Source of the DNA: Candidatus Cetobacterium colombiensis
Lineage (GTDB): Bacteria; Fusobacteriota; Fusobacteriia; Fusobacteriales; Fusobacteriaceae
Length of the DNA stretch: 64,000 bases
Direction of reading: 5' to 3'
Assembly: GCF_033962415.1 (NCBI RefSeq)
Contig: NZ_JAVIKH010000001.1
Location: 62,001 to 126,000, forward strand
Numbering within the stretch: position 1 is the stretch's first letter; every line of letters begins with the position of its first letter. The notes below the pieces were generated by a model. The model was not told the origin of the DNA, did not search any database, and saw only the letters and a list, made by a program, of their open reading frames with translations. Shown here piece after piece: positions 1 through 64,000 of the stretch. The position numbers and the translations under genes are program-made.

Positions 1-1641
1 GAAGGGAGTAAAGAGGTCAAAATTGGATTAGAAGAAGTATTTCAATTTTCAAAAATAAAATATGATACTTTTAAAATTTCAACAGATAAAATATTAGATT
101 TAAAAGATTATAGTATGATAATTTTAGTTGTAGAGAATTATGAAGGATTACTTTATGAAAATTTTTTAAATATAAAAGAAGCTATTCAAAAGGGAAAAAA
201 TTTATTTATAACTCAAAGGTCTTATCGTAGTCCTTTTAATTCATTAGCTGGAATTGAAAAAGTTGGTGAATTTATAGAAACAAAAAGTTTTCAGTTTAAA
301 AAAGATGTTTTTCCTGGATTAAAAAAATTAAAGCCAGATAACCTAATTTTAGTTAGTTCTGGGTTAAATATGACTTTAAAAAATGACATAGATGTAATAG
401 CTACAACGGATAAAGATATTCCCCTTATGTGGACAAACAATTTTGGAAATGGAAAAATATTTTATAATAATTCTACCTTATTTCAAGGTAAAATTTTTAG
501 AGGGATAATGAAACAAATAATCTCTTATATTGAAGATGTTTCTTTCTATCCAATTTTAAATTCAAAAGTTCTTCAAATTGATGATTTTCCATCACCAATT
601 CCAGTTGTAGAAAATGATATTATTGAAAAAGAATATGGATTGGATACTAGTGGTTTTTTTAATCTTATTTGGTGGCAAGATATGATGGGAATAGTAGAAA
701 GACAAAAACTAAAAATGACTGGATTTATAATAATAGAGTACAATGATTTAACAATAAAGGATAAAATTATTGGAATTGAAAAAAGAACATTTAATGATTT
801 GAGTAAAAGAGGAAGAGAATTGAAGTCTATAGGAGGAGAATTAGGGTTACATGGATATAACCACTACTCTTTAGGATTAGAAAAAGAAATTAACTACGAA
901 GATTATGGATATGTTCCTTGGGAAAATATTGCTGCTATGAAAAAAGGATTAGAAGTATCAAAAGATGAAATTAAAAAGTTATACGGAGATAAATTTCATA
1001 TTTATAGCTATGTAGCTCCGAGTAATCTTTTACCCAATAGTGGAAAAAAAGCTATTGTGGAAACATTTACAGATATAAAGGCTTTTTGTGGTATTTTTTA
1101 CGGAGAAGATGAACCGGGATTATTATTACAAGAGGTAGGACGAGATCCACAATTTAAAGATATATATAGTTTACCTAGAATGTCCTCTGGATTTTTTTAT
1201 AATGATATTGTGATTTGGCAAATATTAAATGGGATAGCAGCATATGGTTATTTATCTCATTTTATTCATCCAGATGACATTATGGATAAAGAAAGAGGAG
1301 AGGGGAAATCTTGGGAAGAATTGAAAACTGAGTTTGAAAAAATCTTTGATACGATTAATAAAGATTATAGTGTATTAGAACCTCATATTCAAAGTAAAAT
1401 GACCTATAATTATAGTGTTATTGAAAAAATGAATGTGAGTTATGAAAAAAAGGATGATATTGTTTACGTAAATATTGGAAATTATAGTGGAGAATTTGAG
1501 GCTCATTTTAGAGCAAAAAAGAAAAAAATAATTGAGGTAATTGGAGGAGAATTTAAACTTATAAGCAATACTCCAGAAGATTCACTATATTTAATAACTG
1601 CAAAAAATCCAGAACTAAAAATTGTTATGGAGGACTTATAA
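1..1641 (+). CDS. DUF2194 protein, polysaccharide-deacetylase-like (5' truncated)
   Basis: The reading frame is open from base 1, so the gene starts left of the window; the first ATG at 115 is internal. The sequence matches the DUF2194 type of protein I associate with pelF/pelG-like loci. Three motifs resemble a polysaccharide deacetylase (CE4-like) active site: QIDDFPSP near base 573, LGLHGYNHYS near 841 (an H-x3-H pair), and SHFIHPDD near 1255. A plausible job is deacetylation of the exported polymer, the role PelA plays in Pseudomonas; this is inferred. No signal peptide can be judged because the N-terminus is missing. The stop overlaps the next ATG by one base (1641), indicating translational coupling in the Pel-like operon. 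Confidence 0.8.
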   Translation, partial: EGSKEVKIGLEEVFQFSKIKYDTFKISTDKILDLKDYSMIILVVENYEGLLYENFLNIKEAIQKGKNLFITQRSYRSPFNSLAGIEKVGEFIETKSFQFKKDVFPGLKKLKPDNLILVSSGLNMTLKNDIDVIATTDKDIPLMWTNNFGNGKIFYNNSTLFQGKIFRGIMKQIISYIEDVSFYPILNSKVLQIDDFPSPIPVVENDIIEKEYGLDTSGFFNLIWWQDMMGIVERQKLKMTGFIIIEYNDLTIKDKIIGIEKRTFNDLSKRGRELKSIGGELGLHGYNHYSLGLEKEINYEDYGYVPWENIAAMKKGLEVSKDEIKKLYGDKFHIYSYVAPSNLLPNSGKKAIVETFTDIKAFCGIFYGEDEPGLLLQEVGRDPQFKDIYSLPRMSSGFFYNDIVIWQILNGIAAYGYLSHFIHPDDIMDKERGEGKSWEELKTEFEKIFDTINKDYSVLEPHIQSKMTYNYSVIEKMNVSYEKKDDIVYVNIGNYSGEFEAHFRAKKKKIIEVIGGEFKLISNTPEDSLYLITAKNPELKIVMEDL

Positions 1642-2519
1642 TGAAAATTAAATATTTGTTATTTGTACTGTTCTTTTGTTTAATGGATTTATTCTTATTT
1701 TTATATTTTCAAAAAGATTTATTGGTTTTTAGATCAAGTTTTTGGATTGGGCATTTTGTATTAGCTTTATTATTTATATATTTAAATAATAAACTTTTAC
1801 AAGGGAAAGAATTTGACATATTTATTTTAATTTTCCCTGCAGTTGGCTATATTTTACTTTTTATAAGTAGCTTTTTAAATTTTCAAAAGCATTTTGAGAG
1901 TGAAGTAGAAATAAATGAAAATTTAAATAAATATATTTTAGATGGGGAAAAAGAGATAATAGTTAATCAATCAATAGATTTGAATTTGATTGGAGCTTAT
2001 GATATTTTGTCAGTTGGAACCCCCGCAGATAAAAAGAATTTTTTAATAAATTTTGAAACACAAGACTTAAATTTTAAAATAGAAGTTTTGCAAAAAGCTT
2101 TGTGGGATTCAGACATTGAAGTTATTCATTACGCCGCCACAGAGATAAACAAAATAGATGAAAATTTTCAGAATATTATAAAGGAAGAAAATATAAAAGG
2201 AAACTTAAACTCTTTATGTGAAGTTTATTTTAAATATTGTACGTCAGGATTATTGATAGGAGAGGTACTAGAATTTTATCAAAATAAATTTATAGATTTT
2301 ATAAAGCAAAAAGATAAATTAAATGGAGAGGATAGTTATAAACTTTTAGTTGTCTATAATAGTATGAAAAAATATAAAGAGTGTGATGAACTTATAAAAA
2401 GAATATATAAAAATAAAAGTTATAATAAGAAAATTTTAGATTTTATTAAAAATTATTATTATAATTTAAATGATTATAAAATGTTGAAAGAGGTTGAAAC
2501 ATGGCAAGAGTCTGTCTAA
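1641..2519 (+). CDS. PelE-like membrane protein
   Basis: This 292-residue protein has about three hydrophobic segments in its first 80 residues, followed by a soluble helical domain. The soluble part contains VIHYAATEINK near residues 160-170 and helical pairs that look like TPR/HEAT units. PelE of known Pel systems is an inner-membrane protein with N-terminal membrane helices and a cytoplasmic TPR domain. Size, topology and position directly before pelF all fit. The gene overlaps pelF by 19 bases. Sequence similarity to PelE is judged by eye only; a different helical scaffold protein remains possible. Confidence 0.6.
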   Translation: MKIKYLLFVLFFCLMDLFLFLYFQKDLLVFRSSFWIGHFVLALLFIYLNNKLLQGKEFDIFILIFPAVGYILLFISSFLNFQKHFESEVEINENLNKYILDGEKEIIVNQSIDLNLIGAYDILSVGTPADKKNFLINFETQDLNFKIEVLQKALWDSDIEVIHYAATEINKIDENFQNIIKEENIKGNLNSLCEVYFKYCTSGLLIGEVLEFYQNKFIDFIKQKDKLNGEDSYKLLVVYNSMKKYKECDELIKRIYKNKSYNKKILDFIKNYYYNLNDYKMLKEVETWQESV

Positions 2520-3934
2520 TTTGTGAGGGATCTTATCCATATGTTGTAGGAGGAGTTTCCTCTTGGATTCAAGATTTAGTTAAGTCTAATGAGGAGCACG
2601 AGTTTTCAATAGTTTGTATTATACCAAATTTAGAGTTTGCAAAAGTAAAATATGAAATTCCTAAAAATATTATTGGGATAAAAAATATTATTTTGGACAA
2701 GAATTATGAAATTTCTCCTTTTAAAGTTTTTAAAAATAAAATAGAGTTTAAAAAATTTCAAGAGGATATAAAGAAAATTTTAAATTTTAAAAATAATAAT
2801 TCAAAGGAAATAATGGAGGTAATTGAAAAAATTTCAAATAAAAAATATGGTAATTCTTTAGAGATAATAATAAATAAAAGTTTTTGGAACAGTTTAATAG
2901 AATATTATGAAGAGAATTATAAAGAAGTGGGATTTAATACATTTTATTGGACATATAGAAATATATTTTTGAATTTAATATCATTAGCTCAAGAAGAAAT
3001 GCCATTAGCTGATATCTATCATCCTGTTGCAACTGGATATTCAGGATATTTATCTGTTTTAGCAAAATTAAAAAATAAAGGATCCCTAGTTTTAACAGAA
3101 CATGGAATTTATCCAAGGGAAAGAGAGGAAGAAGTTATTGGTGCTAAATGGATTGAAAAAGATTTTAAGAGAATTTGGATTGATTTTTTTTATTTTTTAT
3201 CAAGAGTGACTTATGATGAATGTGACAAAATAATCTCTTTATTTCATTATAACCGTGAATTACAAGTTGAAAATGGAGCAGAGAGAAAAAAATGTGAAGT
3301 GATTCCAAATGGAATTGATTTGGATATTTATTTAAAAATAAAATATGAAAAAAGAGATGGATTTAATATTGGATCAGTTTTGAGAGTTGTACCAATAAAA
3401 GATGTAAAAATGATGTTAAAAGGATTTAAAATGGCTTTATCTCGTTTAAAAGATACAAAGATGTATTTAATAGGACCAACTGAAGAAAATGAAGAGTACT
3501 ACAAAGAGTGTTTGGAGTTAGTAAAAAATCTACAATTAGAGGAATATGTTATTTTTACAGGAAGAACTGATGTAAAAGAATATTATAAATTTTTGGATGT
3601 ATTGATGTTAACTTCAATATCAGAAGGACAACCACTTAGTATATTAGAAGGTTTAGCTTCAGGAATTCCATTTATAGCGACGGATGTAGGCAACTGTAGA
3701 GAAATATTAACAGAAAAGGAGGAGGGAGAAGCTGGAATAATTGTTCCTCCCACTTCTTATGCAGATTTAGGAGAAGCTATAGTTTCTTTTTATCAAAATA
3801 GAGAAAAAATTAAAGATATGGGTAAAATTGGAAGAGAAATTGTAAAAAAATATTATTCTAAAAAACAATTTATTGATGCTTATAAAAAAATATATAAAGA
3901 GTTAGGAGAACAATATGGCGGGAATAGGATTTGA
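2501..3934 (+). CDS. pelF: PelF-type glycosyltransferase
   Basis: A 477-residue GT-B glycosyltransferase of family GT4. The N-terminus YPYVVGGVSSWI is the PelF signature, followed by TEHGIYPREREEE (about residues 199-211) and the nucleotide-sugar binding stretch SEGQPLSILEGLASGIP with ATDVGNCREIL. Its length is close to that of PelF (about 500). PelF is the cytosolic synthase that polymerises the Pel chain from a UDP-hexosamine. The start ATG at 2501 has a GAGG site upstream and lies inside the preceding gene; the 3' end overlaps pelG by 20 bases, so the genes are tightly coupled. Confidence 0.93.
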   Translation: MARVCLICEGSYPYVVGGVSSWIQDLVKSNEEHEFSIVCIIPNLEFAKVKYEIPKNIIGIKNIILDKNYEISPFKVFKNKIEFKKFQEDIKKILNFKNNNSKEIMEVIEKISNKKYGNSLEIIINKSFWNSLIEYYEENYKEVGFNTFYWTYRNIFLNLISLAQEEMPLADIYHPVATGYSGYLSVLAKLKNKGSLVLTEHGIYPREREEEVIGAKWIEKDFKRIWIDFFYFLSRVTYDECDKIISLFHYNRELQVENGAERKKCEVIPNGIDLDIYLKIKYEKRDGFNIGSVLRVVPIKDVKMMLKGFKMALSRLKDTKMYLIGPTEENEEYYKECLELVKNLQLEEYVIFTGRTDVKEYYKFLDVLMLTSISEGQPLSILEGLASGIPFIATDVGNCREILTEKEEGEAGIIVPPTSYADLGEAIVSFYQNREKIKDMGKIGREIVKKYYSKKQFIDAYKKIYKELGEQYGGNRI

Positions 3935-6026
3935 ATTAAAAAATTTATTTTCAGATGAAAATAGTACTTTTGAAGACATAAAGGCTATAGCTTATTCAGC
4001 TCTTATAGGAGTAGGGCCATGGTTAATAACAGTACTTACTTTAAATATACTTATGTTTGTAGGTAAACAATACATTAATCTAAGAAGCGAAAGAAACTTA
4101 TTTATGACAGCAATAGTTTATTCATTTATATTTTCACAGTTATTAACAGGGACAATTCAGTATTTAATAACAAGATTTGTATCTGATTGTATTTATTCAG
4201 GAGAACAAAAAAAATTAAGAGCTACTTATATAGGGGCTATAAAATTTATAACACTTATAGCTTTTTTTCTAGGGACATTGTATTTAAAAAATAATAACTT
4301 ACCTTGGTTTTTTAACTATACATTGATAATTTTATTTTGTTTTTTATCATGTATTTGGGTAAGTATGAATTTTATATCTGTTATAAAAAATTATACATAT
4401 TCAATAATTTGTTATTTAAGTGGTAATGTGGTGGCTATTTTAATGGGAGTATATTTATTAAAATATTTAGAAAATCAATTTTTTAAGAGTAATTTAGCGT
4501 TTTCAATAATTTTGTCTTATACAGTTGGAATTGGAGTAACATTTTTAATGCTATATTCGTATTTAATAAATATTTTTGAAAATTCTAAAGAGAGTGAATT
4601 CGAGTTTTTAAAAGCCTTTAAAAGATATTCTTCGTTGAGTTTTATTGGAATATTTTTTAACTTTGCCATGTGGGCTCATATATTTATAAATTGGATATAT
4701 GGTAATTCTTATATGGTTGGCGGAGTATTTTTAAGTTCACCTCTTTATGAAATAGCTGTATTTTATTCGTTTTTTTTAACGATTCCAACAATGGTATATT
4801 TCTTAGTTTTTATGGAAACTAAGTTTTTTCCAAATTATAAAAGATACTATGCACTATTAATATTAAATGGAAATTTAGAAGAGATAAATGATGAAAGAAT
4901 TAAAATGATTAAAATTTTAAAAGAAGAGATTTATTATATTATGGAATTACAGTTTTTTATTTCATTTTCAGTAGCTTTACTGTCTAAAATTATATTTCTC
5001 AATTTTGGAATGGATTTATATTTGTTAGATTTATTTAGAATCATGATATTTGCTGCCTATTGCACAGTTTTTATATCTGTTTATATAACAATTTTTTTAT
5101 ATTTTGATTCAAGAAAAGAAGCCATTATAGTTTCTCTTTTATTTTTTTTACTGAGTGTATCATTATCTATGATTACATCTTTTTTAGGAGATCAGTATAG
5201 CGGTTTGGGGTTCTTTGGAGCGGCATTTATAACATTAATATTTTCTGAAGTTACCCTAGATAAAATATCTAAAAATTTAAATTATATAACTTTTTATAAG
5301 CAAAATTTTACTTTTAATATAAATGCACCTTTAATAGAAAAAATAGAAATTATTTTGAATAAAAGAATTTTACTACCAATTATAGTTATAACTATTTTAT
5401 TGTTAAGTGGATGTTCAAGTAGTCATACTAAAGATGGATTTAACATAAAAACAAAAAGAAATTGGAATACAATGAGTTATTACAATAAACAAGGTTATAA
5501 TTTTGATGGATATAACCAGGAAGGTCTAAATTCTCGTGGTTTTACTAAGGAGGGATGGAATACGTATACAGATTCTCCTTATGATTATTTTAATTTTGAT
5601 TATGCTGGTATAAATAGTGATACTGGAAAAGAAATTGATGAAAGAGGATTTGATTATACAGGACATAATAGAATCACCAATTCAAAATATGATAAAAGAG
5701 GATTTGATTTTCAAGGGTTAAATAGTGAAACTAAAACTGAATATGACAAAGCTGGTTGGACATGGTATGGTTTAAATAAAAATACAAATACATATTATGA
5801 TAAAGAAGGTTACAATATTGAAGGTTTTAATGAAAATGGCTACAATAGACAAGGATTTGATTCAAAAGGAAATAAGCCTCCTAAAGAAGAATTAGAACAA
5901 TTAGAAAATGATTTCGAAGAAGAAATATATGATAAAGAAGGATACGATAAAAATGGATATGATGAAAACGGGGTAAATCGTGAAGGATTTAATAGAAAGG
6001 GGGTTTTTGTAGGAGATGGATATTAA
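3915..6026 (+). CDS. pelG: PelG membrane transporter fused to lipoprotein-like repeat tail
   Basis: Residues 1 to about 465 are PelG: the start MAGIGFELKNLF is characteristic, followed by about a dozen hydrophobic helices of the MATE/flippase-like family that move the Pel chain across the inner membrane. The frame then continues without a stop into a hydrophobic stretch ending in LLLSGCSSS, a lipobox with cysteine at residue 500 (codon 5412-5414). About 200 polar residues follow, built from five-residue units of the form [YF][DN]xxG (for example YDKEGYDKNGYDENG). Ordinary PelG ends near residue 460-500, so this looks like a fusion of pelG with a separate lipoprotein gene. Overlaps: 20 bases with pelF and 11 with the next gene. 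Confidence 0.9.
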   Translation: MAGIGFELKNLFSDENSTFEDIKAIAYSALIGVGPWLITVLTLNILMFVGKQYINLRSERNLFMTAIVYSFIFSQLLTGTIQYLITRFVSDCIYSGEQKKLRATYIGAIKFITLIAFFLGTLYLKNNNLPWFFNYTLIILFCFLSCIWVSMNFISVIKNYTYSIICYLSGNVVAILMGVYLLKYLENQFFKSNLAFSIILSYTVGIGVTFLMLYSYLINIFENSKESEFEFLKAFKRYSSLSFIGIFFNFAMWAHIFINWIYGNSYMVGGVFLSSPLYEIAVFYSFFLTIPTMVYFLVFMETKFFPNYKRYYALLILNGNLEEINDERIKMIKILKEEIYYIMELQFFISFSVALLSKIIFLNFGMDLYLLDLFRIMIFAAYCTVFISVYITIFLYFDSRKEAIIVSLLFFLLSVSLSMITSFLGDQYSGLGFFGAAFITLIFSEVTLDKISKNLNYITFYKQNFTFNINAPLIEKIEIILNKRILLPIIVITILLLSGCSSSHTKDGFNIKTKRNWNTMSYYNKQGYNFDGYNQEGLNSRGFTKEGWNTYTDSPYDYFNFDYAGINSDTGKEIDERGFDYTGHNRITNSKYDKRGFDFQGLNSETKTEYDKAGWTWYGLNKNTNTYYDKEGYNIEGFNENGYNRQGFDSKGNKPPKEELEQLENDFEEEIYDKEGYDKNGYDENGVNREGFNRKGVFVGDGY

Positions 6027-6933
6027 AAAATTTTTATGCGTGTTCCTATTAACTCATTTAAGTTCTTTTAGTATAGGAAGAGAAATATTAAATTTTTATT
6101 CAGATGAACCAGAGAAGAATATTTATCAAAATTATGGTGAGTTAGAAAATAAAGCTGGAAAAGAGTATTATAAATGGAAGTTAGGAACTGGAAGTTCAGA
6201 GTTAATTGAAAATTTAACTTTTGATTATGATATTGAAAGAAAAATCGATAAGGCTTATCATACGAAAGGATGGGAAAATACTTTTTCTTTATATAAAACA
6301 TTTTCTCAAAAAGAGTATTTAGGAAAAGTTTGGTATACTGATTTTGGATCATATATTAAATATAATGTAAGTGATATAGGTAGCGACTTTGGAGAAAATA
6401 TAAAAGAAACTAAATATTCTTTAAGGTATAGAATTAGAACAAATTTTGATATGGGACTAGGAGGAGCTTATTTGGGTCTAGATCTGTTTGCATCATCTAT
6501 TGATACAAATATAAGAGATGGATATTCGAGTGAGATAAATTTTACAGGAAGTGTAAATTTAGGGTATGGCTTTCAGAATTTTTTCACAATATATAATGAA
6601 TATTTAGATTATGCAAATAATAATGGAACATATCTTTTTAGAATTGAGAATAACTTTAGATGGACATATGATTTAAATGAAAATTTTGCATTCTTAATTA
6701 ATTCAGAAATAGATTCGTACAATTATTTTAAAAATACAGATCAAGATAAATCCTTTAAATTCAATGTGGGGCCGTATATTTTATATAGTCAAAATATAAC
6801 AAGAGAGTTCAGAGTTTTTGGTCAAATTGGTATATTGGGGTATAATTATGAAAAAATAAAAACAAAAGAATCAAAAAATTCTGAATCAGGACTTTATCTA
6901 AAAATAAAATGTGGTTTTGAATATATTTTTTAA
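6016..6933 (+). CDS. Outer-membrane beta-barrel protein of Pel-like operon
   Basis: A 305-residue protein with a signal peptide (MDIKKFLCVFLLTHLSSFS, cleavage probably near residue 20). It then has alternating aromatic/polar strands with many Tyr, Phe, Gly and Asn residues, and ends in GFEYIF; a terminal phenylalanine is typical of BAM-inserted barrels. It begins inside the pelG tail (11-base overlap), so it belongs to the operon. In Gram-negative Pel systems PelB supplies a TPR scaffold plus an export barrel. This protein has no TPR part and is much shorter, so it may be the exit pore or only an accessory barrel. The role is inferred from context. Confidence 0.75.
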   Translation: MDIKKFLCVFLLTHLSSFSIGREILNFYSDEPEKNIYQNYGELENKAGKEYYKWKLGTGSSELIENLTFDYDIERKIDKAYHTKGWENTFSLYKTFSQKEYLGKVWYTDFGSYIKYNVSDIGSDFGENIKETKYSLRYRIRTNFDMGLGGAYLGLDLFASSIDTNIRDGYSSEINFTGSVNLGYGFQNFFTIYNEYLDYANNNGTYLFRIENNFRWTYDLNENFAFLINSEIDSYNYFKNTDQDKSFKFNVGPYILYSQNITREFRVFGQIGILGYNYEKIKTKESKNSESGLYLKIKCGFEYIF

Positions 6934-6951
6934 AAGATAAAACCAAAAACA

Positions 6952-6980
6952 TTGATAAAAAAATCATTATATGTTAAAAT
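6952..6980 (+). promoter_or_regulatory. Promoter of flavin reductase gene
   Basis: TTGATA (6952-6957), a 17-base spacer, and TAAAAT (6975-6980) preceded by TG at 6972-6973 (extended -10). Transcription would begin near 6987. This rules out the in-frame TTG at 6952 as the start codon of the next gene. Confidence 0.75.
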
Positions 6981-7020
6981 TTTATTGAATACTTATTCGA
7001 AAGAATTTAAAGGGGTAATA

Positions 7021-8703
7021 ATGAAAGTAAATAGGTGCAACGTAGCAGTTCTTCTAGCAAGTTTAATGTTAGTAGCTTGCGGAACAAAAGAAAAATCTAT
7101 TATAGGAAAAGGAAATGGTTTTTCTGGAGATATTAAAGTAAATGTTATAACAAAAGGAGAAAAAATAGAAAATATTGAATTAGTTTCAGATAATGAAACA
7201 TCTCATATTATGTCAAGAGCGTTTCCAATTTTAAAAGAGAGAATTTTAAAAGCTCAATCTCCAATTGTGGATAGCGTATCAGGAGCCACATATACATCTT
7301 TAGGAGTAAAAAGAGCAGTAGCAGCAGCTCTTAAAGAGGGTGGAAAAGATTTTGGAAGAATAACAATAAAAACAGCCGCTCCAGAACAACCAGTAGCTTA
7401 TTTAGAACCAGTAACAACTGATTTAGTAATTGTTGGTGGAGGACCAGCAGGTTTAGCAGCAGCGATATCTGCAAAAGAAGCTGGATTAAATAATATAATA
7501 TTAATTGAAAAATTAGATATATTAAGTGGTAATGGAAAATATGATATGAACTTTTATGACTTAATAAATTCTGAGGCAGAAAAGAAAGCAGGAGTGGAAG
7601 ATTCAGTTGAAAAACTAATAGCTGATAATACAAATTGGATGGATACTCCAGAAAGAACTAAAGCTCAAGCTGAAGGAGCATTTAAATTGGATGCTTGGTT
7701 AAGAAATATGGGTGTAAAATTAAATCACTATTATGGAAAAAGAGGGCATATGGCTGAAAAAGATGCCTATGCAGGAGAAGAAGTGCAAAATGGAATGGAA
7801 GATAAAGCTAAAAGCTTAGGTATTGATATAAGAACAGGGACTAAAGGTACTGATTTTGTAATAGAGGATGGAGTTATAAAAGGAGTTAAAGTACAAAATG
7901 GAAATAACTTCTATGAAATAAAAGCGAAGGCTATTGTAATGGCAACAGGAGGGTTCTCTGCAAACAAAGAGTTACTTGCTAAATATTCTCCTGGAACAGA
8001 AAAGTTACAAACTTCAAATCAGCTTGGAGCAACAGGAGACTTTATTCCTGTATTTGAGGAAAATAACATTAAGTTAGCTAACTTAGAAGAGTTAAACTTA
8101 TTCCCATTCATAGTTAGAAATACAAGAGATTTAACTGGTGGTGGAGATGGGTTTATGTTAGTTAATTCAAATGGAGAAAGATTCTTAAATGAAAATATTT
8201 CTAAAGACAATAGATTTAAAGCAGCTCAAACAATACTAGCTCAACCAGAAGGAAAAGCGTTTTACATATATGATGAAGCTCTTTATCAATCAAGTTATCG
8301 TTTACAAAAACATACTGCTAAGGGTTATCATGTAAAAGCTGATACATTAGAAGAGTTAGCTCAAAAATTAGGAATACCTAGTGAAAATTTAGTAACTACA
8401 AGAGATCAATTTAATAAAGCTATTCGTGGAGAAGAAAAAGATCCATTTAGAGAAAAGCCATTTAAAAGAGAGTTTAAAATAGAAGGACCGTTTTATGGAG
8501 TTCAAGTTGAATCGGCAGTTCATATGACTAGAGGTGGAGTAGTTGCAAATGAAAATACCCAGGTTATAGATACAGAAGGAAAAGTGGTTCCAGGACTATT
8601 TGCTGCAGGAGAGGTTACTAATAGTAGTGCTGCTTATAGTGCTGCAGTAATATTCGGGCGTATAGCAGGAGAAAATGCAGTAAAGTTTATAAATCAACAG
8701 TAA
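7021..8703 (+). CDS. Lipoprotein FMN/FAD flavin reductase (fumarate/urocanate reductase-like)
   Basis: 560 residues from ATG 7021, chosen because GGGG lies just upstream, the lipobox LMLVAC follows, and the promoter covers the earlier TTG. After the lipidated cysteine comes an FMN-binding domain with the flavinylation motif DSVSGATYTS (about 87-96), then an FAD-binding Rossmann start VIVGGGPAGLAAA and a flavocytochrome c/FrdA-like reductase domain. The protein should sit on the outer face of a membrane and pass electrons to a small unsaturated acceptor. The usual fumarate reductase motifs are altered: HHTMGG is HMTRGG (8521-8538) and the NRLGGN-type arginine segment is replaced by SSAAYSAAVIFGR. 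The substrate is therefore probably not fumarate. Monocistronic, with a terminator at 8718. Confidence 0.85.
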   Translation: MKVNRCNVAVLLASLMLVACGTKEKSIIGKGNGFSGDIKVNVITKGEKIENIELVSDNETSHIMSRAFPILKERILKAQSPIVDSVSGATYTSLGVKRAVAAALKEGGKDFGRITIKTAAPEQPVAYLEPVTTDLVIVGGGPAGLAAAISAKEAGLNNIILIEKLDILSGNGKYDMNFYDLINSEAEKKAGVEDSVEKLIADNTNWMDTPERTKAQAEGAFKLDAWLRNMGVKLNHYYGKRGHMAEKDAYAGEEVQNGMEDKAKSLGIDIRTGTKGTDFVIEDGVIKGVKVQNGNNFYEIKAKAIVMATGGFSANKELLAKYSPGTEKLQTSNQLGATGDFIPVFEENNIKLANLEELNLFPFIVRNTRDLTGGGDGFMLVNSNGERFLNENISKDNRFKAAQTILAQPEGKAFYIYDEALYQSSYRLQKHTAKGYHVKADTLEELAQKLGIPSENLVTTRDQFNKAIRGEEKDPFREKPFKREFKIEGPFYGVQVESAVHMTRGGVVANENTQVIDTEGKVVPGLFAAGEVTNSSAAYSAAVIFGRIAGENAVKFINQQ

Positions 8704-8717
8704 TCTTAATTAAGTAA

Positions 8718-8745
8718 AGGGGGTTAATTTTGACCCTCTTTTTTA
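8718..8745 (+). terminator. Terminator of flavin reductase gene
   Basis: Stem AGGGGGTT (8718-8725) pairs with GACCCTCT (8732-8739) including G-U pairs, loop AATTTT, then a T run. Confidence 0.8.
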
Positions 8746-8759
8746 TGTATTGACAAATA

Positions 8760-8768
8760 TGTTAAAAT
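8760..8768 (+). promoter_or_regulatory. Extended -10 element of diguanylate cyclase gene
   Basis: TGTTAAAAT, identical to the extended -10 of the preceding gene. A TTGACA at 8750-8755 is too close (7-base spacer) to serve as its -35. Confidence 0.5.
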
Positions 8769-8798
8769 ATAAAGTAAGGATGAAAAATGAGGTAGAAA

Positions 8799-9863
8799 AT
8801 GTTTGAAAATAAATTATTAGACAATCTAACAATCGGGATACTAGTTTTAGATGCAGCATTTAAAGTTAAGTATCTAAATAAAAGAATGAAAAATATATTA
8901 AAAATAGAAAAGATAGATTTTTCCAAATTAGAGGTTTTATTAAAAAATTTAAATTTTACCTTTAATGGAAAGTTTAGAGTAAAAAGTTCTAAAATACAAA
9001 TAGATAAAAAGATATTTTTTCAATTGGAGTTTCATGAAAATCCTGAAACTTCTACAAATAAATTCGTTGCTATGTTAGATACCATTCAAGACTTTATATT
9101 TTATTTAGATTCAGAAGGAAAAATAGAGTATTTTAACAAGGCATATGAAAATCATTTGGGGAAAGCATATTTAGAAATAATAGGAGAGAAAGAAAGTAAG
9201 TTTTATCCTGATGATATGGCAATAAAATGTGACCAAAATAATGAAATTGCATTGAAATTAGGAAACTTCTATGAAGAAGAATATTTTTATGGAAAATGGT
9301 ATCAAACTTTTAAATCACGAGTAAATTTAGGTAACAATGAATATGGAATTTTTGGAATGGTTAAAGATATTACAGATTCTAAAAAGAAAGTCATAGATTT
9401 AAGTGAAAAAGTCTATAAAGATGCATTAACAGGAATATATAATCGTAATTTTTATGAAGAAAAAATAACTGATATTTTTAAAAATAAAAAAGAACAAATT
9501 TATTCGATGCTTCTTATAGATATTGATAAATTTAAAAATATTAATGATTTTAATGGACATGATGTAGGGGATTGGGTCTTAAAAAGATTATGTAATATTT
9601 TAAAAAGAAATGTAAGACAAAGTAATGATTTTATAATAAGACTTGGTGGAGATGAAATACTAATAATTATTGAAGGAGAAAAAGATAACTTAGAAAAAAT
9701 TTTAAATAGAATAGAAAAAGATATCTTACTTGAAAATTCGTCGAATGACTTAAAGTTTACTATTAGTATTGGAATAGGAGAGCGAAAAAAATGTGAAACA
9801 TTAGATTCGTTATATAAAAGAGTCGATGTGGAACTATATAAAAATAAAAATAGGGGGAAATGA
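8799..9863 (+). CDS. PAS-GGDEF diguanylate cyclase
   Basis: 354 residues. An N-terminal region of about 85 residues has a degenerate PAS look; a clearer PAS domain follows (about 85-205, with DTIQDFIFYLDSEGKIEYFN); residues 205-354 are a GGDEF domain. The catalytic signature reads GGDEI at residues 283-287, a functional-looking variant of GGDEF. It should make cyclic-di-GMP from GTP in the cytosol. No membrane helix or inhibitory RxxD site is evident. It overlaps the next gene by four bases (ATGA). The neighbouring Pel-like operon is the kind of output c-di-GMP controls, but no PelD-like receptor is visible here, so the link is speculative. Confidence 0.88.
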   Translation: MFENKLLDNLTIGILVLDAAFKVKYLNKRMKNILKIEKIDFSKLEVLLKNLNFTFNGKFRVKSSKIQIDKKIFFQLEFHENPETSTNKFVAMLDTIQDFIFYLDSEGKIEYFNKAYENHLGKAYLEIIGEKESKFYPDDMAIKCDQNNEIALKLGNFYEEEYFYGKWYQTFKSRVNLGNNEYGIFGMVKDITDSKKKVIDLSEKVYKDALTGIYNRNFYEEKITDIFKNKKEQIYSMLLIDIDKFKNINDFNGHDVGDWVLKRLCNILKRNVRQSNDFIIRLGGDEILIIIEGEKDNLEKILNRIEKDILLENSSNDLKFTISIGIGERKKCETLDSLYKRVDVELYKNKNRGK

Positions 9864-10285
9864 AAATGAAAAGAGAAAATATTTTTAAAATATTATCTTT
9901 TATTTTAATGGGAACAATTTTTTGGTTTTCACATCAAAATGGAGAGGAATCCTTAAAACAATCAAATTTTATATTACAGTATATAAAAGACTTGTTATCA
10001 TTATTCAATTTAGATGTAAGAAAGTTAGCTCATTTTACAATATATTTTCTATTGGGAAGTTGCTATTTTTTAAGCTTCAAAAATCTTAGTAAAAAAGAGG
10101 TTTTAATTTCAATTTTATTAACATTTTTATATGCTTGTTCAGATGAATATCACCAGAGTTTTGTTCCAGGAAGAGGGCCAGCATTTAAAGATGTTTTAAT
10201 AGATACATCTGGAGGGACTTTAGGAATCATTTCATTAAAAGTTTATAACCTTTTCAATAAAAGACCTATAATTAAATATAATTAG
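9860..10285 (+). CDS. VanZ-like membrane protein
   Basis: 141 residues with about four hydrophobic helices. It carries the VanZ-family pattern: RKLAHFTIYFLLG in the middle, then SDEYHQSFVPGRGPAFKDVLIDTSGG. VanZ proteins are small membrane proteins of poorly defined biochemical role, some linked to glycopeptide tolerance. Two starts are possible, ATG 9860 (overlapping the previous stop) and ATG 9866; the GGGGG stretch at 9852-9856 serves either. It is co-transcribed with the diguanylate cyclase and ends at a strong hairpin. Confidence 0.85.
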   Translation: MKMKRENIFKILSFILMGTIFWFSHQNGEESLKQSNFILQYIKDLLSLFNLDVRKLAHFTIYFLLGSCYFLSFKNLSKKEVLISILLTFLYACSDEYHQSFVPGRGPAFKDVLIDTSGGTLGIISLKVYNLFNKRPIIKYN

Positions 10286-10293
10286 AAAATAAA

Positions 10294-10326
10294 AAGATCT
10301 GAGTTTTCCTCAGATCTTAAATTTTT
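10294..10326. terminator. Bidirectional terminator
   Basis: Perfect 10-bp stem AAGATCTGAG (10294-10303) / CTCAGATCTT (10309-10318) with A and T runs on the two sides. It lies between convergent genes. Confidence 0.85.
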
Positions 10327-11497
10327 ATAAAGACATAGTTAAAATTTCTAAAACATCAGCATAATTTAATTTTTTCATAGTTCCAATTGTTCCTAATCTT
10401 GTAGCACCTGTTGCCATATCTTCAAATTTTGAACTATCAATATTGATATCTGTTAATGTTGAAGGAATATCTAAAGAATCAAAAAACTCTCTTGTTTTTC
10501 TAATAACCTTTCGAGCTACTTCAAAATCATCTTCTCCAAAAATACCCCATACATTATTTGCATATTCAACAAATCTATGAACATTTTCTATATCAAGAAC
10601 ATACTCCATCCAATAGGGTGTTAAAATTCCTAAACCCACACCATGAGTTATATCGTATTTTGCACTCAATTCATGCTCCATTGCATGTGTAGCCCAATCT
10701 GTAGACTCTTTTCCAACAGAAGTTAATCCATTTAAAGAGAGAGAACTAGCCCACATAATGTTAGCACGAGCTTCATAATCAGTTGGATTTTCAAATGCAA
10801 TTGGTCCATAATGAATAACTGTTTTTAAAAGCCCCTCCATAACTCGAGCTTGTAAATAACCTTTTTTATCAGGAGAAAAATATTGCTCAAAAAGATGACT
10901 CATAATATCTACTATTCCAGCTGCAGTTTGGTATTTATTTACAGAAAAAGTATATGTTGGATCAAGTATTGAAAAAACAGGTCTTAAAATTGAACTTCCT
11001 AGTCCAAGTTTTAAATTTTCAGCAGGATTAGAGATAACTGTATTTCCATTCATTTCACTTCCTGTAGCAGCAAGAGTTAAAATAGAAGCCACAGGTAAGG
11101 CAGATGTTAAAAGATTAACCTTTTTATCCACATAAAGATCTTTCCAAACATCCCCATGATATTTAGCTTGTGCAGCAATAGCTTTAGCACAATCAATTGT
11201 ACTTCCACCGCCAACAGCTAAAACTAATTCTAAATTGAACTTTCTACAAAGATCAGCTCCTTTTCTAACTGTTTCAATTCTAGGATTAGGATCAACACCA
11301 GAAAGTTCTATAATATCTATATTTTCTTCTGAAAGATATTTTATAACTTCATCATACAATCCACTTTGTTTAATACTATTTTTTCCATAAAGTAATAAAA
11401 CTTTAGAAGCATGCTTTTTTACCTCTTTTCCTAAATTTGAAACTTGACCTTGACCAAATAAAATTCTTGTTGGAACATCGTAAATAAAATTTTTCAT
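10325..11497 (-). CDS. Iron-containing alcohol dehydrogenase (butanol dehydrogenase type)
   Basis: 390 residues of the Fe-ADH family, closest in appearance to YqhD/BdhA NADPH-dependent aldehyde reductases (start MKNFIYDVPTRILFGQGQ). The cofactor loop AVGGGSTIDCAK is present. The metal ligands expected from the family (Asp and His in GIVDIMSHLFEQ, two His in HAMEHELSAKYDITHG) are all intact. It should reduce aldehydes to alcohols in the cytosol, serving redox balance in fermentation. The start has GGAGG upstream. A Crp/Fnr regulator gene lies 8 bases upstream on the same strand, so the pair is probably one transcript and self-regulated. Confidence 0.93.
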   Translation of the reverse strand: MKNFIYDVPTRILFGQGQVSNLGKEVKKHASKVLLLYGKNSIKQSGLYDEVIKYLSEENIDIIELSGVDPNPRIETVRKGADLCRKFNLELVLAVGGGSTIDCAKAIAAQAKYHGDVWKDLYVDKKVNLLTSALPVASILTLAATGSEMNGNTVISNPAENLKLGLGSSILRPVFSILDPTYTFSVNKYQTAAGIVDIMSHLFEQYFSPDKKGYLQARVMEGLLKTVIHYGPIAFENPTDYEARANIMWASSLSLNGLTSVGKESTDWATHAMEHELSAKYDITHGVGLGILTPYWMEYVLDIENVHRFVEYANNVWGIFGEDDFEVARKVIRKTREFFDSLDIPSTLTDINIDSSKFEDMATGATRLGTIGTMKKLNYADVLEILTMSL

Positions 11498-11505
11498 AAC
11501 TCCTC

Positions 11506-12114
11506 CTATAAAATTTTAATAGAGTTTCTATCTTTAATTATGGTACCATTTTTAGTATAAAAAGCAATAATTCTTGTAAGATTTCTGTAGCTTATATTTA
11601 ATCTTCCAGAAAGTTCATCTAGAGATTTAAAAGTTATTTCGCCATTATTATCTTCAACATATTTTAGAAAAATATCTTTAGCTTTTAAAGTACTTTTATA
11701 AAAAATTGCTCTATTTGTATTTAATAACTTTTTATTTCCTTCAATAGCTAAAAATTTCCAAAAATTTATATTATCACTTAAATGCTCTCTTGCAACTTGA
11801 AAAGGTAGTAAAAGAACAACTACATTACTTTTAGCTACCACGTCAAATAAAACTTCCTCTTTATTTATATATTCTATATCTCCAAAAATTTCTAAAGGCT
11901 TTAAAACATTTAAACAAATTTGATTTCCATTATCTAAAATACAAGAAACTTCAACAGTGCCTTCTACAATAAAATAAATACTATTGGCTCCTTTGTGAGC
12001 TTCTAAAATATATTCACCTTTTTTAAAATGTTTTATCAATAATTTTTCTTGAACTTCTTTAATTAAAATATCGTCTAAATTAAAGGAAGTTATGTATTTA
12101 TCTATTTTTTTCAT
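11506..12114 (-). CDS. Crp/Fnr-family transcriptional regulator (YeiL-like)
   Basis: 202 residues: cyclic-nucleotide-type beta-barrel (about 20-120), a dimerisation helix, and a C-terminal winged helix (ELSGRLNISYRNLTRIIAFY, about 167-186). The recognition helix has YRNLTR where CRP has SRETVGR, so the Glu that reads GTGA in CRP is missing and a different operator is expected. The Arg-Ser pair that binds cAMP in CRP is also absent, and there is no FNR-type N-terminal cysteine cluster. It is encoded just upstream of the alcohol dehydrogenase and probably controls it. Effector unknown. Confidence 0.85.
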   Translation of the reverse strand: MKKIDKYITSFNLDDILIKEVQEKLLIKHFKKGEYILEAHKGANSIYFIVEGTVEVSCILDNGNQICLNVLKPLEIFGDIEYINKEEVLFDVVAKSNVVVLLLPFQVAREHLSDNINFWKFLAIEGNKKLLNTNRAIFYKSTLKAKDIFLKYVEDNNGEITFKSLDELSGRLNISYRNLTRIIAFYTKNGTIIKDRNSIKIL

Positions 12115-12125
12115 AATTTCTCCTT

Positions 12126-12136
12126 ATTGGGCCAAT
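12126..12136. promoter_or_regulatory. Small inverted repeat upstream of Crp/Fnr gene
   Basis: ATTGG-G-CCAAT, an 11-base dyad between the ribosome site of the regulator gene and a minus-strand TATAAT-like element. It is a candidate autoregulatory operator; weak by itself. Confidence 0.3.
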
Positions 12137-12228
12137 TGTCCTATCTATTATATAAGAATTTATATATCATAAAAATAGAAAAAAAGCTAGAAAAATCTAG
12201 AAAATATGAAATTTAAACGAGGTGGAGT

Positions 12229-13542
12229 ATGAGAGCAGTAGATATTATTCAAAAAAAGAGAGACAATATTGAATTAACATCTGAAGAGATGAGTTTTTTA
12301 CTGGGAGAATATTTACAAAATAGAGTTCCAGATTATCAAATGTCTTCATTTTTAATGGCAGTTTATTTCAATGGAATGTCAAAAGATGAACTGAAAGTAT
12401 TTACAGAGCTTATGATGAACAGCGGTGAAGTTATAAAATTTGATGGAATAGAAAAATTTTTAATAGATAAACACTCGACTGGAGGAGTTGGAGATAAAAC
12501 AACTATAGCGTTGGCAGGATTATTTGCAGCTTTTAATATTGGAACTGCTAAATTATCAGGAAGAGGATTAGGACACACAGGTGGAACAATAGATAAATTT
12601 GAAGCTATTCCTGGATTCGTTTTTCCTGAAACAAGAGATGAACTTGTAAAAATGGTAAATAAAGTTGGAACAGGTATTATGGGATATTCAGATACAATTG
12701 TTCCTTTAGATAAAAAATTATATTCCCTTAGAGATGTTACAGCAACAGTATCTAGTATACCTTTAATTGCTAGTTCTATAATGAGTAAAAAATTAGCTGT
12801 TTATGCAGATGGAATTATATTAGATGTTAAAGTTGGTTCAGGAGCTTTTATGAAAAATTTAAAAACTGCTGAAGAATTAGCTAAAACTATGATAGATATA
12901 GGAGATTCTTTTGATAGAAAAGTAGTAACTCTTTTAACAGATATGGATCAACCTTTAGGATACGCAGTTGGGAATGCAAATGAAATTATAGAAGCCATTG
13001 AAACTTTAAAAGGTAGAGGACCTAAAGATTTTACAGAGTTAGTTGAAACTATTGTTGCGACAGCTTTACAAATAAAAGGAGATGTAAAAACTTTAGAAGA
13101 AGGAAAGGAAAAAGTTGCAGAAGTTATAAATAACGGATCAGCAATTCAACACTTAAAAGATTTTATAGAAGCTGCAGGAGGAAATCCAGAGTTAGTTGAT
13201 GACTATACATTACTTCCAAGATTTAAATCAGAGTATGAATTTAAAGCTAAAAAATCTGGATGGATTTCTAAAATAGAAGCTGAAGAAATTGGAAAAGCTG
13301 CAATGGTATTAGGAGCTGGAAGAGCTACTAAAGATGATGTTATTGATCATTCAGTTGGAGTTTTATTGACTAAAAAAGTTGGAGATTATGTTGAAGCAGG
13401 AGAGATATTAGCTTTTGTTCAGCACAACGATAAAAATTTAGAATCTTCTATTAAATTTTTAGAAGGAGCTTATACAATAGTAGATGAAAAAGTAGAAAAA
13501 AATAAAGTTATTCTAGAAATTTTATCTAATATTGGGTTATAA
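12229..13542 (+). CDS. pdp: Pyrimidine-nucleoside phosphorylase
   Basis: 437 residues, full length for the family. It carries the thymidine/pyrimidine phosphorylase signature SGRGLGHTGGTIDKFEAIPG at 110-129 and the phosphate-binding KHSTGGVGDK at 81-90. It cleaves uridine, thymidine or deoxyuridine with phosphate to give the base and (deoxy)ribose-1-phosphate in the cytosol. GAGGTGGAG precedes the ATG. deoC follows after 30 bases, so deoxyribose from nucleosides is channelled toward glycolysis (a phosphopentomutase is needed and not seen here). The choice of Pdp over DeoA is by general similarity to Gram-positive-type enzymes. Confidence 0.93.
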   Translation: MRAVDIIQKKRDNIELTSEEMSFLLGEYLQNRVPDYQMSSFLMAVYFNGMSKDELKVFTELMMNSGEVIKFDGIEKFLIDKHSTGGVGDKTTIALAGLFAAFNIGTAKLSGRGLGHTGGTIDKFEAIPGFVFPETRDELVKMVNKVGTGIMGYSDTIVPLDKKLYSLRDVTATVSSIPLIASSIMSKKLAVYADGIILDVKVGSGAFMKNLKTAEELAKTMIDIGDSFDRKVVTLLTDMDQPLGYAVGNANEIIEAIETLKGRGPKDFTELVETIVATALQIKGDVKTLEEGKEKVAEVINNGSAIQHLKDFIEAAGGNPELVDDYTLLPRFKSEYEFKAKKSGWISKIEAEEIGKAAMVLGAGRATKDDVIDHSVGVLLTKKVGDYVEAGEILAFVQHNDKNLESSIKFLEGAYTIVDEKVEKNKVILEILSNIGL

Positions 13543-13572
13543 TATAATTAAAGTATATTTTTAGGAGGAAAA

Positions 13573-14238
13573 ATGAATTTAAGCAAATATATTGATCACA
13601 CAGTATTAAAGGCTACAACAGAACCAAAGGATATTTTAAAATTATGTAAGGAAGCTAAAGAGCATAACTTTTTCTCAGTTTGTGTAAATGGTTGTTATGT
13701 AGAATTAGCAGCTAAAGAGTTAAAAGGATCAGACGTAAAAGTTTGTGCTGTAATTGGATTTCCTTTAGGAGCTATGTCAACAAAGTCAAAAGTATTTGAA
13801 GCTAAGACTTGTATTGAAGACGGAGCATCTGAAATTGATATGGTTATCAATATCGGTATGTTAAAAGCTGGAGAAACAGAGTATGTAAAAAATGAAATTG
13901 CAGCTATAAAAGAGGCTATAGGAACAAACGTATTAAAAGTTATAATTGAAAATTGTTATTTAACTGACGAAGAGAAAAAAATCGCTACTCAATTATGTTT
14001 AGATGCAAATGCTGATTTTGTTAAAACATCTACAGGTTTTGGAACTGGTGGAGCAACTTTTGAAGATATCGCATTAATGAAAGAGATTGTAGGAGATAAA
14101 GCTGAATTAAAAGCTGCAGGAGGAGTTAGAGATTTAGCTACTGCAGAAAAATATATATCTTTAGGTGTAACAAGATTAGGAACAAGTTCAGGAGTTGAAT
14201 TGGTAACTACTGGAACAGCGGACCCAAATAAATACTAA
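13573..14238 (+). CDS. deoC: Deoxyribose-phosphate aldolase
   Basis: 221 residues. The Schiff-base lysine is in FVKTSTGFG (Lys151), the second catalytic lysine in ELKAAGG (Lys180), and the conserved Asp in SEIDMV (Asp89). It splits 2-deoxyribose-5-phosphate into glyceraldehyde-3-phosphate and acetaldehyde. AGGAGG lies 6 bases before the ATG. It is placed between pdp and a Crp/Fnr regulator in what looks like one operon. The acetaldehyde formed could be a substrate for alcohol dehydrogenase enzymes such as the one encoded nearby; that link is inferred. Confidence 0.96.
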   Translation: MNLSKYIDHTVLKATTEPKDILKLCKEAKEHNFFSVCVNGCYVELAAKELKGSDVKVCAVIGFPLGAMSTKSKVFEAKTCIEDGASEIDMVINIGMLKAGETEYVKNEIAAIKEAIGTNVLKVIIENCYLTDEEKKIATQLCLDANADFVKTSTGFGTGGATFEDIALMKEIVGDKAELKAAGGVRDLATAEKYISLGVTRLGTSSGVELVTTGTADPNKY

Positions 14239-14240
14239 TT

Positions 14241-14906
14241 ATGAATTATGATTACTTAGGTGACTCACTTACAAAAGAGTGCTTAAATAATTTACTAAGA
14301 GTTTCTCAATGCCAAGAATTTAAGCAGGGGGAAACTCTTTTTTTAGAGCATTCATTTTGTGATAGTGTATATTTTATAATTAGTGGTAATGTTACAGTTT
14401 ATAAAGATAATTCAGATGGCAGAAGAAAGATAATATATCTTCTTGGTGAAAACTCTTTTTTGAATGATACAATGATTTATGATGATTTAAATAAAACAAG
14501 TATCAGTTGCGATGCTTTTACAGATGTAAAAGTTTTAATAATACCATTAAAGGAGTTAAGAATATTACTTTCTAAATATCCAGATTTGTCTATATTGATC
14601 ATAAAATCTCTTTCGAAAAAAACAAAAAGATTATATAGACAATTAAAAAATACAACTACAATTTCAATGGATAAAAGAATAGCAGCTAAACTTTGGAAAC
14701 TTGCAAAAGATTTTGGATATGAGCACAAGGAATTTCATGGATTTACAGTAAAAGTAAATAATACATATTTAGCAGATATGCTAGGAACAAATAGAGAAAC
14801 CGTTTCTAGAGGAATAAAAAAATTAAAAGAGTTAGGTCTTGTAAAAGTTGAGAATAATCAGATTTTTATTTTGAAATCTAAGATGAAAGATTTTTATAGG
14901 CGTTAA
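14241..14906 (+). CDS. Crp/Fnr-family regulator with CRP-like recognition helix
   Basis: 221 residues: a cNMP-binding-type barrel (about 20-115), a long helix, and a winged helix-turn-helix with LADMLGTNRETVSR at 177-190. This aligns with CRP (IGQIVGCSRETVGR) and keeps the Arg, Glu and Arg that read the GTGA half-site. The Arg-Ser of the cAMP pocket is Lys-Thr (NKTSISC), so cAMP binding is doubtful. It begins only 2 bases after the deoC stop, and no clear Shine-Dalgarno is visible, suggesting translation by re-initiation. Candidate targets are the two TGTGA-N6-TCACA sites at 15513 and 20468. Confidence 0.85.
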   Translation: MNYDYLGDSLTKECLNNLLRVSQCQEFKQGETLFLEHSFCDSVYFIISGNVTVYKDNSDGRRKIIYLLGENSFLNDTMIYDDLNKTSISCDAFTDVKVLIIPLKELRILLSKYPDLSILIIKSLSKKTKRLYRQLKNTTTISMDKRIAAKLWKLAKDFGYEHKEFHGFTVKVNNTYLADMLGTNRETVSRGIKKLKELGLVKVENNQIFILKSKMKDFYRR

Positions 14907-14943
14907 AAGGTTAAAAGAAAAAATAGGAATACTTCTAGATTTG

Positions 14944-14952
14944 TGGTATAAT
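14944..14952 (+). promoter_or_regulatory. Extended -10 promoter of DUF1456 gene
   Basis: TGGTATAAT. Transcription would start near 14959, after the in-frame ATG at 14954, so translation must start at the later ATG 14984. Confidence 0.6.
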
Positions 14953-14983
14953 TATGAGTAAAATTAAAAATCAGGAGGAACAA

Positions 14984-15460
14984 ATGACAAATAATGACGT
15001 TCTAAGAAGAGTGAGATACGCTCTAAGAATAAATGATAAAGCTATGATAGAAGTTTTTAAATTAGGTGGAATGAAAATATCTTTAGAGGAGTTAACTGCT
15101 CTTTTAAGTAAGCCAGAAGATGAAAACTTTAAAACATGTAATAATAAAACTTTAGATGTATTTTTAACAGGACTTATCACTTACAAAAGAGGACCACAAA
15201 AAGATGGTGTACAAAGAGTTGAAGAAGTACCAAACAATAAAAATATAAATAACCACATTTTAAGAAAGTTAAAAATTGCTTTAGCTTTTAGAAGTGAGGA
15301 TATGATAGATGCCTTTAAAGTTGGTGGAGTTAAAATGTCTGAATCAGAATTAAGTGCTATTTTCAGAAGACCAGATCATAAAAATTACAGAGAAGCTGGA
15401 GATAAATATGTTAGAGTATTTATAAAGGGAATCACTGAACTTTTCAGAGGAGAAAAATAA
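14984..15460 (+). CDS. DUF1456 (YehS-like) protein
   Basis: 158 residues from ATG 14984, preceded by AGGAGG at 14971-14976; the upstream in-frame ATG 14954 overlaps the promoter and puts that ribosome site inside the gene, so it is rejected. The protein is two copies of a domain of about 70 residues, each with the pattern (N)xxLRR(V/L)(R/K)xAL, then (M)I(E/D)xFK(L/V)GG, then (L)xxP(D/E)xxN(F/Y). This tandem arrangement is the DUF1456/YehS family, small cytosolic proteins of unknown function. It is monocistronic, followed by the hairpin at 15511. Confidence 0.85.
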   Translation: MTNNDVLRRVRYALRINDKAMIEVFKLGGMKISLEELTALLSKPEDENFKTCNNKTLDVFLTGLITYKRGPQKDGVQRVEEVPNNKNINNHILRKLKIALAFRSEDMIDAFKVGGVKMSESELSAIFRRPDHKNYREAGDKYVRVFIKGITELFRGEK

Positions 15461-15510
15461 TAAGATTATAAATTGATCTTAAAAAAATTTATTTTTTGTC
15501 AATATAGAAA

Positions 15511-15537
15511 TGTGTGACTGAAGTCACACATTTTTTT
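15511..15537 (+). terminator. Terminator hairpin that contains a CRP-type dyad
   Basis: Perfect 9-bp stem TGTGTGACT / AGTCACACA (15511-15519 / 15522-15530) with a GA loop and seven T residues. It ends the DUF1456 transcript. Confidence 0.8.
15513..15528. promoter_or_regulatory. CRP-type operator upstream of asrABC
   Basis: TGTGA-CTGAAG-TCACA is an exact match to the CRP-type consensus TGTGA-N6-TCACA. Its centre (15520.5) lies about 58 bases before the predicted transcription start from the -10 TATAAA at 15567-15572. No good -35 is present, as expected of an activator-dependent promoter. The same sequence forms the terminator hairpin. Confidence 0.65.
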
Positions 15538-15595
15538 CTATATAAAGTAATAAAATGTGATACTAGTATAAAACAGTCGTATAAGAGGTGAAGAG

Positions 15596-16603
15596 ATGAA
15601 AAAATTATTAACAAATGATGAATTTAATAGTGTTTTATTAAATTTATCAAAAGAGTATGATATCTATGCTCCAGTTACACGTCCTTTTAAAGGAACTTTT
15701 TCTGACACTGATTTAGTTAAATACGAAAAGATAACTAAATTAGAGGAGATTAATTTAAAAGACAAAAGTTACTACTCAGCTAAAGAGATTCTACTACCTA
15801 TAAGACAAACAATATTTTATTTTAATGAAAATGAATTTAAAAAGCCTGAAGGAAGAACAAAAAAAGCTCTTGTTCTTTTAAGAAGTTGTGATTTACATGC
15901 AGTTGAAAGAGTGGATAATATTTATCTGAACAATAAATTTTCAGATGAGTATTATGCAGATGCAAAAAAAATGGTTAAATTTGCAGTTATTGGCTGCCCA
16001 GGTAAAGGATGGGAAAGCTGCTTCTGTGCTTCAATGGGAACAAATACAACAGAAAACTATAACCTTGGATTAACATTTAAAGATGGAGAAGTTTATTCAG
16101 ATGTTAAAGATGAAGAATTAAAAGAGTTCTTTATAAACGCAGAAGATAAAGAGTTCGCAATGGAATTTGTTACAGAGAATGTTGAAAAAGTTACTGTTCC
16201 AGAAAATATAGAGCTAGAAGATATTATAAATGATGAGATATGGAGAGATTACGACAGATGTATAAAATGTGGAAGATGTAATTTCGTTTGTCCTACTTGT
16301 ACTTGTTTTACTACTCAAGATATCTTTAATAGAGATAACTCTAAAACAGGAGAGAGAAGAAGAGTTTGGGCATCATGTCATGTAGATGGATTTACATCTA
16401 TGGCTGGTGGACATGAGTTTAGACAAAAGTCTGGAGATAGAATGAGATTTAAAGTTATGCACAAAATTTCAGATTATAAAAAGAGATTTGGAACTCATAT
16501 GTGTATCGGATGTGGAAGATGTGACGATGCTTGTCCAGAATACATTTCTTACATTAACTGTATAAATAAACTATCGAAAAAGTTAGGTGATAATAATGAG
16601 TAA
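15596..16603 (+). CDS. asrA: Anaerobic sulfite reductase subunit A
   Basis: 335 residues, the iron-sulfur electron-transfer subunit. It has two ferredoxin-like clusters of cysteines: CIKCGRCNFVCPTC near residue 222 and CIGCGRCDDACPEY near 302; the middle part also carries WESCFCASMG. AsrA passes electrons from AsrB to the sulfite-reducing AsrC in the cytosol. GAGGTGAAGAG precedes the ATG. It is first of three overlapping genes, behind the CRP-type dyad. Confidence 0.95.
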   Translation: MKKLLTNDEFNSVLLNLSKEYDIYAPVTRPFKGTFSDTDLVKYEKITKLEEINLKDKSYYSAKEILLPIRQTIFYFNENEFKKPEGRTKKALVLLRSCDLHAVERVDNIYLNNKFSDEYYADAKKMVKFAVIGCPGKGWESCFCASMGTNTTENYNLGLTFKDGEVYSDVKDEELKEFFINAEDKEFAMEFVTENVEKVTVPENIELEDIINDEIWRDYDRCIKCGRCNFVCPTCTCFTTQDIFNRDNSKTGERRRVWASCHVDGFTSMAGGHEFRQKSGDRMRFKVMHKISDYKKRFGTHMCIGCGRCDDACPEYISYINCINKLSKKLGDNNE

Positions 16604-17390
16604 TATATATATGCCTGAAAGAGGAGAGATTTTATCAATCGTTCAAGAGAGTTCTATTGAGTGGTTATTTAAGGTAAAAACTTCTATAAAACCAGAACCT
16701 GGACAATTTATACAATTATCTATTCCTATGGTTGGAGAAGCACCTATATCTGTTGCAGACTGTAATCATGAAGAGGGATGGATTGAATTTTTAATAAGAA
16801 AAGTTGGAAAAGTTACTGATGCTATATTCAATTTACAACCTGGAGATTCTATATTTTTAAGAGGAGCATACGGAAACTGTTTCCCAATAGATAAATATTT
16901 AGGAAAAAGAGTTGTTGTTGTTGCTGGTGGAAGTGGAACTGCTCCAGTTAGACCTCTTATAAAAAAATTATTAAAAGATGAAAAAACAGAATTAGAGCTA
17001 ATTTTTGGATTTAAAGATCAAGAGTCAATTTTATTTAAAAAAGAGATTGAAGAGTGGAGAAGAAAAACTCCGATGATTTTAACTGTAGATAAAGGTTGCG
17101 GAATTGATGGAGAGTGTGTTGGTCTAGTAACTGAATATATTCCACATTTAAAAATGTATGAAGGATTTGAAAATTTAGAGGTTGTTATAGTTGGACCACC
17201 AATGATGATGAAATACTCTGCATTAGAATTTTTAAAGTTAGGAATTCCAGAGGAAAAAATTTGGGTTTCTTTTGAAAGAAATATGTCTTGTGCTGTTGGA
17301 AAGTGTGGACACTGCAAAATTGATGAAACATATGTTTGTTTAGAAGGACCTATATTTAATTATGTAAAAGCTAAGAAGCTTTTAGATTAG
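16596..17390 (+). CDS. asrB: Anaerobic sulfite reductase subunit B
   Basis: 264 residues from ATG 16596; AGGTGA at 16584-16589 fits this start, and an upstream in-frame GTG at 16587 is less likely. It is a ferredoxin-NADP reductase-type flavoprotein: FAD-binding barrel (residues ~1-95), NAD(P)-binding part with VVVAGGSGTAPVRP, and a C-terminal [2Fe-2S] cysteine set (CAVGKCGHC...C) as in dihydroorotate dehydrogenase electron-transfer subunits. It oxidises NADH and feeds AsrA. Overlaps asrA by 8 bases. Confidence 0.95.
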   Translation: MSNIYMPERGEILSIVQESSIEWLFKVKTSIKPEPGQFIQLSIPMVGEAPISVADCNHEEGWIEFLIRKVGKVTDAIFNLQPGDSIFLRGAYGNCFPIDKYLGKRVVVVAGGSGTAPVRPLIKKLLKDEKTELELIFGFKDQESILFKKEIEEWRRKTPMILTVDKGCGIDGECVGLVTEYIPHLKMYEGFENLEVVIVGPPMMMKYSALEFLKLGIPEEKIWVSFERNMSCAVGKCGHCKIDETYVCLEGPIFNYVKAKKLLD

Positions 17391-17399
17391 GAGGAGACC

Positions 17400-18392
17400 A
17401 TGGCTTTAGAATTAAGTAGAAAAAGTTTTACGAAAAATGCATATAGAATAACAAAAGATAGAAAAAAAACAGCTTTAAGAGTTAGAGTTCCAGGAGGAGA
17501 AATTACAGCTGAATTACTTTTAAAAGTTTCAGAGGTAGCATCTAAATATGGAAATGGAAAAGTTCATATAACAACTCGTCAAGGTTTTGAAATTAAAGGA
17601 ATTGATATTACTGCAATTGATGAAGTAAATAAAGAGATTCAATCTTTAATTGATGGATTTGAAATAAATCAACCTAATGGTGAAGGAAATGGATACCCTG
17701 CAGCAGGAACTAGAAATATTACAGCTTGTATCGGTAATAGTGTTTGCCCTAAGGCTCAATATAACACTACAGAATTTGCTAGAAAAGTGGAGAAAGAAGT
17801 TTTCCCTAATGATTTCCATTTTAAAATAGCGTTAACTGGATGTCCAAACGACTGTATCAAAGCAAGAATGCATGACTTTGGAATAATAGGTATGGCTATG
17901 CCTTTATATGAAAAGGAAAGATGTGTTTCTTGCGGAGCTTGCGTTAAGAAATGTAAGGGGCTTTCTACAGGAGCTTTAAGAGCTGAAAATTACACTGTAA
18001 TTAGAGAGCACAGCAAATGTATTGGGTGTGGAGAATGTGTAATAAATTGTCCAACATCAGCTTGGGTAAGAGATGACAAAAAATACTATAGATTAGCTAT
18101 AATGGGAAGAACTGGTAAGAAAAATCCAAGACTTGCTGAAGATTGGATTTTATGGGCTGATGAAGAAAGTATTATAAAAATTATAAAAAATACTTATAAA
18201 TATGTTGATACATATATTAATAGAGCACTTCCAAAAGAGCATATTGGATATATTGTGGATAGAACAGGATTCAATGAATTTAAAAAGTTTGCTTTAGAAG
18301 GAGTTAATCTAGAAGAAGTAGCTATTGAAAGAAATATGGTTAATTGGAATGGAATTATCTATTCTGGCGCTGAAAACGATATTGGTAAATAA
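17400..18392 (+). CDS. asrC: Anaerobic sulfite reductase subunit C (siroheme)
   Basis: 330 residues. The siroheme/[4Fe-4S] ligand cysteines are in CIGNSVCPKAQ and GCPNDCIKA; two further ferredoxin clusters follow (CVSCGACVKKC and CIGCGECVINC). This is the catalytic subunit that reduces sulfite by six electrons to sulfide. GGAGG lies 7 bases before the ATG and 9 bases separate it from asrB. With asrA and asrB it forms the complete complex. A siroheme pathway is required but is not in this window. Confidence 0.96.
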   Translation: MALELSRKSFTKNAYRITKDRKKTALRVRVPGGEITAELLLKVSEVASKYGNGKVHITTRQGFEIKGIDITAIDEVNKEIQSLIDGFEINQPNGEGNGYPAAGTRNITACIGNSVCPKAQYNTTEFARKVEKEVFPNDFHFKIALTGCPNDCIKARMHDFGIIGMAMPLYEKERCVSCGACVKKCKGLSTGALRAENYTVIREHSKCIGCGECVINCPTSAWVRDDKKYYRLAIMGRTGKKNPRLAEDWILWADEESIIKIIKNTYKYVDTYINRALPKEHIGYIVDRTGFNEFKKFALEGVNLEEVAIERNMVNWNGIIYSGAENDIGK

Positions 18393-18402
18393 TTAAAATT
18401 AA

Positions 18403-18440
18403 AACTGTAATGAGAACAAAAGCTTATTGCAGTTTTTTTA
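18403..18440 (+). terminator. Terminator of asrABC
   Basis: Stem AACTGTAATGAG (18403-18414) / CTTATTGCAGTT (18423-18434) with two G-U-type pairs, followed by seven T residues. Confidence 0.8.
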
Positions 18441-18471
18441 TTGACTTAGAGTTTCCTCTAAGTGTTATAAT
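18441..18471 (+). promoter_or_regulatory. Promoter with embedded operator dyad
   Basis: TTGACT (18441-18446), 19-base spacer, TATAAT (18466-18471) with TG at 18463-18464. The spacer is filled by a perfect 7-bp inverted repeat CTTAGAG-TTTC-CTCTAAG (18445-18462), well placed for a repressor or spacer-twisting activator of the metallophosphoesterase gene. Confidence 0.6.
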
Positions 18472-18506
18472 AATTTACATTTAAAAAATTGTGAACTGGA
18501 GGAAAG

Positions 18507-19589
18507 ATGATTTGGATTTTACAAAGATTATTTTTAGTATTGTTTTTTATATTGGGGGTAGCCTATTTTTTTTATAAAGTATATGGAAGTTTATGGTCGT
18601 TTCTATTAATACCAACTTTTAGTTTTTTGCCATTTATTCTTTTTTATTTTTATAGAAATAAACGATATGTATCTTTAGATATTTTTTTAGGTCATTACCT
18701 ATTTTATCTTAATTATATAATTTTTGGAGTTTTAACTATTTTATTGATTGCTTTAATTTTAAAAATATTTTCAATTGATATTATAAAAATAATTAGTTAT
18801 AAAAAGATGACTTTTAATATTTTCTTTTTATTTACTTTAGTAGTTTTATCTTTTTGGGGATATGAAAATTTTAAAAATGTTGATGTTAAAAACTTTAAAG
18901 TTCCAAAAGAAATTGCTGAAGATAAAAATCCTTTAAAGTTTGCTTTTATAAGTGATGTACATTTAAATGGAAAATTTGATGGAAAAAAATTAAGTGAAGC
19001 ATTTAAAAAAATGGAGAATGAAAATGTAGATTTAGTTTTAATAGGTGGAGATTTTTTAGATAATTCCTATAAAAGCATAACTGATGATATAAAAAGTATA
19101 GTAGATAAAACTAATTTTAAACACGGGATATATTTAGTTTTAGGAAACCATGAATATTATGGTGGAATTGAAGAAAATATAAAGTATATTAAAAGTCTTG
19201 GGATTAATATTTTAAAAGATGAATCTGTAGATATTGAAGGGATAACTATTGTAGGAAGAGATGATAGACATAATAAAAATAGAAAGTCTTTAAAAGAGTT
19301 ATTAGAAAATGTAAAATCTGAAAATACTGTAATTGTTATGGATCATAATCCAAAATCTTTAGAAGAATTAGGTGATGATAAAGTGGATCTTTATTTATCT
19401 GGTCATACACACAAAGGTCAAATATTTCCATTTAATTTAGTTGTAGATTATATGTATTTAAATTCAGGTGGATATAAGAAAATTGGAGAAACAGAAACAT
19501 ATGTTAGCTCAGGATTAGGAACTTGGATGATACCTTATAGAATAGGTAGTAAAAGTGAGATGTTTATTTTCAATATGGTAAAACAATAA
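18507..19589 (+). CDS. Membrane-anchored metallophosphoesterase
   Basis: 360 residues: about four N-terminal membrane helices (1-130), then a calcineurin-type phosphoesterase domain. All metal-binding motifs are present: SDVHL, GGDFLDN, GNHEYYGG and SGHTHKGQ. This layout matches the YkuE/YaeI-like family, some of which act on lipid or UDP-diacylglucosamine-type substrates at the membrane. The substrate here is not known. It has its own promoter, and a bidirectional hairpin separates it from the convergent channel gene. Confidence 0.88.
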   Translation: MIWILQRLFLVLFFILGVAYFFYKVYGSLWSFLLIPTFSFLPFILFYFYRNKRYVSLDIFLGHYLFYLNYIIFGVLTILLIALILKIFSIDIIKIISYKKMTFNIFFLFTLVVLSFWGYENFKNVDVKNFKVPKEIAEDKNPLKFAFISDVHLNGKFDGKKLSEAFKKMENENVDLVLIGGDFLDNSYKSITDDIKSIVDKTNFKHGIYLVLGNHEYYGGIEENIKYIKSLGINILKDESVDIEGITIVGRDDRHNKNRKSLKELLENVKSENTVIVMDHNPKSLEELGDDKVDLYLSGHTHKGQIFPFNLVVDYMYLNSGGYKKIGETETYVSSGLGTWMIPYRIGSKSEMFIFNMVKQ

Positions 19590-19618
19590 AAAATAGAGTC
19601 AAACGACTCTATTTTTTT
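19588..19618. terminator. Bidirectional terminator
   Basis: 10-bp stem AAATAGAGTC / GACTCTATTT (19591-19600 / 19605-19614) with loop AAAC, flanked by A and T runs. Confidence 0.85.
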
Positions 19619-19631
19619 ATTTATATGATAA

Positions 19632-20408
19632 TTAGTCTTTTTTAGAAACGTAATAGTAAGCAGCACCTAATCCAGCTCCACCTACAATGTTACCTAATGT
19701 TACAGGGATTAAGTTAACAATCATTCCTGTGAAGAACTGTGGATCTTTAAACATTAAAGCTGAGAAAAGAGTCATATTAGCGATACTATGCTCAAGCCCT
19801 ATTGTTATAAATGCAAATAGACACCACCAAATCATAATTAACTTTCCTGATTCTGAAGTCATTTTAATTGAGCACCAAACAGCTAAACAAACAAGAACGT
19901 TACAAAGAATACCTCTATAGAATAAATCCCAGAAAGGAGCAGTGGCTTTTAATGTTGCTATAGTTACCATAAATTTACCAACACTCTCAGCTCCAGGAAC
20001 AAAATGAACTGTTAAATTTGTTAAAGAAAACAGGTATCCACATAAGATAGAACCTGCTAAGTTACCGAAAAAGCAAACAACCCATAACTTAATTGTATCA
20101 AACCAAGTAGTTTTTTTAGATAAAGTTGAAATTGTCATAACGAAGTTATTTCCAGTAAAAAGCTCACTTCCACACATAATAACTAAACTCAGTGCTACAC
20201 CAAAACAAGCACCCATAAGAGTTCTAGCACCTAACGGACCAATAACAGGAGCTGCTAATCCTCCAATAGAAAATATTAATAAAATTCCTAATCCAACAAA
20301 AAATCCAGCAAAAGCTGATAATACAAAGTACTTTCCTAAATTATTTTTTAAAAAATTTACTTTGTTAACTCCTGCATTTGCAACCTTTTCAATTGCTTCC
20401 AAAAACAT
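19632..20408 (-). CDS. Formate/nitrite-family channel, probable hydrosulfide channel
   Basis: 258 residues with six membrane helices of the FNT family. The loop motif GSELFTGN (80-87) and the pore histidine in LEHSIANM (His207) are present. FNT members carry formate (FocA), nitrite (NirC) or hydrosulfide (HSC/FNT3); the HSC of Clostridioides difficile is encoded with asrABC and lets sulfide out. Here the gene lies one gene away from asrABC and shares with it a TGTGA-N6-TCACA site, so sulfide export is the favoured role. The sequence alone cannot exclude formate or nitrite. GGAGG precedes the start. Confidence 0.85.
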   Translation of the reverse strand: MFLEAIEKVANAGVNKVNFLKNNLGKYFVLSAFAGFFVGLGILLIFSIGGLAAPVIGPLGARTLMGACFGVALSLVIMCGSELFTGNNFVMTISTLSKKTTWFDTIKLWVVCFFGNLAGSILCGYLFSLTNLTVHFVPGAESVGKFMVTIATLKATAPFWDLFYRGILCNVLVCLAVWCSIKMTSESGKLIMIWWCLFAFITIGLEHSIANMTLFSALMFKDPQFFTGMIVNLIPVTLGNIVGGAGLGAAYYYVSKKD

Positions 20409-20454
20409 ATAATCCTCCTAAAATAAATAATATACTAGCATTTTATAATAAAAT

Positions 20455-20488
20455 AAAAAAAATGTGGTGTGACTTAAATCACACCACA
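20455..20488 (-). terminator. Minus-strand terminator that contains a CRP-type dyad
   Basis: 10-bp stem TGTGGTGTGA / TCACACCACA (20463-20472 / 20479-20488), then eight U residues on the minus strand. It ends transcription of the unknown gene at 20545. Confidence 0.8.
20468..20483. promoter_or_regulatory. CRP-type operator upstream of FNT channel gene
   Basis: TGTGA-CTTAAA-TCACA, an exact CRP-type consensus. It lies about 42 bases upstream of a minus-strand -10 candidate TATATT (20434-20429). That -10 region shares CTAGTATA with the asrA promoter (15563-15570), suggesting common control. Confidence 0.65.
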
Positions 20489-20544
20489 CTTGTTTGAGTA
20501 AAAAAAGAGTTTTTGTCGATTAAAATGTAATCCAACTGTAATTT

Positions 20545-20943
20545 TTAAAAGAAAACATTACAATTTCTTAAATCCACATTCCATAAAAGCTGAATATTTC
20601 TTTTTGTGCATTGGCACCCATGAATTGCATTAAAAATAGTTTCTAAATTATAATGTCTAACTATATAAGATTCTATACAAACATCTAAAGTAGTTTTTCT
20701 ATCTCTTAAGTTACATGGATAAACAATAACAATCTCTTGTTTAAGCTTGTTTAACATCTTTAAAGTATCTAAAGTAATATCGTTTATATTTTCAAATCTA
20801 TGAAGAACATTATTTTCTCTATCTAAAATAAGTCCCTCTCCAATATGGAAAAGATTCTCTTTTACAATATTTCTGTAAGAGTTAGTTAATTTTTCATATG
20901 CTATAATCATGGTATCAGCCCCTTCTATTATCTTAATTATCAT
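20545..20943 (-). CDS. Hypothetical protein
   Basis: 132 residues from ATG 20943, supported by GAGGT eight bases upstream; other in-frame starts are 20961 and 20910 (the latter behind GGGG). I do not recognise the family. The protein is soluble-looking, with an alpha/beta pattern (IVIVYPCNLRDRKTTLDV) and a cysteine-rich end, NAIHGCQCTKRN then LRNCNVFF. Genes on either side are transcribed the same way. Its terminator doubles as the operator of the sulfide-channel gene. A redox or metal role for the C-terminal cysteines is possible but unproven. Confidence 0.6.
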   Translation of the reverse strand: MIIKIIEGADTMIIAYEKLTNSYRNIVKENLFHIGEGLILDRENNVLHRFENINDITLDTLKMLNKLKQEIVIVYPCNLRDRKTTLDVCIESYIVRHYNLETIFNAIHGCQCTKRNIQLLWNVDLRNCNVFF

Positions 20944-21002
20944 ATTTATTACCTCATACATACTGCAAAGTCAAATATTTTCCTTTTATTTGAATCATTA
21001 GT

Positions 21003-22478
21003 CTAATAAATACTTCCTAAAGAATAATCATGAATTGGGATAGGATACATTTCAAAATTTTGAATTTTATTATTTATTCCTCCATTTAAATCTCTGTAGA
21101 ATAACATAACTTCACTATTATTTTTTGCAATAATTTCTTGAATATCCTCATATATTTTTTCTCTTTTGTTATTATCTAAAGTACTTCTTGCTTCATCTAG
21201 TAGTTTATCAACATTTGAATCGTTGAAAAAAGTTCTATTTCCAGGAGCTCCAAAGGCACTAGAGTGATGAGTAGGATAAAGTGCATAATCAGCATCTCCT
21301 GTTACACTGCCCCAAGATCCTATAAACATATCATACTCTCCACCGTTAGTTTTTACCCAATAGATACTTGGATCTAAAACCACAATTTGAACCTCAATTC
21401 CAGCATCAGATAAAAACCCTGCAATAATTTCAGCTGTTTGTACATCAGTATTATTACTCATAGTAGCTAAAGTTAGTGTAGTTCCATGGATGGGCTTAAG
21501 AAGTTTTGTAGCTAATTCTTTGTTAAAAGTTGACGGTTCTAATTTAGAGTTATACCCTTTAACACCTTTAGCAACTGGAGAATTTGCTATTTGTCCCTCT
21601 CCATTTAAAACAGTTTCTAAAATTGCATTTTTATCTATTGCTAAATTTATTCCTTTTCTAACATCAGGATTACTAAAAATCTCTTTTTTCATATTTAATC
21701 CCATATAAGTATATGAATATGATGGCTTTGACATGAATTTTAAATTAGGATTTTTATTTATAGTTATTGCGTCTTGAGGAGGGAGAGAAAACGCTAAATC
21801 AGCTTCGCCAGTTTCAAGTGCAATAGTTCTATTTGTAGCTAAAGGAATGATTTTTATATTTATTTTATCGTAATTTGGTTTTTTACCAAAATAGTTTTCA
21901 AATCTCTCTAAAACTAGTCCCTCTCCTGGAGACCAACTTTCTAAAATATATTTTCCAGTTCCCATAGGTTTTTCAACTAAACCCTTAGAATTTTTTGTCA
22001 AATACTCTTTACTCACAATGCTTAGCGCAGGATGTGTAAGTGAGTCTATTATGGCAGAGAAAGGTTTATCCAAAATCATTTTAAAGTGGTAATCATCTTC
22101 TATTATAATTTCTTTAATAGGAGGTAAAACTCCTGCTATTCTTGGAGATTTCTTCATTCTTTCAAATGAAAATTTAACATCTTCCGCTGTTAATTTCTTT
22201 CCATTTTGAAAGAAAACATCGTCTCTTAAAGTAAAATCTATAGTTTTATTATCTATGACTTTATAACTTTTAGCCAGTCCTGGAATATTTTCCATATTTG
22301 AATTTTTTTCAAAAAGTCTTGAATAAATTAATCTATTTATTCTTAGAGAAAATCCATCATTTCCAAAATGTGGATCAAAAGTTCTTGGATCTCCTTCTTG
22401 TACAATATTAATAGTTGCTGAAAAAATAGTGATGCTCAGTGTCAGTATAAAAAATAAAATTGAATAAATCCTTTTCAT
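21003..22478 (-). CDS. Peptide-type ABC transporter substrate-binding protein
   Basis: 491 residues of the family 5 (DppA/OppA/GsiB) solute-binding proteins. A signal peptide without lipobox (MKRIYSILFFILTLSITIFS) indicates a free periplasmic protein, as in diderms. Family features include DPHFGNDGFS near the N-terminus, LRDDVFFQNGKKLTAEDVKFSFER (a hallmark stretch) and the later GSWGSVTGDADYAL. Ligands are probably oligopeptides or glutathione-like compounds. No permease or ATPase gene is adjacent, so it is an orphan binding protein here or uses a transporter encoded elsewhere. Confidence 0.9.
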   Translation of the reverse strand: MKRIYSILFFILTLSITIFSATINIVQEGDPRTFDPHFGNDGFSLRINRLIYSRLFEKNSNMENIPGLAKSYKVIDNKTIDFTLRDDVFFQNGKKLTAEDVKFSFERMKKSPRIAGVLPPIKEIIIEDDYHFKMILDKPFSAIIDSLTHPALSIVSKEYLTKNSKGLVEKPMGTGKYILESWSPGEGLVLERFENYFGKKPNYDKINIKIIPLATNRTIALETGEADLAFSLPPQDAITINKNPNLKFMSKPSYSYTYMGLNMKKEIFSNPDVRKGINLAIDKNAILETVLNGEGQIANSPVAKGVKGYNSKLEPSTFNKELATKLLKPIHGTTLTLATMSNNTDVQTAEIIAGFLSDAGIEVQIVVLDPSIYWVKTNGGEYDMFIGSWGSVTGDADYALYPTHHSSAFGAPGNRTFFNDSNVDKLLDEARSTLDNNKREKIYEDIQEIIAKNNSEVMLFYRDLNGGINNKIQNFEMYPIPIHDYSLGSIY

Positions 22479-22489
22479 AAAGTACGCTC

Positions 22490-23263
22490 CTACAAAATTG
22501 TTTTTTCGATACTATCTATTCTAGTTCCTAAAAATTCTTGAGCTATTTTCTTAAACTTATCACAATCTCCGCTTACAAAAAAATCAATTTTAGGAGATTT
22601 ACTATATTCTCCCTCTCCTATCATATTTTTTAATGACTTAGCAGTCTGTTTAGCTGGATCAACAATAGTGCCTTTGAAATATCTCTTAATGTATTTTTCT
22701 ATTAAAGGATAATGAGTACATCCTAAAACAAGGGTATCAACTTCTTTAGGAAGTTGAGTAATATATTCTTTTACTAAATTATCACTTTCTAAATTATCAT
22801 TCCACCCTTCTTCAATCATACGAACAAAAAGTGGACATTGCACTTGATAAACAGAAATACTTTTATCAAGTGCGTAAAATGATTTAGAATAGATATTCAT
22901 TTTAATTGTAGCTGGAGTGGCAACAACGCCCAGTCTTTTATTTTTGGTAAGCTTTATCGCTTCTTTAACGCCATTTTCTACTACTCCAACCACAGGGATG
23001 TTATATTTATTTGTCATTATATCCATGGCTGCTCCTGTTGCTGTATTACAAGCTATAACAAGGGCATTCACATTTTTTTTATAAACTAAAAAATCTGAAA
23101 CCTTCAAACACAGAGTACGAATCTCTTCAATCTCTCTATCTCCATAAGGGGCATGTAAACTATCACCAAAATAGATTATATTATCGTAGGGAAACTCTTT
23201 TAAAATCTCTTTTAAAACTGAAACTCCACCTACTCCAGAATCAAATACTCCAATTGTTCTCAT
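22490..23263 (-). CDS. murI: Glutamate racemase
   Basis: 257 residues. Both catalytic cysteines are in place: Cys72 in IACNTATG and Cys182 in LGCTHYPL, together with the N-terminal FDSGVGG. It interconverts L- and D-glutamate to supply peptidoglycan synthesis. GAGG precedes the start. It is followed after 11 bases by the binding-protein gene and lies 19 bases downstream of sbcC, so it may be read through from the sbcDC transcript. Confidence 0.96.
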   Translation of the reverse strand: MRTIGVFDSGVGGVSVLKEILKEFPYDNIIYFGDSLHAPYGDREIEEIRTLCLKVSDFLVYKKNVNALVIACNTATGAAMDIMTNKYNIPVVGVVENGVKEAIKLTKNKRLGVVATPATIKMNIYSKSFYALDKSISVYQVQCPLFVRMIEEGWNDNLESDNLVKEYITQLPKEVDTLVLGCTHYPLIEKYIKRYFKGTIVDPAKQTAKSLKNMIGEGEYSKSPKIDFFVSGDCDKFKKIAQEFLGTRIDSIEKTIL

Positions 23264-23282
23264 TAAAACCTCACATTCGCTT

Positions 23283-26200
23283 TTATATTAATTTTATTAA
23301 ACTTCCTGTTTCTCCAGGAATTGCTGCAGAAACTTCTAATCTTCTAGGGATTCTTATTTTTAAATCCTCCACATGACTTATAATACCTATTTTCATTTTT
23401 TCTTTCCATCTAATTTCTTCTAAAATTTCGATAACTCTATCTAAAAGAGATGTATCTAAAGTTCCAAATCCTTCGTCTAGGAAGAAAAACTCCAGTTGAA
23501 CTTTCCCCTTTAGTTGTAGTTGGCTAGACAGAGCTAGCGCTAATACTAAAGATACTATAAATGTTTCTCCACCTGATAGAGTAGAACATTCTCTCGTGAA
23601 ATTGCTATTAAACGCATCAACTATATTGAAATCACAGTTATTGTCAACAGTTAAAAGATATCTTCCCCTTGTTATTTTCTGTAATCGCTTAGATGCTTCG
23701 TAAGCAATATAATCTAATCTTTTTCGAGCCAAGAATTTAACAAACTTTCTTCCTTCAAACTTTTTCTGAAGAATAAGTATATCATCTTGTTTTAAACGAA
23801 GCTGTTCAATTTTTTCTAATAACTCTTTAGATTCTTTAAAAAGTTGTTCAACTCTTTTAAGCTCTCCTTTATATTCTGTAACTTCTTTAAATAAGTTTTG
23901 TTCTTCTTTAGAAATCTCTTCTAAGTTAGAGCTTAATTCATCCCATCTTTTTAAATCAAAAGTTCTATTGTCAATATTTTTTAATATTTCATCTTTTAAA
24001 TTGGAATACTTAGTGTAATCTTTTTCAAAATTTTCAATAAAAGTATTTAATTCTAAAACTTTTTCTTCGCTAAAAATATGAGATAGAATCTCCTCTGTAG
24101 AATTAAAACCTTTAGTGGTAGCTTCTGTTTTTAAACGCTCACTTTTTTCATTACAACTATCTTTTATATGATTATTTTTTTCTTCTAAAGAAACAACAGC
24201 TAGATTAATTTTTTGAATTTCATTTAAATCCTTAAATATATTATCTTTAACAACTCTTAAAGAATCATTTAAACTTTCTTTTCTAGATAAAACTTCCCTG
24301 TATTCTCTCTCCATATTTTCTAGTAAAGTTTTTCTTTCTTCTATAAACTCTATAGAATCACGTTCAAGATTTAAAGATGCTATTTTTTCTTTCTCTTTTA
24401 AAATATCTTCTTCAGAAGATGCAATCTTACTTTTAATTTTATCTAAAGATAGTTTTTTTTCATCTATAGCTAAAGAAATACTAGATATGTCATTTTTCAG
24501 AAGAGACACCTTATTTTTCAAATCACTCTCTTTTAATAGTAGCTCTTTTTCTTTTTCTTTTAAAGCATTTAAACTAATCTCTTTTTCAGATAACTCTTTT
24601 CTTAAAGTTTCAACATCCTTTAAATTATTTAATTCATTAAGTTTATCAGAACAGTAGTTTAGCTTAGTATCTATTTCAATCAAAGCTTTTTCTAACTGAT
24701 CCTTTTCCTTGGAATAAATTTCTAACTCATTAAGATCAACAGATTCTGTATCTTTAGCAGGATTTGGATGCTCTTTAGAACCACAAACAGGACAACACTC
24801 CCCACTAACTAAAGACTTAGAAATTTCAAAAGCTTTAGTTTCTAAACTTTTCTTACTAATCTCTTCAATTTTACTTTTACAGTTATCAATATTACAAAGT
24901 GTAGAGACTTTCTTTTCATCTATATTTTGAATCTCTTTCTCTAAGCTTTCTTTATCCTTTAATTTACTTTCAATTAAAGAAATTTCATTAGATAACTCTT
25001 TTACTTCGTTTTCAAACTGTAAAATTTGTTGAGTATCCATTTTTTCTAAATTTTCATAATTTAAACTTTCAGTTTTTAAATTTTCTTTATTTTCTTTTAG
25101 TTTTTTAGATAAAGAATCTAAATCTAGTTCTAAACCATTTGATGAATTGATGCTCTCTTGCAAAAGCTTCTCTTTAAAATGTAATGCTCTTATGTATTCA
25201 TCACCTTTACGAAGATTATCCAACTCGTTATAATCCACCTTCAGATTATCTAGTTCATCCATAATCTTTTCTATTTCCATTTGAAGCTCATTCTCTTTAG
25301 TTTTTAAAACTTCAAGTGCATTATTTAAAGTATCTAACGTCGTTTTAGAAGTAGTTAACTCCCCTTTATTTTTTATAAAACTATCTTTTAAATTTTTAAT
25401 TTCATCTATTAAATCTTTAAAAGAATCAGCTGCAATATGTTTTTCTAAAAGACTCTTAGATTCGTTTACTTTATCCTCTGATAGTTGTAATTTTTGAAGT
25501 TCATCATTATAAGTATCTAACTTTTCAAAATATCCTTTAAGCTCTTTTAATTGATTAAATTCTTTCTCAAGTTCAGCTTTATTTTTTATCAGGGTATTGT
25601 ATTCATTCTCTTTTAAAATTAAATTCTCTTTTATATCATTAATTTTTTCTAAAGAGCAATCCCCCTTACCTTTTATTTGATTCTCTAAAGAGGTAATCTC
25701 ATCTTTAAGTTTATTATTTCTTACTTTTATTTTTTCAGACATCTTTGTTCCGTATTTTTCTAAGTCAAAGATGTTTTCTAGCATTGTCATTTTATCGACA
25801 CCTTTTAATTTTAAAAACTCACTAAATTTCCCCTGAGGTAAAACTACTGATCTAGTAAAATCATGGACACTCATTCCAAAGTATTCATCTATTTTACTTT
25901 CTACATTTTTAACAGTATCAGCTACTACATCTTTATTTATAATCAATATGGGATTAGACTGTTCAAACTTTTCCTCGCCTTTTCGAGAAAACTTCTTTTT
26001 ATAAGTTCTAGTTATTTCAAATATATCATTTCCTAAAGCAAATTTAAAATAAACCTCTAAAATATCACTATCTTGATTTAAACAAGGTCTTATATTTTTT
26101 CCCTTGCTTCCCATAGTTCTGGGAATTTCATCAAAAATTGCAAATATCATTGCATCTAATATTGTAGATTTTCCACTTCCTGTTTCTCCAAAGATTCCAA

Positions 26201-26291
26201 AAAGTCCAAGAGATGTTAAAGAATCAAAATCAACAACTTGTTTTTTAGAAAAACTTTGCAATCCTGTTATTTCTAATTTAATTGGTCTCAT
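23283..26291 (-). CDS. sbcC: Exonuclease subunit SbcC
   Basis: 1002 residues with SMC/Rad50 organisation: N-terminal Walker A GETGSGKST at 35-43, long coiled coils, a central zinc hook CCPVCGSKEHP near residue 498, a second coiled coil, the ABC signature LSGGETF and a Walker B FFFLDEGFGTLD near the C-terminus. With SbcD it forms the nuclease that opens hairpins and trims blocked DNA ends. It overlaps sbcD by 14 bases. Length and all motifs are normal. Confidence 0.96.
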   Translation of the reverse strand: MRPIKLEITGLQSFSKKQVVDFDSLTSLGLFGIFGETGSGKSTILDAMIFAIFDEIPRTMGSKGKNIRPCLNQDSDILEVYFKFALGNDIFEITRTYKKKFSRKGEEKFEQSNPILIINKDVVADTVKNVESKIDEYFGMSVHDFTRSVVLPQGKFSEFLKLKGVDKMTMLENIFDLEKYGTKMSEKIKVRNNKLKDEITSLENQIKGKGDCSLEKINDIKENLILKENEYNTLIKNKAELEKEFNQLKELKGYFEKLDTYNDELQKLQLSEDKVNESKSLLEKHIAADSFKDLIDEIKNLKDSFIKNKGELTTSKTTLDTLNNALEVLKTKENELQMEIEKIMDELDNLKVDYNELDNLRKGDEYIRALHFKEKLLQESINSSNGLELDLDSLSKKLKENKENLKTESLNYENLEKMDTQQILQFENEVKELSNEISLIESKLKDKESLEKEIQNIDEKKVSTLCNIDNCKSKIEEISKKSLETKAFEISKSLVSGECCPVCGSKEHPNPAKDTESVDLNELEIYSKEKDQLEKALIEIDTKLNYCSDKLNELNNLKDVETLRKELSEKEISLNALKEKEKELLLKESDLKNKVSLLKNDISSISLAIDEKKLSLDKIKSKIASSEEDILKEKEKIASLNLERDSIEFIEERKTLLENMEREYREVLSRKESLNDSLRVVKDNIFKDLNEIQKINLAVVSLEEKNNHIKDSCNEKSERLKTEATTKGFNSTEEILSHIFSEEKVLELNTFIENFEKDYTKYSNLKDEILKNIDNRTFDLKRWDELSSNLEEISKEEQNLFKEVTEYKGELKRVEQLFKESKELLEKIEQLRLKQDDILILQKKFEGRKFVKFLARKRLDYIAYEASKRLQKITRGRYLLTVDNNCDFNIVDAFNSNFTRECSTLSGGETFIVSLVLALALSSQLQLKGKVQLEFFFLDEGFGTLDTSLLDRVIEILEEIRWKEKMKIGIISHVEDLKIRIPRRLEVSAAIPGETGSLIKLI

Positions 26292-27453
26292 TGTTTTCTC
26301 CCTCCTCTAAAATCTCTAAGAAAAGTTTCGTTATATTATCATTTGGAGCTAATCCCATTGTTTCCTCTTTAAAAAATTCTACAAAAGCCTCTTCTAAAGT
26401 CTGTTCGTTATAATTTGAAACTTCTTTTTCTTTCTCTTCTATTTGGATAATTGGAATTATCTCTAGTATATTTTTATTACTTTTTATCTTTCTAATTGTA
26501 GAATTTGTCAAAGGCTCCTCTAATTTTACATTTAAATATATCCATTCATTAGATTCCATAAGCTCTAAAGATTTATCAATGGCTTCTTCTGCTCCTGTAA
26601 CGATATATTCTTTAATAGGTTTATAGTTTTCTAAAGGAATCTCTTTAACTTGTGTTTCCTCATTTGAGATATCTGCAATAAATATCTTTTTATCAAATTT
26701 ATTTTCTGTAACTCTATATTCTATTGGTGAACCACAGTAGTAAGCATTTTTACTTTTAAACACAATTGGTTTATGTACATGACCTAAAGCTATATAGTTT
26801 GCTGTAGGTAAATCATTTACACCTATAGCTCTTGAACCACCTAATTCTAAAGCAACTTCTCCCTCTCCCATAGAACCAGCTACATATATATGTGTCATTA
26901 CCAAACTTGGTATATCTTCGTTGTTTTTCTCTACTCCCTCTTGAAGAATCTCTCGAATTCTAACGTTAAATTTTGTATCATCAAACGTTTCATTTAATGT
27001 AGCTTCACTTGGAAATGGTAGATTATACAAATATATTTTTTTATTATCTTTTTCTATGAAAATTCCACCTGGAACACTTTTATATACATTAAGACTTCCG
27101 TATTTTCCCACTTCAATCTCTTGAAAAGCTCTTTCGTAAATTATAACACCGTAATCTTTAGCTAAATGTGAAACAGCTGTTAATCTTTGAGGATTATCAT
27201 GATTTCCAGGAATTACAACAATTCCTACTTTCCCATTTAAAGATAACTGTTTTATACTATCAAAAAATAATTTTTCTGCTTCAGCAGATGGATTATAGGT
27301 ATCATAAATATCTCCTGCTAAAAGAATTAGATCAATTTCATTATTTCTAACCATATTTTCTAAGGCATTAATAAACAATTTTTGTTCTAATATTCTAGAT
27401 TGACCTTCAAGTTTTTTTCCTAAATGCCAATCAGAAGTATGAAGTACTCTCAT
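26278..27453 (-). CDS. sbcD: Exonuclease subunit SbcD
   Basis: 391 residues. Mre11-type phosphoesterase motifs are all present: HTSDWHLGK, LAGDIYDT, IPGNHDN, MTHIYVAG and LGHVHKP. It is the manganese-dependent nuclease subunit paired with SbcC, first gene of the sbcDC(-murI) group, in the usual D-then-C order. The C-terminal about 60 residues (EEKEKEVSNYNEQTLEEAFVEF) form the helical SbcC-binding end. Confidence 0.96.
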   Translation of the reverse strand: MRVLHTSDWHLGKKLEGQSRILEQKLFINALENMVRNNEIDLILLAGDIYDTYNPSAEAEKLFFDSIKQLSLNGKVGIVVIPGNHDNPQRLTAVSHLAKDYGVIIYERAFQEIEVGKYGSLNVYKSVPGGIFIEKDNKKIYLYNLPFPSEATLNETFDDTKFNVRIREILQEGVEKNNEDIPSLVMTHIYVAGSMGEGEVALELGGSRAIGVNDLPTANYIALGHVHKPIVFKSKNAYYCGSPIEYRVTENKFDKKIFIADISNEETQVKEIPLENYKPIKEYIVTGAEEAIDKSLELMESNEWIYLNVKLEEPLTNSTIRKIKSNKNILEIIPIIQIEEKEKEVSNYNEQTLEEAFVEFFKEETMGLAPNDNITKLFLEILEEGENNETN

Positions 27454-27532
27454 ATTATATACCCCCTTAATGAATTATTCTTACTATTACAGTGTATCAC
27501 TGAATTTAACAAAATTCAAATTTAAAGATAAT

Positions 27533-27560
27533 AAAAAAAGGTTGCTATACACAACCTTTT
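27533..27560 (-). terminator. Terminator of PTS gene
   Basis: 9-bp stem AAAAGGTTG / CAACCTTTT (27536-27544 / 27552-27560), with a U run on the minus strand, just after the PTS stop codon. Confidence 0.8.
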
Positions 27561-27570
27561 ACTTATAAAC

Positions 27571-29028
27571 TTATTTTCCTGTCATTCTTTTTAAAGCGTT
27601 TGCAACAAACTCAACTTGAGTTCCTACGATTACTTGAACAGATGTTTTGCTTGGCTTTAAAACTCCAGCAATTCCTAATTTTTTAATTTCAGTATCGTTA
27701 ACTAAAGAGCTATCTTTTACATCAAGTCTTAGTCTAGTGATACAGTTATCAACAACAACTAGGTTATCAGATCCACCTAAAAGTGGTAATAGTCTTTCTG
27801 CTAATTCATCGTTAGTTGTAGCTTTTGATGTTGAAGTCGAATCTTCTGATTCATCAGCATCCTCTCTTCCTGGAGTTTTAAGATTAAACTTTTTAATGAT
27901 GAAGTAGAAGATAAAGTAGTATAAGAAGAAGAACACAATACCTTGTACTATTAGCATAAACCAATTAACAGCTAATGGGTTTCTAGATGATAATAACATA
28001 TCTATTAAACCAGCAGAGAATCCAAATCCTGCAATCCAGTGCATAGTTGCAGCTATAAATAAAGATACACCAGTTAATATAGCATGCACTAAATATAATC
28101 CTGGAGCAACGAACATAAATGCGAACTCTAAAGGCTCAGTAACTCCTGTTAAGAAAGTTGCAAAACCAGCAGCAATCATAATTGATTTTATTTTATCTTT
28201 GTTTTCAGGCTTAGCAGTTCTAACAAATGCTACAGCAGCTCCTAAAAGTCCAAACATCATTATTGGGAAGAATCCAGCTTGATACATTCCTGTAACACCT
28301 GGGATTCCAGTTCCATTAGCAATTGATTGAGCTCCACCTAAGAATTTAGGTATATCATTAATTCCAGCAACGTCAAACCAGAATACTGAGTTTAAAGCGT
28401 GGTGTAATCCAACAGGGATTAATAATCTGTTTAAGAATCCATAGATTCCAGCTCCAACAGCACCCATTCCACTGATTGCCTCTCCGAAAGTAACTAAACC
28501 ATCATAGATACCAGGCCATACGTACATTAAAAGGAACGCAACAATAATCATAACAAATGAAGTTATAATTGGAACTAATCTTTTTCCACTGAAGAAAGAT
28601 AAAGCTTTTGGTAACTCAACATCACTGAATTTATTGTATAAAGCCGATGAGATAACTCCAACTAAAATACCAATAAATTGGTTGTTAATTTTGCTAAATC
28701 CAACAGGAACATTGTCAATTTTCATAATTTGACCTACAGCTCCAGGTGATAAAAGAGTAGTAATTACTAAGAATCCTACTAATCCAGTTAAAGCAGCAGA
28801 ACCGTTTTTGTCCTTAGACATTCCAAATGCAACACCCACTGCAAATAATATAGGCATTTGATCTATAATAGCTGCCCCTGATTTAATAAAGAAAGCAGCG
28901 ATTGCACTGTTTCCTCCCCAACCAGTTGGGTCAATAAAGTAACCTAAGCCTAATAAAATTGCAGCAGCTGGTAAAACAGCAACAGGAACCATTAGGGCTT
29001 TACCTATTTTTTGTAAATAACCAAACAT
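27571..29028 (-). CDS. PTS transporter EIICB, glucose/N-acetylglucosamine family
   Basis: 485 residues. An N-terminal EIIC domain with about ten membrane helices starts FGYLQKIGKALMVPVAVLPAAAILLG and carries the family loop TEPLEFAFMFVAPGLY. A linker rich in Asp/Glu/Ser/Thr (about 380-400) leads to an EIIB domain with the phosphocysteine in DNCITRLRL (Cys429). It imports and phosphorylates a hexose such as glucose or GlcNAc. No EIIA domain is fused, so it depends on a separate EIIA. Single gene with its own promoter and terminator. The exact sugar cannot be read from sequence. Confidence 0.92.
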   Translation of the reverse strand: MFGYLQKIGKALMVPVAVLPAAAILLGLGYFIDPTGWGGNSAIAAFFIKSGAAIIDQMPILFAVGVAFGMSKDKNGSAALTGLVGFLVITTLLSPGAVGQIMKIDNVPVGFSKINNQFIGILVGVISSALYNKFSDVELPKALSFFSGKRLVPIITSFVMIIVAFLLMYVWPGIYDGLVTFGEAISGMGAVGAGIYGFLNRLLIPVGLHHALNSVFWFDVAGINDIPKFLGGAQSIANGTGIPGVTGMYQAGFFPIMMFGLLGAAVAFVRTAKPENKDKIKSIMIAAGFATFLTGVTEPLEFAFMFVAPGLYLVHAILTGVSLFIAATMHWIAGFGFSAGLIDMLLSSRNPLAVNWFMLIVQGIVFFFLYYFIFYFIIKKFNLKTPGREDADESEDSTSTSKATTNDELAERLLPLLGGSDNLVVVDNCITRLRLDVKDSSLVNDTEIKKLGIAGVLKPSKTSVQVIVGTQVEFVANALKRMTGK

Positions 29029-29077
29029 ATTTTCCCTCCTAAATTAAATTGTTATTTTGAAATTTTATTTCTAATCT

Positions 29078-29106
29078 ATTTTATAATAAAAGAATTATTG
29101 TGTCAA
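29078..29106 (-). promoter_or_regulatory. Promoter of PTS gene
   Basis: On the minus strand, TTGACA (29106-29101), a 17-base spacer, and TAAAAT (29083-29078). Confidence 0.7.
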
Positions 29107-29188
29107 GTACATTTCATATTTTTATTGAACATATAAATTGTATTAGAAACATTATACAAAAAATATTTTACTTTTTTGTGAAATGTGA

Positions 29189-29194
29189 TATAAT
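29189..29194 (+). promoter_or_regulatory. -10 of fluoride-riboswitch transcript
   Basis: TATAAT, extended by TG at 29186-29187, placing the transcription start near 29201, 13 bases before the aptamer. A weak TTTACT lies 16 bases upstream. Confidence 0.65.
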
Positions 29195-29213
29195 AAATTT
29201 GTATTTTATAAAT

Positions 29214-29287
29214 AGGCGATGGAGTTCGCCATTAAACGCGAAACGCTAATGACTCCTACTCTTTTTTTAAGGGTAGGAGTCTTTTTT
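29214..29287 (+). promoter_or_regulatory. Fluoride riboswitch (crcB motif) with intrinsic terminator
   Basis: The aptamer 29214-29259 has every conserved piece: AGGCGATGGAGTTCGCC, then TAAACGC, then GCTAATGACTCCTAC. It closely resembles the Bacillus cereus crcB riboswitch as I remember it. The 3' strand GACTCCTAC (29251-29259) can instead pair with GTAGGAGTC (29273-29281) followed by six T residues, making a terminator. Fluoride binding should hold the aptamer and prevent termination, switching the downstream antiporter gene on. Confidence 0.93.
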
Positions 29288-29306
29288 GTTTTAAAAAGGA
29301 GAGAGA

Positions 29307-30509
29307 ATGATGTATTTTATAACTTTTATTTTTTTAATTTTTTTAGCTTTCTATTCAAATTTTTTAGGAAAAATTGTAGAGAAAATTAAATTACCTTCAC
29401 TAATAGGAATGATGATAGCAGGTGCCTTAATAGGACCTTATGGATTTAATAAAATTCCAAATTTAGCTTTAACATTGGCTCCAATACTAAAAGATGTAGC
29501 TTTAATTATCGTTTTATTTATTGGAGGATTAGGAATAGGTGCTGATCAAATAAAAAAAATTGGTCGACCTGCAGTACTTTTAAGTATTATTCCTGCTACT
29601 TTAGAGGGGTTTGCAATAGCATATTTATCAACTATATTTTTGAATTTTTCTTTTGTACAAGGAGCAATTCTAGGATTTATAATAGCGGCTGTAAGCCCTG
29701 CAGTTTTAATTCCGTCTATGGTAAGTTTAATAGATAAAAATGTGGGCCAAAAAAAATCTATCCCTCAACTGTTATTAGTTGGAGCGTCTGCCGACGATTC
29801 TATAGCGATAACTCTTTTTACTTCGTTTTTAGCTATATATTTTCAAAAACTAGATGGTGGAACTTTTGATTTTAAAACTCAGCTGTTAACTATCCCAGTT
29901 TCTATTGTATTTAGTTTACTTATTGGATGGGGAGTTGGTTTTGTTGGTAAACTTAGTTTTTTAAAAATCAAAAATCTAAAATTAAAAATACTAACTGTTT
30001 TTATCATATGTTTATCGTTGAGATATATTGAAAATAAATTCCATTTTTCTTTATATAATTCATTATTAACAATAATGTCTTTAGGTTTTTTTATACGTTA
30101 CTATGGAAAAGATAGTTATAAAGATATCCAAAATGGTATGAATAACATTTGGAAATATGGAAAAATTTATCTTTTCACTTTTGTTGGTATGGCTATAAAT
30201 CCAAGTTTAGTTGGAGGATATTTCTTTATAGGATTAACTATTTTAACTTACTCTTTATCTATTCGTTCAGTGGGAGTTTTAATTGCTCTTATAGGAACTA
30301 ACTTAACCTATAAAGAAAGATTATTTTGTGTTATTGCATATTTACCAAAAGCTACTGTTCAATCTGCAAAGGCTGGAATTCCACTACAGATGGGAGTTGC
30401 AGGTGGAGAAGTTATGCAAGCAATAGCAATTTTAAGTGTTTTAATAACTGCTCCATTAGGTGCAATTGGAATAAATTCATCATATAAAAAACTATTGAAG
30501 AACTCTTAG
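29307..30509 (+). CDS. Cation:proton antiporter under fluoride riboswitch
   Basis: 400 residues with about 12 membrane helices of the CPA (Na+/H+ exchanger-like) fold. The start (FYSNFLGKIVEKIKLPSLIGMMIAGALIGP) and GASADDSIAITLF, with the paired aspartates of the ion site, are typical. It exchanges protons for a monovalent cation. Because a fluoride riboswitch precedes it, the likely role is relief of fluoride or acid/cation stress; direct fluoride transport is not established. No CrcB/Fluc or CLC-F gene is adjacent. GGAG precedes ATG 29307 (a second ATG follows at 29310). No obvious terminator separates it from the next operon. Confidence 0.9.
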   Translation: MMYFITFIFLIFLAFYSNFLGKIVEKIKLPSLIGMMIAGALIGPYGFNKIPNLALTLAPILKDVALIIVLFIGGLGIGADQIKKIGRPAVLLSIIPATLEGFAIAYLSTIFLNFSFVQGAILGFIIAAVSPAVLIPSMVSLIDKNVGQKKSIPQLLLVGASADDSIAITLFTSFLAIYFQKLDGGTFDFKTQLLTIPVSIVFSLLIGWGVGFVGKLSFLKIKNLKLKILTVFIICLSLRYIENKFHFSLYNSLLTIMSLGFFIRYYGKDSYKDIQNGMNNIWKYGKIYLFTFVGMAINPSLVGGYFFIGLTILTYSLSIRSVGVLIALIGTNLTYKERLFCVIAYLPKATVQSAKAGIPLQMGVAGGEVMQAIAILSVLITAPLGAIGINSSYKKLLKNS

Positions 30510-30601
30510 TTTAAAATAAAAAAAGGAAAAAAATTATTTTTAAGTAACTACAAGTAGGGGCTATTCATTTACACAAATTTATATTTTGAGGTGAGAGGAA
30601 T

Positions 30602-31762
30602 ATGATTGAGTTTAAAAATATTACAAAATCTTATGATAAAAAAACACTTATTTTAAAAAATATAAATTTTAAAATAAAAACTGGAGAATTTATCATATTA
30701 ATTGGTGAATCTGGTTGTGGTAAAACAACTACAATGAAATTAATTAACAGATTGATAGATCCCACAGATGGAGTTATTTTAATAGATGGCGAAGATGTAA
30801 GTAAAATAAATCCTATAACTCTTAGAAGAAGAATAGGCTACGTGATACAAAAAGAGGGACTTATGCCACATATGACAATTGGAGAAAATATAGAGCTCGT
30901 TCCTAAACTTTTAAAATGGGATAAGAAAAAAAGAAAAGATAGAGCATATGAACTTCTTAATATTTTAAATTTAAATCCTGATATATATTATGAAAAATTT
31001 CCTCATGAGTTGTCAGGAGGACAAAAACAAAGAGTTGGAATTGCGAGAGCTTTAGCTACAAATCCAGATATAATACTTATGGATGAACCTTTTTCAGCTT
31101 TAGATCCCATTACAAGAGAGAGCATACAAGATGAAATTTTAAAATTACAAAAAGAATTAGGGAAAACAATTATTTTTGTAACTCATGATATGGATGAAGC
31201 TATAAAGTTAGGTGAAAAAATAGCTTTTTTAAAAGATGGAGAGATTTTACAATTTGGAACGCCAGATGAAATTTTAAAAAAACCAGCTTCTGAATATATT
31301 GAGCAATTTATTGGAAAAGATAGAATATGGAAAACTCCAAAAAAATTATTAGTTTCAGATATTATGTCTAAACATTATTGGACAATTGAAAAAAGAAGTA
31401 ATATTTCAAGAGCTTTTAACTTGCTTAAAACCCATGATATAGATTTCTTAATTGTCACAGAATCAGAAGGAGCTAAATATAGTGAACCTTTAGGCATCAT
31501 TTTTAGAAAAAACTTAATTCATGCAATGGAAAATAATATATTGAGAGTAAGAGATGTCATGGATACTGATTTTCTTACTATAGATAAAGACAGTCATCTG
31601 TTAGATGCATTAAATAAAATGTCAAGTATTAGTGCTAAAGTTATTCCAGTTATTGATGATAAAAAAAACTTAACTGGAGTCATTACAAACTTAGGACTTG
31701 TTAGTGCTATTAATAAAATTGCTCCAAATTCAGATTTTTCTGATAAAGGAGGTGGTCTATGA
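30602..31762 (+). CDS. Osmolyte (glycine betaine/carnitine/choline type) ABC transporter ATPase
   Basis: 386 residues. Walker A GESGCGKTT, signature LSGGQKQR, Walker B IILMDEPFSALDP and the switch histidine in THDMDEA are intact. The C-terminal third carries two CBS domains (from about residue 250), as in OpuCA/ProV, which sense ionic strength or cyclic-di-AMP in relatives. GAGGTGAGAGG precedes the ATG. It overlaps the permease gene by four bases and energises uptake of a compatible solute. Confidence 0.93.
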   Translation: MIEFKNITKSYDKKTLILKNINFKIKTGEFIILIGESGCGKTTTMKLINRLIDPTDGVILIDGEDVSKINPITLRRRIGYVIQKEGLMPHMTIGENIELVPKLLKWDKKKRKDRAYELLNILNLNPDIYYEKFPHELSGGQKQRVGIARALATNPDIILMDEPFSALDPITRESIQDEILKLQKELGKTIIFVTHDMDEAIKLGEKIAFLKDGEILQFGTPDEILKKPASEYIEQFIGKDRIWKTPKKLLVSDIMSKHYWTIEKRSNISRAFNLLKTHDIDFLIVTESEGAKYSEPLGIIFRKNLIHAMENNILRVRDVMDTDFLTIDKDSHLLDALNKMSSISAKVIPVIDDKKNLTGVITNLGLVSAINKIAPNSDFSDKGGGL

Positions 31763-33315
31763 ACTCTTTCATCAGATACTTTATCGATAAATTACCAGAA
31801 GTCCATATAGCTTTAATGCAACATATTGAAATAACAGGGCTAGCTGTGGCTATTGCAATTTTAATTGGAGTTCCAATAGGAATAGTTATAATTAAAAATG
31901 AGCAACTTTCTAAAATAGTATTAACTGTTGCAGGAGTTTTTCAAACAATTCCAAGTTTAGCTTTGTTTGGATTAATAATTCCAATTATGGGAATAGGAGT
32001 TGCTCCAGCAGTTTTCGTATTATTTTTATATTCTTTACTTCCAATAATAACAAATACATATATTGGAATAAAAGGGGTAGACAAATCAACCATTCAAGCT
32101 GCCGTAGGAATGGGAATGACAAATTTCCAAGTTTTAATAAAAGTTAAACTTCCAATAGCAGTAGCTGTTATAATGGGAGGAATTAGAATATCTACTGTTG
32201 CTACAATAGGAACTGCAACAATTGCTGCATTAATTGGTGCAGGTGGACTGGGAGAGCTTATTTTTAGAGGAATTTCTACAAGTAATAATAATTTAGTTTT
32301 AACAGGTGCTATTCCAACAGCGATTTTAGCTTTTGTTGCCAATTACTTTTTAGGAGTTTTAGAAAAAGTTTTAACCCCTACAGGGATGTTAGCTAAACCT
32401 AAAGAAAAAAAGAAAAATATTAAAATATTGAAAATAGCAATAGTTTTTTTAGCAGTGGGAATTGGGTATAGATCATATGAAAATTATAAAGAAAAAAATA
32501 CTCCTACTATTATAGTAGGTCATAAAAATTACAACGAGCAGAGAATTTTAGGAATTATGATGTCTCAAGTTATAGAAGCTTATACACCATATAAAGCTAA
32601 AACAGTGGAGCTTGGAACTGGAACAGTTATATTTCAAGCTTTAAAAAGTGGAGATATTGATGTTTATCCAGAATATACTGGAGTAGCATATGCAGCCTAT
32701 TTAGGAAAAAAAGAAAAAGCTGATGCTAAAACTGTATTTGATATTATAAAGGATGAGTACAATGAAAATCATAATTTAGATATTAGAAATCCTATGGGAT
32801 TTGAAAATACTTATGCATTTGCTATGAAACCAGAAGTTGCTGAAAAGTATGGAATAAAAAATATAAGTGATTTAAAAAAATATGCCAATAACATGATATT
32901 AAGTGGTCCTCATGAATTTATGGAGAGGGAAGATGGATTACTTGGAATTCAAAGGGCTTACAATATAAAATTTAAAAGCATTTTATCCATGGATCAAGGG
33001 TTGGTTATAAACTCTTTAGTTTCAGATAAAATAGAAGTGGCTTTAGTTTATTCCACTGATGGATTAATTGCTAAACATAAATTACAACTTTTAGAGGATG
33101 ATTTAAAGTTCTTTCCACCTTACGAAGTTGTAGTTACAATGAGAAAAGGGTATGAAAATTTAAAAAGTAATGTCATTGCATCTTTAGATAGCTTAGTGAA
33201 TTCTTTAAATGAAAATGAGATGCAAGAGTTAAATCTTTTAGCAATTGAAGGAGAAAAGCCAATTGAAAAAATTATTAATGATTTTTTAATAAATAAAGGT
33301 ATAATAAAAGAGTAA
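31759..33315 (+). CDS. Osmolyte ABC transporter permease fused to substrate-binding domain
   Basis: 518 residues. Residues about 1-210 are the permease with the coupling loop seen in GMGMTNFQVLIKVKLPIA; after one more membrane segment (about 225-240) residues 250-518 are an OpuAC/OpuCC-type ligand-binding domain (TIIVGHKNYNEQRILG, YPEYTGVAYAAYL). This fused arrangement is known for quaternary-amine transporters. The binding domain should face the periplasm. With the ATPase it makes a complete two-gene importer. The ligand (betaine, choline or carnitine) is not readable by eye. Confidence 0.92.
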   Translation: MNSFIRYFIDKLPEVHIALMQHIEITGLAVAIAILIGVPIGIVIIKNEQLSKIVLTVAGVFQTIPSLALFGLIIPIMGIGVAPAVFVLFLYSLLPIITNTYIGIKGVDKSTIQAAVGMGMTNFQVLIKVKLPIAVAVIMGGIRISTVATIGTATIAALIGAGGLGELIFRGISTSNNNLVLTGAIPTAILAFVANYFLGVLEKVLTPTGMLAKPKEKKKNIKILKIAIVFLAVGIGYRSYENYKEKNTPTIIVGHKNYNEQRILGIMMSQVIEAYTPYKAKTVELGTGTVIFQALKSGDIDVYPEYTGVAYAAYLGKKEKADAKTVFDIIKDEYNENHNLDIRNPMGFENTYAFAMKPEVAEKYGIKNISDLKKYANNMILSGPHEFMEREDGLLGIQRAYNIKFKSILSMDQGLVINSLVSDKIEVALVYSTDGLIAKHKLQLLEDDLKFFPPYEVVVTMRKGYENLKSNVIASLDSLVNSLNENEMQELNLLAIEGEKPIEKIINDFLINKGIIKE

Positions 33316-33320
33316 AAAAG

Positions 33321-33350
33321 AAAGCTGAAGAAAATTCTTCAGCTTTTGTA
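33321..33350. terminator. Bidirectional terminator
   Basis: 12-bp stem AAAGCTGAAGAA / TTCTTCAGCTTT (33321-33332 / 33335-33346), loop AA, between convergent genes; a U run follows on both strands (interrupted on the minus strand). Confidence 0.8.
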
Positions 33351-33383
33351 ATTTTATTCAGACTGATATTTGCTTTTTAAAAT

Positions 33384-34712
33384 TTATAGAAAAATAAAGT
33401 ATCCAAGTAGGGGCAGTGTTAAAATTAACACAGGGATATTCAATTCTTTATATCTTCCAGTTAATACTTTTATTATAACATGAGATATAATACCCATACT
33501 CATTCCTGTTGCCATGTTATCTGTAAATACAGTAAACATTATTGTTATAACAGCAGGGACAAATTCAGTCATATCTTCCATATCAATAAATTTTATACTT
33601 GTCATCATTAAAATTCCAATGAATATTAATGCAGGTGCTGTGGCAGCAGAAGGAATTATATAAACTATCGGTGTTAAGAATATAGTAAATATAAAACAAA
33701 TTCCCGTTGAAATTGCAGTTAAACCTGTTCTTCCTCCAACTTCAACTCCAGCTGCAGATTCTAAGAATGTTGTTATTGTTGTAGAACCAAAAAGTGATCC
33801 AACAATAGTGGCAATTGAATCTACCAAAAATGGTTTATCCACTTCAGGTAAGTTTCCATTTTCATCTAAAAGTCCAGCTTGAGCAGAAACTCCTAAAAGA
33901 GTTCCTAAAGTACAGAAGAAATCTCCTACGAAAAATGTGAATATTAAAGGTAAAAATGCAAATTTTAAAGCTCCCATGATATCAAGTTTAAATGCGATAC
34001 TTGAAATAGATGGTGGCATAGAGAAAAAGCTTTCAGGGATTTGAGTTATTCCCATCGGAATTCCAAGAAGAGTTGTGACTACAATTCCTATTAAAACTCC
34101 ACCTTTTACTTTATTTAAAACAAGTGCAATTGTTATAAAAAGTCCGATTAAAGACAGTATGGTATTAGGATTAGAAATACTTCCCATAGAAATAGTTCCG
34201 TTAGTAATTGTCATAATTTGACCATTTTTAAATCCAACCATAGCTATAAAAAATCCTACAGCTACTCCTATCGCAAACTTTAAATTTTTAGGTATTGCTT
34301 CAACAATAAGACCTCTTAATCCAAAAACAGTTAAAAGTAAAAATCCTATTCCCGATAAAAATACCATTCCCATAGCAGTTTGCCAATTTACTAATCCACC
34401 AGCAACTAATGTATAAGCGAAAAATGCATTTCCTCCCATTGCTGGGGCCATAGCGAAAGGTCTGTTTGTGTAAAGACCCATAAGAATTGAAAAAACTGCT
34501 GATAATAAAGCGGTAACTATTGTTACAGCCTTCACATCCATTCCAGCTGCACTCATGAACATTGGTTGAACAATTAAAATGTATGCCATTGTCATAAAAG
34601 TGGTAATTCCAGCAGTAACTTCCGTTGAAATTGATGTGTTATAGTGGCTAAGTTGAAAATAAGAATCAATAGCTCTTAGCACACCATTGTTCTTTTGTTT
34701 AATGTTTTCCAT
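33384..34712 (-). CDS. NCS2 nucleobase permease (PbuG/adenine-guanine-hypoxanthine type)
   Basis: 442 residues, about 12-14 membrane helices. Family marks: NTSISTEVTAGITTFMTMAYIL near residue 23, the APAMGGNAFFAYT stretch, DFFCTLGTLLGVS, and ATIVGSLFGSTTITTFLESAAGVEVGGRTG, typical of the AzgA/PbuG subgroup that imports adenine, guanine or hypoxanthine by proton symport. The leader carries a purine riboswitch with a uracil at the ligand-specifying position, suggesting adenine as the regulating base. AGGAGG lies four bases before the ATG. Confidence 0.93.
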   Translation of the reverse strand: MENIKQKNNGVLRAIDSYFQLSHYNTSISTEVTAGITTFMTMAYILIVQPMFMSAAGMDVKAVTIVTALLSAVFSILMGLYTNRPFAMAPAMGGNAFFAYTLVAGGLVNWQTAMGMVFLSGIGFLLLTVFGLRGLIVEAIPKNLKFAIGVAVGFFIAMVGFKNGQIMTITNGTISMGSISNPNTILSLIGLFITIALVLNKVKGGVLIGIVVTTLLGIPMGITQIPESFFSMPPSISSIAFKLDIMGALKFAFLPLIFTFFVGDFFCTLGTLLGVSAQAGLLDENGNLPEVDKPFLVDSIATIVGSLFGSTTITTFLESAAGVEVGGRTGLTAISTGICFIFTIFLTPIVYIIPSAATAPALIFIGILMMTSIKFIDMEDMTEFVPAVITIMFTVFTDNMATGMSMGIISHVIIKVLTGRYKELNIPVLILTLPLLGYFIFL

Positions 34713-34720
34713 TACTCCTC

Positions 34721-34783
34721 CTAATAATAAGCCATTTACGGTGGCTTGTAGAAACTCCTGACCATATTACAGGATTATATCAG
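34721..34783 (-). promoter_or_regulatory. Purine riboswitch, adenine (U74) type, ending on the Shine-Dalgarno
   Basis: On the minus strand: P1 CTGATA (34783-34778), J1/2 with TATAATC, L2 ending ATATGG, J2/3 GTTTCTAC, P3 AAGCCA / TGGCTT around loop CCGTAAA, then A-T-T-A-T and P1 3' strand TATTAG (34726-34721). The base equivalent to position 74 of the B. subtilis xpt aptamer is T (34727), as in adenine aptamers. P2 is one pair shorter than in xpt or add. The P1 3' strand overlaps the first bases of the AGGAGG ribosome site (34722-34717), so ligand binding should hinder translation. Confidence 0.88.
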
Positions 34784-34800
34784 TGATAAAAATACAGGGT

Positions 34801-34829
34801 ATTGTACTATATTTCACAAATTTTGTCAA
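34801..34829 (-). promoter_or_regulatory. Promoter of NCS2 permease gene
   Basis: Minus-strand TTGACA (34829-34824), 17-base spacer, TACAAT (34806-34801). Transcription would start near 34794, about 10 bases before the aptamer, giving a leader of only about 80 bases. Confidence 0.75.
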
Positions 34830-34854
34830 GAATTTATAATTTTACCTAAAAAAA

Positions 34855-34883
34855 TTGACAACATAAAATATAGAATATACATT
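34855..34883 (+). promoter_or_regulatory. Candidate distal promoter of gene 35096
   Basis: TTGACA (34855-34860) followed by TATACA (34876, 15-base spacer) or TACATT (34878, 17-base spacer). If used, it makes a leader of about 200 bases containing the inverted repeats at 34883-34914 and 34949-34992. Confidence 0.4.
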
Positions 34884-34948
34884 TTGTAATCGTTTTTAAA
34901 TATAAATTACAAATATAAATAAATAATAATTATTCTATAGTTTTATGC

Positions 34949-34992
34949 ATAACAAAACTACATATAATGCCTCTTATCTGCAGTTTTGTTAT
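34949..34992. repeat. Long inverted repeat in 35096 leader
   Basis: Perfect 11-bp arms ATAACAAAACT (34949-34959) and AGTTTTGTTAT (34982-34992) around a 22-base loop. It matches no riboswitch class I know. The 383-base gap 34713-35095 otherwise holds the NCS2 promoter/riboswitch and promoters of the rightward gene. Confidence 0.6.
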
Positions 34993-35030
34993 TTGGTAGT
35001 AACTGTTATTAAGAATAATCATGTAAAAAT

Positions 35031-35059
35031 TTGTAAGTTTTAATAAAATATGAGATAAT
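35031..35059 (+). promoter_or_regulatory. Proximal promoter of gene 35096
   Basis: TTGTAA (35031-35036), 17-base spacer, GATAAT (35054-35059) with TG at 35051-35052. It lies downstream of the long inverted repeat. Confidence 0.5.
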
Positions 35060-35095
35060 AATAGATATATTAAAAGTTATTAGGAGGTATAGTAA

Positions 35096-35512
35096 ATGTA
35101 TAACGTTACTAGAGAGATGTTAATAGAAGTTTTAAAAGGATATATAAAACTAGCTAAAAGTATGGATGGAGAGTTAGTAGTTTTAAATAAAGTAGATGAT
35201 GAAGCTGACGAATTCATTATTGAAAATATTAAAGATTTCAATTCTATAAAAACAAAGAAAAATGATCTGTTAGAAATTACAATTTATGTAGATGACGAAG
35301 ATGAAGTTTATGAAGAGTTTGTTATTGGAGAAGGAAAAGATCACGAAAAAATTCAAAAAAATATATTTGAAAAATATCCAAAATTCTTCAAGATTGACTC
35401 AATACCAATTAAGTCCGATTCAAAAAATTCTGGAAACACAAAAGAGAAAAAGAGTTTTGAAGCTCCACAAAATAATCATTTTCAAAAATTTATGAAAAAA
35501 AAGAGAGGTTAA
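35096..35512 (+). CDS. Hypothetical acidic protein
   Basis: 138 residues; not recognised. The N-terminal 100 residues are acidic and mixed alpha/beta (REMLIEVLKGYIKLAKSMDGELVVLNKVDDEADEF), and the last about 35 residues are a basic, probably unstructured tail ending KFMKKKRG. It has no signal peptide or membrane helix, so it is probably cytosolic; the basic tail could touch nucleic acid or ribosomes, but nothing proves this. AGGAGG precedes the ATG. Single-gene unit with a structured leader; its 3' end forms part of its terminator. Confidence 0.7.
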   Translation: MYNVTREMLIEVLKGYIKLAKSMDGELVVLNKVDDEADEFIIENIKDFNSIKTKKNDLLEITIYVDDEDEVYEEFVIGEGKDHEKIQKNIFEKYPKFFKIDSIPIKSDSKNSGNTKEKKSFEAPQNNHFQKFMKKKRG

Positions 35513-35545
35513 CTAGATTTTTCTAGTTACACTCTCTTTTTAATT
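35495..35545. terminator. Bidirectional terminator
   Basis: Stem AACTAGA / TCTAGTT (35511-35517 / 35522-35528), extended by GAGAG / CTCTC on the outside, with A and T runs on either side; it separates gene 35096 from the convergent Bat operon. Confidence 0.75.
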
Positions 35546-35580
35546 TTTTAAGCTAAAAATTATTTTTACAAATTAATAAT

Positions 35581-36981
35581 TTATCTTTTTTTATTGTTTT
35601 TAAACTTTTTTCTATCTAATACAAGGTAAATTATCACTAACAATTCTGCTAAAGATAGTAAAGTTATTATTCCAAATGCTAATTTGTAAATATTTTTATT
35701 TGTTGTTTTTTCAGTTTCTAGTAATTTTATATTAACTTCTTTTAAATTATTGCTAGAATTTGCATTATTGTTCATTCCACCCTTTTGTTGAGAAGTTATT
35801 TTTTCATTATTATTTTGTATAGGACTTCTGTTGTCAGATACAGTATTTTGAATATTATTGTTTCCTTTCACAGTTATATCTTGCGATGGAATTATTATAT
35901 CTTCATATTTTTCTGTATTTGTATTGAAATATGGAATTATAATTTCTGGAGTTTTTTCTACTCCTCCTTTTTTAGGAATAAACGCAATTTCAAATACTTT
36001 TTCATTAAAATATTGATCATCTCTAATCTCTTCATTATAACTTTTAACGCTCTGAAAAACATTAAACTCATTATTACTTTCCAAAGGCAACTTATCTATT
36101 AGAGATAAATTTCCACTTCCATATAAAGTTAGTGTCAATGTAATTGCTTGACCTACATTTACTTCTTTTCCTTTCCAAATCTCATCAAATTTCAACGTAC
36201 CAACAATATCTTTAAAATTTGCAGGTTGATCTACTGGTAGTGGCTTTATATTAATTTTTATATCTTTTCCACCTACAAGAGTTGTATTTTCATAGAAAAA
36301 ATCTCTGGTTGGTTGTCCAACTTTAACTTCTCCAGTTGTTATTGTTTTTTCTCCACTACTATTAGCTTGTAAAATACCTTTAAAAATAGTTAAATCTATA
36401 GCCTGTTTTCCATTATAATTTATTTGCTTTTGAACATAACTATTATTATTATAAGGAGTTATATCTTTTACAGAAAAATCTTGAAAATCAGGAGCTTTAA
36501 CTTGTGAGAAAGAACTTATATTTACAGTACTTATAAAATTTTCTGAAAAAGGTATCTTTTCTCCAAAATAATAAACTTCTTTTGGTAAATTAGATTGTAG
36601 TGTAAATCTATCCACCATAACTTTATCTAACTCTTTATTCTCAAGAACTTTTATATTAACGATTTTTTCTACTCCGTTATCTGTTATTACTTTTAATGTA
36701 AATTCTCCATCGTTCTTGGGTTTTAATCTATAAACATCACTTTTCATTGAAGTAGTCTTTCCATTTATTACATTATAACTATTACTTGATCCTCTAGATA
36801 AAACATCAAAATTATCTATTCCTTCGATTTTATATTTTTCTTTGTCTTCATTTACAAAAGAAACTTCTAAATTAAAAACCTCATATTTTGAAGGAGATGA
36901 ATTTGACAAATTAACAACTAACTCTGAAAAACTTAATTTACAAAGTAGTAGCATCATAAAAAATAAACTTATTTTTTTCAT
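35581..36981 (-). CDS. batD: BatD-like protein
   Basis: 466 residues: signal peptide (MKKISLFFMMLLLCKLSFS), a long beta-rich periplasmic region in which surface-protein-like Ig domains repeat (LPKEVYYFGEKIPFSENF; GKEVNVGQAITLTLTLYGSGNLSLID), an Asn/Gln-rich linker (about 385-415) and one C-terminal membrane helix before KFKNNKKR. This is the BatD (oxygen tolerance) layout. It is the last gene of the Bat operon. Bat proteins support stress tolerance and envelope integrity in Bacteroides, Leptospira and Francisella; their biochemistry is not settled. Confidence 0.88.
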   Translation of the reverse strand: MKKISLFFMMLLLCKLSFSELVVNLSNSSPSKYEVFNLEVSFVNEDKEKYKIEGIDNFDVLSRGSSNSYNVINGKTTSMKSDVYRLKPKNDGEFTLKVITDNGVEKIVNIKVLENKELDKVMVDRFTLQSNLPKEVYYFGEKIPFSENFISTVNISSFSQVKAPDFQDFSVKDITPYNNNSYVQKQINYNGKQAIDLTIFKGILQANSSGEKTITTGEVKVGQPTRDFFYENTTLVGGKDIKINIKPLPVDQPANFKDIVGTLKFDEIWKGKEVNVGQAITLTLTLYGSGNLSLIDKLPLESNNEFNVFQSVKSYNEEIRDDQYFNEKVFEIAFIPKKGGVEKTPEIIIPYFNTNTEKYEDIIIPSQDITVKGNNNIQNTVSDNRSPIQNNNEKITSQQKGGMNNNANSSNNLKEVNIKLLETEKTTNKNIYKLAFGIITLLSLAELLVIIYLVLDRKKFKNNKKR

Positions 36982-36993
36982 TCGCTCTCTCCT

Positions 36994-37722
36994 TTACCAT
37001 CTATTTTCACTATTTTTATTTTCACTAGTATTTAAAACTCTTTCATTATTCTTGAAAGCCTGTGTCTCATTTCCCTCTAATCTTTGCATGATACTTCTTA
37101 ACTCCTCTTCTTTTTGCTTCATAGCCTTTTCTTCAGGTGTTAAATTATTTCCAGAAGATCCCTTTTGCTTTTGATCTTGTTTTTCCTGTTTGTCTTGATT
37201 CTGTTGACTCTCATTGTTCTGTTGCTGATCTTGTTTCGGGTTATCTTTTTGATCATTTTGATTTTGCTTATCATTCTGATTCTCTTGATTTTTTTCTTTA
37301 TCTTGCTGATTCTGATCATTATTTTCATTTGAATCTTGATTATTATTTTGTTCTTGTTTGTCTTGATTTTGTTGATTTTTATCATTTTGTTCCTGGTTCT
37401 GATTATCCTGTTGTTGATTTTGCTTTTGATTATCTTTCTGATCATCTTTATTTTGCTGATTTTGTTGCTGTTGTTTTTGCTCTTCATTTAATTTACTTTG
37501 AATAATCTCATAGTTTTTCTTTATATTTAAATCTTCATTGGTATCCATAGCTTGTTTATATTCTTCTAAAGCTTCTTTAGATTTATTTTCTTTAGCTAAA
37601 GCATTCCCTTGAACAAATTTTAAATATCCAGGATTTTCTTTAGATTTATTAGCTTTTATATCCAATAAACCAAAAATTATTAATCCAATTCCAATAAGAA
37701 AGAGCAATATTTTCTTAAACAT
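36994..37722 (-). CDS. batC: BatC-like TPR protein with Gln/Asn-rich region
   Basis: 242 residues: one N-terminal membrane helix (5-20), a TPR-like pair (NPGYLKFVQGNALAKENKSKEALEEYKQAM, about 30-78), then about 107 residues (80-187) made almost only of Gln, Asn, Asp, Lys and Glu, then a short helical end (TPEEKAMKQKEEELRSIMQRLEGNE). TPR proteins called BatB/BatC occupy this place in Bat operons and are thought to scaffold the VWA proteins. The low-complexity block is encoded by a repetitive stretch (37150-37480) that gives long shadow ORFs on both strands. Overlaps the VWA gene upstream by 8 bases. Confidence 0.8.
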   Translation of the reverse strand: MFKKILLFLIGIGLIIFGLLDIKANKSKENPGYLKFVQGNALAKENKSKEALEEYKQAMDTNEDLNIKKNYEIIQSKLNEEQKQQQQNQQNKDDQKDNQKQNQQQDNQNQEQNDKNQQNQDKQEQNNNQDSNENNDQNQQDKEKNQENQNDKQNQNDQKDNPKQDQQQNNESQQNQDKQEKQDQKQKGSSGNNLTPEEKAMKQKEEELRSIMQRLEGNETQAFKNNERVLNTSENKNSENRW

Positions 37723-38677
37723 ATTCCCCCTCCTTTTCTCTTCTTCTTAAAAAATAACCTATAAGGATAAATATTAAACCTAAACCTAATGGGTATTGGT
37801 AATATTTTTCATAAATATTTAATTTCTCCTCTCTTTGAGAAGTTTTATCTAATTTTCCAATATCTTGTATTAATTTTTTATAGTTATTGTTATTAAGATT
37901 ATCAAGTTGGTAATAAGCTCCACCGCTCTCTTTAGCTAACTCTTTTAAGAAACTGTCATTTAATTTTGATACAACAACATTCCCTTTATCATCTTTTATA
38001 AAACCATTATCTATAGGAATAACACTTCCTTCATCAGTTCCTACACCAAATATAAATGTCTTGATTTTATTATCTTTTACATAATTTAAAACTTCTTGAT
38101 TTTTTTCTCCACCATCAGAAAATATAATCACATTTTTATCCTTAGCATCTGTTTTTTCAAATGATTTATTAGCTAACTTTAAGCCCTCTAAAAGTTCTGT
38201 TCCTCCTCCAGAGATAAGCTTACTATCTATTGCATCTATGTAGTTCTTTGCCATAAAATAGTCATCTGTCAATGGCATTTGAATATATGCACTATCAGAA
38301 AATGGTATTATTCCTACTCTATCTCCTTTTAAATTATCAAGAATCCCTCTTAATTCAGCTTTACTTGTTTCTAATCTATTTGGATAAGTGTCTTCAGCTA
38401 ACATTGACTTTGATATATCCATAAGTACATATAAGTCACTACCTTGAACTTTTATATTTTCTTCCTCTTTTAGTTTTTGAGGAGACAACAAAGCTAAGAA
38501 AACTAAACTAGTACCTAATGATATCAAGATTCCTTTTACAGCCATTATGAATATATCTTTTTTCCAACCTATTTTTTCTAAAATTTTCTCTCTTTTTCTT
38601 ATACCTAATATTATAAATAAAATAGTTAAAATAGGGATAACTACAAGTTTAATATTAGACATGCTTCCAAATTCCAT
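37715..38677 (-). CDS. batB: VWA-domain protein BatB
   Basis: 320 residues: two N-terminal membrane helices, a von Willebrand factor A domain with MIDAS motif DISKS (VLMDISKSM) and IIFSDGGEKN, and a C-terminal membrane helix followed by LRRREKEGE. The VWA domain should face the periplasm and bind partner proteins through a metal ion. It follows BatA after 11 bases; the two are paralogues. The start, ATG at 38677, has a GGAGG a few bases upstream. Confidence 0.9.
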   Translation of the reverse strand: MEFGSMSNIKLVVIPILTILFIILGIRKREKILEKIGWKKDIFIMAVKGILISLGTSLVFLALLSPQKLKEEENIKVQGSDLYVLMDISKSMLAEDTYPNRLETSKAELRGILDNLKGDRVGIIPFSDSAYIQMPLTDDYFMAKNYIDAIDSKLISGGGTELLEGLKLANKSFEKTDAKDKNVIIFSDGGEKNQEVLNYVKDNKIKTFIFGVGTDEGSVIPIDNGFIKDDKGNVVVSKLNDSFLKELAKESGGAYYQLDNLNNNNYKKLIQDIGKLDKTSQREEKLNIYEKYYQYPLGLGLIFILIGYFLRRREKEGEYV

Positions 38678-38688
38678 AACTATCCCTC

Positions 38689-39648
38689 CTATGGTATTCT
38701 TATATATTTAAAGTATTCGAAAAATACTCCTATTAAAAGTAAAATAAGTGCAGCTTTTAGAAATTGTTCAAAATACTCAGTTATATCATAAACACTTCTA
38801 CTATCAATTTTTGATTTTTCTAAATTGTTTATCTCATTGAATATATTTTGAAACTCTTTTGAATCACTTGCTCTAAAGTATTTTCCATCTGTTGTTTGAG
38901 CAATAGAATCTAAAAGGTTTTCATCTAACTCTTTATTTTGTATGTAAGATGTTCCAAAAAAACCTGCTACAGGAATCTCTTTTGCTCCTATTCCTATAGT
39001 GTAAACTTTTATTCCCAAGCTTTTAGCTACTTCTGCTGCTCCAGTAGGACTCATTTCACCAGAGTTATTTTCTCCATCAGTCATAAGAATAACAACTTTC
39101 GATTTAGAATTTGAATCTTTTAATCTATTTAATGCAACTCCTAATCCCATACCAATAGCTGTTCTATTGTTACTTGTTATATCGTCTGTAGTTATAGTTG
39201 AAATCATATTTTTTAACACATTATGATCAAAGGTCAATGGAACTTTTGTATAGGCTTCTCCACCAAAAACAACTAGTGACAATCTATCGTTAGGTCTTTT
39301 ATCTATAAATTCTTTTAAGAGTTCTTTAGATTTTTCTAGACGATTTGGATTAAAATCTCTAGCTTCCATAGATTTAGATAAATCTAAAGCTATAACTATA
39401 TCAATACCATCTTTTTTTACAACTTTTCCCTCTCTTGTCAGTTGAGGTCGAGCTAATGCTAAAATCATAAGTACTGTTGATAAATATATAAAAACTTTTC
39501 CCAATAGATGTTTTTTACTTCCAGTTGAATGCTTTTTAATTATCTGTATCCCTGGAACTTTTATAGCACCTTGAGATCTTTTTCTAAAAAATAGATAGGT
39601 CACTATGGGAATTAGTAATAATATATAAGGCAATTTAAAATTATACAT
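38689..39648 (-). CDS. batA: VWA-domain protein BatA
   Basis: 319 residues with two N-terminal membrane helices, a VWA domain with MIDAS DLSKS (IALDLSKSM), GMGLGVALNRLK and ILMTDGENN, and a C-terminal helix (FLKAALILLLIGVFFEYF). Its order before BatB and its closer match to the Bacteroides BatA layout give the name. It overlaps the upstream gene by 8 bases. Confidence 0.9.
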   Translation of the reverse strand: MYNFKLPYILLLIPIVTYLFFRKRSQGAIKVPGIQIIKKHSTGSKKHLLGKVFIYLSTVLMILALARPQLTREGKVVKKDGIDIVIALDLSKSMEARDFNPNRLEKSKELLKEFIDKRPNDRLSLVVFGGEAYTKVPLTFDHNVLKNMISTITTDDITSNNRTAIGMGLGVALNRLKDSNSKSKVVILMTDGENNSGEMSPTGAAEVAKSLGIKVYTIGIGAKEIPVAGFFGTSYIQNKELDENLLDSIAQTTDGKYFRASDSKEFQNIFNEINNLEKSKIDSRSVYDITEYFEQFLKAALILLLIGVFFEYFKYIRIP

Positions 39649-40348
39649 CGTTCTTTTTCTCCTTTCTTAATCTATCTACTATCTCTAATGCTTTTCTTTT
39701 ATACTCTGAACATTCTCCATCTCTATTAGGAGCAAATTTCAAATAATCCATTTTTTTTATAAATTCAATATCCTCTTCTTCTAAAGGTGAAACAAGTTTA
39801 TATTCTCCACCTAAAAAGTTCGTGTTATAACTATTATCTATATAACGACGAAGTTCTAAACTTACTTTCTCTCTCCAATTATCATTAGTAACCTTAGACA
39901 TCCCCTTTTTAAATATAACATATGGATTTTTAGCTCTATCTACTAAATATATAAAGAAAGATGTTATCACAGCTATTACTCCAGCTAAAATTGTTAAAAT
40001 ACCCATATGAGGATAGTCTTGATCTATATAACGATTATTTGGATTGGATAAAGCCTCATAAATTTCCTTTTCATTTGGTTCTATAGTAGATACTACATCT
40101 ATTTTTAATTTTTTATCACCTAATACAACTTCGTTCTCACCAACTTTATAAGTTGTAAATGTAACAATAAAAGAACCATCTTTTTCTTCACTTAAAGAGT
40201 CTATTTTATAATCTTCCAAAGATTTTTCAATTTCACTTTTATTGACCTCTCCATCTATTTTTAGAGTTATCTTGTCTCCAATATTATAAGTCTTTGCAAA
40301 GGATAGGAGAGAGAACAATAAAAATATACCTACTAGTTTTTCCTTCAT
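39641..40348 (-). CDS. BatI-like membrane protein
   Basis: 235 residues: signal peptide, a beta-rich external part of about 95 residues, one membrane helix (MGILTILAGVIAVITSFFIYLV, about 117-138) and a cytosolic helical tail. It holds the place between DUF58 and BatA where BatI or DUF4381-type proteins are found in aerotolerance operons. The name is by position and topology. Overlaps the DUF58 gene by four bases. Confidence 0.7.
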   Translation of the reverse strand: MKEKLVGIFLLFSLLSFAKTYNIGDKITLKIDGEVNKSEIEKSLEDYKIDSLSEEKDGSFIVTFTTYKVGENEVVLGDKKLKIDVVSTIEPNEKEIYEALSNPNNRYIDQDYPHMGILTILAGVIAVITSFFIYLVDRAKNPYVIFKKGMSKVTNDNWREKVSLELRRYIDNSYNTNFLGGEYKLVSPLEEEDIEFIKKMDYLKFAPNRDGECSEYKRKALEIVDRLRKEKKNDV

Positions 40349-41175
40349 CGCACTCTACCTCTATTAAAAAATTTTGACATCTCCTTTACATAATCTTCTC
40401 CCACATACAAGTTTATACCATTTGTAATTTTATTTATATTAAAATCACTACTATTTTCTTTATAGTTTTCAATAACAATTTGTTCTCCTGTTTCAGAATC
40501 TTCAAGAGTAAAAATTGCTCCCAAAGGAAGAGATTCATACTTTCTATCAGCTATTCTAATTGATATTATTTCATGTCTTTGAGATAAAATCTTTAATTCT
40601 TTCTCATAATTTTCATCTAAAAAGTCAGAAATTAAAAATATTATAGCTCTTCTTTTGAAAACTTTTCCAAAATATCTAAGAGCTCCTGAAATATCAGTTT
40701 TATCTCCTTTGGGATTAATAGTTAATAAATTTTCTATAATTGACAATGTATGTTTTTTCCCTTTTTTTAATGGAATAACTTTTTCTATCTCGTTAGAAAA
40801 GAACATTGCTCCAACTCTATCTCCATTTTTATTTGCACTAAATGCTAAACTCCCAACTAATTCTGTTATTAAATCCAACTTATCTTTAAAACGATTAGAT
40901 GCAGAAATATCTACCAATAGAAATACTGAAAGTTCTCTTTCTTCTACAAACTCTTTTACATAAGCTTTCCTTTGTCTAGCTGTAACCTTCCAATCTATCT
41001 TTTTAACATCATCCCCTGGAGTATATCTTCTAATATCAGCAAACTCCATTCCATTACCTTTTAAACAAGAGTGATATTGACCTGCAAAAATATTATCTGA
41101 TAATATAGTGGCCTTTATCTCTATTGTTTTAATTCTTTTTAAAAGCTCTTTTTTGCTTTCTATTTTATCTTCCAT
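40345..41175 (-). CDS. DUF58 protein of Bat operon
   Basis: 276 residues from ATG 41175, preceded by AGGAG at a 5-base spacing; an in-frame GTG at 41181 lies on the ribosome site and is rejected. The DUF58 signature is clear: FADIRRYTPGDDVKKIDWKVTAR, followed by a VWA-like fold with LLVDISASNRF. No membrane helices. It works with the MoxR ATPase just upstream; together they are thought to act as a chaperone-like pair on the VWA proteins. Confidence 0.92.
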   Translation of the reverse strand: MEDKIESKKELLKRIKTIEIKATILSDNIFAGQYHSCLKGNGMEFADIRRYTPGDDVKKIDWKVTARQRKAYVKEFVEERELSVFLLVDISASNRFKDKLDLITELVGSLAFSANKNGDRVGAMFFSNEIEKVIPLKKGKKHTLSIIENLLTINPKGDKTDISGALRYFGKVFKRRAIIFLISDFLDENYEKELKILSQRHEIISIRIADRKYESLPLGAIFTLEDSETGEQIVIENYKENSSDFNINKITNGINLYVGEDYVKEMSKFFNRGRVR

Positions 41176-41184
41176 AGCCACTCC

Positions 41185-42114
41185 TTATGGTAAAATTACT
41201 GTTTTTAAGATATCATCTATTATGTCTTCTACTTTTTTATCATCCGCTTCAGCCTCATAAGTTAAAATTAATCTATGACGTAAAACATCATAAATAACTT
41301 TTTTAATATCTTGAGGCATAACAAAATCTCTATTATCTAAAAATGCTGCAGCTTTAGATGCCATAACTAGACTAATACTCGCTCTAGGAGATGCTCCACA
41401 AGCTATATAATCTGAGTGTTCTCTTGTTTTAAAAACAATATCTAAAATATATTTTTTTAATTTTGGGTCTATTGTTACTTTTTTTATTGTTTCTTTTATC
41501 TCTTCTAAATCTTGTAGTGTTACTATTGTATTAATTGAAATATCAGAAAACTCTTTCTTTCCTGTTAAAAGATCTAAAATTTCCATCTCTTCCTCATAAG
41601 TAGGATATTCTATTTTTACTTTCATTAAAAATCTATCTTGTTGAGCCTCAGGAAGTGGGTATGTCCCATCTTGCTCTATTGGGTTTTGAGTAGCCAAAAC
41701 AATAAAAGGTTTATCTAACTTAAATGTTTCATTGGCTATAGTAACTTGCTTCTCTTGCATTGCTTCTAATAAAGCTGACTGCACTTTAGCTGGAGCTCTA
41801 TTTATTTCATCCGCTAAAACTATATTAGCAAAAATAGGTCCTTTTTTTACATGAAACTCTCCTGTTTTTTCATTATACATCTCTGTTCCTATAATATCAC
41901 TTGGTAGTAAGTCTGGTGTAAACTGAATTCTAGAGAAACTTAACCCCAATGTTTCTGCAATTGTGTTAACAGTTAACGATTTTGCTAATCCAGGAAGACC
42001 TTCTAAAAGAATATGGTTTCCTGTTAAGATTCCAATAAGAATTTTCTCTACCATATCCTTTTGGCCAATCACCTTTTTAGAAATCTCATTTTTTAATGCA
42101 TTAATTCTTTCCAT
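41185..42114 (-). CDS. MoxR-family AAA+ ATPase
   Basis: 309 residues. Walker A GLPGLAKS (about 36-43), Walker B VLADEINRAPAKVQ, sensor ATQNPIEQDGTYPLPEAQQDRF and GASPRAS near the end are all normal for MoxR. First gene of the Bat operon, GGAGG before the start. It couples ATP use to remodelling or activation of the VWA partners in the membrane. Confidence 0.94.
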   Translation of the reverse strand: MERINALKNEISKKVIGQKDMVEKILIGILTGNHILLEGLPGLAKSLTVNTIAETLGLSFSRIQFTPDLLPSDIIGTEMYNEKTGEFHVKKGPIFANIVLADEINRAPAKVQSALLEAMQEKQVTIANETFKLDKPFIVLATQNPIEQDGTYPLPEAQQDRFLMKVKIEYPTYEEEMEILDLLTGKKEFSDISINTIVTLQDLEEIKETIKKVTIDPKLKKYILDIVFKTREHSDYIACGASPRASISLVMASKAAAFLDNRDFVMPQDIKKVIYDVLRHRLILTYEAEADDKKVEDIIDDILKTVILP

Positions 42115-42196
42115 ATTTTCCTCCTAAATTTTTTTATTTATTATATTATATATCTTATTATACTCTAATAATTAAAAATCCCTAGATTTTTTGACG

Positions 42197-42231
42197 AAAA
42201 AAAAGGAGTAAAAGTTTTATACTTTTACTCC
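42197..42231 (-). terminator. Terminator of GGDEF/EAL gene
   Basis: 11-bp stem GGAGTAAAAGT / ACTTTTACTCC (42205-42215 / 42221-42231) and eight U residues on the minus strand. Confidence 0.85.
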
Positions 42232-42237
42232 AACACT

Positions 42238-44589
42238 TTATAAAATCATCTCTTCTATCTCTTTTTTTGGAAGAGGTCTTGAAAATAAATATCCTTGAAT
42301 ATAGTCAGCTTTCATATATTTCAATAAACATAAATCTTCAGTTGTTTCAACTCCTTCTGCAACAACTTTTAAATTTAATGCATGAGCCGTATCTATACAC
42401 AGTTTTACAAGGGTTCTGTACTCTTCACTATCTTTCATTCCCCATATAAAACTTTTATCAATTTTGATATTTGTAAGTGGTATTTTTACTAGATAACTAA
42501 AAGATGAATATCCAGTTCCAAAGTCATCTAGTGAAATTTTAACTCCAATATCTTTTAACTCTTTAATTTTAAGGATATTTTCATTTATATTTTGAAGTAA
42601 AACAGTCTCTGTAATTTCTATACCTACACAGCTAGGATCAACATCTATTTCTGATATAATTTTTTTCATACTTCTTACAAAATTATGTTTCATAATTTGA
42701 ATAGCTGAAATATTAACTGATACAATAATTTTATCTTCTCTGTTTTCATTTATTTTTTTTGCAAAAGAAAATGCACTTCTCGTTATAAATTTTCCAATTT
42801 CGTCAATCAATACTGATTTTTCCATTATATTAATAATCTCTATTATTGGAACTTTTCTATATTTATCATTGTTCCATCTCAATAGAGCCTCTAGTCCTAT
42901 TAATTCATTTGAACAAGTGTATTGAGGTTGGTAATAAAGTTCTAACTCTTCCCTGTCTAAAGCATTTCTTAAGTCTTGCTCAATCTCTTCATTTAGACAT
43001 CTTTTTTTATCTAAATCTCTATTATAAAAGACATATTGATTTTTACCTTGATCTTTAGCTTTATATAAAGCTAAATCTCCTTTAGTTAAAAAGTTATCAA
43101 TAGTTTCTTCTCCAGTATTTCCAGTAACGATTCCAATACTAGCAGAAAGTTTGCTAAACTTCATCTTTTTACCATTTAAAAGGTTAAGAATCTTTTCTGC
43201 TATTTCTGTAGCTGTTTCTCTTCCCATTTTCCCTTCCCAAACAATTACAAACTCGTCTCCACCAATTCTAGATACAAATCCACATTCACATATTCTTTGT
43301 AAATCTTCTCCAAACTCAATTAGTATTTCATCTCCATGTTGATGACCATAGTTATCATTTAAGTATTTAAAATTATCTAAATCCATAAACATAATTGTTG
43401 CATCCGCATCTTTTGAAGTTAAATTAGTTTCAACATAATTATAAAGTCCTCTTCTATTAGCTAATCCTGTTAAAGAGTCAGTATAAGCCATTCTTTTTAT
43501 TCTAGCTTCTTGACTTTTAACTTCTGTTACATCTCTCATAGTACAAATAATTCCTATAACTTCTCCAGAGATATCAATAATTGGTGATTTAAAAACTTCT
43601 AGAATTCTCTCTCCTAAAGATGTTCTTAAACTTCTAACTAAATTGATATTATTTTTATTATATATTACATCTTTATCTTCTATAGCAATACTTTCGCAAT
43701 ACTTTTTTCCTAAAAAATCCTCTTCTCTCAATATTAAATGAGACATCTCATTAATATTAGTAAGTTTATAGAATGTTGAATTACTTTGAATAATTTCACC
43801 CTTTCTATTTTTGGTAAATACAGCAAATGGCATATTTTCTAAAAGGATATCAAATTTAACATCTTTATTTTTTAAATCAGTTATATCCCTTGCAATTCCC
43901 ATTGTTCCTAAAATATTATCTCTTCCATCAACAACAGGAACTTTGTATATATTAAATTGCTTATATCCTTTTTTCCCAGGAATAATTTCATCAAATATAA
44001 GTTGTTTTCTTTCTGTCATAACTTTTAAATCGTATTGACGACAATTTTCCCCTATCATTCCGTCCCATACAAATTGATCATCTCGTCCTCTAATTGTTTC
44101 AAAATCTTTACCACAATGTTCTTTAAACTCATTGTTTACAATCATGTATTCGCTATTTTTATTTTTAAACCATGCCATATAAGGAATGTTATCCAATAAA
44201 GTATAAAATTTTAATTTATTTTCTTCTGCCTCTTCTTTTATTGATAGAGTTTCTTTCAACTTATCTAAAATCAGTCGAATCTCTTTTATAGAGTATGGTT
44301 TTAAAATAAAATTCTCTGCTCCCCTTTTGATATAATCAGATGGTCTTTCTTCTTTCATAATATTTACAGTTACAATTATTCTATTTGTTTTATTTTTAAA
44401 ATATTCAAATATATAATCATTATAACTATCCACTATTATAAAATCATATTGTTTTGAATCTACTCTTAAGTAATCTATTATGTTTAAAAAGTCGAAACTA
44501 TAATCTTGTAATAGGTGTAACCCCAATTCTTCAAGTGCTATTTTAGTATTTTCGCTTTCATGTAAAATTAAAACCTTTGATTTTTTCAT
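42238..44589 (-). CDS. Receiver-like/PAS/PAS/GGDEF/EAL protein
   Basis: 783 residues: a degenerate response-regulator receiver (1-125, with YDFIIVDSYND and ENFILKPYS), two PAS domains (about 130-245 and 250-370), a GGDEF domain with intact GGDEF at 443-447, and an EAL domain with EAL at 567-569 and DDFGTGYSS. Both catalytic sites look intact, so it may make or break c-di-GMP; which dominates cannot be told. No membrane helix. It is a single gene. A partner histidine kinase is not adjacent. Confidence 0.93.
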   Translation of the reverse strand: MKKSKVLILHESENTKIALEELGLHLLQDYSFDFLNIIDYLRVDSKQYDFIIVDSYNDYIFEYFKNKTNRIIVTVNIMKEERPSDYIKRGAENFILKPYSIKEIRLILDKLKETLSIKEEAEENKLKFYTLLDNIPYMAWFKNKNSEYMIVNNEFKEHCGKDFETIRGRDDQFVWDGMIGENCRQYDLKVMTERKQLIFDEIIPGKKGYKQFNIYKVPVVDGRDNILGTMGIARDITDLKNKDVKFDILLENMPFAVFTKNRKGEIIQSNSTFYKLTNINEMSHLILREEDFLGKKYCESIAIEDKDVIYNKNNINLVRSLRTSLGERILEVFKSPIIDISGEVIGIICTMRDVTEVKSQEARIKRMAYTDSLTGLANRRGLYNYVETNLTSKDADATIMFMDLDNFKYLNDNYGHQHGDEILIEFGEDLQRICECGFVSRIGGDEFVIVWEGKMGRETATEIAEKILNLLNGKKMKFSKLSASIGIVTGNTGEETIDNFLTKGDLALYKAKDQGKNQYVFYNRDLDKKRCLNEEIEQDLRNALDREELELYYQPQYTCSNELIGLEALLRWNNDKYRKVPIIEIINIMEKSVLIDEIGKFITRSAFSFAKKINENREDKIIVSVNISAIQIMKHNFVRSMKKIISEIDVDPSCVGIEITETVLLQNINENILKIKELKDIGVKISLDDFGTGYSSFSYLVKIPLTNIKIDKSFIWGMKDSEEYRTLVKLCIDTAHALNLKVVAEGVETTEDLCLLKYMKADYIQGYLFSRPLPKKEIEEMIL

Positions 44590-44676
44590 TTAACTCCCTT
44601 TACTCCTAATCTTTGTAAATCTAACAAGCGTTTTTTATTATTTTAACATATTTTCTATTTATTTAAAATATTAATA

Positions 44677-44705
44677 TTGAAATTATAATGTTTTGATAAT
44701 ATAAT
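44677..44705 (+). promoter_or_regulatory. Promoter of HAD phosphatase gene
   Basis: TTGAAA (44677-44682), 17-base spacer, TATAAT (44700-44705). Confidence 0.7.
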
Positions 44706-44736
44706 ATTTATAAAAACTTGTTTCAGGGGGATAATA

Positions 44737-45531
44737 ATGTATAAATTAGTAGTTTCTGACTTAGACGGAACTTTAGTCAATAGTGAAAAATGTGTATCTG
44801 ACTACACAAAAAAAATTGTAAGTTTATTAAGAGAAAAAGGTATTGAATTTATAATTGCAACAGGAAGAAACTATAAAGGTTCTAGGCATATTTACGAAAC
44901 TTTAAATTTAAATAGTGTTATGATTTGTAATAATGGTTCTACTATCTATGATCAAAATGGAAATCTTATTTTCCAAAGAACTCTAGATTCTAATATTTCT
45001 GTTGAGGTATTAGAGATAATATTAAAAGAAAATTGTGTATTTCTAGCCTGCTATGGAACAGAAACTTATATAGGAGAGGGGACGCTTGATAAAGTAAATA
45101 GCTTCTTATACTCACCTATTGAAAGTCCTACTGAAATAAGTAAAGATAACTTACATTCATATACATTTGAAAAGATAGTTATTATGGATAAAGACAATGA
45201 TAAACTTAGAAAGTTATCAAAAATATTTAATGCTTATGATGAAATTAATGCATTTATATCTCAAGATGATTATTTAGATATTGTCCACTTTGAAACTTCT
45301 AAAGGTCAGGCACTTAAAGCTATTGCAAATTTAAAAAATATTGATTTAGAGAATACTATAGCTTTTGGAGATGCTTTCAATGATTATGAAATGTTAAAAT
45401 TTGCAGGAAAAGGAATTGTAATGGCTAATGGATTTAATGATTTAAAAACTGAATTTGAAACAATGGATTTTACAAATAATGAGCATGGAGTTGCTCGATA
45501 TCTTTCAAAACTATTTAATTTAGAAAAATAA
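44737..45531 (+). CDS. Cof-type HAD phosphatase
   Basis: 264 residues of the HAD IIB (Cof/YidA) group. Motif I is SDLDGTLVNS with nucleophile Asp8 and acid/base Asp10; motif II/III and the closing GDAFNDYEMLKFAGKGIVMANG are intact. These cytosolic enzymes dephosphorylate sugar phosphates, nucleotides or cofactors such as FMN or PLP. The exact substrate is unknown. GGGGG precedes the ATG. Monocistronic. Confidence 0.93.
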   Translation: MYKLVVSDLDGTLVNSEKCVSDYTKKIVSLLREKGIEFIIATGRNYKGSRHIYETLNLNSVMICNNGSTIYDQNGNLIFQRTLDSNISVEVLEIILKENCVFLACYGTETYIGEGTLDKVNSFLYSPIESPTEISKDNLHSYTFEKIVIMDKDNDKLRKLSKIFNAYDEINAFISQDDYLDIVHFETSKGQALKAIANLKNIDLENTIAFGDAFNDYEMLKFAGKGIVMANGFNDLKTEFETMDFTNNEHGVARYLSKLFNLEK

Positions 45532-45556
45532 TTAATTAAAAAATTATAATAAATTT

Positions 45557-45607
45557 AAACAGTATAAATCCTATATTTTAAGGAATTTATACTGTTTTAT
45601 TTTTTTA
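45557..45607 (+). terminator. Terminator of HAD gene
   Basis: 12-bp stem AAACAGTATAAA / TTTATACTGTTT (45557-45568 / 45586-45597), then a T-rich run. Confidence 0.8.
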
Positions 45608-45674
45608 TTAAAAAGGATATTAGGTATAAATTATGAAAATATAATATAAGATAATTGATAAAATGGAGGGATTA

Positions 45675-45857
45675 ATGTATAAAATAATTTTATTGGAAAA
45701 TGAACAAATTTTATCATCTAAAGAAATAGAAAGTTACGATGACACATTTAGCTATATTAACAATTTAATAAAAGAGCTTGATAAAAATAAAAAAATTATA
45801 GTTGATGAAAAAAGAAACGATAGATGGGTAAAATTTGGAGAATGGAAGTTAGAATAA
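45675..45857 (+). CDS. Small hypothetical protein
   Basis: 60 residues from ATG 45675, which has GGAGGG at the right distance; an in-frame ATG at 45663 lies on that ribosome site. Not recognised. It is predicted beta-alpha-beta (YKIILLENEQ, DDTFSYINNLIKELDKN, KKIIVDEKRNDRWVKFGEWKLE), charged and cytosolic. It is followed after 33 bases by another small gene with its own strong ribosome site, probably one transcript. Confidence 0.6.
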   Translation: MYKIILLENEQILSSKEIESYDDTFSYINNLIKELDKNKKIIVDEKRNDRWVKFGEWKLE

Positions 45858-45890
45858 TTAAAAAGTAAGATAGTCATTAATGGAGGAATT

Positions 45891-46118
45891 ATGAAATTAG
45901 AAAGTTTTAATAACAAATATAAAGATGTAATAGATGAAGGGTGTATATTAAGTGGATATTTAAACTCTTATAAATTAACTATATTCGGTACATATAATCA
46001 GGATGGAACTTCTATGGTTAATTATATAATGCAATGTGAACTAGAAAGTGGTGGCTCTAATACCAAAACTTTTGAAAATTGGGAAGGTTTAGTTCTTTTT
46101 GTAAAAAATTTAGTTTAG
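45891..46118 (+). CDS. Small hypothetical protein
   Basis: 75 residues, not recognised. GGAGG lies at a good distance before the ATG. The pattern (YKLTIFGTYNQDGTSMVNYIMQCELESGG) looks like a small beta-sheet domain with a final helix ENWEGLVLFVKNLV. No signal or membrane segment. A perfect hairpin ends the unit. Confidence 0.6.
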   Translation: MKLESFNNKYKDVIDEGCILSGYLNSYKLTIFGTYNQDGTSMVNYIMQCELESGGSNTKTFENWEGLVLFVKNLV

Positions 46119-46131
46119 GTATGGACGATAA

Positions 46132-46166
46132 ATTAATAGGAGAGGGAATTTCTCTCTCCTATTAAT
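46132..46166. terminator. Bidirectional terminator
   Basis: 13-bp perfect stem ATTAATAGGAGAG / CTCTCCTATTAAT (46132-46144 / 46154-46166) between convergent genes; T-runs are short, so strength is uncertain. Confidence 0.7.
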
Positions 46167-46176
46167 TTATTAAGAA

Positions 46177-47070
46177 TCATTTGTCTATTTCCATTAAAAA
46201 TTCTACAAATTTCTTCTCTATATCATTTAAAGATCTATCAAATTTAAAGGCTACTGAAAAACTTCTTATCATTTTTTCCTCTTTTATAGAAAAACAGTAA
46301 AGATCTTTTCGCCAATTTTTATGATTCAAACTCATTTCAGAAGCAAAACCAATACCTAATCCATATTCAATAAAGGAAAGGATAGATTCTTGTGTTTCCG
46401 CTTCTAAAAATATAGTTGGAGAAAGATTATTATTATAAAATAGCAAATCTATTCTTTCTCTCAATTTAATTTTTTTATTAGGTAAAATAAAAGACTCATT
46501 TTTTAGTTTTTCTATAGAAATAATATTATTCTCAGAAAGATTTAAATAATAATCATCCTTTGGTGTTATAATAAATGTTTCTTCTTTATAAAATTCGATA
46601 AATGAAAAATTATTACTATTTAGAGGTAAAGATAAAATAGCTATATCAATTTCTCCTTTTTCCACCATCTTTTCCAATTCTTTAGAATGTCTTTCAAAAA
46701 TTATAAGCTTAACATTAGGATAATTTTTTTTCATTTTTGATAAAGCCATCGGAAGCATATAAGGACTTCTAAAAGGAGATATTCCAATTTTCAGAGTTCC
46801 TATAAAATTTTTAGTGACATTATTAATTTCTCTTATCATTTTACCTTTTAAGTTTATCCACTCTTTTATATTTTTTATAAAAATTTCACCAGCTGTAGTC
46901 AGTTTTATAGGATATTTATTTCTATCAAAAAGTTTAACATTTAATTCATTTTCTATATTAGAAATATATTGACTTAAAGCCGGTTGGGTAATAAATAATT
47001 TTTTTGCAGCTTTAGAAAAACTTTTTTCTTCAGCAACTACAATGAAATAATTTAATTTATCTAAATCCAT
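46177..47070 (-). CDS. LysR-family regulator of the hydratase operon
   Basis: 297 residues: N-terminal winged helix-turn-helix (LNYFIVVAEEKSFSKAAKKLFITQPALSQYISNIENEL) and a two-lobed effector domain. Divergent from the transporter-aconitase-PrpF operon, the standard layout for a LysR protein and its target. E. coli ybhD is the counterpart in the ybh cluster. The effector is probably the transported tricarboxylate-like substrate (inferred). Confidence 0.92.
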   Translation of the reverse strand: MDLDKLNYFIVVAEEKSFSKAAKKLFITQPALSQYISNIENELNVKLFDRNKYPIKLTTAGEIFIKNIKEWINLKGKMIREINNVTKNFIGTLKIGISPFRSPYMLPMALSKMKKNYPNVKLIIFERHSKELEKMVEKGEIDIAILSLPLNSNNFSFIEFYKEETFIITPKDDYYLNLSENNIISIEKLKNESFILPNKKIKLRERIDLLFYNNNLSPTIFLEAETQESILSFIEYGLGIGFASEMSLNHKNWRKDLYCFSIKEEKMIRSFSVAFKFDRSLNDIEKKFVEFLMEIDK

Positions 47071-47124
47071 TTCCCCTCCTGTTTCTTTTAATTATAACAA
47101 ATTTTAATATAAAAATAAATATCC

Positions 47125-47139
47125 ATAAGAAAAACTTAT
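47125..47139. promoter_or_regulatory. Candidate LysR operator
   Basis: ATAAG-AAAAA-CTTAT, a dyad of the T-N11-A type bound by LysR proteins, in the 202-base divergent region between the regulator and the transporter gene. Confidence 0.5.
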
Positions 47140-47272
47140 AATGATTATACGAATTTCCAATTAGAATTTTAAACTAAAAGGATGTATAATTAAACACGAT
47201 GTTTCATTATAAGAATAATAAAACTTAAAAAGAATGATTCGTCATTAAAATTAACTTTAGGAGGATTTTTTA

Positions 47273-48535
47273 ATGGAAAGTTTAGGATTAATTTCATTAA
47301 TTTTCTTAATTGCAGTTGTTGGATTAGGATTTTGGCGAAAAATTAACATTGGTATTTTAGCCATTGGTTCAGCAATCATTTTAGGAAAAATTGGAGGAAT
47401 TGGAGATAAAGCAATTTTGCAAGGCTTTGATGCCACAATGTTTATAACATTAGTTGGGGTTACATTTTTATTCGGAATAGCTCAAATAAACGGAACTCTA
47501 GAATTACTTGCTAAAAAAGCTGTAGCTCTTGTTGGTAACAAAACATATTTAGTTCCAATTATAATATTCATTGTAACTGGAGTACTTTCAGCAATAGGAC
47601 CTGGAAATATTCCTATTGGAGCTCTTATGACAGTGGTTGCTGTTACGATAGCTGTATATATGAAACAAAACCCAATTTTACTAGCTCTTGTTGCAAAGTT
47701 AGCATCTAATGGTTTTGCAATGTCACCTCTTACACCTGCTGGAATAATCGGACTTAGACTAGGAGAGAGAGCTGGATATTCAAACTTTATAATGCCAGTA
47801 ATGTATAACGTTATTTTATGGTCTTTAGTTCTTTTAGTAGGATTTTTAATTTTATTTAGAGATAAAGAAAAAAAAGTTGGAGATATTAAAAATATAAAAA
47901 TAGAAAATCTTGAAACTTTTGATAAAAATCAAAAAATAACTATGACAGGAATAGCTGTTATGATGATTTTAGTAATTGGCATGGGAATAAATGTAGGGTT
48001 AGCTTCATTCTTTGTAGCTAGTATTCTTTTAGCAATGAAAGTTTGTAATGAGAAAAAAGCATTATCTTCAGTTCCATGGGGAACATTACTACTTATATGT
48101 GGTGTAGGAGTTTTAATGAATATTGTTGAGCAACTTGGAGGAATAGAAATTATATCAAAAGGACTTTTATCTATTATGACACCAAGAACGGCAGCTCCTA
48201 TAATCTCTTTAACAAGTAGTGTTTTATCATTCTTCAGCTCAACTACAGGAGTAGTAATGCCAACTATGATACCAGCTTTACCAAATATAGTACATAATTT
48301 CCCTGGAACTGTATCTTTTATAGAACTTCAAAGTGTTGTTATAACAGGATCATTTTCAGCAGCATTTAGCCCTGCGTCAACAGGTGGTGGATTAATATTA
48401 GCAGCATACATGGCATCAACAGATTCAACTCAAGAAGAACAAAATAAGTTATTCGGAAAATTATTTACGATAGCTATAGGATGTGTAATTTTAAATGTTG
48501 CTCTATCGGCTATAGGTTTATACAAATTATTTTAA
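47273..48535 (+). CDS. SLC13/DASS-like carboxylate transporter (YbhI-like place)
   Basis: 420 residues with about 11-12 membrane helices of the ion-transporter (SLC13/ArsB/NhaD) superfamily. Motifs include AIGPGNIPIGALMTV and the late SPASTGGGLILAA. The N-terminal 150 residues resemble MatC-type dicarboxylate carriers. It probably imports a di- or tricarboxylate that the two downstream enzymes process. GGAGG precedes the ATG; 28 bases separate it from the hydratase gene. Confidence 0.82.
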   Translation: MESLGLISLIFLIAVVGLGFWRKINIGILAIGSAIILGKIGGIGDKAILQGFDATMFITLVGVTFLFGIAQINGTLELLAKKAVALVGNKTYLVPIIIFIVTGVLSAIGPGNIPIGALMTVVAVTIAVYMKQNPILLALVAKLASNGFAMSPLTPAGIIGLRLGERAGYSNFIMPVMYNVILWSLVLLVGFLILFRDKEKKVGDIKNIKIENLETFDKNQKITMTGIAVMMILVIGMGINVGLASFFVASILLAMKVCNEKKALSSVPWGTLLLICGVGVLMNIVEQLGGIEIISKGLLSIMTPRTAAPIISLTSSVLSFFSSTTGVVMPTMIPALPNIVHNFPGTVSFIELQSVVITGSFSAAFSPASTGGGLILAAYMASTDSTQEEQNKLFGKLFTIAIGCVILNVALSAIGLYKLF

Positions 48536-48563
48536 TATATAAGTTTTTAGGAGGACAAAAAGT

Positions 48564-50846
48564 ATGATTACTTTAAAAAATGGGCCTATATGGCTTCAAA
48601 ATAATCAAGAAATTATTGAAACTGTAGAAAATATATCAGTTGAGCAAGGTAAAAAAAATACAATTGCTTACTCTATATTAGAATCTCACAACTCTTCAGA
48701 TGTAGAAGGAACATTAAAATTAACTTTTGACTCATTAACTTCTCACGACCTTACATATGTGGGAGTTATTCAAACAGCAAAAGCTAGTGGACTTAAAGAA
48801 TTCCCTGTTCCTTATGTTTTAACTAACTGTCACAACTCTTTATGTGCAGTTGGTGGAACTATAAATGATGATGATCATTTATTTGGATTAACAGCAGCAA
48901 AAAAATATGGAGGAATTTATGTTCCACCTCATCAAGCAGTAATTCACCAATATATGAGAGAAGTTATGGCTGGATGTGGAAAAATGATTCTTGGAACAGA
49001 CAGTCACACAAGATACGGTGCATTAGGAACTATGGGAATAGGTGAAGGTGGAGGAGAGGTTGTAAAACAACTTCTTAAAAATACATATGACATTTCTACG
49101 CCTAAAGTTATTGCTGTATATTTAGAAGGAACTCCCAAAAAAGGAATCGGACCTCAAGACGTAGCACTAGCGATGATTGGAAAAGTATTTAAAAATGGAT
49201 TTGTTAAAAACACTATACTTGAATTTGTTGGACCAGGAATTGAAAATCTTTCAATAGATTTCAGAAATGGAATAGATATAATGACAACAGAAACAACATG
49301 TTTATCTTCAATTTGGGCAACTGATGAAAAAGTAAGAGAATATTTCAAAATTCACGGAAGAGAAGAAGTTTATGCAAAACTTACTCCAGGAGAATTAGCA
49401 TGTTACGATGGATTAGTTCATATAGATTTAAACAAAGTAGAATCTATGATAGCTCTTCCTTTCCACCCAAGTAATGTTTATACAATAAAAGAATTAAATG
49501 AAAATCCACAAAAAATATTAGCAGCTGTGGAAGAAGAAATAAGAAAACAAATGGACAATCCTGAAATTACAATAAATTTACAAGATAAAATTGTAGATGG
49601 AAAAATTAAAGTTGATCAAGCTGAAATTGCAGGATGTGCTGGTGGAACTTATGAGAATATGTTCGATGTTGCTGAAATTTTAAAAGGATGTAGTTTAACT
49701 GATGATTACTTCACGCTAAACGTTTATCCTGCAAGTATGCCAATCTATTCTCAAATGATGGATGATGGTAGCGCTAAATCTCTTTTACAAGCAGGAGCAG
49801 TTATAAAAACAGCATTCTGTGGACCATGTTTTGGAGCTGGAGATGTTCCTGCTAACCAAAGCTTCTCTATAAGACACACAACAAGAAATTTCCCTAATAG
49901 AGAAGGATCAAAACCTAATGAAGGGCAAATTGCTTACGTAGCACTTATGGATGCTAGATCTATTGCAGCTACAGCTTTAAATGGTGGATTTTTAACACCA
50001 GCAACTGATCTTTTAGAAGAGATTGAATCAGATGTTGAATATAAATTTGATGCATCTCCATATACTAGAGTTTATAATGGATTTGAAAAAGCAAACGAGG
50101 ATGAAATCGTAAAATTAGGACCAAACATAGCTGATTGGCCTGAAATGATTGAACTTCAAGAAGATATTTTATTAAAAGTTGCTTCTGTTATAGCTGATTC
50201 AGTTACTACTACAGATGAACTTATTCCTTCAGGAGACGCGGCTTCATTAAGATCAAACCCTAAAAAGATGTCTGATTATACTCTTTCTAGAAGAGATCCA
50301 GCATACGTTCCAGTAGCTAAAGAAATTCAAAAACTTGAAGAGGAAAGACAAGCAATTGTAAAAGGTAATCAAGTTGAATTAAGTGAAGAGTTAAATGCTC
50401 TTATAGATAAAGTGTTAGAAAATGTAGATTCTACAAAAGAAAACTTTATAAAAAACACTGAATTTGGAAGCGTTATATATGCTGTAAAACCTGGAGACGG
50501 ATCGGCGAGAGAGCAGGCAGCTTCATGTCAAAAAGTTCTTGGTGGTCTTGCTAACATCTCTGTTGAATACGCTACAAAGAGATACAAATCAAATCTTATA
50601 AACTGGGGAATGATTCCATTTACTGCATCACCAGAAATAATAAATGAACTTGATAGAAATGACTATATTTATATAGAAGGAATAAGAAAAAAACTTGAAG
50701 AAAATGCTACAACAATAAATGCTCTTTTAATAAAAGAGAATACAGTAAAAACTATAGAACTTAAAGTTGAAGATGTTTCAAAAGAAGATAAAGAAATAAT
50801 ATTAAATGGAAGCTTAATTAATTTCTATGCATCGCAGAACAAATAA
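48564..50846 (+). CDS. Aconitase-family hydratase (YbhJ-like)
   Basis: 760 residues, aconitase-like. The [4Fe-4S] cysteines expected in the family are in TNCHNSLC-type and FCGPCFGAG stretches; other markers are GTDSHTRYGALGTMGIGEGGGE, GCAGGTYENM and the C-terminal swivelling domain with NWGMIPF. It differs clearly from AcnA/AcnB and matches the layout of E. coli YbhJ. It probably hydrates or dehydrates a citrate-like acid supplied by the transporter upstream. Co-transcribed with a PrpF-like isomerase, as in methylcitrate-type pathways; no methylcitrate synthase or PrpB is present. Confidence 0.88.
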   Translation: MITLKNGPIWLQNNQEIIETVENISVEQGKKNTIAYSILESHNSSDVEGTLKLTFDSLTSHDLTYVGVIQTAKASGLKEFPVPYVLTNCHNSLCAVGGTINDDDHLFGLTAAKKYGGIYVPPHQAVIHQYMREVMAGCGKMILGTDSHTRYGALGTMGIGEGGGEVVKQLLKNTYDISTPKVIAVYLEGTPKKGIGPQDVALAMIGKVFKNGFVKNTILEFVGPGIENLSIDFRNGIDIMTTETTCLSSIWATDEKVREYFKIHGREEVYAKLTPGELACYDGLVHIDLNKVESMIALPFHPSNVYTIKELNENPQKILAAVEEEIRKQMDNPEITINLQDKIVDGKIKVDQAEIAGCAGGTYENMFDVAEILKGCSLTDDYFTLNVYPASMPIYSQMMDDGSAKSLLQAGAVIKTAFCGPCFGAGDVPANQSFSIRHTTRNFPNREGSKPNEGQIAYVALMDARSIAATALNGGFLTPATDLLEEIESDVEYKFDASPYTRVYNGFEKANEDEIVKLGPNIADWPEMIELQEDILLKVASVIADSVTTTDELIPSGDAASLRSNPKKMSDYTLSRRDPAYVPVAKEIQKLEEERQAIVKGNQVELSEELNALIDKVLENVDSTKENFIKNTEFGSVIYAVKPGDGSAREQAASCQKVLGGLANISVEYATKRYKSNLINWGMIPFTASPEIINELDRNDYIYIEGIRKKLEENATTINALLIKENTVKTIELKVEDVSKEDKEIILNGSLINFYASQNK

Positions 50847-50870
50847 AAAGAGCACTAAGGAGAATAAAAA

Positions 50871-52010
50871 ATGGAAAAATTAGAATGTTGTATCTTTAGA
50901 GGTGGAACAAGTAAAGGAATCTTTATAGATGAGAAGAATTTACCTTCAGATAGAAACGACTGGGATAAAATATTACTTTCTGTAATGGGAAGTCCTGACG
51001 TTCGTCAAATAGATGGTCTTGGAGGAGCAACATCTACAACAAGTAAAGTTGCTATAATCTCTAAGTCTGACAGTGAAGAATATGATGTTAATTACACCTT
51101 TGCACAAGTTTCAATAGATAAATCTATTGTTTCTTATAAGGGAAATTGTGGAAATATCTCTTCTGCAGTAGGTCCTTATGCTATAGAAAAGGGATTAGTG
51201 GATGTAACTGATTCTACAACTGTAGTAAGAGTATACAATACTAATACAAAAAAAATAATTTATTCACATGTTGAAACTCCTAACGGAAAAGTAAATTATG
51301 AAGGTGATTTTTCAATTGCTGGAGTTCCTGGAACATCTTCTATTATAAAACTTGCATTTAAAGATCCTGCAGGTTCAATGACTGGAAAGCTACTACCAAC
51401 AGGAAACGCTATAGATGTTTTAGATATTCCTGATTATAAATCAATAGAAGTTTCTCTTGTAGATTCATCAAATCCTTTAGTTTTTATTAAAGCAGAAGAT
51501 GTTGGTTTAACTGGAACAGAGCTTCCTGAGCAAATAGATAGTTCTAAAGAACTTCTAACACTTTTAGAAAAAATCAGAGGAATGGCTGCTGTTAAATTAG
51601 GATTCATCACTGATTATACAAAATCAGCTGAAGAAACACCAGGAGTTCCTAAATTAACAATAGTTTCTAAATCACAAGATTACAATGCTGTTAACGGAAA
51701 TTCAATAAACTCAGAAGATGTAGATGTTATGGGAAGAATGATGTCTATGCAACTTACACATAAAACATATGCATTGACAGGAGCTCTTTGTACAGCAACT
51801 GCTGCAGTAATAAAAGGAAGTATTGTAAACCAAATGATAAAAGAAGAATTTGATCCTAAAAATATTAGAATTGGTCATCCTGGAGGTGTAATCCAAACAG
51901 GTGTAGATTTCTCTCTAAAAGCAGAAGGAGAAATAGATGTTCCTTGGGCTTATGGTTACAGAACTGCCAGAATATTAATGGATGGAACTGCTTTTTATAA
52001 ATTAAAATAA
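50871..52010 (+). CDS. PrpF-family isomerase (YbhH-like)
   Basis: 379 residues. The PrpF/DUF453 signatures are present: IFRGGTSKGIFI at the N-terminus, GLGGATSTTSKVAI and GNCGNISSAVGPYAIEKG. PrpF isomerises cis/trans aconitate or methylaconitate intermediates. AAGGAG precedes the ATG, 24 bases after the hydratase. With the hydratase it should convert a (methyl)aconitate-like acid; the real substrate is unknown. Confidence 0.92.
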   Translation: MEKLECCIFRGGTSKGIFIDEKNLPSDRNDWDKILLSVMGSPDVRQIDGLGGATSTTSKVAIISKSDSEEYDVNYTFAQVSIDKSIVSYKGNCGNISSAVGPYAIEKGLVDVTDSTTVVRVYNTNTKKIIYSHVETPNGKVNYEGDFSIAGVPGTSSIIKLAFKDPAGSMTGKLLPTGNAIDVLDIPDYKSIEVSLVDSSNPLVFIKAEDVGLTGTELPEQIDSSKELLTLLEKIRGMAAVKLGFITDYTKSAEETPGVPKLTIVSKSQDYNAVNGNSINSEDVDVMGRMMSMQLTHKTYALTGALCTATAAVIKGSIVNQMIKEEFDPKNIRIGHPGGVIQTGVDFSLKAEGEIDVPWAYGYRTARILMDGTAFYKLK

Positions 52011-52022
52011 TTCTAATAAAAA

Positions 52023-52053
52023 TTCAGGTAGTATATTAATTATACTACCTGAA
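52023..52053. terminator. Hairpin after prpF-like gene
   Basis: Perfect 13-bp stem TTCAGGTAGTATA / TATACTACCTGAA (52023-52035 / 52041-52053), loop TTAAT. A U run follows only on the minus strand, so it best terminates leftward transcription. Confidence 0.6.
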
Positions 52054-52071
52054 CATTAATCATATAATAGT

Positions 52072-52137
52072 TAGCAATTGCTATAGGTGGTAAAAATATA
52101 ATTTCACTACCTATAGGAGTCGCCAACTCCAAACCCA
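52072..52137. repeat. Nested palindromic element
   Basis: CTATAGGTGGT (near 52079-52089) pairs with ACTACCTATAG (52112-52122) across a loop of about 22 bases; outside it AGTTAGC (52071-52077) can pair with GCCAACT (52128-52134) with one mismatch. GGAGT and ACTCC can form an alternative small hairpin on the right. No coding potential. Confidence 0.45.
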
Positions 52138-52162
52138 AATTTATTAATGTTTTTTGATTTTA

Positions 52163-52193
52163 ACTGGTTACATCTCTCTAAAATGTAACCAGT
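52163..52193. repeat. Perfect inverted repeat
   Basis: 11-bp arms ACTGGTTACAT / ATGTAACCAGT (52163-52173 / 52183-52193) with a 9-base loop, 15 bases from the minus-strand stop at 52209. It may terminate that gene but lacks a strong U run. Confidence 0.55.
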
Positions 52194-52208
52194 CTAAATA
52201 AAAATATA

Positions 52209-52670
52209 TTAGTCTATAATTTTTAACCCTAACTCTCTAGCAATTATAGTTGCTGCAACTTCAGCTACTTCCCCTGTAAAAGAAATACATTGATTTTTAT
52301 GTTCTTTAGCTCCCATATCCATCCCGTGAGTTAATACTTTACAACATAAAACTTTATGATTCTTTTTAAATTCTTCTTGTAACTCATAAGTTAATTCTAA
52401 ATTTTTATTTACTTTAGGATCTCCACCTTTAGTTCTACCAAAAAAATAGCTAATAGCCATAACTCCTCCACTAACTGCTCCACAAACACATTTTGATTTT
52501 CCAATTCCAACAGGAAATCCAGATGCAGCAGCTATTAAAGCTTCAGGCATTTCAGGAGCGATATTATTTCTAATAGAATTTACTATAGCTTCTGAGCAAA
52601 AAAAATCTCCAACTCTATAAGATTCCTCAGCATCCAACTTAATTTTTTTTATACTTATCTCTTTATTCAT
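52209..52670 (-). CDS. C_GCAxxG_C_C family protein
   Basis: 153 residues. Conserved cysteines lie in FFCSEAIV, KCVCGAVSGGVMAI (the C-x-GAxxGG core), LCCKVLTHG and NQCISF, the pattern that names this probable redox or metal-binding family. It is a small cytosolic protein of unknown biochemical role, frequent in anaerobes. GGAGAG precedes the start. Single gene. Confidence 0.9.
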   Translation of the reverse strand: MNKEISIKKIKLDAEESYRVGDFFCSEAIVNSIRNNIAPEMPEALIAAASGFPVGIGKSKCVCGAVSGGVMAISYFFGRTKGGDPKVNKNLELTYELQEEFKKNHKVLCCKVLTHGMDMGAKEHKNQCISFTGEVAEVAATIIARELGLKIID

Positions 52671-52760
52671 ACGTTCTCTCTCCTTTTACTAATAATTGCT
52701 TCATTATATCATATCTTTAAATATCAAAGCAAAATCTCTTTTAATGTTAAATTAAAATTC

Positions 52761-52790
52761 TTGCTGTTTATAATTTATTAATGGTAAAAT
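52761..52790 (+). promoter_or_regulatory. Promoter of phosphodiesterase gene
   Basis: TTGCTG (52761-52766), 18-base spacer, TAAAAT (52785-52790) extended by TG at 52782-52783. Confidence 0.6.
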
Positions 52791-52828
52791 AATTATACAA
52801 TACTTTATTAATATTCTGGAGGGATTTA

Positions 52829-53806
52829 GTGAAAAAATTATTATCTACAATTTTTTTAGTTTCATCATTAGTTAGTTATGCACAAGAATTTCAAATTATT
52901 ACTTTAGGAAGTAACGGAGGAGTAATTGATGGAGATATTTCAGGATATCTTGTTAGAAATAAAAACGAAGAGAATTTCATAGCTTTAGATGCAGGAACAA
53001 TACTCCCTGGAATAAAAGCTGGATTGGAAAAAAATAATTTCAAAGGAATTACTATACCAAAAGATACTGAATGGAGTGATACTGGATATATTTTTAGAGA
53101 AAAAATTAAAGGATATCTAATATCTCATGGACACCTAGATCATATTTCAGGATTAGTGATCTCATCAACTGAAGATACTAAAAAAGATATTTATGGACTA
53201 AAAAGTACTATCGAAACTTTAAAAAATAATGTTTTCAATTGGAAATTATGGCCTAATTTTACAAATGAAGGTGAAGGATTTAAATTAAATCAATATACAT
53301 ATCAAGAATTAAATCCAAGTGAAAGTAAAAATATAAATAATACAACTTTAAAAGTTTCTGCTTTTCCATTAAGCCATAGTAACTATGAATCTACAATGTT
53401 TTTAATTGAAAATAATGGAGAATATTTAGCATATTATGGAGATGTCGGTCCTGACATCATTGAAAACAGCAATGGATTAGAAGAAAGCTTTAAAATTATA
53501 GGTCCTCTAATAAAAGAAAAGAAAATTAAAGCTATTATGATTGAATCCTCTTTTGATAATTCTAAAGAAGACAAAGGATTGTTTGGGCACCTTTCACCAA
53601 AATGGATAAACAAAGAATTTGAAGTTTTAGAAAAATATTCTGGTAAAGGGTCACTTAAAAATTTAAATGTTGTTATTACTCATATAAAACCAAGTTTGAA
53701 AAAAAATGATAACATGAGAGAAAAAATAAAAAAAGAATTATTAGAAGATAATAAATATGGTGTAAAATATTATTTTCCTGTTCAAGGAGAATCATTAGAG
53801 TTTTAA
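52829..53806 (+). CDS. Secreted class II 3',5'-cyclic-nucleotide phosphodiesterase
   Basis: 325 residues from a GTG start (GGAGGG upstream). A signal peptide (MKKLLSTIFLVSSLVSYAQ) sends it to the periplasm. The metallo-beta-lactamase-fold motif SHGHLDHISGL is the class II cyclic-nucleotide phosphodiesterase signature; other metal ligands lie in PLSHSNYES and YYGDVGPD. Relatives include Vibrio fischeri CpdP and yeast PDE1, which hydrolyse cAMP. In the periplasm it would use external cyclic nucleotides as nutrients or quench them as signals. Single gene. Confidence 0.9.
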   Translation: MKKLLSTIFLVSSLVSYAQEFQIITLGSNGGVIDGDISGYLVRNKNEENFIALDAGTILPGIKAGLEKNNFKGITIPKDTEWSDTGYIFREKIKGYLISHGHLDHISGLVISSTEDTKKDIYGLKSTIETLKNNVFNWKLWPNFTNEGEGFKLNQYTYQELNPSESKNINNTTLKVSAFPLSHSNYESTMFLIENNGEYLAYYGDVGPDIIENSNGLEESFKIIGPLIKEKKIKAIMIESSFDNSKEDKGLFGHLSPKWINKEFEVLEKYSGKGSLKNLNVVITHIKPSLKKNDNMREKIKKELLEDNKYGVKYYFPVQGESLEF

Positions 53807-53830
53807 TTTTACAAAATATTATATAAACAA

Positions 53831-53860
53831 AAATGACTTCTGCATTATGCAGAAGTCATT
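53831..53860. terminator. Bidirectional terminator
   Basis: 13-bp stem AATGACTTCTGCA / TGCAGAAGTCATT (53832-53844 / 53848-53860), loop TTA, between convergent genes. Confidence 0.8.
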
Positions 53861-53891
53861 TCACTAATAAATTAATTTTTTTAATTTTAAA

Positions 53892-54395
53892 TTAGAAAAA
53901 GTTATACCCTAAAGTAAAACTTACTTGATTTAAATTATCGCTTCCTCTTTTATCTCCATCGATTTTTGTAACAGAGTATAATATCTCACCTTGTAGCGAG
54001 AATATATCCATTCCTACTCCAGCTCCATAGTAATATTTTCCATCTGGATTTGAATTAGATATATTATCACGAGTATATAAAACTTTTCCAACTTTTCCAA
54101 CTAAGTAAGGCTTTACTCCCACTGGAAAAAGATTTACTTTTACTAATCCATAAGCTGGAACTGTTTCAATTTCTGTTCCTGACGTTTTTCCATTATAAGC
54201 TATACCAACTCCTACATCAGCTAGTAATAACGTTTGTGTAACTTCTAATCCAAATGTTGGAGCATAGCTTTCAAAACTTTTATCCTCTTTATTATAAGAT
54301 TTTGCGTTTGTTATTGCCCCTAATCTTAAATGTGCATCCATAGCATATGTTGCCATGCTTGCTGCTAAAAATAATCCCAATATTCCCTTTTTCAT
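53892..54395 (-). CDS. Small outer-membrane beta-barrel protein
   Basis: 167 residues with a signal peptide (MKKGILGLFLAASMATYA), about eight amphipathic strands (LLLADVGVGIAYNG, PAYGLVKVNLFPVGVKPYLVGKVG) and the end TLGYNFF with terminal Phe typical of barrel proteins. Size fits an OmpA/OmpW-like eight-stranded barrel without a peptidoglycan-binding domain. Function unknown. AGGAG precedes the start. Confidence 0.8.
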   Translation of the reverse strand: MKKGILGLFLAASMATYAMDAHLRLGAITNAKSYNKEDKSFESYAPTFGLEVTQTLLLADVGVGIAYNGKTSGTEIETVPAYGLVKVNLFPVGVKPYLVGKVGKVLYTRDNISNSNPDGKYYYGAGVGMDIFSLQGEILYSVTKIDGDKRGSDNLNQVSFTLGYNFF

Positions 54396-54463
54396 TTTGT
54401 TCTCCTTAAAAATATGTCTAGTATCTCTTATATTTTACTATATTTTTATGAGAAGCTCCACTA

Positions 54464-55735
54464 CTATTTTTTTATTTTATTTAAAACTAAATTTGTAATT
54501 TTATGTATAGTTGATATTTTTATTCCACTACCTTCAAAAATAGGTTTATAGTGAGTAAAAGTATCAAAAGTATATTTCCCATGATATCTCCCTATTCCAC
54601 TATTTCCAACTCCACCAAATGGAATTTTTTTATCTAAAATTTGTAACATTGTTCCATTGATACAAACTCCTCCTGCTTTAATTCCATTTGTTGTCATATT
54701 TCCTTTTTCATTTCTAAATATATAAAGAGCTAAAGGAGAAGGCTTAGATCTCAAATCCCAATATACTTTTTCTAAACTTTCGTATTCTATCAAAGGAAGT
54801 ATCGGTCCAAATATTTCTTCTTCTAATATGGGATCTCCCTCTTTAGGATTCAAAACTATTGTAAAAGGAAATATTCCTTTTTCTCGTGCTTCACTGTTTA
54901 TCTTTCCATTTTGATATATTATATTTTGATTTTCAAGAAGTTTTTCTAATCTTTTAAAATGATCTTCATTTATAATTTTTCCACCAACATCTCCGTTTGT
55001 TCTTATGTATGATCTAGCCAACTCTACAAAATCGTGTGCTGTTCCCATTGGCAAACAAACATAATCTGGAGCTATACAAGTTTGTCCTCTATTAAAAAAT
55101 TTACCCCAAATTATCTTTTCCACTGATTCTTCTAAACAATGCTTATCTTCTATAATAACTGGAGATTTTCCACCTAATTCTAAAGTTACAGGGGTTAAGT
55201 TTTCTGCAGCCTTTAAATAAACTTCTTTCCCTATTTTAGGACTTCCTGTAAAAAATATATAATCAAACTTCTTATTCAAAAGATTTTTTGTTTCTTCAAC
55301 ACCACCTAAAACAACTTTAACATCTTCTAATCCACTTTCATCAATAATTTTTTTAATAATCTCACTTGAATTTATTGAATGTTCTGAAGGTTTTATAACA
55401 ACTTCGTTTCCTGCAGCTACTGCTCCAATTAGCGGAAGAAAAGTTAAGTTAAAAGGATAATTCCAAGGGGACATTATCAATACTTTCCCGTAAGGTTCTG
55501 GTTGCATCATTGTTTTACATCCTAATAAATAGAAAAAATTTTTAATTTTCTCTGGTTCACTCCATTTATCTAAGTGTTTGATGAAATTATCAAACTCAGA
55601 AATAACTGGGTAATATTCTGTCAATCGACTTTCATCAAAACTTTTTCCTAAATCTTTATACAAGGCATCTGTTATTAAGCTTTTGTTTTTTTCAAAAGAT
55701 TTCTTTAATTTTTCAATCTTATCCATATTAGTCAT
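54464..55735 (-). CDS. Aldehyde dehydrogenase (class 3 type)
   Basis: 423 residues from ATG 55735, chosen because GAGGAGG lies 8 bases upstream; the frame stays open for 40 more codons but that stretch is basic, unlike the family, and covers the divergent promoter. Key residues: TLELGGKSP (general base Glu) and RGQTCIAPDY (catalytic Cys), EEIFGPILP and the C-terminal GGVGNSGIGRYHGKYTF typical of class 3/fatty aldehyde dehydrogenases. It oxidises medium or long aldehydes with NAD(P). The C-terminal helix could touch membranes. Confidence 0.92.
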   Translation of the reverse strand: MTNMDKIEKLKKSFEKNKSLITDALYKDLGKSFDESRLTEYYPVISEFDNFIKHLDKWSEPEKIKNFFYLLGCKTMMQPEPYGKVLIMSPWNYPFNLTFLPLIGAVAAGNEVVIKPSEHSINSSEIIKKIIDESGLEDVKVVLGGVEETKNLLNKKFDYIFFTGSPKIGKEVYLKAAENLTPVTLELGGKSPVIIEDKHCLEESVEKIIWGKFFNRGQTCIAPDYVCLPMGTAHDFVELARSYIRTNGDVGGKIINEDHFKRLEKLLENQNIIYQNGKINSEAREKGIFPFTIVLNPKEGDPILEEEIFGPILPLIEYESLEKVYWDLRSKPSPLALYIFRNEKGNMTTNGIKAGGVCINGTMLQILDKKIPFGGVGNSGIGRYHGKYTFDTFTHYKPIFEGSGIKISTIHKITNLVLNKIKK

Positions 55736-55813
55736 TTTAAATGCCTCCTCAAAAAAAATCATTTTTGTATTTATACTATTTTTTTCTCCTTTTCCTTTTT
55801 TTAATTTTTTAGG

Positions 55814-55842
55814 TTGATGATAACTTATTTTTGCTCTATAAT
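55814..55842 (+). promoter_or_regulatory. Promoter of M3 peptidase gene
   Basis: TTGATG (55814-55819), 17-base spacer, TATAAT (55837-55842). It lies inside the rejected N-terminal extension of the divergent aldehyde dehydrogenase frame. Confidence 0.7.
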
Positions 55843-55877
55843 AGAGATATTTCAAATAAAAAAATCAAGGAGGTTTT

Positions 55878-57563
55878 ATGAACTTTAACGACTTTGAATA
55901 CCAAAGACCAGATTATGACCTAGTAAAATCTAAATTACTAAATCTTATGGATGCTTTAAAAAATTCAACTGAAACTAATGAACAAATAAAATTAATTAAT
56001 GAAATAAATGATGTTAGAAACAATATATCATCTATGTCTAGTATTGCTAATATTAGACATACTATAAACACTGAAGATAAATTTTATGATACTGAAAATG
56101 AATATTGGGATGAAGTTTCTCCACTTTATCAAGAATTAGACTCATTATTTTATGAAGTGATGGTTAACCATAATAATAAAGACAATTTAATAAAAGAGTT
56201 TGGAACGCAGTTTTTCAAACTTATGGAAAATAGTTTAAAAGTATTTTCTAGTGAAATAATCGAAGATCTTCAAGAAGAAAATAAAGAGGTATCTAAATAT
56301 GTTAAATTATTGGCTTCTGCCAAAATCTTATTTGATGGAAAAGAAAGAAATTTATCTGGAATGACTCCTTATTTAGTTTCTAAAGATAGAGTTATTAGAA
56401 AAGCAGCTCAAGAAGCTAAATCTACTTTTTTTATAAATAATGAAAAACAATTTGATGAAATCTTTGATAAATTAGTTAAAATAAGAGTTAAAATTGCTAA
56501 AAAATTAGGCTTTAATAATTTTATTGAATTAGGTTATTTAAGGATGAATAGAATTGATTATAATGATAAGATGGTAGATAATTTCAGAAAACAAGTTATT
56601 GAAAGTGTCGTTCCTTTAGCTTCTACTTTATATGAAAAACAAAAAAATAGATTGGGCTTAGATACTCTTAAATATTATGATGAAAAGTTTGAGTTTAATA
56701 ATGGAAATGCCACGCCAAAAGGTGATGCTAACTGGATTATTGAACAAGGAAAAAAAATGTACCACGAACTTTCTCCAGAAACTGGAGAATTTATAGACTT
56801 TATGATTGAAAACAATCTTATGGATTTAATCACTAAAAAAGGAAAAGCAGGTGGAGGATATTGTACGTTTATTCCTGATTACAAATCACCTTTTATTTTT
56901 TCTAATTTCAATGGAACAAGTGGGGACATCGATGTATTAACTCATGAAGCTGGACATGCTTTCCAAGTTTATAGATCTAGTTGGATTAAAATTCCAGAAT
57001 TACTTTGGGCTACGTATGAAAGTTCTGAAATTCATTCTATGAGTATGGAGTTTTTTACTTGGAAGTGGATGGAAGATTTTTTCAAAGAAGATGCACAAAA
57101 ATATAGATTTTCACATTTATCTGGAGCTATCAAATTTATTCCATATGGTGTTCTTGTTGATCACTTTCAACATAAAATTTATGAAAATCCAGATTTAACT
57201 CCTAATGAAAGAAAAAAAGTTTGGAGAGAATTAGAAAAACAATATAAACCTCATTCTGATTATTCTGAAAATCCATTTTTAGAAAGAGGAGGTTGGTGGT
57301 TCCAACAAGCTCATATATTTGAAATTCCTTTTTATTATATTGATTATACATTAGCACAAATATGTGCTTTACAGTTTTGGAAAAAAATGAGTGAAAATTT
57401 TGAAGATGCTTGGAAGGATTATTTAACTTTATGCCACGAAGGTGGAACTAAATCGTTCTTAAATCTTTTGAATGTAGCAAGATTAAAATCTCCATTTGAA
57501 GACGGGTGTGTAGAAGAAATAATGGATGTTGTTGAGAAAAATTTAAACAAATTTTCTATCTAG
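55878..57563 (+). CDS. M3-family oligoendopeptidase
   Basis: 561 residues of the PepF/thimet-oligopeptidase (M3) group. The zinc site is LTHEAGHAFQVY (HExxH) with the third ligand Glu in ESSEIHSMSMEFF downstream. Other family marks: GGYCTFIPDYKSPFIFSNFNGT and the closing FLERGGWWFQQAHIFEIPFYYIDYTLAQ. It cleaves short cytosolic peptides; no signal peptide. GGAGG precedes the ATG. Single gene with its own terminator. Confidence 0.95.
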   Translation: MNFNDFEYQRPDYDLVKSKLLNLMDALKNSTETNEQIKLINEINDVRNNISSMSSIANIRHTINTEDKFYDTENEYWDEVSPLYQELDSLFYEVMVNHNNKDNLIKEFGTQFFKLMENSLKVFSSEIIEDLQEENKEVSKYVKLLASAKILFDGKERNLSGMTPYLVSKDRVIRKAAQEAKSTFFINNEKQFDEIFDKLVKIRVKIAKKLGFNNFIELGYLRMNRIDYNDKMVDNFRKQVIESVVPLASTLYEKQKNRLGLDTLKYYDEKFEFNNGNATPKGDANWIIEQGKKMYHELSPETGEFIDFMIENNLMDLITKKGKAGGGYCTFIPDYKSPFIFSNFNGTSGDIDVLTHEAGHAFQVYRSSWIKIPELLWATYESSEIHSMSMEFFTWKWMEDFFKEDAQKYRFSHLSGAIKFIPYGVLVDHFQHKIYENPDLTPNERKKVWRELEKQYKPHSDYSENPFLERGGWWFQQAHIFEIPFYYIDYTLAQICALQFWKKMSENFEDAWKDYLTLCHEGGTKSFLNLLNVARLKSPFEDGCVEEIMDVVEKNLNKFSI

Positions 57564-57577
57564 TAGATTATAGGTCT

Positions 57578-57608
57578 AAAGAAGTGTATTTTTACACTTC
57601 TTTTTTTA
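57578..57608 (+). terminator. Terminator of M3 peptidase gene
   Basis: Stem AAAGAAGTGTA / TACACTTCTTT around TTTT, then a T run. Confidence 0.85.
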
Positions 57609-57680
57609 TTTTACAAAAGGATTTTACTCTTTCCTACAGAATATTCTAAATGAAACAATTAATTTTCAGGGAGGGTCCTT

Positions 57681-59861
57681 ATGGGAAAAATCTTTTTTTT
57701 ACTTTTTATTATTAATTTTTCTTTATTCGCTAAAACATTGGACGTTGGAGTTATTTTAGAAAATCACTCTGAATGTTCACAAAACGCTTTAGAAATTCTT
57801 AAAGAAGAATTAAATAAGAATTTTGCAGGTACAAATTTTTCACCAAAAATTACTGAGAAATATTACCTTACTAATCATAATATTCAAGACGGAATAAATA
57901 AACTCAACTCTAATTCTAAAATTGATGCTGTTTTTATTTTAACATGTGCTCCATTGGAAAAGATTACAAATTTACAAAATAATAAATTTTATTCAGTTCC
58001 TTTAGGTTTTGGAGATAAAGGTTATAATGTGCCTAAAAATTTAAATTATATTTACAGTAATCTTAATCTTAATGATTATTTAACACCTTTTAAAGAACTA
58101 AATGATGTTAGTGAAGTAGATGTTCTTATTTCTAATATGAATGCAAATAACCTAGAATATCTTGCAAAGCACACAAACATTCCAGGAATAAAAGTTAACG
58201 TAATTAGAGCATCTAAAGAAAACCTTTTAAATGCCATTGATAAAAAAGTTCCATCTTTTCTTATTGATTTCAACGAAGAGTTAAAACCTTATGCTTATTC
58301 TGGATTAAGCTTAGAAAAAGAGTTTAGAAAAAGATTAAGAGCTGCTTCTTTAAACTACATGTTTTTTAAAACACAAAAAAATATTAGTCAAATCGTTGAA
58401 GTAAATCCTCCGATTAAAGATATATATTTAAACTCAGAAGTTGCTGCAAAAATTGACGTATATCCTAATTTAATTTTCCTTCAAGATTTATCACAAGTAA
58501 ATTTTGCCAATGTTAATTATCCAAAATTAACACTTAAGGGAGCTGTTAAAAGAGCTTTAAATTCAAATTTAGATTTATTACAAATTAAACAAAATGTATT
58601 TTCTAATTTCTATAATGTTAAAGTTACAAATTCTAAGAGATTACCTCAACTTTCTGCAAATATGGATTATGCAGCTTTAGATGATAGATCACCATCATTT
58701 AAACAAGGATCGCCAACTAATAGTGTTAACTCTTATTTAGAACTTTCACAAGTTATATTTAGTGATCAAATTAATGCAAGTGTATTTATTGAAAAGTTAG
58801 CTTTAGATTCTAGTAGAAAAGCATACGATCAACAAAAATTAGATACTATATATTATGTAGCATCTACATATGTAAATATTCTTCAATTAAAAGCACAGTT
58901 TGAAATCCAAATGAGTAACTATAATCTTTTAAGAGAAACTTTAAACATTGCTCAGATTAACTATAATGTTGGTGCTGGTGGATTACAAGATGTATACAGA
59001 CTTCAATCTGACGTAGCCGGTGCACTTTCTGATATTTCTAATATTAAGGGAGAAATTAGATCTCAAGAAATTTATTTAAATAATTTACTTAACTATCCTC
59101 AATCAAATAGTTATACCTATGAAAATTTAAATGAAGTTTCTTCTTATTTCTTATTAAATCAAAATTTAGGAAAGAACTTTACATTTGGTTCTGAAAGAGC
59201 TAAAAAAATTGAAAATTTCTTAGTTCATGGAGCTATTAATAACTCAAATTCTTTAAAACAAATTGACAACTCAATTAAAAGTAAAGAAAGAGAGTACTTA
59301 GCTAATAGTAGAGAAAGATATATTCCTACAGTTACCGCTGCTGGGAATTATTATAAAAATAATGTCGTAACTCCATGGGGACAAAATTCAAATAGAGATT
59401 TCCCAGATGAATATTGGCAAGCGGGCATAAACGTTTCTTTACCTCTTATAAGTGGTGGAGAAATTTATTACAACGGAAAGGTTATTCAAAGTGATTTAAA
59501 ATCTCTTGAATACAGTAAACTATCTTCTCAAAGTGAATTATCTAAAGAAGTTTTACAAACGTATACTACATTACTGTCTAATTTTGTTCAAAGTTATACA
59601 ACAAAAATTTCATCAGATGTAGCTAAAAAAAATCTGAATATTGTAAAAAATCTTTATGCTGAAGGAACAATTACAATTACTGATTTTCTATCTGCACAAA
59701 ACAATACTTTAAGTCAAGAGCTAAATCACGTTATCGAAAACTTTAACTTAATTAACTCTACTTTAAAACTTGAAAATCTTTATGGTAAATCATCTTTAAC
59801 AATGGGTGAAGCCGAAAGAAAAAGCTTACTTTTAGAACTTCAAAAAGAGTTAGGAAATTAG
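57681..59861 (+). CDS. TolC-family efflux protein with N-terminal binding-protein-like domain
   Basis: 726 residues. After a signal peptide (MGKIFFLLFIINFSLFA) residues 17 to about 265 form an alpha/beta domain (KTLDVGVILENHSECSQNAL; DAVFILTCAPLEKITN; VPSFLIDFNEELK) that looks like one or two Rossmann lobes of a type 1 periplasmic-binding fold (ABC_sub_bind-like). Residues about 285-726 are a TolC outer-membrane factor, with LTLKGAVKRALNSNLDL at the start of its first repeat and ITDFLSAQNNTL in the second. Normal TolC proteins have about 420-500 residues, so the extra domain is notable. GGGAGGG precedes the ATG. First gene of a tripartite efflux operon, 12 bases before the adaptor. Confidence 0.88.
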   Translation: MGKIFFLLFIINFSLFAKTLDVGVILENHSECSQNALEILKEELNKNFAGTNFSPKITEKYYLTNHNIQDGINKLNSNSKIDAVFILTCAPLEKITNLQNNKFYSVPLGFGDKGYNVPKNLNYIYSNLNLNDYLTPFKELNDVSEVDVLISNMNANNLEYLAKHTNIPGIKVNVIRASKENLLNAIDKKVPSFLIDFNEELKPYAYSGLSLEKEFRKRLRAASLNYMFFKTQKNISQIVEVNPPIKDIYLNSEVAAKIDVYPNLIFLQDLSQVNFANVNYPKLTLKGAVKRALNSNLDLLQIKQNVFSNFYNVKVTNSKRLPQLSANMDYAALDDRSPSFKQGSPTNSVNSYLELSQVIFSDQINASVFIEKLALDSSRKAYDQQKLDTIYYVASTYVNILQLKAQFEIQMSNYNLLRETLNIAQINYNVGAGGLQDVYRLQSDVAGALSDISNIKGEIRSQEIYLNNLLNYPQSNSYTYENLNEVSSYFLLNQNLGKNFTFGSERAKKIENFLVHGAINNSNSLKQIDNSIKSKEREYLANSRERYIPTVTAAGNYYKNNVVTPWGQNSNRDFPDEYWQAGINVSLPLISGGEIYYNGKVIQSDLKSLEYSKLSSQSELSKEVLQTYTTLLSNFVQSYTTKISSDVAKKNLNIVKNLYAEGTITITDFLSAQNNTLSQELNHVIENFNLINSTLKLENLYGKSSLTMGEAERKSLLLELQKELGN

Positions 59862-59873
59862 GAGGGAACAATT

Positions 59874-60962
59874 ATGAAAAATAAATTACTTGTATCAATG
59901 CTATTAGTATTACTTTTAGCATGTGGAAAAGATAAATCACCAGAAAATACAGAAGAAGTAAAATCTGTTGTTTATGAAAAAGTGGAGAAAAAAGAATATG
60001 ATGTTAAAAGATCTTACTCAGGAACTGTAAATACTGAAGCTCTTTCAGATTTAAGTTTTAGAGTATCTGGAACAATTAATAATCGTATTGCACAATTAGG
60101 AGATGTTGTTAAAAAAGGACAAATTTTAGCTACTCTAGATCCAATAGAGTATCAACTTAGTTATCAACAATCTTTATCAGACTTAGATAAAGGAAATGCA
60201 AATTTAGCTGAATCAACAGCTAACTTTAAAAGATCTGAAGCTTTATATTTAGAAAATAGTATTTCTAAAGCATCTTACGATAGTGCTACTGCAAATTATA
60301 AATCTGCACTTTCTTCAGTTAAAGCTCTTGAAGACGCTGTTAATTTAGCAAAAGTAAAACTTGACTACACTATGCTTGTAGCTCCTAGTGATGGATCTAT
60401 CGGAGAAGTTAAAAGTGAAGTTAACCAAACTGTTTCTCCAAATACAGTAATTTTCGTACTAAACACTTTTGGAGAACGTTATGTTGAGTTTAATGTTTCT
60501 CAATCTGTTGTTGGAGATTTAAATTTAGGTGAGGAAGTAGAAATTGAAGTAATATCTCTTAATAATTTAAAAATCAAAGGTACAATAACTAATGTTGGTA
60601 CACTTTCTGTAGGTTATGGAGGTACTTATCCTGTTAAAGCTAAAATTATAGATCCTGCAGACACAGTTAAAGTTGGAATGACTGCTAAAGTTAATGTAAC
60701 AATAAATAAACCAGAAAAAGTTATTGCTGTTCCTTTAACTGCTGTTTTAACTAATCCTAATGGAGAAAAATATGTATTTGTTGTTCAAAATCTTGAAAAC
60801 AATGTTGGAATTGTTAAAAAGAGAATAGTTACACTAGGAGATACTACTGAAATTGGTGTTGAGATTTTAAGTGGTCTTGAAAATAATGATATTGTCGTTA
60901 CAAAAGGAAGTAGCGTTCTTTTAGAGGATCAAAAAGTTTCTCTTCTAAAAGGAGCTGAATAG
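59874..60962 (+). CDS. RND efflux adaptor lipoprotein
   Basis: 362 residues with lipobox LLLACG (Cys17) and a membrane-fusion-protein layout: lipoyl half-motifs (ALSDLSFRVSGTINNR; DYTMLVAPSDGSIGEV), a short coiled coil between them, a beta-barrel and a membrane-proximal domain (GEKYVFVVQNLENN). It bridges the RND pump and TolC in the periplasm. GGAGG precedes the ATG. Only two bases separate it from the RND gene. Confidence 0.93.
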   Translation: MKNKLLVSMLLVLLLACGKDKSPENTEEVKSVVYEKVEKKEYDVKRSYSGTVNTEALSDLSFRVSGTINNRIAQLGDVVKKGQILATLDPIEYQLSYQQSLSDLDKGNANLAESTANFKRSEALYLENSISKASYDSATANYKSALSSVKALEDAVNLAKVKLDYTMLVAPSDGSIGEVKSEVNQTVSPNTVIFVLNTFGERYVEFNVSQSVVGDLNLGEEVEIEVISLNNLKIKGTITNVGTLSVGYGGTYPVKAKIIDPADTVKVGMTAKVNVTINKPEKVIAVPLTAVLTNPNGEKYVFVVQNLENNVGIVKKRIVTLGDTTEIGVEILSGLENNDIVVTKGSSVLLEDQKVSLLKGAE

Positions 60963-60964
60963 CC

Positions 60965-63900
60965 ATGAAGTTAACGGAATTAGCAATTAAAAATAAAGTT
61001 ACAACTTATTTTCTAATTATTATATTGCTTATTGGTGGATATATATCTTATGATAAATCTGAAAAAGCTCAAGACCCTGGATTTACAATAAAAGTTGCCT
61101 TAATAACTACAAACTGGCCTGGTGCTACTGCTAAACAAATGGCTGACTTAGTTAGTAAAAGAATTGCTGATCAGGTTCAAAACATGGACTCTCTATGGTA
61201 TGTTAACTCTACTAATACTGATGGTCAATCAAATGTTTATGTTAATATAAAAGCTGAATATAAAGATATTCAGCCTGTATGGACAGAACTTAGAAACAGA
61301 ATAAATACTTTCGTTGTTCCAAATCTTCCTCAAGGAGTTCAAGCTCCTCAAATAAATACATTCTATGGTGATATTTACGGAACTTTGCTTGCAATTGGTG
61401 GGGATGGATACACATATGAAGAACTTTATGAAACTGCTTATAAACTAAAGGAAGTTTTACTATTTAATGTTCCTCAAATTGGAAGTGTTGATATATCTGG
61501 TATTCAAAACGAAACTATTTATATTGATGTTGATAATAAACTTTTATCTCAATCTGGAATTACTTTAGAAAATATAATAAATACTTTAAATAAATCAAAT
61601 GTTATCATTAAAGGTGGAAATATTGTTATTGAAGATAATAGACTTAAGGTTTCTCCAAGTGGTAACTTTAAAAGTATTGATGATATTAAAAATACAATCA
61701 TTACTAGCCCAAATGGTAACTCAAGTATATATTTAAGTGAAATTGCAAATATTTATAAAGGATATCAAGATCCTTCTCCTTACTCTATAGATTTCAATGG
61801 AAATAAATCTTTAGTTTTAGGTATATCTTTAGGAGCTGGTGAAGACGTTTTATTAATGGGAAAAGGAATTCAAAAAACTTTAAAAGAATATAGAAATTCT
61901 CTTCCTATTGGTTTAGAGGTAGGAGAAATTTATTACTTACCTGATTTAGTTCAAACAAATGTAACAGCCTTTATAGTTAATCTTTTCCAAGCTGTTACTA
62001 CAATAATATTAGTTATGCTTGTTTTCTTAGGACTTCGTTCTGGATTAATTGTTGCTGCACTGACACCTACTTCAATTGCGTTCACTCTTATTGGACTTTA
62101 CTGGTTTGGATATGGAATCAACCAAATAACTTTGGCTGGACTTATTATTGCCTTGGGAATGTTAGTTGATAATGCCGTTGTTATGTCGGAAAATATAACC
62201 GTTTTATTAGAAGAAGGAAAAACTAGAATGGATGCTTGTTTAGAATCTTCTCAAACTTTAGCAATACCATTATTTGTTAGTTCACTTACAACAATTATGG
62301 CATTCTCTCCTATAATTTTAAATAAACAAAATATGGGAGAATATGTTGGACCATTAACTATTGTTGTTATGTTTGCTCTAATGAGTTCATGGTTAATCAA
62401 CCAAACGTTTATCCCGTTATTATGTTATGACTTTATAAAGTTAAAACCTGGAGAAAAACAAAATTTAAATAGTAAACCTTATACTATGTATAGAGAAATA
62501 CTAATTCTTGTATTAAAACATAAAAAAGTTACAATTATTGCTACTGCAGTTTCTTTCATATTTGGACTTTGGTTACTTGGATTAGCACCAGCAAACTTTA
62601 TGCCTGCATCTACTGACCCAGTTATGTCAACTTATATCAGCTTACCAAAAGGTACTGATATTAATTATACAAGAGATGTTGTTGAAGATTTAAATAAATT
62701 TATCGAAAAAAATTACAGTACAGGACCTCAAGAACCTCTTCCTCCAGGAATTTGGGATTATCTAACTACTGGTGGAACAACAAAAACATATGAAAAATCT
62801 GGAGTTTTAAGTTGGGGATCATTTATAGGAGGAGGTGCTCCTAGATTCTCCACTGGATATTCACCACAAACTCAATTACCTGAATATGCTTATATTATGT
62901 ATAATTTAACAGATTATAGATTAATACCAAAATTAAGCAAAGAGATAAATGAATATCTTTTAAGTAAATACCCAGATATGGACGTTGTTTCTAAAGGATT
63001 AGGAAGTGGAGTATCCCTTGCTAAAGACTTAGGTTATGTTTTTGCTTCTCGTGACATTGATCTTTTAAAGAAAGTTTCTGAAGAAGTTAAAACTAAATTA
63101 ACATCTTTAAATGGTGCTTATGCTGTTTCAGACAACTGGGGTATTGAAGTACCAGAAATATTTATTGAAGTTGATACTGAAAAAGCTCAAACAGCTGGAT
63201 TTAATAATGAAACTGTTGGAACTTACTTACAATATGTTCTTCAAGGATATAATGCAAGTGTGTATAGAAACTTTGAAGCACCACCACAAAGTACTATTAT
63301 TCCAATAGTATTAAGAGCCAATAATCAATACAAAAATGATTTAAACTCTATTGAATCTATTGAATTAATTAACTCACAAGGACAGGCAGTTCCTTTAAAG
63401 CAAATTGCTAATATAACATTAAAGTATTCTAATAGTTTAGTTGCTACAAGAAATATGGCTTATTCAATTGAAATTGATGCTGCTATAAGAGACTTTACAA
63501 CTCCTCTTGAAGTTAACAAACAATTTATGCCTTGGCTTAATGAAAAATTAAAAGAATGGGGACCTAATGTTAAATACTATTCTTCTGGTATTATGCAGAC
63601 TTCTGATGAAAATCAGCAAGCACTATTCCAACAAGTTCCTATAGCAATTTTAGGTATGTTTTTCCTAGTTGTTGCTCAATTTAACTCTATGAAAAAAGGA
63701 CTTACTATTATGTTAGTTATTCCTCTTTCTATATTAGGAGTTGCAATAGGTCTTTTAATAACAAATACAGACCTTGGATTTATGGCTATGATTGGTATCA
63801 TATCTCTTGCAGGGGTAGTTCTAAACCATGCTATTATTCTGGTCGATAAGATGACCATCGAAAAAGACGATCTTGGACGAAGTGATCAAGATGCCGTTGT

Positions 63901-64000
63901 ATTTGGATGTCAATCTAGACTTAGACCAATTTTCCTAACTGTTGCAACTACACTAGTTGGTTTATTACCACTATACTTCTTTGGTGGACCACTTTTCCAA
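60965..64000 (+). CDS. RND efflux permease (3' truncated by window)
   Basis: 1012 codons are open to the window edge with no stop. It starts MKLTELAIKNKVTTYFLIIILLIGGY, typical of the HAE-1-like RND family, and shows the first large periplasmic loop, the TM4 motif LIIALGMLVDNAVVMSEN, a second half starting near 62500 and the TM10 region SLAGVVLNHAIILVD. At the proton-relay position AcrB has LVDDA; here it is LVDNA, and the TM10 lysine of AcrB (AKNAIL) is replaced by Asn (LNHAII), so the relay differs. With the TolC and adaptor it forms one exporter; the substrate is unknown. It ends within about the last membrane helices. Confidence 0.93.
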   Translation, partial: MKLTELAIKNKVTTYFLIIILLIGGYISYDKSEKAQDPGFTIKVALITTNWPGATAKQMADLVSKRIADQVQNMDSLWYVNSTNTDGQSNVYVNIKAEYKDIQPVWTELRNRINTFVVPNLPQGVQAPQINTFYGDIYGTLLAIGGDGYTYEELYETAYKLKEVLLFNVPQIGSVDISGIQNETIYIDVDNKLLSQSGITLENIINTLNKSNVIIKGGNIVIEDNRLKVSPSGNFKSIDDIKNTIITSPNGNSSIYLSEIANIYKGYQDPSPYSIDFNGNKSLVLGISLGAGEDVLLMGKGIQKTLKEYRNSLPIGLEVGEIYYLPDLVQTNVTAFIVNLFQAVTTIILVMLVFLGLRSGLIVAALTPTSIAFTLIGLYWFGYGINQITLAGLIIALGMLVDNAVVMSENITVLLEEGKTRMDACLESSQTLAIPLFVSSLTTIMAFSPIILNKQNMGEYVGPLTIVVMFALMSSWLINQTFIPLLCYDFIKLKPGEKQNLNSKPYTMYREILILVLKHKKVTIIATAVSFIFGLWLLGLAPANFMPASTDPVMSTYISLPKGTDINYTRDVVEDLNKFIEKNYSTGPQEPLPPGIWDYLTTGGTTKTYEKSGVLSWGSFIGGGAPRFSTGYSPQTQLPEYAYIMYNLTDYRLIPKLSKEINEYLLSKYPDMDVVSKGLGSGVSLAKDLGYVFASRDIDLLKKVSEEVKTKLTSLNGAYAVSDNWGIEVPEIFIEVDTEKAQTAGFNNETVGTYLQYVLQGYNASVYRNFEAPPQSTIIPIVLRANNQYKNDLNSIESIELINSQGQAVPLKQIANITLKYSNSLVATRNMAYSIEIDAAIRDFTTPLEVNKQFMPWLNEKLKEWGPNVKYYSSGIMQTSDENQQALFQQVPIAILGMFFLVVAQFNSMKKGLTIMLVIPLSILGVAIGLLITNTDLGFMAMIGIISLAGVVLNHAIILVDKMTIEKDDLGRSDQDAVVFGCQSRLRPIFLTVATTLVGLLPLYFFGGPLFQ

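Follow-up and report, generated by a model that had tools for sequence, protein, structure and literature searches.

In direct translation attenuation, a mode of riboswitch control defined in 2007 and commonest for TPP, preQ1 and SAM-I (Barrick and Breaker, PMC2258182), ligand binding occludes the ribosome-binding site (RBS) directly. Some SAM-I switches have the Shine-Dalgarno (SD) sequence in the 3' strand of P1 (PMC2258182). In the passages of a 2024 review that treat direct occlusion, a single RBS base within the aptamer is considered enough for the Tte preQ1-I switch, and attenuation is described for another preQ1-I switch at RBS distances of up to 10 nt (PMC10907184). Barrick and Breaker (2007) considered it unclear why direct translational control is not commoner in other riboswitch classes; purines are absent from the common examples given there (PMC2258182), and the direct-occlusion passages of the 2024 review name no purine case (PMC10907184). 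We found no adenine OFF or direct-occlusion switch in the literature within our coverage, outside which most subscription papers lie. In the purine riboswitch add, the U equivalent to U74 pairs with adenine, and its replacement by C changes the specificity to guanine (PMC8191784).

We detected a purine riboswitch (RF00167; 62.0 bits against a gathering score of 37) in the window, a 64,000-nt stretch of a contig from Candidatus Cetobacterium colombiensis, where it sits between a conserved promoter and the gene of an NCS2 purine permease (Table 1). The initial annotation had described a purine riboswitch at this position correctly, coordinates included, and had given no strand; it lies on the minus strand. 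The specificity base is U in all 11 orthologous leaders (U34727 in the window), from which the aptamer is predicted to sense adenine. We regard it as quite probable that this aptamer is a translational OFF switch that acts by direct occlusion.

Table 1 Features of the riboswitch leader and of the permease gene, in window coordinates
Feature	Position	Strand	Remarks
-35 element TTGACA	34824..34829	-	96% mean identity between orthologs
-10 element TACAAT, 17-nt spacer	34801..34806	-	predicted transcript start near 34793 (conserved GTA)
Purine riboswitch match RF00167	34705..34802	-	62.0 bits, E 2.4e-8
P1 5' strand CUGAUA	34778..34783	-	possible extension by U34786 and C34785 past bulged A34784
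P2 hairpin and L2 (UCCUGU AAUAUGG UCAGGA)	34756..34774	-	two pairs changed on both sides
J2/3 (GUUUCUAC), ligand-pocket strand	34748..34755	-	weak pairing with UAGGAG possible in the ligand-free state
P3 hairpin and L3 (AAGCCA CCGUAAA UGGCUU)	34729..34747	-	three pairs changed on both sides
Specificity base U, position 74 (xpt numbering), adenine type	34727	-	from alignment; PMC8191784
P1 3' strand UAUUAG	34721..34726	-	invariant across all orthologs; A and G double as SD bases 1-2
SD sequence AGGAGG	34717..34722	-	4 nt ahead of ATG (34712-34710)
NCS2-family purine permease gene, 442 aa	33384..34712	-	PF00860, E 4.4e-35

The permease, for which NCBIfam gave no match, is 40% identical to E. coli AdeP/AdeQ, as against 33-34% to GhxP/GhxQ. 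It is probably a purine importer, and adenine is its likely substrate. The resemblance to AdeP/AdeQ was rejected as a guide to the transported base and to the ligand of the riboswitch, since a guanine-switch paralog shows the same bias.

The promoter TTGACA-17-TACAAT (34829-34801) matches 11 of the 12 consensus bases. Such a match is by itself no better than chance (16 sites in the 2.5-kb region against 15.7 expected); it stands above chance because the two hexamers are on average 96% identical between orthologs, unlike the 60 nt upstream (34%), so that conservation starts at the promoter. From its position, transcription is predicted to start near 34793, 10 nt ahead of P1 and thus where the initial annotation had it. 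The leader, estimated there at about 80 bases, would measure about 81 nt from this start to the ATG at 34712.

As had been proposed from the first reading of the DNA, the P1 3' strand runs into AGGAGG four bases before the ATG; the two share AG, an extent of overlap that the first reading had not given. The further proposal that ligand binding masks the ribosome site directly stands as far as P1 meets the SD, but base pairing accounts for it only in part. The 6-bp P1 contains just the A and G of the SD (2/6 bases) and leaves GAGG formally single-stranded; two additional pairs past a bulged A are possible in the window leader and would cover AGGA (about 4/6 SD bases). Because masking by pairing is partial, steric blocking would have to contribute, for which the preQ1-I cases in the direct-occlusion passages of the 2024 review (PMC10907184) are a precedent.

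Between promoter and gene we found no terminator, anti-P1 strand or other expression platform, and there is no room for one. Complements of the segment formed by the P1 3' strand and the SD did not recur beyond chance, either upstream or in the coding sequence, and when a distinct downstream competitor of the P1 3' strand was sought, as in add or pbuE, the best duplex of every leader was no better than those of shuffled sequences. The suggested absence of a separate platform is therefore borne out, with the same geometry kept in 11 genomes, and the anti-P1 element that the initial annotation named as evidence against its reading was sought upstream and downstream, where none recurred above chance. 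The RBS thus lies within or against the aptamer with no separate platform, the arrangement that defines direct occlusion. Two candidate complements were rejected. The minimum-energy fold of one leader (L054) contains a coding-region hairpin of UAUUAUU and AAUAAUG; it is absent in the window, and downstream complements are at chance level. In L060, the segment has a strong complement upstream (-11.9 kcal/mol), but this matches the tRNA-like CCTCCTAAG ahead of the promoter and is not seen again in other leaders.

The same geometry bears on an explanation in which adenine-stabilised P1 alters pausing, Rho access or mRNA decay during transcription and the translation block is secondary. Coupling to Rho termination and co-transcriptional folding are discussed for direct-occlusion switches in the passages cited above (PMC10907184). 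We consider this distinctly unlikely here, as no intrinsic terminator occurs from promoter to gene and the primary geometry is at the SD, whatever comes after.

The orthologous permease with the same leader is encoded in ten Cetobacterium genomes (that of the window included) and in one genome of a sister genus (G020, 79% protein identity). Promoter, aptamer, UAUUAGGAGG and a spacing of 4-5 nt are kept in these 11 genomes. The adenine-type pattern occurs 11 times in 98 Fusobacteriota genomes, every time at this locus, and a reversed control pattern has no match in the same 98 genomes. When some 85,000 species genomes were scanned for a purine aptamer with a nearby GGAGG, Cetobacterium contigs with this leader were recovered (L099, L101, L104 and L128). 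Most Bacillaceae matches of this pattern (e.g., L086, L090 and L105) were rejected, as they have purine-rich P1 strands and no suitable start codon in range.

In an alignment of nine distinct leaders, 97.5% of the structure cells are paired and five pairs (two in P2, three in P3) have changed on both sides, a level reached in 1 of 500 shuffles; in slid versions of the structure merely 20-53% of cells pair. P1 is wholly paired yet nearly invariant, with a single one-sided change (G-U to A-U, in G020), so the alignment is consistent with P1 pairing but its covariation is no proof of P1. The near-invariance would fit a 3' strand with two jobs. The shortness of P1, just 6 bp with one G-U pair, could also mean that the aptamer is inactive because P1 is too weak, or that it senses another ligand; adenine affinity is known to depend on P1 stability, according to the part of PMC8191784 that cites Nozinovic 2014. 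The pocket and loop bases are nevertheless conserved while P2 and P3 covary, and we judge an inactive or differently specific aptamer very unlikely.

A genome of the same genus as G020 (G042) encodes an 81% identical permease behind a leader (L144) that reads TTGACA...TACAAT...TTTTAGGAGGTTAGATG and lacks the aptamer: promoter and UUAGGAGG are retained, with nothing of the aptamer between them. Promoter and SD thus seem to be enough for expression. The aptamer gives the impression of a separable addition, which may have been lost in G042 or gained elsewhere.

The window's genome (G000, 2.8 Mb) contains 11 purine riboswitches. In the other ten, some 45 nt or more separate the Rfam match from the start of the gene, and by eye many of these intervening sequences show terminator-like hairpins. 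U at position 74 is found in two of the 11, namely the permease leader and L009 (1501-1600 and downstream; G000:C26:13132), whose position 74 was read from an alignment and which precedes an adenosine deaminase gene (TIGR01430, 321.8 bits). L009 can form a 21-bp stem (-31.9 kcal/mol) that includes the P1 3' strand and is followed by AUUUUUU. As this terminator stem uses the P1 3' strand, adenine binding should prevent termination, which would make L009 a pbuE-type ON switch. The deaminase would then be raised by adenine and, if the OFF reading of the permease leader is right, the importer lowered.

Several further riboswitches were observed. Sister Cetobacterium genomes contain up to 15 purine riboswitches each. 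In G000, two divergent ones lie about 94 bp apart (L001/L010, G000:C11:87050-87339); one precedes an adenine deaminase-like gene, yet its aptamer is guanine-type, and the other precedes a gene that by eye resembles those of BMP-family lipoproteins. The same genome has two near-identical guanine-type aptamers (L004 and L006) in front of paralogous genes for lipoprotein amidohydrolase-like proteins. The window also contains a fluoride riboswitch (RF01734, 29206-29265 on the plus strand, 57.2 bits), which lies some 40 nt ahead of an ORF (29307-30509) for a 400-aa protein that resembles cation/proton antiporters.

Relative to the free ensemble, forcing P1 to form costs 0.2-0.9 kcal/mol in nine of the 11 permease leaders (1.3 in L060 and 3.5 in L059), a small cost that suggests a poised switch. 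Initiation energies were modelled from the anti-SD hybrid and the 30S footprint with 30, 60 and 90 nt of coding sequence. Using the full SD, the P1-free state was better in all 11 leaders, as expected of an OFF switch, by 0.8-4.7 kcal/mol, differences that are near the model error. The ligand-free SD is not wholly open, since J2/3 (UUUCUA) can pair with UAGGAG, and the probability of an open AGGAGG is 0.17 in the window leader. Such J2/3-SD pairing occurs in ligand-free ensembles and would be the basis of a translational ON switch, in which J2/3 or other strands hold UAGGAG without adenine, and adenine orders J2/3 and frees GAGG so that the ribosome binds beside P1. If the score covers no more than the openness of the stretch GAGG to AUG, 10 of the 11 leaders are indeed more open in the P1 state, and add and pbuE, the known adenine switches, work as ON switches. 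An ON reading is opposed by the preference of the full-SD model for the P1-free state, the origin of the J2/3 complement in the universal aptamer sequence rather than in a dedicated element, and the aptamer-less ortholog in G042, which has no activator in the aptamer's place. An importer turned on by adenine would also be physiologically odd beside an ON switch on the deaminase, and we hold an ON switch to be unlikely. The OFF direction is preferred because A and G would be lost from the SD hybrid, because of the predicted steric blocking and because of the physiology. The OFF translational switch put forward in the initial annotation is thus supported by the geometry in 11 genomes and by the full-SD energy model, its direction and its ligand being predictions.

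Under direct occlusion, transcription would begin some 10 nt ahead of P1. As long as adenine is scarce, the weak, A/U-rich 6-bp P1 would be about as stable as its alternatives, so that the SD would often be free and permease would be made. Adenine would pair with U74 and lock the three-way junction and P1, burying the A and G of AGGAGG (or AGGA, with the extension past the bulged A). The compact folded domain would then abut what is left of the SD (GAGG) and the start codon and keep the 30S subunit from loading; permease would not be made, and adenine would block production of its own likely importer.

The genome scan also returned guanine-type (C74) aptamers with the SD inside or against P1, in Bdellovibrio-like and deltaproteobacterial MAGs (L083, L085, L087, L089, L091 and L093). 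The gene behind the aptamer encodes endonuclease I in L089 (PF04231, E 2.7e-36) and an Exo_endo_phos protein in L083 (E 3e-6); small proteins that look secreted are also encoded, and that of L087 has an HNH match below the threshold. It is possible that guanine controls nuclease translation in these MAGs; a literature search on the guanine riboswitch in Bdellovibrio gave nothing relevant. In Spirochaetaceae, guanine deaminase-like genes (L084 and L123, near TIGR02967) have the SD just past P1 of a guanine-type aptamer, although an enzyme that degrades the ligand would be an odd target for an OFF switch.

On balance, we lean towards regarding the Cetobacterium leader as the first repressing adenine riboswitch, one that has no expression platform and occurs alongside an oppositely wired adenine switch on adenosine deaminase, so that one ligand would act through two geometries with opposite logic, matched to import and degradation. 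Together with the Bdellovibrio-like guanine-type cases, the locus shows purine aptamers in a direct-control arrangement more than once. With a leader of about 80 nt, a natural aptamer-less ortholog as control and an aptamer that ranks among the best studied in RNA biology, the locus is a simple system in which to ask how far the aptamer must overlap the SD for direct occlusion and how placement alone gives one aptamer an ON or an OFF output.

The guanine-type leaders of the Bdellovibrio-like MAGs (L083, L085, L087, L089 and L091) resemble that of Cetobacterium in the overlap of P1 with the SD and in the short gap from SD to start, but they differ in specificity, belong to an unrelated phylum and in several cases precede nuclease-like secreted proteins; their layout probably arose independently. 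The add riboswitch of Vibrio vulnificus shares with the Cetobacterium leader the aptamer class, the adenine-type pyrimidine and translational control, whereas add responds in the ON direction and has a sequestering platform apart from the aptamer, and in Cetobacterium P1 itself meets the SD, with OFF predicted. The pbuE riboswitch of Bacillus subtilis has the same aptamer class but is a transcriptional ON switch of an efflux pump, and its analogue in this genome is L009, not the permease locus. Also close in layout are Tte preQ1-I, SAM-II, preQ1-II and the TPP and SAM-I switches with direct translation attenuation, which have the SD in or against the aptamer and no platform, and in which the ligand blocks initiation, as is predicted here; their aptamers and ligands are different. 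Direct-occlusion translational OFF control is established for preQ1, SAM-II, TPP and SAM-I, and as far as we found, what is new in Cetobacterium is the adenine aptamer.
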